32,305 bases of DNA, taken from positions 1 through 32,305 of the forward strand of contig JAODAQ010000015.1 of the NCBI GenBank assembly GCA_025463515.1, in the 5' to 3' direction. Made by a program: the position numbers and the translations under genes. The notes under the pieces are model-generated. The model did not search any database, was not told the origin of the DNA, and saw only the letters and a list, made by a program, of their open reading frames with translations. Origin of the DNA: Rhodoglobus sp. GTDB taxonomy: Bacteria > Actinomycetota > Actinomycetes > Actinomycetales > Microbacteriaceae. Positions 1-32,305 of this stretch are shown piece by piece (positions within the stretch are counted from its first letter, which is position 1; every line of letters starts with the position of its first letter).

Positions 1-998
1 ACGTGCTCGACCACCAGTCGGCGAGCCAGTGCTCGCCGCTCTACGACTCGGTGGCGCAGCAGTGGTACGAGCCGTGGGCAGCGCCGATCGTCGGGGAGAT
101 CGAGCTCCCGCGGCTGGTGTGGGCTGACACGGTGGTGGGAGTGGTCTCGGCCGCCGCCGCTGCCGAGACGGGCCTGCCCGTCGGCATCCCGGTCGTCTCC
201 GGCACCATCGATGCCTGGACCGAGGCCGTCAGCGTCGGCGCCCAGACCCCCGGCGACCTCATGCTCATGTACGGCACGACCATGTTCCTCGTGAACACGA
301 TCGCCGACCGCATCACGATCCCCGAGCTGTGGGGCACCGTGGGCGCCTTCGAGGGCACGCGCAACCTCGCTGGCGGGATGGCGACCTCCGGCGCGATCAC
401 GGGCTGGCTGCGCGAGCTGTTCGGCTCGCCCGACTACCCGACCCTGCTCGCCGAAGCCGCCGCCAGCGCCCCCGGTGCGCACGGCCTGCTCATGCTCCCG
501 TACCTGGCCGGCGAGCGCACCCCGATCGCCGACCCCGACGCCCGCGGCATCATCGCGGGCCTCACGATCGAGCACACCCGCGGCGACCTCTACCGGGCGG
601 CGCTCGAGGCCACGGCCCTGGGCGTGCGGCACAACGTCGAAGCGATCCGGGCGGCCGGCGGCACCATCCAGCGGGTGGTCGCCGTGGGCGGCGGCACGCA
701 GGGCGAGCTTTGGCTGCAGATCGTCTCGGATGTCACGGGGCTCACCCAGGTGGTCCCCTCCGTCACCATCGGCGCGAGCTACGGCGCCGCGTTCCTGGCC
801 GCGGGGGCTGTGGCATCCGTGGACATCGCCGCGTGGAATCCGGTCGAGCGCCTGGTCGCCCCGCGGCCCGAGCTCGCCGCGAACTACCACGAGCTGTACA
901 CGCTCTACCGCGAGCTCTACCCGGCGACCGCCTCCATCGCGCACACCCTCGCCGCGCGCCAGAGGGAGAGCGCGCCCGGCCACCGCCTGGGGCTGTAG
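1..998 (+). CDS. FGGY-family carbohydrate kinase, 5'-truncated by the window edge
   Basis: The frame is open from the first bases, so this is the 3' part of a gene that begins upstream; about 331 residues of a family usually near 500 are visible. FGGY kinases phosphorylate pentoses, ketoses or polyols with ATP in the cytoplasm. The visible part starts at the SAS...LYD segment near the end of the first FGGY domain, then has GLPVGIPVVSGTIDAW and MYGTTMFL (the second-domain phosphate-binding strand), a GERTP motif, and VVAVGGGTQGELW, the glycine-rich C-terminal FGGY signature. It resembles xylulokinase or ribulokinase types most, but substrate cannot be read from sequence. It precedes a GH97 gene by 270 bp and probably phosphorylates a sugar released by the glycosidases of this locus. 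The GTG at 3 is internal. Confidence 0.85.
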   Translation, partial: VLDHQSASQCSPLYDSVAQQWYEPWAAPIVGEIELPRLVWADTVVGVVSAAAAAETGLPVGIPVVSGTIDAWTEAVSVGAQTPGDLMLMYGTTMFLVNTIADRITIPELWGTVGAFEGTRNLAGGMATSGAITGWLRELFGSPDYPTLLAEAAASAPGAHGLLMLPYLAGERTPIADPDARGIIAGLTIEHTRGDLYRAALEATALGVRHNVEAIRAAGGTIQRVVAVGGGTQGELWLQIVSDVTGLTQVVPSVTIGASYGAAFLAAGAVASVDIAAWNPVERLVAPRPELAANYHELYTLYRELYPATASIAHTLAARQRESAPGHRLGL

Positions 999-1043
999 GG
1001 CTCGCCTCCGTTCGGATCCCGCGGCCGCGCCGCGCTCGCCATC

Positions 1044-1062
1044 GCCCTCCAGCCGAGAGGGC
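1044..1062 (+). terminator. Weak hairpin after the kinase gene
   Basis: GCCCTC (1044-1049) and GAGGGC (1057-1062) form a 6-bp stem with a 7-nt loop, 46 bp after the kinase stop. No T-tract follows. It might be a factor-dependent terminator or only a GC-rich coincidence. Confidence 0.25.
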
Positions 1063-1082
1063 AATCGGCGAGAATTGACTCA

Positions 1083-1100
1083 CCGGTTGTCCATGCACCG
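1083..1100 (+). promoter_or_regulatory. Candidate AraC-type operator, copy 1
   Basis: TTGTCCATGC at 1087-1096, the same 10-mer as at 1151 and 15270. It lies in non-coding DNA, 64 bp upstream of copy 2, close to six helical turns, so both would face the same side of the helix. No matching downstream half-site is seen here. Confidence 0.5.
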
Positions 1101-1146
1101 CCGCGGATTCCCCGGCAAGCGGGAGGTCCTCACCCCTTCACGTCGT

Positions 1147-1179
1147 CGGATTGTCCATGCACCTTCGCAATACGGTCAT
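1147..1179 (+). promoter_or_regulatory. Candidate AraC-type operator, copy 2, over the GH97 operon promoter
   Basis: CGGATTGTCCATGC (1147-1160) is a 14-bp identity with 15266-15279. Ten bases further, TACGGTCAT (1171-1179) matches TTCGCTCAT (15290-15298) at the same spacing in seven of nine positions. Two unequal half-sites about two helical turns apart are usual for AraC-family activators. TACGGT (1171-1176) could serve as a -10 box. The site is about 90 bp upstream of the GH97 start. Confidence 0.6.
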
Positions 1180-1268
1180 GTTGCGCCCCTTGCGGTCGCG
1201 GGTAGCGTCGCTGGAGACGAGAGGGTGCTGCCCTTTCCGACACCCGATATGGCCAATGGAGTTCCCCT

Positions 1269-3794
1269 GTGATCGATGAGGATGACGCAGCAATCGTGTG
1301 CGCTGAGCGCCGCGGTTCCCTTGCTGCATTCGTCCATGTAGCGGGGAACGGCGTCACGCTGACCGTCACCTCGGAGGGCCGCACGGTCCTCGGCGAGGTC
1401 CCGGTCGGCCCGGTCGTGAACGGCGCCGCGTACGGTGCCTCCTCTGCTCTTGCGGGCGTCACACGGCGCACGGTCGTGGAGTCGTTCGTCGCGGCATCCG
1501 GGAAGGCCCGCGGGCCGCACAGTGCCGAGCACACCGAGAGTGTCGTCACCCTTCGCGAGTCCGACGGCACCCCCTGGGAGCTCGTCCTCCGCGTGGCCGC
1601 CGACGGAGTTGCGGTCCGCTACCGCCTACCCCTCCTCGACGGCGTCGCGAGCGTCGAGGGCGACCGCATCGAGCTCCCCCTCGACGGCACCGAGCGCCTC
1701 TGGATGCTCGACTACCAGACCTGGTACGAGACCACGCGCTTCGGCACGGATGCCCCGGCGCTCGCCGAGGGCGCCTACGGCCTGCCCGCGCTCATCCGCA
1801 CCGCCGCCGGCGACCACGTGCTCGTCACGGAGTCCGGCATCGACGGCCGGTTCAGCGGCTCGCACCTCGACCGCACGCCCGCGGGCCTGCGCCTCGTGCC
1901 CGCCGACGCCGCCATCGAAGTGACCCGGGGCGAGGTCAGCCCGTGGCGCGTCTTCATCGTGGGCGGCCTCGCGGCGATCGTCGAGTCGCAGTTCGTGGAC
2001 GAGCTCGCACCGCCCGTCGTGCCGGAGCTGGCCGACGCGGCCTGGGTGAGGCCGGGCCGCGCCGCCTGGTCGTGGTGGAGCGACTTCTACTCCGGCGCGC
2101 AGATCGAGCACCAGATGCGCCTCGTCGACGAGGCCGCCGAGCTCGGCTGGGAGCACCTGCTCATCGACTGCGGCTGGGACGACAGCTGGGTGCCGGAGAT
2201 CGTCGCGTACGCGAGCATCCGTGGCATCCAGGTGCACATCTGGACGGTGTGGCGCGACCTGAACGGCCCCGAGAACCTGCGCCGTCTCGGCCTGTGGCGC
2301 TCGTGGGGCGTCGCCGGCATCAAGGTCGACTTCATGGAGTCCGAGTCGAAGGACCGCTACCGCTGGTACGACGCGCTCCTCGCCGAAGCCGCCCGCGTGG
2401 GTCTCATGGTCAACGTCCATGGCTCCGTGATCCCGCGCGGGTGGGCCCGCACCTGGCCCAACCTGATCGGCTACGAGGCCGCCCGCGGCGCCGAGTACTA
2501 CGTCTTCTACGACGAGCCGCTCGAGCCCGCGCACAACGTGATCCTGCCCTTCACCCGCAACGTGCTCGGCGCCATGGACTACACGCCCGTCGCCCTCTCG
2601 GCCCCCGGCCGTCGCACGAGCGACGCGCACGAGCTCGCGCTCTCCGTCGCGTTCGAGTGCGGCATCACCCACTTCGCCGACGACACCGCGGTGTACCTCG
2701 GCCGCCCCCTCATCGCCCGCTTCCTCGCGGAGCTCGCGCCCTGGTGGGACGAGACGCTCCTGCTCGCGGGCGACCCCGACACCGAGGCGGTGCTCGCGCG
2801 CCGCCACGGCGACCGCTGGTTCATCGGCGGCATCGCGACAGGGGCCGGGCGCACGCTCACCGTCCCGCTCGAGCGACTGGGGCTCGGCCCCGCCGACGCG
2901 TGGGTCGTGACGGATGCCGCGGCAGACCTCGCCGAGACCACGCTGTCCGGCGTGACCGAGCTCACCGTGCAGCTCGCGGCCGACGGCGGGTTCGCCGCTA
3001 TCGTGGCCGCCCCCGGAACGCCCCTCCACCGCGCCGCCCCGCGCGCGACAGTCGAGCCGCCGACCGTCACTCCTGCCGTCGCCGAGCTCGTGGGCGACGA
3101 GGCGACCCTGACCGTGAGCGCCGGGGCATCCCTTCGGCTTCCCGCGGGCTGGACGAGCCGCGCGGAGGGGACCACCCACACCGTCCGCGCCCTCGCGGGA
3201 GCGGACTTCGGCGTCATCACCGTCGAGGGCCCCGGGGATGACGGCGTGCCGGCCGTCGTCCATGCGCGCATCTTCCGGCCCCTCGCGGCCGGTGAGCACC
3301 GGCTCTCCGCGCTCCCCTTCCTCGCCTTCCGCAATGCGAGCGGCCCCGTGGAGCGCGACCAGTCGAACGGCGGCGGCAACCCGCGGGACGGGCAGCAGCA
3401 GTCCATCGGCGGGCAGGCGTTCGATACCGGCATCGGCATGGCGGCACCGGGCTGGGTGCAGTTCCACCTCGGCGGTCGCGCCGACAGCTTCTCGGCCCTC
3501 GTGGGGATCGACGACGAGCCCCCCTTCGTCGGGATGGGGCAGCAGCCGCATCCGGCGCCCGACCACGCCCTGACCGCCCGCGCGGCGGTCCTCGTCGACG
3601 GGGTGGAGCGCGCGGCGTTCGACCTCGTGCAGGGCGGCGCGGCAACGCCCGTCGCCGTGGACGTCTCGGGCGGCCAGGTGCTCGAACTCCGCGTGAGCTC
3701 CCCCGACCGGGAGCCGCACATCGACTGGGCGGACGCCCTCCTCCACGTGACGGCCGTCGACGACGGTCCGCACCCTACTGCCGGTCACCGTTGA
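1269..3794 (+). CDS. GH97 glycosidase with C-terminal NPCBM module (probable retaining alpha-galactosidase-like enzyme)
   Basis: The 841-aa protein follows GH97 architecture: N-terminal beta-sandwich (about 1-245), a barrel opening with AWSWWSDFYSGAQ (about 266), and a C-terminal beta domain. A further module from about 675, containing FRNASGPVERDQSNGG and a SFSALVGIDDE strand, looks like NPCBM. GH97 members either invert or retain; retaining ones carry an Asp nucleophile on the strand seen here as GIKVDFM, putting it at D354. E403 lies in a YEAARGAEY segment matching the conserved Glu-rich barrel motif. Retaining GH97 enzymes act on alpha-galactosides, and some on beta-L-arabinopyranosides; I cannot separate these. 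No signal peptide is seen, so it is probably cytoplasmic, unusual for a carbohydrate-binding-module enzyme. The GTG start has GGAG (1258-1261) 7 nt upstream. It heads the ABC importer operon. Confidence 0.85.
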   Translation: MIDEDDAAIVCAERRGSLAAFVHVAGNGVTLTVTSEGRTVLGEVPVGPVVNGAAYGASSALAGVTRRTVVESFVAASGKARGPHSAEHTESVVTLRESDGTPWELVLRVAADGVAVRYRLPLLDGVASVEGDRIELPLDGTERLWMLDYQTWYETTRFGTDAPALAEGAYGLPALIRTAAGDHVLVTESGIDGRFSGSHLDRTPAGLRLVPADAAIEVTRGEVSPWRVFIVGGLAAIVESQFVDELAPPVVPELADAAWVRPGRAAWSWWSDFYSGAQIEHQMRLVDEAAELGWEHLLIDCGWDDSWVPEIVAYASIRGIQVHIWTVWRDLNGPENLRRLGLWRSWGVAGIKVDFMESESKDRYRWYDALLAEAARVGLMVNVHGSVIPRGWARTWPNLIGYEAARGAEYYVFYDEPLEPAHNVILPFTRNVLGAMDYTPVALSAPGRRTSDAHELALSVAFECGITHFADDTAVYLGRPLIARFLAELAPWWDETLLLAGDPDTEAVLARRHGDRWFIGGIATGAGRTLTVPLERLGLGPADAWVVTDAAADLAETTLSGVTELTVQLAADGGFAAIVAAPGTPLHRAAPRATVEPPTVTPAVAELVGDEATLTVSAGASLRLPAGWTSRAEGTTHTVRALAGADFGVITVEGPGDDGVPAVVHARIFRPLAAGEHRLSALPFLAFRNASGPVERDQSNGGGNPRDGQQQSIGGQAFDTGIGMAAPGWVQFHLGGRADSFSALVGIDDEPPFVGMGQQPHPAPDHALTARAAVLVDGVERAAFDLVQGGAATPVAVDVSGGQVLELRVSSPDREPHIDWADALLHVTAVDDGPHPTAGHR

Positions 3795-3817
3795 CCGGCG
3801 CGATGAAAGGAAACCCA

Positions 3818-5083
3818 ATGCACAAGAAATGGCTAGCCGCAGCAGCAGCCGTGGCGACGGTGGGCATGCTCGCAGCGTGCTCGACCCCCGCCGCGGAGAC
3901 CGGGTCCGACGAGCCCGTCACCATCACCTACGGCATCTGGGCCGGGACCCAGACCCCCGCGATGCAGGCCATCGCGGACGCCTTCGAGAAGGAGAACCCG
4001 AACATCACGGTCGAGGTGCAGGAACTGCCCTGGCCGCAGTACTGGTCGACCCTCCAGACCGGAGCCGCCGGGGGCACGGCGCCCGACGCGTTCTGGATGC
4101 TCGCGCAGCAGATCCAGCCGTACGCGGCCGGCAACCAGCTGCTCGACATCACCGACGCCGTCAAGAACGCCGGCGTCGACCTCGCGGACTACCCGCAGGC
4201 GGTCATCGACCTGTACGACCAGGGCGACGGCAAGCTCTACGGCCTCCCGAAGGACTTCGACACCAACGCGGTCTGGTTCAACAAGGCGCTGTTCGACGCC
4301 GCGGGCGTCGACTACCCGGCAGCCGACTGGACCTGGGAGGACTTCCGCGAGACGGCCAAGAAGCTCACCAACCCCGAGGCCGGCGTCTGGGGCGTTGCCG
4401 CTCCGATCGACTACCAGGGCGGCTACTACAACACGATCTTCCAGGCCGGCGGCCAGGTGATCTCCGATGACGGCAAGACCGCCGCCATCGACAGCCCCGA
4501 GGCGATCGAGGGCATCAAGTTCTGGACCGACCTGCAGGCCGACGGCTCCTCGCCGACGCTCCAGCAGCTCTCCGACACCGAGGCCGAGACCATGTTCGAG
4601 CAGGGCAAGGTCGCGATGTACTGGTCTGGTGCATACTGGGCGCTCCAGCTCTACAACAACACGGAGCTCCGCCCGAACGTGGATGTTGCTCCCCTCCCCA
4701 CCGGGAAGAAGCAGGCCACTGTGAGCAGCGGTATCGAGAACGTCGGCTACGTCGGGACGAAGCACCCGGACGAGACCGCCAAGTTCCTGATGTTCGCGAG
4801 CGGCCCCGAGGCCGCGAAGATCCAGGCCGAGTCCGGTGCAGTGCTCCCCGCGTACAAGGGAACCGCGCAGACCTGGATGGACGCGATGCCGGAGTTCAAG
4901 AACCTGCAGGTGTTCATCGACGCCCAGGCGTACTCGGTGCCCCTGCCGGTCAACGGCAACGCGGCGGCGTGGCAGGGCGTCCAGGGCGACTACCTGACGG
5001 ACGCCTGGAACGGAACGACCTCCGCTGCGGACGCCGCCAAGGCCTACGCCGACGCGATCAATAAGGTCCTGGCCGAGGGCTGA
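3818..5083 (+). CDS. ABC sugar transporter substrate-binding lipoprotein (CUT1 type)
   Basis: Extracellular solute-binding family 1 lipoprotein of 421 aa that would capture an oligosaccharide and deliver it to the two permeases downstream. A lipoprotein signal peptide is plain: MHKKW, an alanine-rich helix, then LAAC with the lipidated cysteine at residue 21. The mature part begins EPVTITYGIWAG and has the family pattern of IADAFEKENPNITVEV, a YGLPKDF segment, and a tryptophan-rich TMFEQGKVAMYWSGAYW stretch in the second lobe. An ATG at 3818 is chosen over a TTG at 3791 because the lipoprotein signal begins there and GAAAGGA lies about 7 nt upstream. It starts 23 bp after the GH97 stop, so one transcript is likely. 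Confidence 0.93.
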   Translation: MHKKWLAAAAAVATVGMLAACSTPAAETGSDEPVTITYGIWAGTQTPAMQAIADAFEKENPNITVEVQELPWPQYWSTLQTGAAGGTAPDAFWMLAQQIQPYAAGNQLLDITDAVKNAGVDLADYPQAVIDLYDQGDGKLYGLPKDFDTNAVWFNKALFDAAGVDYPAADWTWEDFRETAKKLTNPEAGVWGVAAPIDYQGGYYNTIFQAGGQVISDDGKTAAIDSPEAIEGIKFWTDLQADGSSPTLQQLSDTEAETMFEQGKVAMYWSGAYWALQLYNNTELRPNVDVAPLPTGKKQATVSSGIENVGYVGTKHPDETAKFLMFASGPEAAKIQAESGAVLPAYKGTAQTWMDAMPEFKNLQVFIDAQAYSVPLPVNGNAAAWQGVQGDYLTDAWNGTTSAADAAKAYADAINKVLAEG

Positions 5084-6009
5084 TGACAAGCAACGTTTCG
5101 AGCCCGGTGGGGCGGCCCCGTCGCCGCACCGGGCTCGGGGCGCGCACCGACTGGTGGGCGCTGGCGATGATCGCGCCGGCGCTCATCGGCCTTGCCGCCC
5201 TCTACCTCTGGCCCTTCATCTCCACCTTCATCAAGAGCTTCATGAACGTCCCGGTCTTCGGGCCGGGCAAGTTCAACGGCGTCGACAACTACGCGAAGCT
5301 GCTGGGCGACCCCGGCTTCTGGCAGGCCCTCGGCAACACGGCCCTGTACACCGTGCTCGTGCTGCTGGGCATCCCGCTCGCCATCGTCTTCGCCGCCCTC
5401 ATCCAGCAGGTGTCGCGGGGCAAGGCGATCTACCGGGTGCTGTTCTTCCTCCCGGTCGTGACCCTCCCGGTCGCGGTCGGCATGGTGTGGCGCTTCATCC
5501 TCAACGGCGACTTCGGACTGCTCAACTACGTGCTCTCGCTCGTGGGCATCCCCGGCGAGTACTGGGTGGCCGACGCGCGCTTCACGATCTACGCCTTCGC
5601 GGTCGTGGGCATCTGGATGGGCCTCGGCGTCAACCTCATCATCCTGGGCGCCGGGCTGCAGTCGATCCCGACCGAGCTGTACGAGGCATCCTCCCTCGAC
5701 GGCGCCAACCGGGTGCAGCAGTTCTTCTCCATCACGCTGCCGCTACTGAGCCCGAGCATCTTCTTCGTGACCATCCTCACGACGATCTCCGCGTTCCAGA
5801 TGTTCGACCTCGTCTTCGTCATGCTCGGCAGCGTCAACAACACGGCGCTCGGCGACTCGAAGACGATCGTGTACCTGTTCTACGACGCCGCGTTCGTCCA
5901 GTTCAAGCAGGGGTTCGCGGCCACCATCGCGATCGTGCTGCTCATCATCATCATGGCCGTGACTGCGCTGCAGTTCCGGCTCCAGAAGAAGTGGGTTGTC
6001 TATGACTAG
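5083..6009 (+). CDS. ABC sugar transporter permease (MalF-like)
   Basis: Inner-membrane permease of 308 aa, one half of the transmembrane pore for the sugar importer. It has a basic N-terminus, about six hydrophobic helices starting at WALAMIAPALIGLAALYLW, and the cytoplasmic coupling loop ELYEASSLDGANRVQQFF followed by ITLPLLSP, the EAA motif that docks on the ATPase. The ATG overlaps the stop of the binding-protein gene by one base (TGATG), a translationally coupled arrangement. The order binding protein, MalF-like, MalG-like is typical of CUT1 operons. Confidence 0.93.
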   Translation: MTSNVSSPVGRPRRRTGLGARTDWWALAMIAPALIGLAALYLWPFISTFIKSFMNVPVFGPGKFNGVDNYAKLLGDPGFWQALGNTALYTVLVLLGIPLAIVFAALIQQVSRGKAIYRVLFFLPVVTLPVAVGMVWRFILNGDFGLLNYVLSLVGIPGEYWVADARFTIYAFAVVGIWMGLGVNLIILGAGLQSIPTELYEASSLDGANRVQQFFSITLPLLSPSIFFVTILTTISAFQMFDLVFVMLGSVNNTALGDSKTIVYLFYDAAFVQFKQGFAATIAIVLLIIIMAVTALQFRLQKKWVVYD

Positions 6010-6838
6010 CCGGCGCTCGGCGGCGAGCCGGGGGGAGTGGCGCATCCACGTCATCCTCATCATCGCCGTCGCCCTCATGGTGGTGCCGTTCGTGTGGGAG
6101 ATCCTCACGGCGTTCAAGACCAACAACGAGGTCTCGACGCTCCCGCCCACGATCATCCCCGCGCACCCGACCACGGCGGCCTTCGAGACCTTCTTCGCCT
6201 CGGTGCCGTTCTGGGCGCAGTTCGGGGTGTCGGCGATCTCCCTCGTGCTGCGGGTCGTGGGGCAGGTGCTGGTCGCGGCCCTCGCGGGCTACGCGTTCGC
6301 CCGCCTGCGCTTCCCCGGGCGCAACGTGCTGTTCGTGCTCTTCCTCCTGATGCTCATGGTGCCGAGCCAGCTGTTCCTGCTCGGACAGTTCGACCTCATG
6401 AAGGGGCTGGGGCTGCTCAACACCCTGCCCGCGCTCGCGATCCCGGGCATCTTCTCCGCCTTCGGCACCTTCCTCATGCGCCAGGCGTTCATGACGATGC
6501 CCAAGGAGTACGAGGAGGCCGCCCGCCTCGACGGCGCCGGAACGCTGCGCACCTTCTGGAGCGTCATGCTGCCCATGGCGCGCTCCATGATCGCGGCGCT
6601 CGCCGTTCTCACGTCGCTCTACTCGTGGAACGACCTGCTCTGGCCGCTCATCGTCTCCCCGGCGGGCGGCAACCGCCCGCTCACCGTCGGCCTCGCGAGC
6701 ATGCAGGGCCAGTTCGGCACCAACTACCCGACCCTCATGGCGGGCGCGCTCGTCTGCACGATCCCGCTCGTCGTGGTCTTCATCGCACTGCAGCGCCAGT
6801 TCTTCGCCGGCATCGCCTCGAGCGGGCTGAAAGGATGA
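6002..6838 (+). CDS. ABC sugar transporter permease (MalG-like)
   Basis: Second inner-membrane permease, 278 aa, pairing with the preceding one. It shows about six membrane helices, the first being HVILIIAVALMVVPFVWEIL, and an EAA loop at EYEEAARLDGAGTLRTFW followed by VMLPMARSM. An ATG at 6002 overlaps the previous stop by 8 nt and is preferred to a TTG two codons upstream. No ATP-binding subunit is encoded in the operon. Actinobacterial CUT1 importers commonly share one unlinked MsiK-type ATPase, which is my assumption here. Confidence 0.92.
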   Translation: MTSRRSAASRGEWRIHVILIIAVALMVVPFVWEILTAFKTNNEVSTLPPTIIPAHPTTAAFETFFASVPFWAQFGVSAISLVLRVVGQVLVAALAGYAFARLRFPGRNVLFVLFLLMLMVPSQLFLLGQFDLMKGLGLLNTLPALAIPGIFSAFGTFLMRQAFMTMPKEYEEAARLDGAGTLRTFWSVMLPMARSMIAALAVLTSLYSWNDLLWPLIVSPAGGNRPLTVGLASMQGQFGTNYPTLMAGALVCTIPLVVVFIALQRQFFAGIASSGLKG

Positions 6839-8949
6839 GCGGCGTGATCCACCTCCGCGCCGGCGGCACGAGCGTCGTCGTCGCTACCGACAGCGGCAGG
6901 CTGCCGCGCATCCTGCACTGGGGCGCAGACCTGGGCGAGCTGACGGATGCCGCACTCGACGACCTCGCGCGTGCAGCCCTGCCCGCCGTCGGCGACAGCG
7001 CGGTGACCTACCCCCAGCCCGTCCCGGTCGTCGCCCAGCTGCCGGAGGGGTGGCTCGGCCGCCCCGGCGTCGTGGGCTCGAGCGGCGGTGCCCGGTGGGC
7101 GCCGCAGTTCCGCGATGCGACGTACGCCCTCGACGGCACCCTCCTCACCTGCGAAGCCGACGACCCCGAGTATCAGCTCGCACTGCGCATCGAGCTCGAG
7201 CTGCTGCCGAGCGGGCTGCTGCGCCAGCGGGCGGCCATCACGAACGCGGGGGAGCCCTGGCGCGTCGAGACCCTCGAGCTCGCCGTGCCGGTTCCGTCCG
7301 AGGCGACCGAGCTGCTGGACTTCACCGGGCGCTGGGCGCTCGAGCGCGTTCCGCAGCGGCACCCGTTCGGCGTCGGAGCGTGGGTGCGCGAGTCCCGCGG
7401 CGGCAAGCCCGGGCTCGAGAACACCATGCTCCTGCTCGCGGGCGAGGAGGGCTTCGGCTTCCGCTCCGGTCGCGTGTGGGGCATCCATGTCGCGTGGAGC
7501 GGCAACCAGGTGGCCGCCGCCGAGCGCGTCCCCGCGGACTCGCGCCGGATCTCCGGCGCCGAGCTGCTCCTGCCCGACGAGGTCGTGCTGGCTGCCGGCG
7601 AGACCTACGAGACGCCGTGGCTCTACGCCTCCTGGGGCGACGGGCTCGACGAGCTCGCCGCGCGCTTCCACGGCTACCTGCGGTCGCGGCCCGAGCACCC
7701 CTCGACGGCGCGGCCCGTCATCGTCAACACCTGGGAGGCCGTCTACTTCAAGCACGACCCCGAGACGCTGATGCGGCTGGCGGAGCGCAGCGCCGAGCTG
7801 GGCGCCGAGCGGTTCGTCGTCGACGACGGCTGGTTCCTCGGGCGGCGGGACGACACCTCGTCCCTCGGCGACTGGACGGTGGACGCGGCGGTCTGGCCGT
7901 CGGGACTCGAGCCCCTCGCCCAGCGCGTGCGCGAGCTCGGCATGGACTTCGGCCTGTGGTTCGAGCCGGAGATGGTCAATCTCGACTCGGAGCTTGCGCG
8001 CGAGCATCCGGACTGGGTGTTCGACGCCGGCCACGGGCCCGGCCTGCCGAGCCGCCACCAGCACGTGCTCGACCTCGGCCACGAGGAGGCGTACGACCAC
8101 GTCTTCGGACAGGTCTCGGCACTCGTCGCCTCCCTCGGCATCGCGTACATCAAGTGGGACCACAACCGGTACCTGCTCGATGCTGGCCACACTCCCACCG
8201 GCCGCCCGGGCGTGCGCCGGCAGGTCGAGCAGGTGTACCGCATGATGCGCGAGCTCAAGGCCGCGCATCCGGGCCTCGAGATCGAGTCGTGCGCGAGCGG
8301 CGGCGGCCGCATCGACCTCGGCGTCATGCAGTTCGCCGACCGGGTCTGGCCGAGTGACTGCAACGACCCGCACGAGCGGCTCGAGATCCAGCGCTGGACG
8401 GGACTGCTCCTGCCGCCGGAGCTGCAGGGCACCCACATCGGCGCCGAGGACTCGCACACCACGCACCGCTCGCACCCGCTCGACTACCGCGCCGAGAAGG
8501 CGCTGTGGGGGCACCTGGGCGTGGAGGTCAACCTGCTCGAGGCGTCTGAGGATGAGTTCGCCCAGCTCAAGGGCTGGGTCGCCTTCCACAAGGAGCACCG
8601 CGCGCTGCTGCACACCGGCTCTGTCGTGCACGGCGACCTCTCGTCGGCGCTGCGCCTCGAGGGCGTTGTCGCGCCGGATGCCTCGGCAGCCCTCTACGCG
8701 TTCAGCGTCGTCGAGCGTGCCGCGACCTGGCCCCCTGGCCGCATCCGCCTGCCCGGACTCGACGACGCCACCGTCTACCGCGTGCAGCCCGTCTTCCCCG
8801 GCGCCGCGCCGGGCGGCGTACTGCCCCCGTGGTTCGCGGAGGGCGTCGTGCTCCCGGGCCGGGTGCTCGGCACGCTCGGCGTCGAGGCGCCGTCGCTCGA
8901 CCCCGACCGGTCCGTGCTGCTGCGCGCGACCGCCGTCCCGGGCGCGTGA
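6835..8949 (+). CDS. GH36 alpha-galactosidase
   Basis: Retaining alpha-galactosidase of 704 aa that removes terminal alpha-D-galactose from melibiose or raffinose-type sugars. Family GH36 is shown by an N-terminal beta-supersandwich (to about 300), a barrel starting near PVIVNTWEAVYFKHDPE, a WFEPEMVN motif, the nucleophile strand AYIKWDHNR with D442, the ESCASGGGRID motif, and the acid/base region WPSDCNDPHERLEIQRW at 507-511. SDCND replaces the more common SDNTD, and its final Asp (D511) lies the usual 69-70 residues after the nucleophile. There is no signal peptide, so it hydrolyses imported oligosaccharides. The ATG overlaps the permease stop (ATGA). Confidence 0.94.
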   Translation: MSGVIHLRAGGTSVVVATDSGRLPRILHWGADLGELTDAALDDLARAALPAVGDSAVTYPQPVPVVAQLPEGWLGRPGVVGSSGGARWAPQFRDATYALDGTLLTCEADDPEYQLALRIELELLPSGLLRQRAAITNAGEPWRVETLELAVPVPSEATELLDFTGRWALERVPQRHPFGVGAWVRESRGGKPGLENTMLLLAGEEGFGFRSGRVWGIHVAWSGNQVAAAERVPADSRRISGAELLLPDEVVLAAGETYETPWLYASWGDGLDELAARFHGYLRSRPEHPSTARPVIVNTWEAVYFKHDPETLMRLAERSAELGAERFVVDDGWFLGRRDDTSSLGDWTVDAAVWPSGLEPLAQRVRELGMDFGLWFEPEMVNLDSELAREHPDWVFDAGHGPGLPSRHQHVLDLGHEEAYDHVFGQVSALVASLGIAYIKWDHNRYLLDAGHTPTGRPGVRRQVEQVYRMMRELKAAHPGLEIESCASGGGRIDLGVMQFADRVWPSDCNDPHERLEIQRWTGLLLPPELQGTHIGAEDSHTTHRSHPLDYRAEKALWGHLGVEVNLLEASEDEFAQLKGWVAFHKEHRALLHTGSVVHGDLSSALRLEGVVAPDASAALYAFSVVERAATWPPGRIRLPGLDDATVYRVQPVFPGAAPGGVLPPWFAEGVVLPGRVLGTLGVEAPSLDPDRSVLLRATAVPGA

Positions 8950-9851
8950 CCGGCACCGAGGTCGCGGCGCTCCACGAGCTCCGCGGCAGCACGGGCGCGA
9001 CCGCGGTGGTCTCCGAGCACGCCGCGAGCCTGCGCCGCCTCACCGTCGACGGGGTAGAGCTCGTGCGCGGCACTCTCGACGAGCAGCCGCCGCTCGGCGC
9101 GGGCATGGTGCTCGTGCCGTGGCCGAACCGGGTGGAGGAGGGCCGCTGGCCCCTCGACGGCCGGATGCAGCAGCTCGAGCTCACGGAGCCGGAGCTGGGC
9201 AACGCCAACCACGGGCTCCTCACCGACACGCGGTACGCCCCGGTCGCCGCTTCGCCGGACGGGGTGACGCTCGCGGCGGCGGTCGACGGCGGCGACGGCT
9301 ACCCGTTCGAGCTCGACACGAGCGTGGAGTACCGCCTGGTCGGCCCGGGCATCCGCGTCACCCACCGGATCACGAACCGCAGCGACCGGCCCGCACCCGT
9401 CGCGATCGGCGCCCACCCGTACCTGCGCCTCGGCGACTCCCCGGTGGGCGAGCTCGTCCTGACCATCGAGGCCGATCGCGCGCTCGACCTCGACGAGCGG
9501 CACATCCCGCGCGGGTCGTTCGACGTCGCGGGCACGCAGTTCGACCTGCGGCGCGGCCGCAGCGTCGCGGACGCCGTGCCGCACGCCTGCTACACGGCTC
9601 TGCGCACCTACGACGGGCTGGTCATGCACCGCCTCCGCGCGCCGGACTCACGCGAGGTGCAGCTCTGGGCCGACGAGGTCTTCGCCTACGCGCAGGTGTA
9701 CGTGACGCCCGAGTTCCCGGGCGCGGAGGGCGGCGCGATCGCGGTCGAGCCGATGACCGCCCCGCCGAATGCGCTGCGCAGCGGCGAGGGGCTGCGGTGG
9801 CTCGAGCCCGGCGAGACGTGGACGGCGAGCTGGGGCATCCGGCTGGTCTGA
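8946..9851 (+). CDS. galM: Aldose 1-epimerase (galactose mutarotase)
   Basis: Cytoplasmic mutarotase, 301 aa, which interconverts alpha and beta anomers of galactose or a related aldose released by the glycosidases. The family pattern is clear: LVPWPNRVEEGRW near 57-68, NHG with H89, GAHPYLRLG with H157, and AVEPMTAPPNAL with E268, the general acid and base residues of the fold. The GTG start at 8946 shares four bases with the GH36 stop (GTGA). It is the last gene of the sugar operon before the inserted peptide-export module. It follows that the epimerase end marks one border of that module. Confidence 0.93.
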   Translation: MTGTEVAALHELRGSTGATAVVSEHAASLRRLTVDGVELVRGTLDEQPPLGAGMVLVPWPNRVEEGRWPLDGRMQQLELTEPELGNANHGLLTDTRYAPVAASPDGVTLAAAVDGGDGYPFELDTSVEYRLVGPGIRVTHRITNRSDRPAPVAIGAHPYLRLGDSPVGELVLTIEADRALDLDERHIPRGSFDVAGTQFDLRRGRSVADAVPHACYTALRTYDGLVMHRLRAPDSREVQLWADEVFAYAQVYVTPEFPGAEGGAIAVEPMTAPPNALRSGEGLRWLEPGETWTASWGIRLV

Positions 9852-9898
9852 CGAGTTACTCACACGGCCACCAGGCTCGGTGCCGGCTTGCTATCTTC

Positions 9899-9928
9899 CT
9901 CATACAAGTGTGCTCATACGAGCGCACA
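9899..9928 (+). promoter_or_regulatory. Direct and imperfect inverted repeat upstream of the bacteriocin precursor
   Basis: CTCATACAAG (9899-9908) and CTCATACGAG (9913-9922) form a direct repeat with a 14-bp period. TGTGCTC (9909-9915) is nearly inverted by GAGCGCACA (9920-9928). The 97-bp gap after galM has no convincing -35/-10 pair by eye (TTGCTA at 9888 is the best -35-like match). It is a plausible operator or promoter region for the peptide module. Confidence 0.4.
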
Positions 9929-9948
9929 TGACGAGATAGGAGTGCACG

Positions 9949-10254
9949 ATGTCAGCAACGCTTGAGATGCCCGTCCGGTACGCGGAGATCGGCGAGGAGG
10001 AATTCGATGAGGTGGACGGCGGCGCGGCGATCGGCGCAGTGCTGGCGATCATCAGCGGAGTGATCGGTGCGATCGGCGCCTCGTACGCGACGGGGCAGAT
10101 CGCGGGCGAGCGGGCGTACTACGCGGGGTTGCGCAACCCCGAGTACCAGGCGCAGAAGTGGGGGATCCGCGGCTACATCCTCAACTACGGCGGCCCGGTC
10201 TTCGGCGGCGCATTCGCGCTGGGCTTCGAGAACAAGTTCTACTCGATGATCTGA
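9949..10254 (+). CDS. Double-glycine leader bacteriocin-like precursor peptide
   Basis: Not a known bacteriocin by name, but its form is diagnostic. The 101-aa protein starts with a 25-residue acidic leader ending EIGEEEFDEVDGG. Counting back from the cleavage site, G-1 and G-2, V-4, F-7 and I-12 are exactly the positions that C39 peptidases read in double-glycine leaders. The 76-residue core opens AAIGAVLAIISGVIGAIG, an Ala/Gly-rich amphipathic helix, continues with an aromatic and basic middle (AYYAGLRNPEYQAQKWGIRG) and ends in GGPVFGGAFALGF. GxxxG packing motifs resemble class IIb two-peptide and related pore-forming bacteriocins. It has no cysteine, so no disulfide or lanthionine. AGGAG (9938-9942) lies 6 nt before the ATG. 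The C39 exporter that should mature it is 2 kb downstream. Confidence 0.82.
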   Translation: MSATLEMPVRYAEIGEEEFDEVDGGAAIGAVLAIISGVIGAIGASYATGQIAGERAYYAGLRNPEYQAQKWGIRGYILNYGGPVFGGAFALGFENKFYSMI

Positions 10255-10256
10255 TC

Positions 10257-10466
10257 GTGGCCTCCCTGCACCTGCGCGTCATCGTCGTGATCGACGCGAT
10301 AGTCATTGCGATCTTCACTGCCGGCTCCGTGCTGGGCAACTACCTGCCCCTCGGGTTCGCAGTGCTGATCGTCATCGGGATGGGCTTCCAGATCTGGAGT
10401 GCCGCGAGCCTGCCCCGCTCTGCCTCGCCCGTGCGCGAGGCGCCGCACCCCGAGCAGCAAAGCTAG
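10257..10466 (+). CDS. Small two-helix membrane protein, candidate immunity protein
   Basis: Begins with GTG two bases after the precursor stop and encodes 69 aa. Two hydrophobic segments are obvious: VIVVIDAIVIAIFTAGSVL and LPLGFAVLIVIGMGFQIW, followed by a polar Ser/Pro/Glu-rich tail ending PHPEQQS. I recognise no family. Its size, membrane nature and placement right behind a bacteriocin-like precursor are those expected of a self-immunity protein; a second exported peptide is less likely because it lacks a double-glycine leader. The start is uncertain because the frame is open upstream inside the precursor gene; GTG at 10257 is the first start beyond that gene's stop, and the stop-start coupling could substitute for the absent Shine-Dalgarno. 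Confidence 0.65.
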   Translation: MASLHLRVIVVIDAIVIAIFTAGSVLGNYLPLGFAVLIVIGMGFQIWSAASLPRSASPVREAPHPEQQS

Positions 10467-10480
10467 AGGAAGGACACCCA

Positions 10481-10513
10481 GCGCCGGTCGCGGCCCGCCG
10501 CCGCGACCGGCGC
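10481..10513 (+). terminator. Strong GC hairpin, probable attenuator between precursor and export genes
   Basis: A perfect 13-bp inverted repeat, GCGCCGGTCGCGG (10481-10493) and CCGCGACCGGCGC (10501-10513), extendable to 14 bp with a 5-nt loop. It is followed by CCGGCTTTCGTT, only a weak U-tract. Placed between the peptide and immunity genes and the export genes, it would allow high expression of the first two and partial read-through to the rest, or protect the upstream mRNA. Confidence 0.7.
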
Positions 10514-10526
10514 CCGGCTTTCGTTG

Positions 10527-10997
10527 ATGAACAAGCCCATTGAAATCCAGTACCCCCGGACGCTCCTTCTGGAGAACACGGTCCGAGTTCGAGCAGAGAT
10601 CGACGACCCCGCCCACATCCACGAAGCGGCGACCAGCCTCAATCGGTTCATCCGTGCGCAAGGGGCGGTGCCGCGCGGCCCCCTCGTGCAGGTCCTGCAG
10701 GTCGACCACGAGAACGGGCGGAACCCGCCGAGCACCGAGCTGATGCGGCAGGCAAGCGCGCCCATCGATGGCGACGGAGAGAGGTTCCGCTTCAGCCCGG
10801 CTGTCGAAGTATCGGGATGCGTGCTCGCGACGTTTCGCGGCGATGCAGCCCACATGCAGGTCGCCTACGGCAAGCTCGCCGTGTTCTCCTACGAGAACGG
10901 CGTTCCTCTCGCCGGCACCTACTACATCGTGCTCGTCGAGCAGGAGGGCACGGCCCTCTCTGCCGACATCTTCGCCGTGACCCGGGAGGAGCTCTAG
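10527..10997 (+). CDS. GyrI-like effector-binding-domain protein in the bacteriocin operon
   Basis: The 156-aa protein seems to be a single GyrI-like/AraC effector-binding domain without a DNA-binding part. The family rhythm is visible twice: an early helix with LNRFIRAQGAVPRGPLVQVL, matching the usual 'G..p.GP.i' turn, and later VSGCVLATFRGDAAHM, AYGKLAVFSYENGVPLAG and YYIVLVEQE with a terminal DIFAV strand. Such domains bind small amphipathic ligands or partner proteins and include the gyrase inhibitor SbmC. Its role here is unknown: ligand sensing, toxin neutralisation or chaperoning are all possible. The ATG at 10527 (a TTG lies one codon upstream) has no Shine-Dalgarno and sits 13 nt after the hairpin; its AT-richer start differs from neighbours. 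The next gene follows 1 nt later. Confidence 0.6.
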   Translation: MNKPIEIQYPRTLLLENTVRVRAEIDDPAHIHEAATSLNRFIRAQGAVPRGPLVQVLQVDHENGRNPPSTELMRQASAPIDGDGERFRFSPAVEVSGCVLATFRGDAAHMQVAYGKLAVFSYENGVPLAGTYYIVLVEQEGTALSADIFAVTREEL

Positions 10998-10998
10998 C

Positions 10999-12135
10999 GT
11001 GCGCACGCTGAGGCTCGACGAGCTCACCGACAGCAGGATCCTCTACGAGAAGCGCCCACCGGTGTTCGGGTTCTTCGTCATCTCCCTGGCGCTGGTTGCG
11101 CTGGCGACCGCAGGGGTCTGGGCAGCGGTCACCACCAAGCCGAGCATCGTGCAGGCCGCCGGCGACGTCGAGAGCGAGAACCGCACCTACGTCATGAGCA
11201 CCGTCTCCGGGCGGATCCTCGAGGTGGCTGCGCCCAACGGGTCCACGGTCAAGAAGGACGATCCCATGATCGTCGTCGAGAGCGGCGACCTCGCCATCGA
11301 GAAGAAGGCCGTGGACGACCAGCTTGCCGCGCTCAACAAGCAGCTCGCGCTGCACGCTCGCTACAGCGCCGACCTGGAGAACGACCTCAACGACTTCGAC
11401 CCCGCCAACCCGGAGGAGTCCTACTTCTACTACCAGCTCGAGTCGCTGGCGAACCAGCAGGCGCAACTACGGGTCGACCCACCGAGCCTCGCAGCCCTCG
11501 GCTACACCGCGGTCGAGATCGACAACGCGATAGCCGGAAACCGGGTGAAGGCGGCCGGGGTGCTGAACGCCGCCCAGAGCGCGGCGGCCGAGCAGGCGGC
11601 AACCCTGCGCCGCCAGATCGACGAACTCACGATCCACGGGTCCGCCCTTGAATCGCAAGTGCTCGGCTATACGGTCTCGGCTGCAGCGTCGGGCGAGGTC
11701 TACCTTGACCCGCACCTCAAGCCCGGCACGGTCGTCACCGTCGGCCAGACCCTGGGCACGATCGCGGCTGCCGACGCCGGCCTCGCCGTTCGGGTCTACC
11801 TGGCCGTGCCCGACCGGGAGTTCGTCGGCGTAGGAGACCCGGTTCGGGTCACCGTGTCGGGGCTGCCCGCGGCGGTGTACGACAAGATCGACGGCACCAT
11901 CGCGTCGATCGACAGCGACGTGACGGTGCTCGACTCCGGAGGCTCGACCGGCACCCAATCGGTGTTCGGCATCTCTGTCGATCTCGACAGGTACTACCTC
12001 GTCGACCGGGACGGCAAGCACCACGACCTCGGCAACGGCACCGCCGTGCGAGTCGACCTGGTGTACGACGAGGAGACCTACCTCCAGTACCTCCTCGGCC
12101 TGCTCGGCTTCTCGGCGGGAGGCGCGGATGCGTAG
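10999..12135 (+). CDS. HlyD-family membrane fusion/adaptor protein
   Basis: A periplasmic-adaptor-type protein of 378 aa that works with the downstream C39 ABC exporter to release the processed peptide. After a cytoplasmic N-terminus, one membrane helix occupies about residues 22-45 (FGFFVISLALVALATAG). A lipoyl/biotinyl-like half-motif, STVSGRILEVAAPNGSTVKK, is followed by a helical hairpin rich in Ala, Gln and Leu (about 95-220), then a second lipoyl half at AAASGEVYLDPHLKPGTVVT and a beta-barrel domain. Gram-positive peptide exporters of this kind carry such accessory proteins. GGGAGGAG (10984-10991) is 7 nt before the GTG start, and the 3' end overlaps the exporter gene by 8 nt, so the two are coupled. 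Confidence 0.88.
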   Translation: MRTLRLDELTDSRILYEKRPPVFGFFVISLALVALATAGVWAAVTTKPSIVQAAGDVESENRTYVMSTVSGRILEVAAPNGSTVKKDDPMIVVESGDLAIEKKAVDDQLAALNKQLALHARYSADLENDLNDFDPANPEESYFYYQLESLANQQAQLRVDPPSLAALGYTAVEIDNAIAGNRVKAAGVLNAAQSAAAEQAATLRRQIDELTIHGSALESQVLGYTVSAAASGEVYLDPHLKPGTVVTVGQTLGTIAAADAGLAVRVYLAVPDREFVGVGDPVRVTVSGLPAAVYDKIDGTIASIDSDVTVLDSGGSTGTQSVFGISVDLDRYYLVDRDGKHHDLGNGTAVRVDLVYDEETYLQYLLGLLGFSAGGADA

Positions 12136-14383
12136 GGTCCACGTCCAGCAGCACGACAGCTCCGACTGCGCGGCGGCGTGCCTGGCCATGGTGGCCGGCG
12201 CGCACGGCAGGCAGGTGAGCATCACCGGCCTGCGGGATGCGATGGGCACCGACATCCGGGGCACCAGCCTGAGGGGCCTCCTGCGCGCGGCCGAGGAGCT
12301 CGGCCTCGATGCGAAAGCGGTGCGCGTCGACCGCGACGGCCTCCTCTCCCGGTACGCACTCCCGTGCATCGCGCAGGTGTGGAACGCGGCCGGCGATCCG
12401 CACTTCGTCGTCATCCACCGCGTCGGGCGGCGTTCGCTCGTCATCGGAGATCCCGCCGCGCGCGCGTCGACGACCGTGCGGCTGGAAGTCTTTCTGCAGA
12501 AGTTCACCGGGGTGCTCGTGGTGCTGGGGCCCACCTCGGACTTCGTTCGGCAGCGGGGCCGCACCCGCGCGACGGCGGACAGGTTCATCGGCCTGCTGAC
12601 GCCGCAGAAGGGGCTGTTCGCCTGGGCGGTCGTGAGCTCGGTGATCCTCACCGTGCTCGGCATCGCCTCCTCGCTCGTGACCAAGATCCTGTTCGACGAG
12701 GTCGTGCCGTTCCAGCTCGAGAACCTGCTCGTGCCCGTCTTCGTCCTGTTCCTCGCGGTCGCGGTCGTGCAGCACCTGGTTCAGTTCGTCCGGCAGTGGA
12801 TAGTCCTGCACCTCTCGCAGCGCATCGACATCCCGCTGATCCTCGGCTACTTCCGGCACGTCTACAGCCTGCCCATGTCGTTCTTCGCCTCGCGGTCGGT
12901 CGGCGACGTCCTCACCCGCTTCGGCGACGCCCTCACGATCAAGAACGTGCTCACCGGTGCTGCACTGACCGTGGTCATGGACGTCGTCATGGCCGCCGTG
13001 ACCGGCACTGTCCTCTTCGTGATGAACCGAGGCCTCTTCCTCGTCATCGGGGTGTTCGTGGTGCTCTCCGTGGCCCTCGTGCTCGCGTTCCGGCGGCCGT
13101 ACCGCAGGGTGAACCAGGAGCAGATGGAGCAGGCCTCGATTCTCAACTCCCGCATCATCGAGGGGCTGCGCGGGGTGGAGGGCATCAAGCTCGAGGCGAA
13201 CGAGGAGCGGGAGATGGAGGGCGTCGAGCGCGAGTACGTCCGGAGTCTGCGCATCTCCTTCCACGAGGGGATGCTCGGCAACGTGCAGTCCACTCTGTCG
13301 TCGTTCATCCAGGCGGCGGTCGGGCTCGCACTTCTCGCCCTGGGCGTCTCGCGGATCCTCTCCGGCGAGCTCACCCTCGGCGGGCTCATGGCGTTCGTCG
13401 CGCTGTCTGGGTTCTTCATCGATCCCGTGACGCGCCTGGTGGGGCTGCAGCTCAGCTGGCAGGAGGCGAGCCTCTCGTTGCGGCGGATCGGCGAGATCCT
13501 CGACCACGACAGCGAGGCGGTGCAAGCGCCAGGCGGTGCCGCGCGCCGCGCTGGCGAAGGATCGGTGTCGTTCGACCACGTCTCCTTCCGGTACAACCTC
13601 CGGGAGCTCGCGCTCGACGACGTGTCGTTCACCGTGACGGCCGGCTCGAAGGTCGCGTTCGTCGGGCCGAGCGGCAGCGGCAAGTCGACCGTCGCGAAGC
13701 TGATCCTGAAGGTGTACGCCGCCGAGCGCGGCCGGATCGCCCTGGGCGGCATCGACACCCGCGAGCTCGGCGCGCGAGACATCCGGCGCTCCGTCGCCTA
13801 CGTCCCCCAATCGGTCGAGCTGTTCTCGCGCTCCGTCGTCGACAACGTCCGCCTATCGGCACCGGATGCCACGGACTCCAGTGTGCGCGACGCCCTGCGC
13901 CGGGCGCACGCCGACGACTTCGTCGCGCGGCTCCCGCACCAGATGAACACCGTCCTCGAGGAGGCGGGCAGTGGACTCTCGGGCGGAGAGCGCAGGCGCC
14001 TGGGACTCGCGCGGGCGCTCCTCAAGGAGACCGACCTCTACATCCTCGACGAGGTGACGAGCGACCTCGACGCCCTGACGGAGGCCGCGATCATCGACGA
14101 CGTCTTCGGCCGGCTCGAGTCGTCGACCGTGGTGCTCATCGCGCACCGCCTCGCCACGGTCATCCGGTGCGACAGGATCTTCGTGCTCGACCGGGGCCGC
14201 ATCGTCGAGCACGGGACGCACGAGGAGCTCCTCGCCCTCGACGGGCTGTACGCGTCGATGTGGGCGGCGCAGCAGGTGCGCGGTGCCGGCACCGGCCGCC
14301 GCGCGGCGGTGCAGGCCCAGCTCGAAGCGCCGCCCGACCCTGCGAGAGTCGAGGCCGAGATCGAGGTGCGGTACGCCGACTAG
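12128..14383 (+). CDS. Peptidase-containing ABC exporter (C39 peptidase, membrane domain, ATPase)
   Basis: A 751-aa bifunctional exporter that cuts double-glycine leaders and pumps the core peptide out. The N-terminal C39 peptidase shows the oxyanion glutamine Q8 and catalytic cysteine C14 in QQHDSSDCAAAC, H92 in DPHFVVIH and D108 in GDPA, so the triad is intact. About six membrane helices span 160-450. The nucleotide-binding domain has Walker A GPSGSGKST (about 513), a Q-loop at YVPQSVELFSRS, signature LSGGERRR, Walker B LYILDEVTSDLD (D641, E642) and the H-loop IAHRL. GGGAGG is 5 nt upstream of the ATG. Its stop codon overlaps that of the convergent AraC gene, leaving no space between module and host locus. 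The natural substrate is most likely the precursor at 9949. Confidence 0.95.
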   Translation: MRRVHVQQHDSSDCAAACLAMVAGAHGRQVSITGLRDAMGTDIRGTSLRGLLRAAEELGLDAKAVRVDRDGLLSRYALPCIAQVWNAAGDPHFVVIHRVGRRSLVIGDPAARASTTVRLEVFLQKFTGVLVVLGPTSDFVRQRGRTRATADRFIGLLTPQKGLFAWAVVSSVILTVLGIASSLVTKILFDEVVPFQLENLLVPVFVLFLAVAVVQHLVQFVRQWIVLHLSQRIDIPLILGYFRHVYSLPMSFFASRSVGDVLTRFGDALTIKNVLTGAALTVVMDVVMAAVTGTVLFVMNRGLFLVIGVFVVLSVALVLAFRRPYRRVNQEQMEQASILNSRIIEGLRGVEGIKLEANEEREMEGVEREYVRSLRISFHEGMLGNVQSTLSSFIQAAVGLALLALGVSRILSGELTLGGLMAFVALSGFFIDPVTRLVGLQLSWQEASLSLRRIGEILDHDSEAVQAPGGAARRAGEGSVSFDHVSFRYNLRELALDDVSFTVTAGSKVAFVGPSGSGKSTVAKLILKVYAAERGRIALGGIDTRELGARDIRRSVAYVPQSVELFSRSVVDNVRLSAPDATDSSVRDALRRAHADDFVARLPHQMNTVLEEAGSGLSGGERRRLGLARALLKETDLYILDEVTSDLDALTEAAIIDDVFGRLESSTVVLIAHRLATVIRCDRIFVLDRGRIVEHGTHEELLALDGLYASMWAAQQVRGAGTGRRAAVQAQLEAPPDPARVEAEIEVRYAD

Positions 14384-15243
14384 CCCTTGTCGCGCTCGCG
14401 GTACTCGGTCGGGCTCGCCTCGTGCAGGCGCCGGAAGTGGCGTGAGAAGTAGAACGGGTCGTCGTAGCCGACCTCACGGGCGATCTCGTTGATGGGCACG
14501 TTCGTGGTGTCGAGGAGCTGCCGGGCCCTGGCCATGCGCAGGGCGGTCTGGTGCGCGAGTACTCCGCCGCCGGTCGCGCGGCGGAACTGGGCGCTCAAGT
14601 GCGACGGGGAGACGCCCACGAGTGCGGCGAGGTCGGAGACCCGCACGGTGCTGTCGTAGCGCTCCGACAGGTAGGCCATCGCCCGCTGCAGCGGATCGCC
14701 GGGGGAGGGCAGCGACCGGTCGATCACGATCTGGGTGAGAAGCTTCCACGCGGTCCCGGCGGCGCCGATCAGGCTGGCCGGCGCGTGGTTGCGCTCGAGG
14801 GTGGCGACGATCTCGTCGAGTAGCGCGACGGCGCGCTCGATGTGCCGGATCGGTACCACCGGCTTGGCGGCTGAGACGCCCATCTCGGCGATGAGCTCTG
14901 GCAGGTCGCTGCCGCGCAGATGGCACCACCAGATCGTCCATGGCGACCCCTCGGAGCTGCCGTAGGCGTGGGGAGTTCCGCCCGGGATCACGAGCGCGGT
15001 GTTCGACCCGATGCGGTGCTGCGTGCCGGCGATGTTCGCCCAGCCGGTGCCGCTCACGCACACGATCACGATCGTCTCGTCGATTCCCGCGGGCCGCTGC
15101 ATCAAGTGATCGACCGCGTGAGGGTAGTGACCGCCGTCGGTCACGACGAGCCGCCGGGTGACCGGTCGGGCGAGCGCCTCGACGACCGTGCGCCGCGGCA
15201 CGACGCTCAAGCGCTGGTCTCTGAAGCCTTCCTGGATGGGCAC
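14380..15243 (-). CDS. AraC-family transcriptional regulator of the sugar locus
   Basis: A 287-aa regulator with an N-terminal cupin-like sugar-sensing domain (TALVIPGGTPHAYG is the barrel signature) and a C-terminal double helix-turn-helix (from about 190: VRVSDLAALVGVSPSHLSAQF, then INEIAREVGYDDPFYFSRHFRR and SPTEYR), the classic AraC/XylS ending. Such proteins usually activate sugar-use genes when the sugar binds. It is divergent from the DUF5107 gene, and a candidate operator lies 23 bp upstream of its own GTG start, suggesting autoregulation. The same site is repeated before the GH97 operon 14 kb away. No clear Shine-Dalgarno is seen; ATG codons further up are out of frame. It is convergent with the exporter gene, their stop codons overlapping. 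Confidence 0.92.
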   Translation of the reverse strand: MPIQEGFRDQRLSVVPRRTVVEALARPVTRRLVVTDGGHYPHAVDHLMQRPAGIDETIVIVCVSGTGWANIAGTQHRIGSNTALVIPGGTPHAYGSSEGSPWTIWWCHLRGSDLPELIAEMGVSAAKPVVPIRHIERAVALLDEIVATLERNHAPASLIGAAGTAWKLLTQIVIDRSLPSPGDPLQRAMAYLSERYDSTVRVSDLAALVGVSPSHLSAQFRRATGGGVLAHQTALRMARARQLLDTTNVPINEIAREVGYDDPFYFSRHFRRLHEASPTEYRERDKG

Positions 15244-15265
15244 GCGCCCAGTATGCCATCATCAG

Positions 15266-15298
15266 CGGATTGTCCATGCGCGCACGAAGTTCGCTCAT
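15266..15298 (+). promoter_or_regulatory. Candidate AraC-type operator, copy 3, divergent promoter
   Basis: CGGATTGTCCATGC (15266-15279) and the second half TTCGCTCAT (15290-15298) repeat the arrangement at 1147-1179. The site is 23 bp upstream of the regulator start and 38 bp upstream of the DUF5107 start, so one bound regulator could control both directions. Confidence 0.6.
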
Positions 15299-15335
15299 TC
15301 CGGGCGGCCCGTCCTGCCGGTTGACTTGCAGCACG

Positions 15336-18300
15336 ATGAACGCCAGTGCCGCACGTTTCGAACTCCCTCCTGCCCCCGAGCGCCTCGCCGCCCGCCTCGC
15401 CGGCGGCGGTGCGATCGTGTGGAGCGAGCCCGTCACGATCCCGACCTACGAGCCGCACGAGTCCGACCGCTACCCGATGTTCCTCGACCGCCGGGTGTAC
15501 CAGGGCTCGAGCGGCCGGGTGTACCCGATCCCGTTCACCGACCGCATCGCCACGGAGCCCGTCGACCACGAGTGGCAGGCCGTCCACCTGGAGAACCGCT
15601 GGATCCGCCTGATGGTCATGCCGGAGCTCGGGGGTCGCATCCATGTCGGCTTCGACAAGGCCGCGGGCTACGACTTCTTCTACCGCAACAACGTCATCAA
15701 GCCCGCGCTGGTCGGCCTCGCCGGTCCGTGGATCTCGGGCGGCGTCGAGTTCAACTGGCCGCAGCACCACCGGCCCGGCACGTTCCTGCCCGTCGACTTC
15801 AGCATCGAGGAGGGCGACGACGGCTCGGTGACCGTCTGGAACTCCGACCACGACCCGTTCGACCGCATGAAGGGGATGCACGGGGTGCGGCTGCACCCCG
15901 ACCGCGCGACGGTCGAGCTCGTGGTGAGGCTGCACAACCGCACGAGCGAGGTGCACACCTTCCTCTGGTGGGCCAACGTCGCGGCGCGCGTCCACGACGA
16001 CTACCAGTCGTTCTTCCCCACCGATGTGCGCTTCGTGGCCGACCATGCGAGGCGCGCGATCACGGCGTTCCCCGCGGCCGACCGGCCGTACTACGGCGTC
16101 GACTACCCGGCCCGGGCGGCCGGCGGCGGCGACCGGCTCGACTTCTACCGGAACATCCCGGTGCCCACGTCGTACATGATCGTCGACACCGTCGACGACT
16201 TCTTCGGCGGCTACGACCACGCCGCCCGCGCCGGGTTCGTGCACGTCGCCGACCGGCACATCGCCCCCGGCAAGAAGCAGTGGACCTGGGGCAACGCCCC
16301 CTTCGGCCACGCGTGGGACGCGCTGCTCACCGACGGGGACGGCCCGTACGTCGAGCTCATGGCCGGCGTCTACACCGACAACCAGCCGGATTTCGCGTGG
16401 CTCATGCCCGGCGAGACGAAGACCTTCACGCAGACCTGGTACCCGATCCAGGGCATCGGCGTCGTGCACCAGGCCAACCTCGACGCGGCCGTGCACCTCG
16501 AGGTGGCCGACGGAATCGCGACCCTCGGCGCCGCCACTACCGCGGTGCGCCGCAACGCGACTGTCGCGCTGCGCGACGCCGCCACCGACGAGCTGCTCTC
16601 GCTGTGGCAGGGGGAGCTGGGGCCGGGATCCCCGTACGAGGAGCGCGTGGAGGTGGGCAGCCGCGCCGCGAGCGAGGTGGTGCTCGTCGTCTCGGTGGGC
16701 GGTGGCGAGCTGCTCCGGTGGCGGCCGCGGGACGAGGCATCCGGCCAGCCTGAACCGGCCACCGCGACCGAGCCGCCGCTGCCCTCGGCGATCGCCTCCG
16801 CCGACGAGCTCTACTTCACGGGCGTGCACCTCGCGCAGTACCGCCACCCGACGCGCTCGCCGCTGCCGTACTGGCGGGAGGCCGTCGCGCGCGATCCGCA
16901 CGACGTGCGCAGCAACGTGTCGCTCGCCGACCACCACTACCGCTCCGGTGAGTACGAGCTAGCCCTCGCGCACCTCGAGAGCGCGTTCGTGCGCCTCACC
17001 GCGCGCAACCTCAACCCCGCCGACGGCGAGGCCTCCTACCTGCGCGGGCTCGTGCTCGCCCGGCTCGCCCGCGGCGGCGAGGCCTACGACTCGTTCGCCA
17101 AGGCGACGTGGGACGGCAAGTGGGAGCACGCCGCGCTGGTCGAGCTGGCCCGCATGGATGCCGCGGCCGGCCGTTCCGCGCAGGCCCTCGAGCGCGTCCG
17201 CAGGGCCCACTCCGTGGGCGCCGACGACTCGCGCGCGCTCGGGATCGAGGCCGTGGTGCTCGAGCGCCTCGGCCGCGGTGACGAGTCGCGGGCCGTGCTC
17301 GATGCGACACTCGCCCGCGACCCGCTGGACCAGCTCGCCCTCGCCCTCAGCGGGCTGCCCGGCACTGCCGACCCGCAGACGCTCATCGACGTCGCACTCG
17401 AACTCGCCGCGATGGGGGAGGCGAGCCGTGCCGCCGACCTGCTCGAGCGCGCGGCCGTCGGCGCGAGTCGGCCGATGGCGCTCTACCACCTGGCGACCCT
17501 GCTCGACGGCGATGCCGCGGCCTCCGCCCGCGCGATGGCGTCCACCGCCCCCGCCGACCGCGCCTTCCCGCACGGGCTCGACGACCACGACGCACTCGTC
17601 GCCGCGGTCGCCGCCAACCCCCGAGACGGCCGTGCGCGGGCGATGCTCGCGATGCTCCTCTACGACCGCGGACGCACGGCCGAGGCGCTCGAGCTGTGGC
17701 GCGCAGGGATCGACGCCGGCCTCGTCGACCCGGTCGCGCTCCGCAACGCGGCGATCGCGACCTACAACACGACCGGCGACGGCGCAGAGGCCGCCGCACT
17801 GTACGAGCGCGCGCTCGTGCTCGCGCCGCTCGACGCGCGGCTCTGGTACGAGTCCGACCAGCTGCTGGGGCGTGCCGGGGCCACGGCGACGGAGCGCCTC
17901 CAGCGGCTCGGCACCGCGATCGTGTTCGACCGCGACGACCTCACCGTGGAGTACTGCGAGCTGCTCGTCGCCGTCGGCCGCGCGCAGGACGCGGTGGCGA
18001 TCCTCGAGTCCCGGTCGTTCGCGCCCTGGGAGGGCGGCGAGGGCCGCTCGCTCGCCGCCTGGGAGCACGCCTGCCTCGCGCTGGCCCGACTCGCGACGGA
18101 CCCGACGGATGCCCTGGCTCTGGCCGATCGCGCACTGCAGCCGCCCGCCACCCTCGGCGAAGCGCGGCACCTGCTCGCTCCCACGGGCCACATCGAGGAA
18201 GTGCGCGCCGCCGCGCTCGTGGCGCTCGGGCGGTCTGCCGAGGTCGTCGAGGCCGAGCATCCGGCAGCCCCGGTGCCGGGCGCCGCGCCGGACTACTTCG

Positions 18301-18413
18301 CGACGTCGCTACCGGAGCTGCTGCTGTTCGACCCGCCGCGACCCGCGTCAGGCCGTGACCGCCGCGGGGCTGCGCACCCAGCCGAGCTGGAACGCGAGCA
18401 GCCCCAGCGCTGA
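15336..18413 (+). CDS. DUF5107-TPR protein, probable sugar-related enzyme of unknown activity
   Basis: A 1025-aa cytoplasmic protein. The N-terminal third (about 25-400) matches DUF5107, a mutarotase-like beta fold seen as ENRWIRLMVMPELGGRIH, FFYRNNVIKPAL and SGGVEFNWPQHHRP, with conserved His and Asp residues that look catalytic. The rest is alpha-helical and alanine-rich with tetratricopeptide-like repeats (ALAHLESAFVRL, RAADLLERAA, AAALYERALVLAPLDARLWY). DUF5107 proteins often lie in glycoside-use loci, but I know of no settled reaction, so a carbohydrate-active role is inferred. ATG at 15336 is chosen because similarity begins soon after; upstream starts would read through the operator. 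No good Shine-Dalgarno is visible. The last 22 codons are antisense to the MFS gene and are probably a read-on tail. Confidence 0.82.
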   Translation: MNASAARFELPPAPERLAARLAGGGAIVWSEPVTIPTYEPHESDRYPMFLDRRVYQGSSGRVYPIPFTDRIATEPVDHEWQAVHLENRWIRLMVMPELGGRIHVGFDKAAGYDFFYRNNVIKPALVGLAGPWISGGVEFNWPQHHRPGTFLPVDFSIEEGDDGSVTVWNSDHDPFDRMKGMHGVRLHPDRATVELVVRLHNRTSEVHTFLWWANVAARVHDDYQSFFPTDVRFVADHARRAITAFPAADRPYYGVDYPARAAGGGDRLDFYRNIPVPTSYMIVDTVDDFFGGYDHAARAGFVHVADRHIAPGKKQWTWGNAPFGHAWDALLTDGDGPYVELMAGVYTDNQPDFAWLMPGETKTFTQTWYPIQGIGVVHQANLDAAVHLEVADGIATLGAATTAVRRNATVALRDAATDELLSLWQGELGPGSPYEERVEVGSRAASEVVLVVSVGGGELLRWRPRDEASGQPEPATATEPPLPSAIASADELYFTGVHLAQYRHPTRSPLPYWREAVARDPHDVRSNVSLADHHYRSGEYELALAHLESAFVRLTARNLNPADGEASYLRGLVLARLARGGEAYDSFAKATWDGKWEHAALVELARMDAAAGRSAQALERVRRAHSVGADDSRALGIEAVVLERLGRGDESRAVLDATLARDPLDQLALALSGLPGTADPQTLIDVALELAAMGEASRAADLLERAAVGASRPMALYHLATLLDGDAAASARAMASTAPADRAFPHGLDDHDALVAAVAANPRDGRARAMLAMLLYDRGRTAEALELWRAGIDAGLVDPVALRNAAIATYNTTGDGAEAAALYERALVLAPLDARLWYESDQLLGRAGATATERLQRLGTAIVFDRDDLTVEYCELLVAVGRAQDAVAILESRSFAPWEGGEGRSLAAWEHACLALARLATDPTDALALADRALQPPATLGEARHLLAPTGHIEEVRAAALVALGRSAEVVEAEHPAAPVPGAAPDYFATSLPELLLFDPPRPASGRDRRGAAHPAELEREQPQR

Positions 18414-19535
18414 GGCGATCGCGCCGAACAGGGGCACGAGCTCGCCGCCGCCGATGTGCAGGGCGGCGGCGCCGACGAGCGGCGCGAGCGCGATGCCCGC
18501 GTAGAGCGCGGTCGAGTACCAGGAGAGCGCGACGCCCGAGGTCGCCGGATCGATCTCGATCAGGCGGTGCTGCACCGGAAGCAGGGAGGCGTTCGCGGCG
18601 ATGCCCCAGATGGCGAACAGGATGCCGGTGCCCACCAGGCTCGTCGCGAGGAACGGCAGGGCCAGCAGCACGAGCACCTGCAGGCCGAAGAACACGAGCG
18701 AGACGCGCCGGTTGCCGTAGCGGTCAGTGAGCCGGCCCGAGAGCAGGTTGCCCGCGATACCGGCCACGCCGAAGACGAGGAGCAGGCCGGCGAGGAGCGA
18801 TCCGCTGCCGCCGGTCGCCTCGGCCGTGACCGAGGAGCTGAAGATGTACACGATGTTGAACCCCGCGACCGCGAGAAGGGTCGCGAACAGGGTGAGGACG
18901 ATCCGGCGGTTGCCGAGGATCGCGAACCGGCGGCCCACCGAGATCGGCGCGCCGACCGGGATGCCGCGGACGAAGAGCGCCACGGCGACGGCGACGATCA
19001 CGGCGAGCCCGGCAAGGCCGAACAGCGGCACGCGCCATCCGCCCGCTGCGGCGATCGCGGTTCCGAGCGGAGCACCGAACGCGGTGGATGCCGTGAACCC
19101 GACGGCCACGAACGCAATGGCCCGTCCCCGCTGGGCAACGGGGGCAAGGGCAGCCGCGGCTGCCGTCGCCGCCGGGACCAGGGCCGCGCCGCCCAGGCCA
19201 GCGAGCACGCGGCCGAGAGTGAACACGAGCAGGGTGGGCGCGACCGCGGCGATGAGCGTGCCGAGGGCGACGAGGACGAGCCCGCTCGCCATGAGGGTGG
19301 TCCGCGACATCCGGGGGAACAGGATCGAGATGACGGGCGCCGCGATCGCGACGGTGATCGAGTACCACGTGATGGAGTAGCTCACGTCGCTGGCGTGCAC
19401 GCCCAGGGTCTGCGCGATCGACGGCAGGATGCCCGCGATCATGAACCCGTTGGTGGCGACGGCGAACAGCCCGACCGCGAGCACAGCCAGCTTCGGGTAC
19501 AGCCTCGGCGGGTATGATTGTTCGATGCTCGTCAT
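18348..19535 (-). CDS. MFS transporter (DHA1-type drug or sugar efflux)
   Basis: A 395-aa inner-membrane transporter with twelve hydrophobic helices. Family features are FAVATNGFMIAGILPSIAQ in helix 1, the conserved GRVLAGLGGAAL of helix 4, and GAPLGTAIAAAGGWRVPLFG, close to the antiporter motif C of drug efflux carriers. It resembles the DHA1 family (chloramphenicol or arabinose efflux types); the actual substrate is not readable. It is divergent from an ArsR-type regulator with only 23 bp between the start codons, so the regulator very likely represses it. Its 3' end overlaps the DUF5107 gene by 66 bp on the opposite strand. Confidence 0.9.
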   Translation of the reverse strand: MTSIEQSYPPRLYPKLAVLAVGLFAVATNGFMIAGILPSIAQTLGVHASDVSYSITWYSITVAIAAPVISILFPRMSRTTLMASGLVLVALGTLIAAVAPTLLVFTLGRVLAGLGGAALVPAATAAAAALAPVAQRGRAIAFVAVGFTASTAFGAPLGTAIAAAGGWRVPLFGLAGLAVIVAVAVALFVRGIPVGAPISVGRRFAILGNRRIVLTLFATLLAVAGFNIVYIFSSSVTAEATGGSGSLLAGLLLVFGVAGIAGNLLSGRLTDRYGNRRVSLVFFGLQVLVLLALPFLATSLVGTGILFAIWGIAANASLLPVQHRLIEIDPATSGVALSWYSTALYAGIALAPLVGAAALHIGGGELVPLFGAIASALGLLAFQLGWVRSPAAVTA

Positions 19536-19546
19536 ACAGTGCAGGC

Positions 19547-19574
19547 TAGCATAGTTCGATGGACGTCGAACTAT
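19547..19574. promoter_or_regulatory. Operator palindrome over the ArsR-type gene start and MFS promoter
   Basis: ATAGTTCGA (19551-19559) and TCGAACTAT (19566-19574) are a perfect 9-bp inverted repeat with a 6-nt spacer, including the ATG of the regulator. TAGCAT (19547-19552) fits a -10 box 6 nt before that ATG, which suggests a leaderless mRNA. TATGCT on the other strand can serve the MFS gene. A dimer bound here would block both promoters. Confidence 0.7.
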
Positions 19575-19876
19575 ATCCGTCGCCCCCCATGGAGTCCGTC
19601 GAACTCGTCGACGTGCTCAAGGCGCTCGCCGACCCCATTCGGCTGCGCATGATCCAACAACTCGTGGACGGCGATCCGCATTCCAAGAGCTCGCAGTTCT
19701 GGGGCTTCGAGATTCAGAAGTCGACGCTCGCGCACCACTTCAAGACCCTGCGCGAGGCGGGCGTGACCCGCACGATAGTCGAGGGACGCAACCACTGGAT
19801 CCAACTGCGCCGGGCTGAGCTCGACGCGAAGTTCCCCGGGCTGATCGACGCCCTGACGGGTCACACCACGGCGTAG
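19559..19876 (+). CDS. ArsR-type winged-helix repressor
   Basis: A 105-aa regulator with the ArsR-family winged helix-turn-helix: VDVLKALADPIRLRMIQQL in helices 1-2, STLAHHFKTLREAGVTRTIV in the recognition helix, and a wing ending EGRNHWIQLRR. It lacks the CxCxC metal site of ArsR itself, so it probably senses an organic ligand or another signal. No Shine-Dalgarno precedes the ATG; a -10 box placed 6 nt upstream suggests leaderless translation. The neighbouring MFS gene is the obvious target. Its 3' end overlaps a small gene on the other strand by 16 bp. Confidence 0.88.
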   Translation: MDVELYPSPPMESVELVDVLKALADPIRLRMIQQLVDGDPHSKSSQFWGFEIQKSTLAHHFKTLREAGVTRTIVEGRNHWIQLRRAELDAKFPGLIDALTGHTTA

Positions 19877-20145
19877 AGCCCTTCCAGGGCGCTCTCGATC
19901 GAGTCGAAGTTGCCGATGGTGCGGGCGTGCTCGTTCTTGAGCCGGAAGCCTCCGGCGGTGCGCAGGATGGTGCCCGCGATGATGTCCGTGATCTGGTGGC
20001 GAATGGTCCAACGACCGTGCCCGTCCTCGATCAGATAGAAGTGCTCCGTGTAGGTCACGAGGGGCAATGCTGCACCATGGCGGTGACATTCGGGTGAACA
20101 CTCGCGGTGGAATGCGGACGTGTTATCAACCGTTACCTCCCCCAT
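19861..20145 (-). CDS. Small hypothetical protein, start uncertain
   Basis: An unrecognised protein, up to about 94 aa. The convincing part is the C-terminal 65 residues ([15 protein letters not shown], then [11 protein letters not shown] and [16 protein letters not shown]), a small mixed alpha/beta domain. It resembles the 74-aa protein at 21864: both have an AG-hydrophobic-I segment, a GF turn, and a closing IG/LG-x-F followed by an alanine helix. ATG 20145 overlaps the start codon of the divergent reductase gene and leaves a Cys/His-containing extension ([13 protein letters not shown]). A GTG at 20058 would give only the conserved domain. Neither start has a good ribosome site. It overlaps the end of the ArsR-type gene by 16 bp. 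Confidence 0.5.
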
Positions 20146-20995
20146 GACCACTCAGCCTGCAGCCTCATCCGGTACCTTCTCGATCGGCGGCGACCTTCCG
20201 GTCCACCGCCTCGGCTACGGCGTGATGCAGCTGCCCGGGCCGGGCGTGTGGGGGCCCTCGCGCGACCACGACGGCGCCATCCGCGTGCTGCGCCGCACTG
20301 TCGAGCTCGGCATCACGCTCATCGACACGGCCGACTCCTACGGGCCGTTCGAGGCCGACCACCTCATCCGCGAGGCGCTGCACCCGTACGCCGACGACCT
20401 CGTGATCGCGACCAAGGTCGGGTTCACCCGCCAGGGCCCCAACCAGTGGACCCCGGTCGGCCGCCCCGAGTACCTCCGCCAGCAGGTGGAGCTCAACCTG
20501 CGCCACCTCGGGCTCGAGCGCATCGACCTGCTCCAGCTGCACCGCATCGACGCCGATCTTCCGCTGGAGGACCAGCTCGGCGAGCTCGGCGCCCTGCAGC
20601 AGGAGGGCAAGATCCGCCACCTCGGCCTCTCTGAGGTCTCGGTAGAGCAGCTCGAGGCCGCGCGGAGGATCGTCGACATCGTCTCCGTGCAGAACCGCTA
20701 CAACCTCGCCGATCGCGCCTCGGAGGACGTGCTCGACTACGCCGAGGCGAACGGCATCGCGTTCATCCCGTGGTTCCCGCTGGCCACCGGCAAGCTGGCG
20801 CGAGAAGGCGGTCCGCTGGATGCCGCGGCGAAGCGCCATGACGCGACGCCCTCGCAGCTCGCCCTCGCCTGGCTCCTGCGCCGCTCGCCGGTCATGCTGC
20901 CCATCCCGGGCACCTCGAGCGTGGAGCACCTCGACGACAACACGGCCGCCGCGCTCATCGAGCTGACCGACGACGAGTTCGCGGCGCTCACCTGA
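20144..20995 (+). CDS. Aldo/keto reductase
   Basis: A cytoplasmic NADPH-dependent oxidoreductase of 283 aa. The catalytic tetrad is complete: D61 in [10 protein letters not shown]66 in the same motif, K91 in IATKVGF and H133 in [20 protein letters not shown] and the cofactor-binding [16 protein letters not shown] near the C-terminus complete the family signature. It looks like the broad AKR11-13 type acting on small carbonyls; the physiological substrate is unknown. ATG at 20144 is preferred to a TTG eight codons upstream. No Shine-Dalgarno is visible on this strand. The last 21 bp and the sequence just beyond have been duplicated in tandem. Confidence 0.92.
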
Positions 20996-21054
20996 TCAGC
21001 GGGTTGAGTAGGCCGAGTTTTCGGCGCTCACCCGACCTGCGGGTTGAGTAGGCC
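20975..21054 (+). repeat. 40-bp tandem duplication spanning the reductase stop codon
   Basis: Positions 20975-21014 and 21015-21054 match at 35 of 40 bases. Each unit joins the last codons of the reductase gene (GAGTT...GGCGCTCACC) to the left end of the palindromic repeat (GGGTTGAGTAGGCC). The downstream copy has lost the stop codon. Confidence 0.85.
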
Positions 21055-21110
21055 GCCCACGGCCGTATCGAAACCCGGTTTCGATACGACGCCAGGGCGC
21101 CTACTCAACC
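21042..21110. repeat. Palindromic repeat element, copy A (probable bidirectional terminator)
   Basis: Left arm 21042-21075 starts GGTTGAGTAGG and ends CGTATCGAAACC. The right arm 21077-21110 starts GGTTTCGATACG and ends CCTACTCAACC. Outer and inner ends pair across a one-base centre, and each arm has an internal GC hairpin, giving a cloverleaf-like fold. It lies between the convergent reductase and membrane-protein genes. Confidence 0.85.
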
Positions 21111-21120
21111 AGCGGAAGCG

Positions 21121-21813
21121 CTAGAACAGCGGCAGTGCGGGCACCGCGGCCGCGATGACGATCGCGGCGACGAAGATCACCACTGCGACACCGCCCATGA
21201 TGAGCTTGATGCGGAACGCCGAGACGACGGCCGCGATGCCGAGAAGGAACAGGGCGACGGCCATGATGACCGTGGCGAGCGTCAGCTTGTCGCCGTAGGA
21301 GTTCGCCTGGTCGCCCTCGGCGATCTTGGCGAGGCCTTCCTCGTGCTTGTCGCTGTAGCCGCTGAACAGTGCGTCCTGGTAGTCCTCGTCGTTGCTGGGG
21401 TCGACGTAGAAATCGGGGTTCGCCTCATTCTCCGCGTCGGCGCGCTGGATGGCGCCGTCGAAGTCCTCGGAGACCGACTGGAAGTAGATCGTGTCGTACT
21501 TGATCTGCGCCGCCTCGGAGATCGCGGGGTCAGGGTTGGCGATGTCGAGCCGCAGCTCGGTGAGCGTCTGCCAGAGCTGCGAGTCCTGCACGTACTGCTG
21601 GTTGCCCTCGAGGTACATCGACTCGGCCTCGGTGGAGAGGTTGGTGCCGACCGTGTACGCCTGCGCCTGCTGGCCGCCGTAGAGCGAGCTCTGGAACGAG
21701 GCGTAGGCGACGGCGATCGAGACGACACCCAGGAGGATGGCGATGATGACTTCGGTGTTCTTACGAAGGAAGGAGAGGCCCTGGCGGCCCTCGGTGGTCG
21801 CGTCAGATGACAC
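21121..21813 (-). CDS. Hypothetical three-helix membrane protein
   Basis: A 230-aa protein similar in plan to DUF4337-type membrane proteins. One helix lies near the N-terminus (EVIIAILLGVVSIAVAYASF) and two near the C-terminus (LATVIMAVALFLLGIAAVVS and GVAVVIFVAAIVIAAAVPAL). The roughly 120 residues between are hydrophilic, acidic and rich in Gln, Tyr, Asp and Glu, probably extracellular or coiled. No catalytic motif is seen. The GTG start is supported by GGAG 5 nt upstream (21819-21822 on the complement). It is convergent with the reductase gene across repeat copy A. Function unknown. Confidence 0.8.
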   Translation of the reverse strand: MSSDATTEGRQGLSFLRKNTEVIIAILLGVVSIAVAYASFQSSLYGGQQAQAYTVGTNLSTEAESMYLEGNQQYVQDSQLWQTLTELRLDIANPDPAISEAAQIKYDTIYFQSVSEDFDGAIQRADAENEANPDFYVDPSNDEDYQDALFSGYSDKHEEGLAKIAEGDQANSYGDKLTLATVIMAVALFLLGIAAVVSAFRIKLIMGGVAVVIFVAAIVIAAAVPALPLF

Positions 21814-21863
21814 TGGTGCTCCGGTCTGTCGGGTCGGGTAAGAGCGCCAGTCTAGGGGCGGAT

Positions 21864-22088
21864 TTACTCCCGGAATCGCGCCTTTGCCTCATCCACCGTC
21901 GCGAACACTCCGAGGTGCTTCGCGAGGTGAGTCGTTGCTGTGAAGCCTTCGCCGCGACGAGCCTCGATCATGCCCGCGAACTCCCCGTTGATCTTGCCGA
22001 CCCAGAGGCCGGACTGCACCACCGTCCACTGGATGGCGCCGCGCGCCGGCGACGCTCCCGCGGAGGGCTTCGGGGTGGTCATGGTCAT
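21864..22088 (-). CDS. Small conserved-looking hypothetical protein
   Basis: A 74-aa protein: a Pro/Ser/Ala-rich N-terminus, then WTVVQSGLWVGKINGEFAGM, a Gly-rich turn EARRGEGFTA, and a helix-turn LAKHLGVFATVDEAKARF. It seems a distant relative of the small protein at 19861. ATG at 22088 is chosen because AAGGAG lies 6 nt upstream (22095-22100 on the complement), unlike the longer form beginning at 22151. A 6-bp inverted repeat, ACTTTC/GAAAGT (22102-22119), sits in its leader. No function can be assigned. Confidence 0.7.
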   Translation of the reverse strand: MTMTTPKPSAGASPARGAIQWTVVQSGLWVGKINGEFAGMIEARRGEGFTATTHLAKHLGVFATVDEAKARFRE

Positions 22089-22303
22089 GTCGTGCTCCTT
22101 CACTTTCGCCGTTGAAAGTTGTAGGACGCCGGGTGCGGGCCGAGGGGACAAGCTGCTGTACCGATGAGTAAACGCCCCGCCGCCCGTGTTGTCGAGGGGT
22201 TGCAGCTAACTCGAAGGAAACCGTCGTGGGTCGGGAAGGAATGTCAGTGGGAACGCCTAGCCTTAAAGAAATCCCGCGACACGCCGAAACCACTACATCT
22301 AGG

Positions 22304-22336
22304 GGAATGACATCGGTGTCATTCCGGTTATATAGT
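22304..22336 (+). promoter_or_regulatory. Strong promoter under a palindrome, driving the 26-aa peptide gene
   Basis: GGAATGACA (22304-22312) and TGTCATTCC (22317-22325) are a perfect 9-bp inverted repeat with a TCGG centre. ATGACA (22307-22312) is a 5/6 match to the -35 consensus, and TATAGT (22331-22336) is a 5/6 match to -10 at 18 bp. TATATA at 22329 gives 16 bp. A protein bound to the palindrome would cover the -35 box. Confidence 0.72.
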
Positions 22337-22386
22337 GAAACACCCGCACAACGCGGGACGAATTCTTAGACTTGGGGAGGTCCGAT

Positions 22387-22467
22387 ATGGACAACGAAGA
22401 CAACGTCGGCGGCTACGCAGTTCCGGTCGATCCCATGGATCTTCTGCAGTGCGACAGCTGCCAGTAA
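22387..22467 (+). CDS. 26-residue peptide with CxxC tail, unrecognised
   Basis: A short open frame with everything a real gene needs: promoter at 22307-22336, GGGGAGG (22374-22380) 6 nt before the ATG, a TAA stop, and a perfect terminator 19 bp later. The peptide is acidic at the N-terminus (MDNEDNVGGYAVPV) and ends DPMDLLQCDSCQ, with two cysteines spaced CxxC. It could be a ribosomally made peptide precursor, a secreted signal, or a metal- or thiol-reactive peptide. A regulatory leader peptide is unlikely, because the terminator has no visible competing structure and the next gene has its own start. The double-glycine-like VGG lacks the -7 and -12 hydrophobic residues, so it is not an obvious substrate of the exporter at 12128. 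No maturation enzyme is adjacent. Confidence 0.72.
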   Translation: MDNEDNVGGYAVPVDPMDLLQCDSCQ

Positions 22468-22486
22468 GAGTCGACTAAACGATTCA

Positions 22487-22514
22487 GTGAAGCCCCGGTT
22501 CGCCGGGGCTTCAC
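22487..22514 (+). terminator. Intrinsic terminator of the 26-aa peptide gene
   Basis: GTGAAGCCCCGG (22487-22498), TTCG loop, CCGGGGCTTCAC (22503-22514): a perfect 12-bp stem capped by the very stable UUCG tetraloop, then CATTTA. The U-tract is short, as is usual in high-GC actinobacteria. Confidence 0.88.
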
Positions 22515-22531
22515 CATTTAAGCTTGCAACC

Positions 22532-22981
22532 ATGCCAGTCAACCCAGACCTCCAGGGCCGCGTGTTCCCACCGACCGCCCCCTACCTCGTCGGCCGGGAG
22601 AAGGTGCGCGAGTTCGCCCGCGCCGTCTTCGCTACGAGCCCGCTCAACTTCGATCCCGCTGCGGCGCAGGAAGCGGGCTACGACGACGTCGTCGCGCCCC
22701 CGACCTTCCCCGTCGTGGTGCAGGAGGCAACCCTTGCCCAGCTGCTGGCCGAGCCGGACGGCGGCATCGACTTCTCCCGCGTCGTGCACGGCGAGCAGGC
22801 GTTCTCGTACAGCCGGCCGATAGTGGCGGGCGACGAGCTCACCGCGACCCTGACGGTCACCAACATCTTCGACCGGGCCGGTATCTCGATGGTGACGGCC
22901 GAGTCGACAATCGTCGATGCGAGTGGGGCGCACGTCGTGACCGCGACATCCACGCTCGTCGTACGAGGGGATGACTCATGA
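22532..22981 (+). CDS. MaoC-like dehydratase, N-terminal-type subunit (HadA-like)
   Basis: A 149-aa hot-dog-fold protein matching the MaoC dehydratase N-terminal type: GREKVREFARAVF, the YDDVVAPPTFPVVVQ segment, and VVHGEQAFSYSRPIVAGDELT. By comparison with mycobacterial HadA it should pair with the next gene product to form a (3R)-hydroxyacyl-thioester dehydratase; this half supports substrate binding while the other carries the catalytic residues. ATG at 22532 is used because the frame upstream runs into the terminator hairpin. No Shine-Dalgarno is seen, so translation may be leaderless. It overlaps the next gene by 4 nt (ATGA). Confidence 0.87.
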   Translation: MPVNPDLQGRVFPPTAPYLVGREKVREFARAVFATSPLNFDPAAAQEAGYDDVVAPPTFPVVVQEATLAQLLAEPDGGIDFSRVVHGEQAFSYSRPIVAGDELTATLTVTNIFDRAGISMVTAESTIVDASGAHVVTATSTLVVRGDDS

Positions 22982-23394
22982 GTCTCGACAAGCTCGATCT
23001 CCGAGTCGGAGACGTGGTCGCCGAGCGCACCTTCCATCTCACGCGCGACTCCCTCGTCCGCTACGCGGGCGCCTCGGGCGACTTCAACTCGATCCACTAC
23101 CGCGATGACGTCGCCGAGTCCGTCGGCCTCCCCGGCGTCATCGCGCACGGGATGCTCACTATGGGCCTCGCGGTGCAGCCGGTCGTCGACTGGCTCGACA
23201 ACCGCGGCATCATCCTCGGCTACGGCGTGCGGTTCACGCGGCCCGTGGTCGTCGACCCGGCCGACGGCGCCACGGTCACCGTGGTCGCGAAGGTCGGGGC
23301 GCTCGGCGAGGACGAGACCCGCGTCGACCTGACCGTCACCTTCGACGACGCGACGGTGCTCGGCAAGGCGCAGGTCCGGGTCAGCCTCACCTGA
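22978..23394 (+). CDS. MaoC-like dehydratase, catalytic subunit (HadB-like)
   Basis: A 138-aa hot-dog protein with the hydratase motif GDFNSIHYRDDVAESVGLPG, giving the catalytic pair D35 and H40, followed by VIAHGMLTMG, which lines the acyl channel. It should dehydrate 3-hydroxyacyl thioesters in fatty-acid-type elongation together with the preceding subunit. VRFTRPVVVDPADGATV is the usual closing strand region. The gene is coupled on both sides: ATGA with the upstream gene and TGATG with murB. Confidence 0.9.
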   Translation: MSLDKLDLRVGDVVAERTFHLTRDSLVRYAGASGDFNSIHYRDDVAESVGLPGVIAHGMLTMGLAVQPVVDWLDNRGIILGYGVRFTRPVVVDPADGATVTVVAKVGALGEDETRVDLTVTFDDATVLGKAQVRVSLT

Positions 23395-24398
23395 TGCTCC
23401 TCTCCGAGCTCACCACCATGCGGGTCGGCGGCCCCGCGGGCACTCTCGTGACGGCGACGACAAGGGACGAGCTCACGGATGCCGCGCTCGAGGCCTGGGG
23501 CAGCGGCGACGAGTGGCTCGTGCTCGGCGGCGGATCCAACGTGGTCATCGCCGACGAGGGATTCGACGGCACGGTCATCCGTGTCGCCACTCGGGGGATC
23601 GAGCGGCTCGCGGGCGACGGCGTGCTCCTCCGCGTGGAGGCGGGGGAGCCCTGGGACGGCCTCGTCGAGTACGCGGTCTCGCAGGGCTGGTCAGGGGTCG
23701 AGGCGCTCAGCGGCATCCCCGGCACCGTCGGTGCCGCGCCGATCCAGAACATCGGCGCCTACGGGCAGGAGCTCTCCGACGTCCTCGTGGCGATCGAGTT
23801 CCTCGACAGCGTGACCGGGGAGCGGCAGCGCATCCTCGCTGAAGACCTCGGGCTCGGCTACCGGATGTCGGCGATCAAGGCCGGCCGGCAGGGCGTGGTG
23901 CTCGGGGTCGAGCTGCGGCTCGAGGAGTCTGCCGAGGGCGCGATCAAGTATTCGCAACTGGCCTCGGCCCTCGGGGTCGAGTCCGCTCCGATCGCGGAGA
24001 TCCGCGCCGGGGTGCTCGGCCTGCGCCGCGCGAAGGGCATGGTGCTCGATGCCGACGATCCCGACTCGGTGAGCTGCGGCTCGTTCTTCACCAACCCGGT
24101 CGTGGGCGAGAACTTCGCCCGGTCGCTGCCGTCGGAGACGCCCCAGTGGCTGGTCGACGACACGGCGGTCAAGCTCAGCGCGGCCTGGCTCATCGAGCAG
24201 GCCGGCATCACGAAGGGGTTCCGGCTCCCGGGCTCCCGCATCGCGATCTCCTCGAAGCACACCCTCGCCATCACGAACCGCGGCGGCGGCACGGCGGAGG
24301 AGGTCGGCGAGCTCGCCCGCTACATCCAGGCCATGGTGCTCTCCCGGTTCGGGGTCTCGCTGCAGCCCGAACCCGTCGCCGTCGGGGTCCAGCTCTGA
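23394..24398 (+). CDS. murB: UDP-N-acetylenolpyruvoylglucosamine reductase
   Basis: The flavoenzyme that makes UDP-N-acetylmuramate with NADPH, a cytoplasmic step of peptidoglycan synthesis; 334 aa. FAD-binding motifs are LGGGSNVVIADEGFDGTVI and SGIPGTVGAAPIQNIGAYGQEL, the substrate tyrosine/arginine motif is YRMSAIK, the catalytic serine lies in SCGSFFTNP, and the late glutamate is in LQPEPVAVG. GWSG before the second motif is also typical. The ATG overlaps the dehydratase stop by one base and its own stop overlaps the acetyltransferase start, so a four-gene operon is likely. The pairing of HadAB-like genes with murB is, as I recall, common in Micrococcales. Confidence 0.96.
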   Translation: MLLSELTTMRVGGPAGTLVTATTRDELTDAALEAWGSGDEWLVLGGGSNVVIADEGFDGTVIRVATRGIERLAGDGVLLRVEAGEPWDGLVEYAVSQGWSGVEALSGIPGTVGAAPIQNIGAYGQELSDVLVAIEFLDSVTGERQRILAEDLGLGYRMSAIKAGRQGVVLGVELRLEESAEGAIKYSQLASALGVESAPIAEIRAGVLGLRRAKGMVLDADDPDSVSCGSFFTNPVVGENFARSLPSETPQWLVDDTAVKLSAAWLIEQAGITKGFRLPGSRIAISSKHTLAITNRGGGTAEEVGELARYIQAMVLSRFGVSLQPEPVAVGVQL

Positions 24399-24844
24399 TG
24401 CAGCTCAGGCCCTTCGAGCCCGCGGACGACGCGGCACTGATCTCCTGGCTGCGAACGCCCGAGGAGCTCTACATCTTCACGGGGCCGCGCTTGACGTTCC
24501 CGCTCGATTCCGCCCAGCTGGACGAGATCCGCGCGGATGCCACGCTGACCCCGTTCACCGCGACGGTCGACGGTGCCGCGGTGGGCCACATCGAGCTCGT
24601 GTCCACGGGCGAGGCGCGGGCCCGAATCGCCCGCGTGCTCGTGGACCCCGAACGGCAAGGGCAGGGCCTCGGAGAGCAGCTGCTGAGGGCGGTGCTCGGC
24701 GAGGCACGGGAGCGCGGCATCCGGCGGCTCACTCTGCGGGTCGTGCCGACGAACGCCCGCGCGATCGCCCTGTACGAGAAGCTCGGTTTCGTGCTCACCG
24801 GCACCGAGGAGGGCATGAACCTGATGGAGCTCCGGGCGGGTTGA
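24398..24844 (+). CDS. GNAT-family N-acetyltransferase
   Basis: A 148-aa acetyl-CoA-dependent acetyltransferase. The coenzyme A site is the RVLVDPERQGQGLGEQLLRA loop and helix (R/Q-x-x-G-x-G/A), followed by RLTLRVVPTNARAIALYEKL and GFVLTGTEEG, the conserved last motif. Its acceptor is unknown; RimI- or SpeG-like roles are possible. It begins on the murB stop (TGATG). Its own TGA stop is supplied by the palindromic repeat: GGT TGA is the start of GGTTGAGTAGG, so the element has set the C-terminus (RAG). Confidence 0.9.
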   Translation: MQLRPFEPADDAALISWLRTPEELYIFTGPRLTFPLDSAQLDEIRADATLTPFTATVDGAAVGHIELVSTGEARARIARVLVDPERQGQGLGEQLLRAVLGEARERGIRRLTLRVVPTNARAIALYEKLGFVLTGTEEGMNLMELRAG

Positions 24845-24921
24845 GTAGGCCGCCCGCGGCCGTATCGAAACCTGACCGCGGAGGGGTTTCGATACGCGCC
24901 CCCAGAGGGCGCTACTCAACC
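24839..24921. repeat. Palindromic repeat element, copy B (probable bidirectional terminator)
   Basis: Left arm 24839-24872 (GGTTGAGTAGG ... CGTATCGAAACC), right arm 24885-24921 (GGTTTCGATACG ... CTACTCAACC), separated by a short GC-rich centre. It lies between the convergent acetyltransferase and response-regulator genes and overlaps the former's last codons. Confidence 0.85.
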
Positions 24922-24932
24922 CGCGGGGAGCG

Positions 24933-25547
24933 CTAGAGCAGCCCCAGCTCCATCGCCCGCGTCACGGCGCGCGTGCGGTCGCTGACCCCGAGCTTCTCGA
25001 AGACGTGCAGCAGGTGCGTCTTGACGGTCGCCTCGCTCACGAACAGGGCGGCCGCGATCGACGGGTTGCTCGACCCCTGGGCCACGAGTGCGAGCACCTG
25101 CGTCTCGCGCGGGCTCAGCGTGATCGCGGGCTTGGCGACGCGCTGCACGAGCATCGCGGCGATCGACGGTGCGAGCGCGACCTCGCCGCGGGCGACGGAT
25201 CGGACGCCGGCGAGGATCTCGTCCTGTGGCGCGGCCTTGAGCAGGTAGCCGCTCGCGCCCGCCTCGATGGCGGTGAGGATGCTCGCGTCGGACTCGTAGG
25301 TGGTGAGGATCACGACCCGGGCGGCAGGGTTCGCGGCGAGGATGCGGGCTGTTGCCTCGTCGCCGTCGAGGCCGGGCATCCGGAGGTCCATGAGCACGAC
25401 GTCGGGGGAGTGCTCGGCAGCCAGGCGCACGGCCTCGAGCCCGTCCGCGGCCTCGGCCACCACGGAGATGTCACCCGCAGCGGAGAGCAGCGCGACGATG
25501 CCGCCGCGCACGATGGGGTGGTCGTCCGCCACGAGCACGCGGATCAT
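24933..25547 (-). CDS. NarL/LuxR-type response regulator
   Basis: A 204-aa two-component regulator. Receiver domain (1-120): acidic pocket D8/D9, phospho-acceptor D54 in VVLMDLRMPG, T in ILTTYES and K in YLLKAAP. The C-terminal LuxR helix-turn-helix (from about 140) reads LSPRETQVLALVAQGSSN, IAAALFVSEATVKTHLLHVF and EKLGVSDRTRAV. It is the last gene of the operon and overlaps the kinase stop by 4 nt. It most likely controls the ABC exporter of the same operon; a palindrome at 28378 is a candidate site. Confidence 0.94.
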   Translation of the reverse strand: MIRVLVADDHPIVRGGIVALLSAAGDISVVAEAADGLEAVRLAAEHSPDVVLMDLRMPGLDGDEATARILAANPAARVVILTTYESDASILTAIEAGASGYLLKAAPQDEILAGVRSVARGEVALAPSIAAMLVQRVAKPAITLSPRETQVLALVAQGSSNPSIAAALFVSEATVKTHLLHVFEKLGVSDRTRAVTRAMELGLL

Positions 25548-26668
25548 GCGGTCACCGGCAGCGTCGCGGTCAGCACGGTGCCCGCGGGGGAGCTCGACAC
25601 GTCGAGGGTGCCGCCGACGAGGGCGAGGCGGTCGCGCATCCCGGCGAGTCCGAAGCCGTCGCCGGCCGCCTCGGGGTCGAAGCCGTCACCGTCGTCGGCG
25701 ATGCGCACTCCCACCGCCCCCGCGTTCGACCACGCGTCGAGCTGAACGCTCGAGGCGTTCGCGTGCTTGCGGACGTTCGCGAGCCCCTCCTGGGCGCAGC
25801 GCAGCAGTACCACTTCGGAGTCGCGGTCGATCGCGCCCAGGTCCGCACGCACCGCCACGGTCACGCCGGTCTCCCGCTCGAAGCGCTCCCCGAGCCTGCG
25901 CAGGGCGTCGGCGATGCCGCCGCTGGCGAGGGCGACGGGCGCGCTGGATGCCACGAGCGCACGGGTCTCGGCCAGCGCGGTCCTGGCGCTCTCCTCGAGC
26001 AGCCCGAGGGTCTCGTTCGCCGCCCCGCCGGTCGCGAGCTCGCGCTGAGCGCGCTGGGAGAGCATCACGATGCCCGTCAGATCCTGCGCGATGGTGTCGT
26101 GGATCTCGCGGGCCAGCCGCTCCCGCTCGCTCGTCATGCCCGCGTCCCGGTCGAGCACGCTGAGCTTCTCCTGAGCCGCGCGCAGCTCGTCGAGCAGGCG
26201 CTGCCGCTCGTGGCTCTGGTCTGCGATGCCGGTGATCCAGATGCCCAGGCCGATGCTCAGGGCCAGCGACGCGCCCTGGATCGCGAGCGCCTGCACCACC
26301 GAGTCGGTGCTGACCCAGGTGCCGATCCCGACCGCCACGGCCACGGCGATGCTCGCGAGGATCCCCTTGGTCCTGCCCTCGATGGTCGACCACAGCAGCG
26401 GGAAGACCACGCACTGGATCGTGGCGAATGACGGGTCGAAGGCCGTGCCGACCCCGCTCGCGATGATCAGGAGGGGGACGAACACGAGCCGCGCTGAGCG
26501 GTTGCCCTCCGCGTGCCGGCCGAACGTGAACCAGGAGACGAGGATGACCGCGATGGTGGCGAGGGCGCCGACCGGGAACGGCCCGCCCTGGGCGTTCACG
26601 ATGACGAGCGCGGTGAGCACCGCTGCGACCCCGAGCATCGCGACGTGCCACCAGCGCTGGGCCTTCAT
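25544..26668 (-). CDS. Sensor histidine kinase (HisKA_3 type)
   Basis: A 374-aa membrane kinase. The N-terminal half holds four to five hydrophobic helices (VAMLGVAAVLTALVIV, LATIAVILVSWFTFG and others) with very short extracellular loops, as in intramembrane-sensing kinases that watch the envelope or a partner transporter. The H-box is ERERLAREIHDTIAQDL with H190, and the ATPase domain has EGLANVRKHANA, ADDGDGF and GFGLAGMRDRL. Its ATG directly follows the permease stop codon with no gap. Linked to the ABC transporter, it probably detects a drug or peptide or the transporter state. Confidence 0.93.
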   Translation of the reverse strand: MKAQRWWHVAMLGVAAVLTALVIVNAQGGPFPVGALATIAVILVSWFTFGRHAEGNRSARLVFVPLLIIASGVGTAFDPSFATIQCVVFPLLWSTIEGRTKGILASIAVAVAVGIGTWVSTDSVVQALAIQGASLALSIGLGIWITGIADQSHERQRLLDELRAAQEKLSVLDRDAGMTSERERLAREIHDTIAQDLTGIVMLSQRAQRELATGGAANETLGLLEESARTALAETRALVASSAPVALASGGIADALRRLGERFERETGVTVAVRADLGAIDRDSEVVLLRCAQEGLANVRKHANASSVQLDAWSNAGAVGVRIADDGDGFDPEAAGDGFGLAGMRDRLALVGGTLDVSSSPAGTVLTATLPVTA

Positions 26669-27469
26669 CTAGCTATCCTTGCGGATCCACCGGAAGGTCA
26701 TGCGCGCCATCACGAGGCCCACGACGAGCCAGATGCCGGTCACGATGGCCACGCCCGCGAGGTTCCACTCGCCACCGGGCTCGAGCGACTCGAACCCGGA
26801 GGGCAGGAACACCGAGCGCATGCCCTGCGCCATCCACTTGAGCGGGAAGACGCTCGCCACGTTCTGCAGCCACGTCGGCAACTGCGAGAAGCCGAGGTAG
26901 ACGCCCGAGATGAACTGGAGGACCAGGGCGATCGGGATGATCACGGCGGTCGCGCTCTTGCCGCTGCGGGGGAGGGCGCTCACCGCGATCCCGAGGATCG
27001 CGGAGGTGATCACGCCGAGCAGGAACACCCAGGCGAACGTGAGCCACTGGCCGGCCTCGGTGGGCAGCTCGACGCCGAACGCGACGCGCGCGACGAGGAT
27101 CAGCAGCGCGGCCTGCAGGATGCCGGTCACGAGCACCTGCCCGATCTTGCCGATGAAGTAGCTCAGCACGGGCAGCGGGGTGCCGGCGAAGCGCTTGAGC
27201 GTTCCGTCGCCCTTCTCACCGGCGATGTCGACACCGAGGTTCTGCAGTCCGCTGAGCAGGATGCCCGCCGCGATCATGCCGGGCAGGTAGAACGCCGCGG
27301 CACTGAGGGGCGCGTCATCCGGCCCGAAGTTCTGCTCGCTGAAGGCGACGGAGAAGATCGTGAGCATCACGAGCGGGAAGAGGAAGGTGAAGAACACCGA
27401 GTCGCCCTGGCGGAAGTACGTCTTCACCTCGTAGCCGATGCGGCTGTAGCCGAGTCTGAGCGTTGTCAT
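26669..27469 (-). CDS. ABC-2 type transporter permease
   Basis: A 266-aa membrane subunit with about six helices, of the DrrB/YhfJ-like exporter kind. The first helix is FFTFLFPLVMLTIFSVAF, later LPGMIAAGILLSGLQNLGVD with the following EKGDGTLKRFAGTPL loop that contacts the ATPase, then VFLLGVITSAILGIAVSALP and the conserved FPLKWMAQGM region before the last helix. Together with the preceding ATPase it should form an efflux pump for an antibiotic, lipid or peptide. The gene overlaps the ATPase stop by 4 nt. Confidence 0.92.
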   Translation of the reverse strand: MTTLRLGYSRIGYEVKTYFRQGDSVFFTFLFPLVMLTIFSVAFSEQNFGPDDAPLSAAAFYLPGMIAAGILLSGLQNLGVDIAGEKGDGTLKRFAGTPLPVLSYFIGKIGQVLVTGILQAALLILVARVAFGVELPTEAGQWLTFAWVFLLGVITSAILGIAVSALPRSGKSATAVIIPIALVLQFISGVYLGFSQLPTWLQNVASVFPLKWMAQGMRSVFLPSGFESLEPGGEWNLAGVAIVTGIWLVVGLVMARMTFRWIRKDS

Positions 27470-28320
27470 GAGTGCACCTCGCTGGTCGAGCCTGTCGAGA
27501 CCAAGGTCAGATAGATGTCTTCGAGCGAGGGCCGGATGACCTCCAGCCCGTCGGGCTCACCGAGCCGTGCGACTACCGCGCCGGGGGTGGTGGTGCGCTC
27601 TTCGTGCAGCACGCCGTTCTCGCGCCAGCGGACCACGGGGACCCGTGCATCCGGCCCGCCCAGTTCGTCGATCGCACCGAGCTCGATGAGGCGCCCGCCG
27701 GCGATCACGCCCGCCCGGTCGCCCAGGTGCGCTGCCTCGTCGAGGTAGTGGGTGGTGAGCAGGATCGTGGTGCCCTCGCTCTTGAGCTGTCCGATGAGCT
27801 CCCAGAACTGGCGCCGGGCCTCGGGGTCGAAGCCGGTGGTCGGCTCGTCGAGGAAGAGCAGCTCCGGGCGGCCGATGATGCCGAGGGCGACATCGACGCG
27901 GCGGCGCTGGCCGCCGGAGAGCTTGCGGATGAGGGTCTTCTGCTTGTCCTCGAGGCCGACCGCGGCGATCACCTCGTCGACGCTGCGGGGGTTGGGGTAG
28001 AAGCCGGCGAAGTGGGCCAGCTGCTCGCGGACTGTCACGTTGCCGCTCTCGCCCGTGGACTGCAGCACGATGCCGAGCCGCGCCTTCCAGTCGAGGCCGC
28101 CCTTGCCGGGGTCGACGCCGAGCACGGTGGCCTCGCCGCCGGAGCGGTCGCGGTACCCCTCGAGGATCTCGATGGTGGTGGACTTGCCGGCGCCGTTCGG
28201 GCCGAGCAGGGCGAAGGTCTCGCCGCGCTCGATGTCGAAGCTCACGCCGTCGAGCGCGGTGAAGGCGCCGTAGGTCTTGCGCAGGTCGCGAACGCTCACG
28301 ACCGGGGCTGGAGTTGTCAT
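27466..28320 (-). CDS. ABC transporter ATP-binding protein (DrrA/CcmA-like)
   Basis: A 284-aa cytoplasmic ATPase that powers the adjoining permease. Walker A is GPNGAGKST (40-48), signature LSGGQRRR (134-141), Walker B LLFLDEPTTGFD (D158, E159) and the H-loop LTTHYLDEA. A C-terminal extension typical of drug exporters (RWRENGVLHEERTTTP, LEDIYLTLV) follows. ATG at 28320 is used instead of an in-frame ATG 20 codons upstream because the latter falls in the palindrome region. The last dozen codons (STGSTSEVHS) are written by a short repetitive element. It heads a four-gene operon. Confidence 0.93.
   Translation of the reverse strand: MTTPAPVVSVRDLRKTYGAFTALDGVSFDIERGETFALLGPNGAGKSTTIEILEGYRDRSGGEATVLGVDPGKGGLDWKARLGIVLQSTGESGNVTVREQLAHFAGFYPNPRSVDEVIAAVGLEDKQKTLIRKLSGGQRRRVDVALGIIGRPELLFLDEPTTGFDPEARRQFWELIGQLKSEGTTILLTTHYLDEAAHLGDRAGVIAGGRLIELGAIDELGGPDARVPVVRWRENGVLHEERTTTPGAVVARLGEPDGLEVIRPSLEDIYLTLVSTGSTSEVHS
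27484..27502 (+). repeat. Short interspersed repeat inside the ATPase 3' end
   Basis: GGTCGAGCCTGTCGAGACC, an imperfect palindrome. From memory, this sequence is dispersed in many Micrococcales genomes, usually between genes. Only one copy is in this window. Here it lies within the last 13 codons of the ATPase gene. Confidence 0.5.
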
Positions 28321-28377
28321 GAGCCCATGGTGCTCGCGTGCGCGGGTTCGCGTCAGCCGTGCACCGGATGAATCTGC

Positions 28378-28397
28378 CATCCACCGACCGGTGGATG
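28378..28397. promoter_or_regulatory. 20-bp palindrome upstream of the ABC-kinase operon
   Basis: CATCCACCG (28378-28386) and CGGTGGATG (28389-28397) are perfect 9-bp arms around AC. The site lies 57 bp upstream of the ATPase start, in the promoter region. It is a candidate binding site for the operon's own NarL-type regulator. Confidence 0.55.
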
Positions 28398-28403
28398 CCG
28401 GTG

Positions 28404-28609
28404 GGTTGAGTAGGCCGCCCGCGGCCGTATCGAAACCCGTGGGTTGAGTAGGCCGCCCGCGGCCGTATCGAACCTCCGATTCGCGGAGGTGAGGTTACGA
28501 TACGAGCGCCAGAGCGCCCTACACAACCCACCGGGTTTCGATACGTGCGCCAGGGCGCCCTACTCAACCCACGGGTTTCGATACGTGCGCCAGAGCGCCC
28601 TACTCAACC
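28404..28609. repeat. Complex palindromic repeat cluster, copy C (two left arms, three right arms)
   Basis: Two left arms (28404-28437, 28442-28474) are followed by a small hairpin (CCTCCG/CGGAGG) and three right arms (28493-28528, 28534-28569, 28574-28609). Right arms 2 and 3 have a 40-bp period. The second left arm has lost one A and right arm 1 has two substitutions, so the copies are diverging. It fills the space between the ABC operon and the 3' end of the PspC operon; no gene is seen inside. Confidence 0.85.
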
Positions 28610-28612
28610 GGC

Positions 28613-28867
28613 CTAGCTGCGGCGCTGCGCGCGGCGGATCGCCGCGAGGATGCCTGCGAGCAGCAGGATGCCGCCGAGCACGAGCACCCCGACGAGCACG
28701 AACCCGCCGGCCGTGAGCGACAGCACCCAGTCGGTCACCGCCGCCCGCCGCGCGGGATCGTACGCGACCCAGAGCACCGCGGAGGCCGCCACGATCACGA
28801 TCAGGCCCCAGGCGATGGAGCCCGCCCGGACGTGCGGGCGCGGGTCGGCGGTGAGGTCGTTGCTCAT
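28613..28867 (-). CDS. Small two-helix membrane protein of the PspC operon
   Basis: An 84-aa protein with a short polar N-terminus (MSNDLTADPRPHVRAG), one helix at WGLIVIVAASAVLWVAYD, a second at LTAGGFVLVGVLVLGGILLLAGILAAI and a basic end RRAQRRS. I recognise no named family, though short membrane proteins commonly accompany PspC genes. Its ATG overlaps the PspC stop by 4 nt, so it is co-translated with that gene. It probably belongs to the same envelope-stress cassette. Confidence 0.78.
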   Translation of the reverse strand: MSNDLTADPRPHVRAGSIAWGLIVIVAASAVLWVAYDPARRAAVTDWVLSLTAGGFVLVGVLVLGGILLLAGILAAIRRAQRRS

Positions 28868-30300
28868 GACTTGGGGTCCGTTTCTGTCAGCGTCTGCGTG
28901 CTGTCCTGGATGATGATCGAGCCCGGGCCCTGCGTGATCCGCAGGGTGACCGTCGGGGTGGTGCCGGCGCCGTAGACCTGGTCTGAGTGCCAGGCACCGT
29001 CCTGCTGCTCCTGCCCGGTGATGGGCGAGTAGGCGCGGGTGGAGTCGTCCGACAGCCAGACCTCGCCGCGCTGCGAGGTGATCTCGATGCGGGCGGTCAT
29101 GCCCTCCAGCAGGCGGACGTTGATGTTCCCCGCGCCCTGCACGATGTCGATGGTGCCGCCGCCGAAGGACGGATCGAGCGAGATGTACAGGTCGCCCACG
29201 GGCTGGAAGTACCGGCCGGGCGCGATGTTGGAGATGCCCCAGCTCGTGAGGACGAGAGTGCGATCGGGCGGGATGACCGCGCTCAGGAGCGTCGCCCCGA
29301 GCACCAGCACCGACACGAAGGCGAGGAAGCCGCTGCGTCGGCGGACGATGCCGGCGACCACGATCGCGAGGCCGAGGACGATCGCGGCGACGGCGAGGCC
29401 GCCCGTCACGGGCTGCTCGCGCAAGGGTGAGGCGATCGCGGCAATGCCGCCCGCGAGGGCGGCGGTACCGAGGGCGATCGCCGAGTAGGCGGCACCGGCG
29501 CGGGGGTTGGCCGCGAGCCAGGCCCGGTGCTTCTCCTTGTACCGCTCCGCCGCGGCGATACTGCGCTCGCGCGACTCCTGGGCCCGTAGTCGGGCGGTCT
29601 CGCGGGCGGCGGCAGCCTGGCTCGCGCGGAACGCCTCGCGCTCGGCCTTCCACGCCTCCTGCTGTGCGCGCCAGGCCGCGACCTCCTCCTCGGGCGCCCC
29701 CGCGGCGGGGGCTTTCGGGGCGGAGGCGGTGGGCGCCACCGAGACCGGCTGCGGGATCGTGTCCGGCCGGTCGTCCGTGGTCGCTGGGGTGATGAGCGGT
29801 TCGGACGAGTCGGACGAGCGGCGGGCGATCCACACGATGAACGCGACGATCGCCGCGAGCACGACCAGCGCCCAGACGGCGCGGCCGATGGACTCGCCCC
29901 ACGAGGGCTGCCCCCAGTAGAGAGCGCCGGTGTACCAGAAGCCCTGCGCGATCGGCAGCAGGGAGAGCAGCACCATGGCGCCGATGCCGGCGATGGGCGA
30001 CTCGAGGCGGCCGTGGATCAGCTCCTCGAGGTGGATCTTGTTCTTCGCGTCGGGCAGCAGAAGCCATGCGGCGGCGTAGAGGAGGATGGCCGGGCCGCCG
30101 AGCACGGCGACCACCACGATGATGCCCCGGACGATGAGCGGGTCGATGCCGAGCCGCGTCGCGATCCCGGCGGCGACGCCGCCGATCCAGCCGGGCTGGC
30201 GGGTGATGCCGAGCCCGCGCATCCAGGTGAAGAAGCGGTTGCCCTGCGGGGCGGGTGCTGGGGTCTCTGCCTCGGTGGGCGGAGCGGTCTTGGTTGCCAT
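28864..30300 (-). CDS. PspC-domain membrane protein with C-terminal beta (LiaF/DUF4097-like) domain
   Basis: A 478-aa envelope protein. After a Pro/Ala/Thr-rich start comes a PspC domain (about 20-80: QPGWIGGVAAGIATRLGIDP and ILLYAAAWLLLP). Two more helices follow, then an Ala/Glu/Arg-rich probable coiled coil (about 195-255: EEEVAAWRAQQEAWKAERE), several helices, and an extracellular beta-rich tail (GDLYISLDPSFGGGTIDIVQG, RIEITSQRGEVW) like LiaF or adhesin-type DUF4097 domains. PspC proteins sense or counter membrane damage. ATG at 30300 is taken because the PspC similarity begins shortly after; longer forms run into the divergent kinase gene. It faces the PspC-kinase gene across a 103-bp gap. 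Confidence 0.87.
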   Translation of the reverse strand: MATKTAPPTEAETPAPAPQGNRFFTWMRGLGITRQPGWIGGVAAGIATRLGIDPLIVRGIIVVVAVLGGPAILLYAAAWLLLPDAKNKIHLEELIHGRLESPIAGIGAMVLLSLLPIAQGFWYTGALYWGQPSWGESIGRAVWALVVLAAIVAFIVWIARRSSDSSEPLITPATTDDRPDTIPQPVSVAPTASAPKAPAAGAPEEEVAAWRAQQEAWKAEREAFRASQAAAARETARLRAQESRERSIAAAERYKEKHRAWLAANPRAGAAYSAIALGTAALAGGIAAIASPLREQPVTGGLAVAAIVLGLAIVVAGIVRRRSGFLAFVSVLVLGATLLSAVIPPDRTLVLTSWGISNIAPGRYFQPVGDLYISLDPSFGGGTIDIVQGAGNINVRLLEGMTARIEITSQRGEVWLSDDSTRAYSPITGQEQQDGAWHSDQVYGAGTTPTVTLRITQGPGSIIIQDSTQTLTETDPKS

Positions 30301-30344
30301 GTACTGATCGTGGCGGCACGCGGCATCCGGTCGCCATGGGGGAC

Positions 30345-30376
30345 CACCCTGAACGCACCCTGAGTCCGGGCCCTGA
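30345..30376. promoter_or_regulatory. Direct repeats in the PspC/kinase divergent promoter
   Basis: CACCCTGA at 30345-30352 and again at 30356-30363 (11-bp period, one helical turn), then CCCTGA at 30371-30376. Evenly phased direct repeats between divergent genes of one stress cassette suggest an operator for the response regulator at 31555. Confidence 0.45.
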
Positions 30377-30403
30377 GCCCGCCAAACCTGCTTGGATTCA
30401 GGG

Positions 30404-31558
30404 GTGACCACTCTCGCGCTCCGCCCGCCCCTGCTGCGCCCGCGCCGCGCGGTGCTCGGCGGCGTGTGCGCGGCGCTCGCCGTGCATCTCGGGTGGCCGG
30501 TCTCGCGGGTGCGCGTTCTGATGCTGGCCGCGATCCTCCTGGGCGGGGCCGGGGCGCTCCTGTACCTGTGGCTGTGGGCCCTCGTCCCGCTCGAGCCGGG
30601 CGACGGGGATGACCCGGCAGAGGTCCGGCGGACGGTCGCCGTCGCGCCCGGGCTGGCCGTCGTCGCCGCCGTGTTCACCGCGGTCGTGATCGTGGCCGCC
30701 GGCACCCGGGCGGACAACCTCACCACCCTCGGCCTCGTCGCCGCCACCCTCGCGAGCGGCGCGGCCGTGGCTTGGAGCCTCGGCTTCGACCGCCACGACC
30801 CGACCCGCTCGGCCGCCTACGGGCTGTGGGTGCGCTCGCTCTCCTCAGCGTTCCTGCTGGTCGCGGGGGCCGCGGTACTGCTGGCGCGCCCGACCGCGCT
30901 CAACGCCGTGCTCGGCGTCGGCGTCGTGGTGCTCGGCATCGCCGTGCTCGTCGCCCCGCGCGTCGTGACGCTGTGGAGCGACCTGCTCGGCGAGCGGGCC
31001 ACCCGGGTGCGGGAGGAGCAGCGGGCCGAGATCGCCGCGCACCTCCACGACTCCGTGCTGCAGACGCTCGCCCTCATCCAGAACCGGGCTGGCGCCTCGA
31101 GCGAGGTCGCGCGCATCGCCCGGGCGCAGGAGCGCGAGCTGCGCGACTGGCTCTTCGAGCGCGACATCCCGGTGGCGGACGACCTCTCGGCCGAGCTCCG
31201 GAGCATCGCGGCGGCCATCGAGCTCGACTACGCCGCGCGGATCGAGGTCGTCGCGGCGGGGGAGTCGGTCGCGGGCATCCCGTCGCTCGTCGCCGCCTCG
31301 CGCGAGGCCATGCTCAACGCCGCGCGCCACGCGGGCGGCGAGGTGTCGGTGTACCTCGAGACGTCCGCGAGCGCCATCGACGTGTTCGTGCGCGACCGCG
31401 GCCCGGGCGTCGACCTCGATGCGCTGCAGAGCGACAGGCTGGGCATCCGTGAGTCGATCATCGGCCGGATGACGCGCGCCGGCGGCACCGCGACAGTCCG
31501 CCCGGGTGCCGGCGGGGTGGGCACTGAAGTCCACCTGCACCTGGAGGTGCTGCCATGA
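30404..31558 (+). CDS. PspC-domain sensor histidine kinase
   Basis: A 384-aa fusion of an N-terminal PspC domain (RAVLGGVCAALAVHLGWPVSR, then a helix ending LYLWLWALVPLE) to a membrane region of about four further helices and a HisKA_3-type kinase. The H-box is EIAAHLHDSVLQTLALIQ with H215; the ATPase part has SREAMLNAARHAG and VRDRGPGVDLDAL. The PspC part probably lets the kinase read the state of the membrane or of the divergent PspC protein. GTG at 30404 is preferred over a TTG four codons upstream; the ribosome site is poor (CAGGG). It overlaps its response regulator by 4 nt. Confidence 0.92.
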   Translation: MTTLALRPPLLRPRRAVLGGVCAALAVHLGWPVSRVRVLMLAAILLGGAGALLYLWLWALVPLEPGDGDDPAEVRRTVAVAPGLAVVAAVFTAVVIVAAGTRADNLTTLGLVAATLASGAAVAWSLGFDRHDPTRSAAYGLWVRSLSSAFLLVAGAAVLLARPTALNAVLGVGVVVLGIAVLVAPRVVTLWSDLLGERATRVREEQRAEIAAHLHDSVLQTLALIQNRAGASSEVARIARAQERELRDWLFERDIPVADDLSAELRSIAAAIELDYAARIEVVAAGESVAGIPSLVAASREAMLNAARHAGGEVSVYLETSASAIDVFVRDRGPGVDLDALQSDRLGIRESIIGRMTRAGGTATVRPGAGGVGTEVHLHLEVLP

Positions 31559-32202
31559 CCACCGTGATCATCGTCGACGACCACTCGATATTCCGCTCGG
31601 GGCTGCGGGCGGACCTGGACGGCTCCATCGAGGTGCTCGGGGAGGCGGCATCCGTCGACGAGGCTGTCGCCCTGATCGCCTCGCTCAAGCCCGACGTGGT
31701 GCTTCTCGACGTGCACCTGCCGGGCGGCGCGGGCGGCGGCGGCGCCGAAGTGCTGCAGCGCAGTTCTGGGCTGCTCGACTCGGTGCGATTCCTCGCGCTG
31801 AGCGTCTCGGACTCGGCGGAGGACGTCGTCGGCGTCATCCGGGCCGGTGCGCGCGGGTACATCACCAAGGCGAGCTCGGGGGCCGAGGTCAGCCGGGCCG
31901 CGGTCGCGGTCGCGGGCGGTGATGCGGTGTTCTCGCCGCGGCTCGCAGGGTTCGTGCTCGACGCGTTCGGAGCGGTGGCGGGGGAGCAGGCCGAGTCCAG
32001 CGACGAGCTCGACCGCCTCTCGGCCCGCGAGCGCGAGGTGATGCGGCTCATCGCCCGCGGCTACGCGTACAAGGAGGTGGCGACGGAGCTCTTCATCTCC
32101 ATCAAGACCGTCGAGACCCACGTCTCGGCGGTGCTGCGCAAGCTGCAGCTCTCGTCGCGCTACGAGCTCACCGTCTGGGCGACGGCCCGCAAGCTGCTGT
32201 AG
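31555..32202 (+). CDS. NarL/LuxR-type response regulator of the PspC cassette
   Basis: A 215-aa regulator partnering the PspC kinase. Receiver: D8/D9, phospho-acceptor D52 in VVLLDVHLPGG, a Gly-rich loop (GGAGGGGAEV) longer than usual after it, and K in YITKASSG. The LuxR-type helix-turn-helix reads LSAREREVMRLIARGYAY, VATELFISIKTVETHVSAVL and RKLQLSSRYEL. It probably acts at the divergent promoter containing the CACCCTGA repeats. ATGA overlap with the kinase gene couples their synthesis. Confidence 0.94.
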   Translation: MTTVIIVDDHSIFRSGLRADLDGSIEVLGEAASVDEAVALIASLKPDVVLLDVHLPGGAGGGGAEVLQRSSGLLDSVRFLALSVSDSAEDVVGVIRAGARGYITKASSGAEVSRAAVAVAGGDAVFSPRLAGFVLDAFGAVAGEQAESSDELDRLSAREREVMRLIARGYAYKEVATELFISIKTVETHVSAVLRKLQLSSRYELTVWATARKLL

Positions 32203-32214
32203 GTCGGGCCGCGC

Positions 32215-32305
32215 GTGCCGCCCGCCCGTGTGCCGCCCGCCCGCGTGCCGCCCGGCCCGCGCGCCCCGCCCGCGCGCCGCCCGGCCCGCGTGCCGCCCGG
32301 CCCTC
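32215..32305 (+). repeat. GC-rich minisatellite running off the window end
   Basis: Six units of 13-16 bp based on GTGCCGCCCGCCCGC tile 32215-32305 without gaps, starting 13 bp after the regulator stop. Unit lengths are 15, 15, 16, 13, 16 and 16, with G/C substitutions. It continues past the window edge. Confidence 0.75.

Follow-up and report, generated by a model that had tools for sequence, protein, structure and literature searches.

A predicted double-glycine bacteriocin module with a DUF5085-like GyrI-fold gene in Rhodoglobus sp.

Double-glycine leaders carry hydrophobic residues at positions -4, -7, -12 and -15, and pediocin-like peptides are a bacteriocin family that occurs with both double-glycine and Sec leaders. 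Proteins that protect the producer of an exported toxin from within are described for type VII LXG toxins: EsxX is accompanied by the DUF5085 proteins ExiAB and TelE by the DUF5085 protein TipE, and ExiB and TipE neutralise these membrane toxins in the producer cytosol (PMC12744356, PMC10434224). In the pneumococcal rtg peptide-export locus, rtgX is described as a 'GyrI-like hypothetical protein' (PMC7018657). Here we describe a module within a 32,305-nucleotide stretch of Rhodoglobus sp. DNA, referred to below as the window. Its probable function is to produce and secrete a small peptide that kills bacteria, and it contains a GyrI-fold gene, orf156, resembling DUF5085.

Gene content and exporter

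Gene calling in this actinobacterial DNA gave five tightly packed genes on the + strand at 9949-14383. The precursor gene (9949-10254, +) encodes 101 aa, with leader codons at 9949-10023 and core codons at 10024-10251. It is followed after 2 nt by m69 (10257-10466, +), which has a GTG start and encodes 69 aa with two hydrophobic stretches, and then after 60 nt by orf156 (10527-10997, +), which encodes 156 aa. The gene for the HlyD-type adaptor (10999-12135, +; 378 aa) begins 1 nt beyond orf156 and overlaps by 8 nt the gene for the C39-ABC exporter (12128-14383, +; 751 aa). The gap between m69 and orf156 holds a hairpin of 14 pairs (10481-10513, +; z -4.41, with 0 of 200 shuffles folding equally well), which may tune the amount of precursor mRNA relative to that of the exporter. 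A promoter search gave no match.

The original prediction, made from the letters of this DNA, had described a bacteriocin module of five closely spaced genes on one strand: a precursor with a canonical double-glycine leader, a 69-aa membrane protein, a GyrI-like protein, an HlyD adaptor and an ABC exporter whose C39 peptidase has an intact triad, with no modification enzyme nearby. The gene calls and coordinates bear out this layout. The exporter has C14, H92 and D108 as well as Walker A (GPSGSGKS), LSGG and HRL motifs; its matches to Peptidase_C39 (113.2 bits, at 12137-12538), ABC_membrane (121.7 bits) and ABC_tran (106.2 bits) are all above the Pfam cut-offs, and it scores 532.2 bits against NCBIfam TIGR01193 (cut-off 523.85). 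The adaptor matches HlyD_3 at 51.7 bits, also above the cut-off. When the five genes of the module and ten that flank it, out of 27 others called in the window, were scanned with Pfam, no peptide-modifying enzyme was found, in agreement with the prediction, and the peptide is presumably unmodified.

Precursor and core family

The precursor consists of a 25-aa leader, MSATLEMPVRYAEIGEEEFDEVDGG, which ends in Gly-Gly and has V, F, I and Y at -4, -7, -12 and -15 as a double-glycine leader should, and a 76-aa core starting AAIGAVL, one half of which is long, hydrophobic and glycine-rich. A six-frame scan of the window found four leader-like small ORFs, of which the precursor is the one adjoined by the exporter. 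The precursor matched no Pfam family, including LXG, so that a match to a family of non-secreted membrane proteins, which would have spoken against the bacteriocin reading, is absent, and a search for solved relatives by sequence gave none below E 0.5. A fold prediction for the precursor was discarded (pLDDT 45.6).

When the core was compared with profiles of bacteriocin families, as the prediction had suggested, the window protein gave nothing above cut-off, and membership in a known family was rejected. The profile of lactobin A/cerein 7B (TIGR03949) raises the possibility of a two-peptide class IIb system of which one partner is seen in the window. This profile matches all six double-glycine precursors of the family described below at E up to 1, two of them above the cut-off of 21.5 (Bacillus, 21.9; Rossellomorea, 24.9), but the window precursor scores 13.7 bits, the match spans chiefly the leader and the core start, and the six-frame scan of the window found no second convincing leader-bearing ORF. 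We consider a class IIb system very improbable.

The core and its homologues form a small family that Pfam does not cover and whose members use two kinds of leader. In six loci it stands behind a double-glycine leader and beside an exporter, and in seven Microbacteriaceae loci behind a Sec-like signal sequence with no C39 exporter nearby. The relatives having the window's gene set are two Labedella, Microbacterium SA39, Bacillus CH30_1T and Rossellomorea SC111, so that the precursor is not always found without the exporter, which would have spoken against the prediction: exporter genes adjoin the double-glycine precursor in all five. Because homologues of the precursor, with leaders of this kind, lie beside C39 exporters in two phyla, the module is more than a chance assembly. 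The bacteriocin reading thus gains support as a prediction from a leader-bearing precursor beside a complete C39 exporter, an arrangement repeated in the relatives. As to synteny in other Microbacteriaceae, which the prediction had proposed to look for, relatives of the exporter and orf156 are present in Labedella and Microbacterium SA39, but no relative of m69 was found behind the precursor there.

A core profile found 1 of 396 genomes of the phylum, the window's own; among 36 genomes from the bacterial family to which the Bacillus match belongs, a precursor profile found 2, both already known; an initial search of genome contigs, with the precursor of the window as query, gave 168 stretches, none of which was confirmed; and viral contigs, plasmids and phages yielded no core relatives. 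Matches in 4 of 12 genomes (G034, G066, G189 and G217; E 0.002-0.005) were attributed to chance because their long reading frames do not resemble a precursor, three having been read in sequence and G217 judged from the search match.

The exported peptide could instead be a signal or another peptide that does not kill. Pheromones too use C39 exporters, as the rtg report also states (PMC7018657), the terminal residues at the C-terminus of the core are strikingly conserved across the family, and the killing activity is our deduction. The genes next to the module include no recognisable sensor, an adjoining AraC-type gene being discounted because it is part of a galactoside locus. Moreover, a 76-aa core, one half of it long, hydrophobic and rich in glycine, does not resemble the familiar short pheromones, and a candidate cytosolic keeper together with a small membrane protein is a better fit to a toxin. 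We therefore regard a non-lethal peptide as improbable and prefer the bacteriocin reading.

The GyrI-fold protein orf156 and the membrane protein m69

The protein encoded by orf156 had no Pfam match up to E 1, GyrI-like and DUF5085 (PF16895) families included, and no solved relative by sequence below E 0.5. Only two of five AlphaFold2 models were confident, but the best (pLDDT 85.4, pTM 0.81) has the duplicated strand-helix-strand-strand fold of the GyrI-like superfamily. It matches 31 PDB chains at E of 1e-3 or lower, headed by GyrI-like structures; the model thus fits the earlier description as GyrI-like. In full-length profile comparisons, orf156 relatives matched the type VII DUF5085 proteins at 97.4% (E 9.6e-12, 146 columns, five rows), the three actinobacterial rows alone at 95.7% (E 1e-8) and the window protein alone at 61%, whereas 14 ordinary GyrI-like sequences gave 1.1% and 2.1% with no alignment. 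By sequence profile and predicted structure, then, orf156 is a DUF5085-like GyrI-fold protein, although the missing Pfam match and the low value for the window protein by itself weigh against this. Against the PF16895 cut-off of 30 bits, the Bacillus relative scores 24.8 and proteins of two further Bacillota loci, L063 and L070, score 24.6 and 33.8. Searches with orf156 among 396 genomes of the order and with a wider profile (A7) among 236 genomes of the phylum each found one genome, its own. A6 comprises 10 rows from 5 loci and leaves out the L065 pieces and the third L067 copy.

L063 and L070 each have a DUF5085-like gene and a C39 exporter, with precursors unrelated to that of the window. 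L070 also encodes an M48 peptidase of 378 aa. An LXG domain was not found in the L065 protein scanned, and a DUF5085 match in G1328 (E 1e-3) was dropped as it sits in a flagellar locus.

Relatives of orf156 are present in 6/6 double-glycine genomes and in 0/6 Sec-type genomes, a count that includes close pairs (the two Labedella; Bacillus and Rossellomorea); in Microbacterium SA39 the relative is split between frames. This is the distribution expected for a keeper that acts before export. In a plain class II operon, orf156 would instead be a usual immunity protein against the exported peptide or a small-molecule detoxifier, with no role before export. Small molecules are the usual ligands of the GyrI fold, two resistance proteins, STM3175 and CtaZ, are among the Foldseek matches of orf156, and its position in the operon is like that of an immunity gene. 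Its sequence, however, is closer to DUF5085 than to any ordinary GyrI-like sequences in the comparison, and it is missing from six Sec-route genomes with the same core, where external immunity would remain necessary. We judge this alternative unlikely, though it deserves some weight, and favour orf156 as a candidate cytosolic keeper of the precursor.

External protection is a role that likely belongs to m69, since its relatives lie directly behind 7/7 Sec-type precursors. Against a profile built from five small proteins encoded behind Sec-type precursors, m69 ranked first among the 224 ORFs of the window (23.3 bits, equalled by 0 of 500 shuffles). Speaking against this role, no m69 relative was found behind the precursor in the other five of the six double-glycine loci. 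A 77-aa Frigoribacterium protein resembling an m69-like one was dropped, the tail alone being in common.

Proposed mechanism and comparison with known systems

We propose, with somewhat better than even confidence, that the module produces a 76-aa bacteriocin that carries no modifications and acts on membranes. After synthesis of the precursor in the cytosol, orf156 would bind the hydrophobic core there and shield the producer from harm before export. The C39 domain would then cleave after Gly-Gly and the ABC-HlyD pair export the core, while m69, made together with the precursor, would guard the producer from peptide outside. More broadly, and with confidence just short of even, DUF5085-like GyrI-fold proteins may be general cytosolic keepers, serving type VII LXG toxins and C39 bacteriocins in two phyla, such that a core on the C39 route needs a keeper and one with a Sec signal and pro-region dispenses with it. 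If true, this would give a role to GyrI-like genes in peptide-export loci, tie class II bacteriocins to type VII toxins through a common protein for self-protection, and account for the survival of the producer while a membrane-active peptide awaits export. The idea is directly testable because nature has swapped the leader: one core takes two routes, with the keeper on one only. The module also adds a predicted new bacteriocin family for Microbacteriaceae.

The module is like class II double-glycine operons (TIGR01193 exporter, HlyD-type protein) in its leader, peptidase-domain exporter, accessory protein and small membrane protein by the precursor. It differs in that its core family is new and without a Pfam match, the DUF5085-like GyrI-fold gene is constant in its double-glycine loci, and it occurs in Microbacteriaceae, a family poor in C39 (8 of 299 genomes). 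The pediocin-like families similarly combine one core family with two leader types, but theirs is another core, and in the window's family the accessory genes switch with the leader.

In the rtg locus, too, a GyrI-like gene accompanies a C39 exporter of double-glycine peptides; in the available part of that report rtgX has no proposed role (PMC7018657), and its likeness to the module is by description, not sequence. Compared with the EsxX and TelE systems, the module uses a C39-ABC exporter rather than type VII export and has a single DUF5085-like gene rather than a pair, and its peptide is short, without an LXG domain. Similarity of the core to LXG C-termini was rejected (0.6%, none detectable), as was a strict glycine zipper: in a test for extended GxxxGxxxG motifs the window core has one match, equalled by 58% of 2000 shuffles, and the test is itself weak, as only 1 of 6 C-termini from DUF5085 loci surpasses its shuffles at 5%. 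Because of these two results, the link to type VII toxins rests on orf156. In both cases a DUF5085-like GyrI-fold protein is encoded beside an exported, probably membrane-active toxin, with separate membrane proteins for protection from outside, ExiCD in the one and perhaps m69 in the other.

The double-glycine module and its setting

The module occupies positions 9949-14383 of the forward strand, and the placing of its five genes in the original prediction is borne out by the gene coordinates: a 101-aa precursor (9949-10254), a 69-aa membrane protein, m69 (10257-10466), a 156-aa GyrI-fold protein, orf156 (10527-10997), an HlyD adaptor (10999-12135) and a C39-ABC exporter (12128-14383). The claimed double-glycine leader is 25 aa long, ends in Gly-Gly and has hydrophobic residues at the positions that C39 peptidases read. 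The exporter has C39, ABC membrane and ATPase domains all above their Pfam cut-offs, scores above the threshold of the NCBIfam model for peptide cleavage/export ABC transporters and carries the C14/H92/D108 triad that had been described as intact; the adaptor likewise holds up, with an HlyD domain above the Pfam cut-off. The module is a real, complete-looking double-glycine peptide export system, and the exported peptide is most likely a bacteriocin. What is new is the core family and the combination of parts.

The window is the complete contig C35 of a 3.3 Mb draft genome in 78 contigs, in which this is the only C39 protein. The module has melibiase and aldose epimerase genes as neighbours on one flank and a gene for an AraC-type regulator on the opposite flank. 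Its GC content is 68.3%, versus 71.0% elsewhere in the window, and among the 13 genes measured third-position GC is lowest in orf156 (84.7%); both values are compatible with transfer but do not prove it.

One core family, two predicted export routes

A precursor search of 299 genomes of the same family gave matches in 12 (E up to 0.01). Four weak genomes were dismissed as chance, leaving that of the window itself, two whose precursors have double-glycine leaders and five in which the leaders are Sec-like, the last comprising six loci as one genome, G050, carries two. A further search, run with four core rows against the species-genome collection, returned nine named loci, five of which were already within the matches from the family set. 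Among these nine, double-glycine leaders are found in Labedella populi, L. phragmitis and Microbacterium sp. SA39 and, from a different phylum, in Bacillus sp. CH30_1T and Rossellomorea sp. SC111; the Sec-type loci of this search belong to two Plantibacter and two Frigoribacterium. The distinct core loci are six of double-glycine type (window, two Labedella, Microbacterium, Bacillus and Rossellomorea) and seven of Sec-type in six genomes. Common to the cores are AGL, a Y..xKW..R stretch and a terminal FENxFY.

As judged by eye, Sec-type precursors have a signal-peptide-like start and a pro-region, acidic in several, in place of the leader. The copy in Frigoribacterium sp. PhB24 is shorter, with much of the signal and pro-region stretch missing; at L029:8716-9186 this precursor has lost most of its signal and pro-region as well as the beginning of the core, and the core end and an m69-like gene are kept. 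A C39 exporter was found in 5/5 double-glycine versus 0/4 Sec-type named genomes. Eight of the 299 family genomes have a C39 match, and none of the five Sec-type genomes from the family search is among them. Four of the five other C39 genomes have different GG-like peptides, and no orf156-like gene was seen by eye in these four (the fifth, locus L083, was left out). In Microbacteriaceae genome G181 (L080:1681-2591), three consecutive small ORFs begin with an acidic, leader-like stretch that ends in AAGG and finish with a short tail rich in serine and asparagine; a different kind of C39 exporter is close by.

In all seven Sec-type loci the gene directly 3' of the precursor encodes a small protein with two hydrophobic segments. 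A profile built from five of these proteins ranks m69 first of the 224 window ORFs at 23.3 bits, above all 500 segment-wise shuffles (best 16.3), and pairwise identities are low (16-33%). No m69-like protein was found at the matching place in the five other double-glycine loci. An ABC ATPase and ABC-2 permease in Bacillus and Rossellomorea may take over the putative immunity role of m69; in Bacillus (L028:10009-12153) these genes, together with one for a 61-aa membrane protein, come after the module and are a possible immunity transporter. In Labedella populi (L035:8284-8721) a divergent 145-aa hydrophobic protein without a Pfam match adjoins the precursor and might confer immunity there in place of the absent m69.

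A hairpin stands after the precursor or m69 in the window (10481-10513, z -4.4) and after the precursor in Microbacterium SA39 (L030:9196-9270, z -6.2); Labedella shows only a weak one (z -1.7) and Bacillus none (z 0.6). The window and L030, loci that have otherwise diverged, both have a strong hairpin ahead of the transport genes, perhaps a device setting mRNA ratios.

orf156 and DUF5085

Two of the five AlphaFold2 models of orf156 are good (pLDDT 85.4 and 79.2; the rest 55.6, 43.5 and 39.9). The best has the element order of a duplicated SHS2 fold, and its best PDB matches are GyrI-like (CTR107, BmrR, STM3175, EcmrR, SbmC/GyrI and CtaZ; E 9.5e-8 to 6e-4), in agreement with the label originally given to the protein. 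Window orf156 has no match to Pfam DUF5085; two of its five relatives do, the best (E 3.3e-5, 24.8 bits) under the cut-off of 30. The reference for profile comparison was a set of ten DUF5085 proteins taken from five further Bacillota loci, picked as type VII neighbourhoods, four of which have LXG above the Pfam cut-off. Five orf156 relatives reached 97.4% (E 9.6e-12), the three actinobacterial ones 95.7% (E 1e-8) and window orf156 by itself 61% (E 8.1e-5). Against a control of 14 ordinary Microbacteriaceae GyrI-like sequences the same three gave 1.1%, 2.1% and 1.5%, the control being mixed in kind, as the DUF5085 profile itself reaches only 1.4% against it. A wider set, A7, reached 98.8% against DUF5085 and 50.1% against the control; it includes the protein of Bacillota locus L070, which passes the GyrI-like cut-off. 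By these profile comparisons orf156 is DUF5085-like.

Within the order of the Bacillus hit, a search of 249 genomes centred on the Bacillus genome, with Rossellomorea already known beforehand, found DUF5085 matches (E up to 0.001) in 10, 7 of them above the cut-off. A C39 exporter adjoins the DUF5085-like gene in L028 (Bacillus), in L033 and L063 (the first and second Rossellomorea loci) and in L070, from a further genome. An LXG protein lies above the Pfam cut-off at L064, L067, L068 and L069 and under it at L066; the protein scanned at L065 had no LXG match, and the DUF5085 match at L071 was rejected as chance. The second Rossellomorea module (L063:2559-7740, on the contig of L033) has a DUF5085-like gene, an HlyD-like protein, a membrane protein and a double-glycine precursor of 124 aa, whose core is different and rich in glycine zippers. 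The L070 module (L070:4570-10489, genome G1202) has a C39 exporter, an M48 peptidase, a DUF5085/GyrI-like protein above both Pfam cut-offs and a double-glycine precursor of 83 aa with an almost entirely glycine-zipper core. Both precursors are of kinds other than the window's. Glycine-zipper matches number 10 in the L070 core (reached by 0/2000 shuffles), which also has a Bacteriocin_IIc match under the cut-off, and 6 in the L063 core (reached by 2.5% of shuffles).

A candidate keeper and its type VII parallels

Searched over whole genomes, the orf156 profile matched 6/6 double-glycine genomes, which include close pairs and so represent fewer than six independent cases, and 0/6 Sec-type genomes. 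The match in Microbacterium SA39 is partial, covering positions 97-153 of 158 in a frame differing from that of the first part, and this split gene (L030:9297-9699, two reading frames) is either broken or the product of a sequencing error. An immunity protein acting against the peptide outside fits this distribution less well, since the genomes that send the same core out by the Sec-like route lack orf156; that absence fits a keeper, which would hold the precursor harmless while it waits in the producer's cytosol for export. This keeper hypothesis is the point of interest in the module. In the window core, glycine-zipper content is not beyond chance in the shuffle comparison, a blunt test: of the C-termini of six proteins encoded at DUF5085 loci, only one exceeds its shuffles at 5%. 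Similarity between the core and these six C-termini was not detectable. The putative type VII toxin link thus rests on orf156, whose window copy fails the Pfam test.

Searches of open-licence PubMed Central papers turned up none on a double-glycine bacteriocin of Microbacteriaceae, and neither this core family nor a DUF5085 keeper acting in a C39 bacteriocin operon was met in the passages and listings that they gave. The passages on DUF5085 concern type VII secretion or the secretome of a staphylococcus, and bacteriocins are mentioned alongside it only in PMC10434224. Mention of GyrI-like genes alongside bacteriocins comes from the pneumococcal rtg locus, where rtgX is listed as a hypothetical protein (PMC7018657), from a Clostridium lanthipeptide-synthetase study with a GyrI gene in a figure legend (PMC10301443) and from a Listeria protein-prediction study (PMC12745843).

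Parallels for a keeper come from type VII systems. TipE, a DUF5085 protein, antagonises TelE, whose C-terminus is termed weakly homologous to bacteriocin IIc by the authors (PMC10434224). The DUF5085 pair ExiAB of S. aureus ST398 acts in the cytosol of the producing cell, where it neutralises EsxX, a type VII toxin: the groove of ExiB, which has a GyrI-like fold, holds the glycine zipper of EsxX. Protection from outside is the work of separate membrane proteins, ExiCD (PMC12744356).
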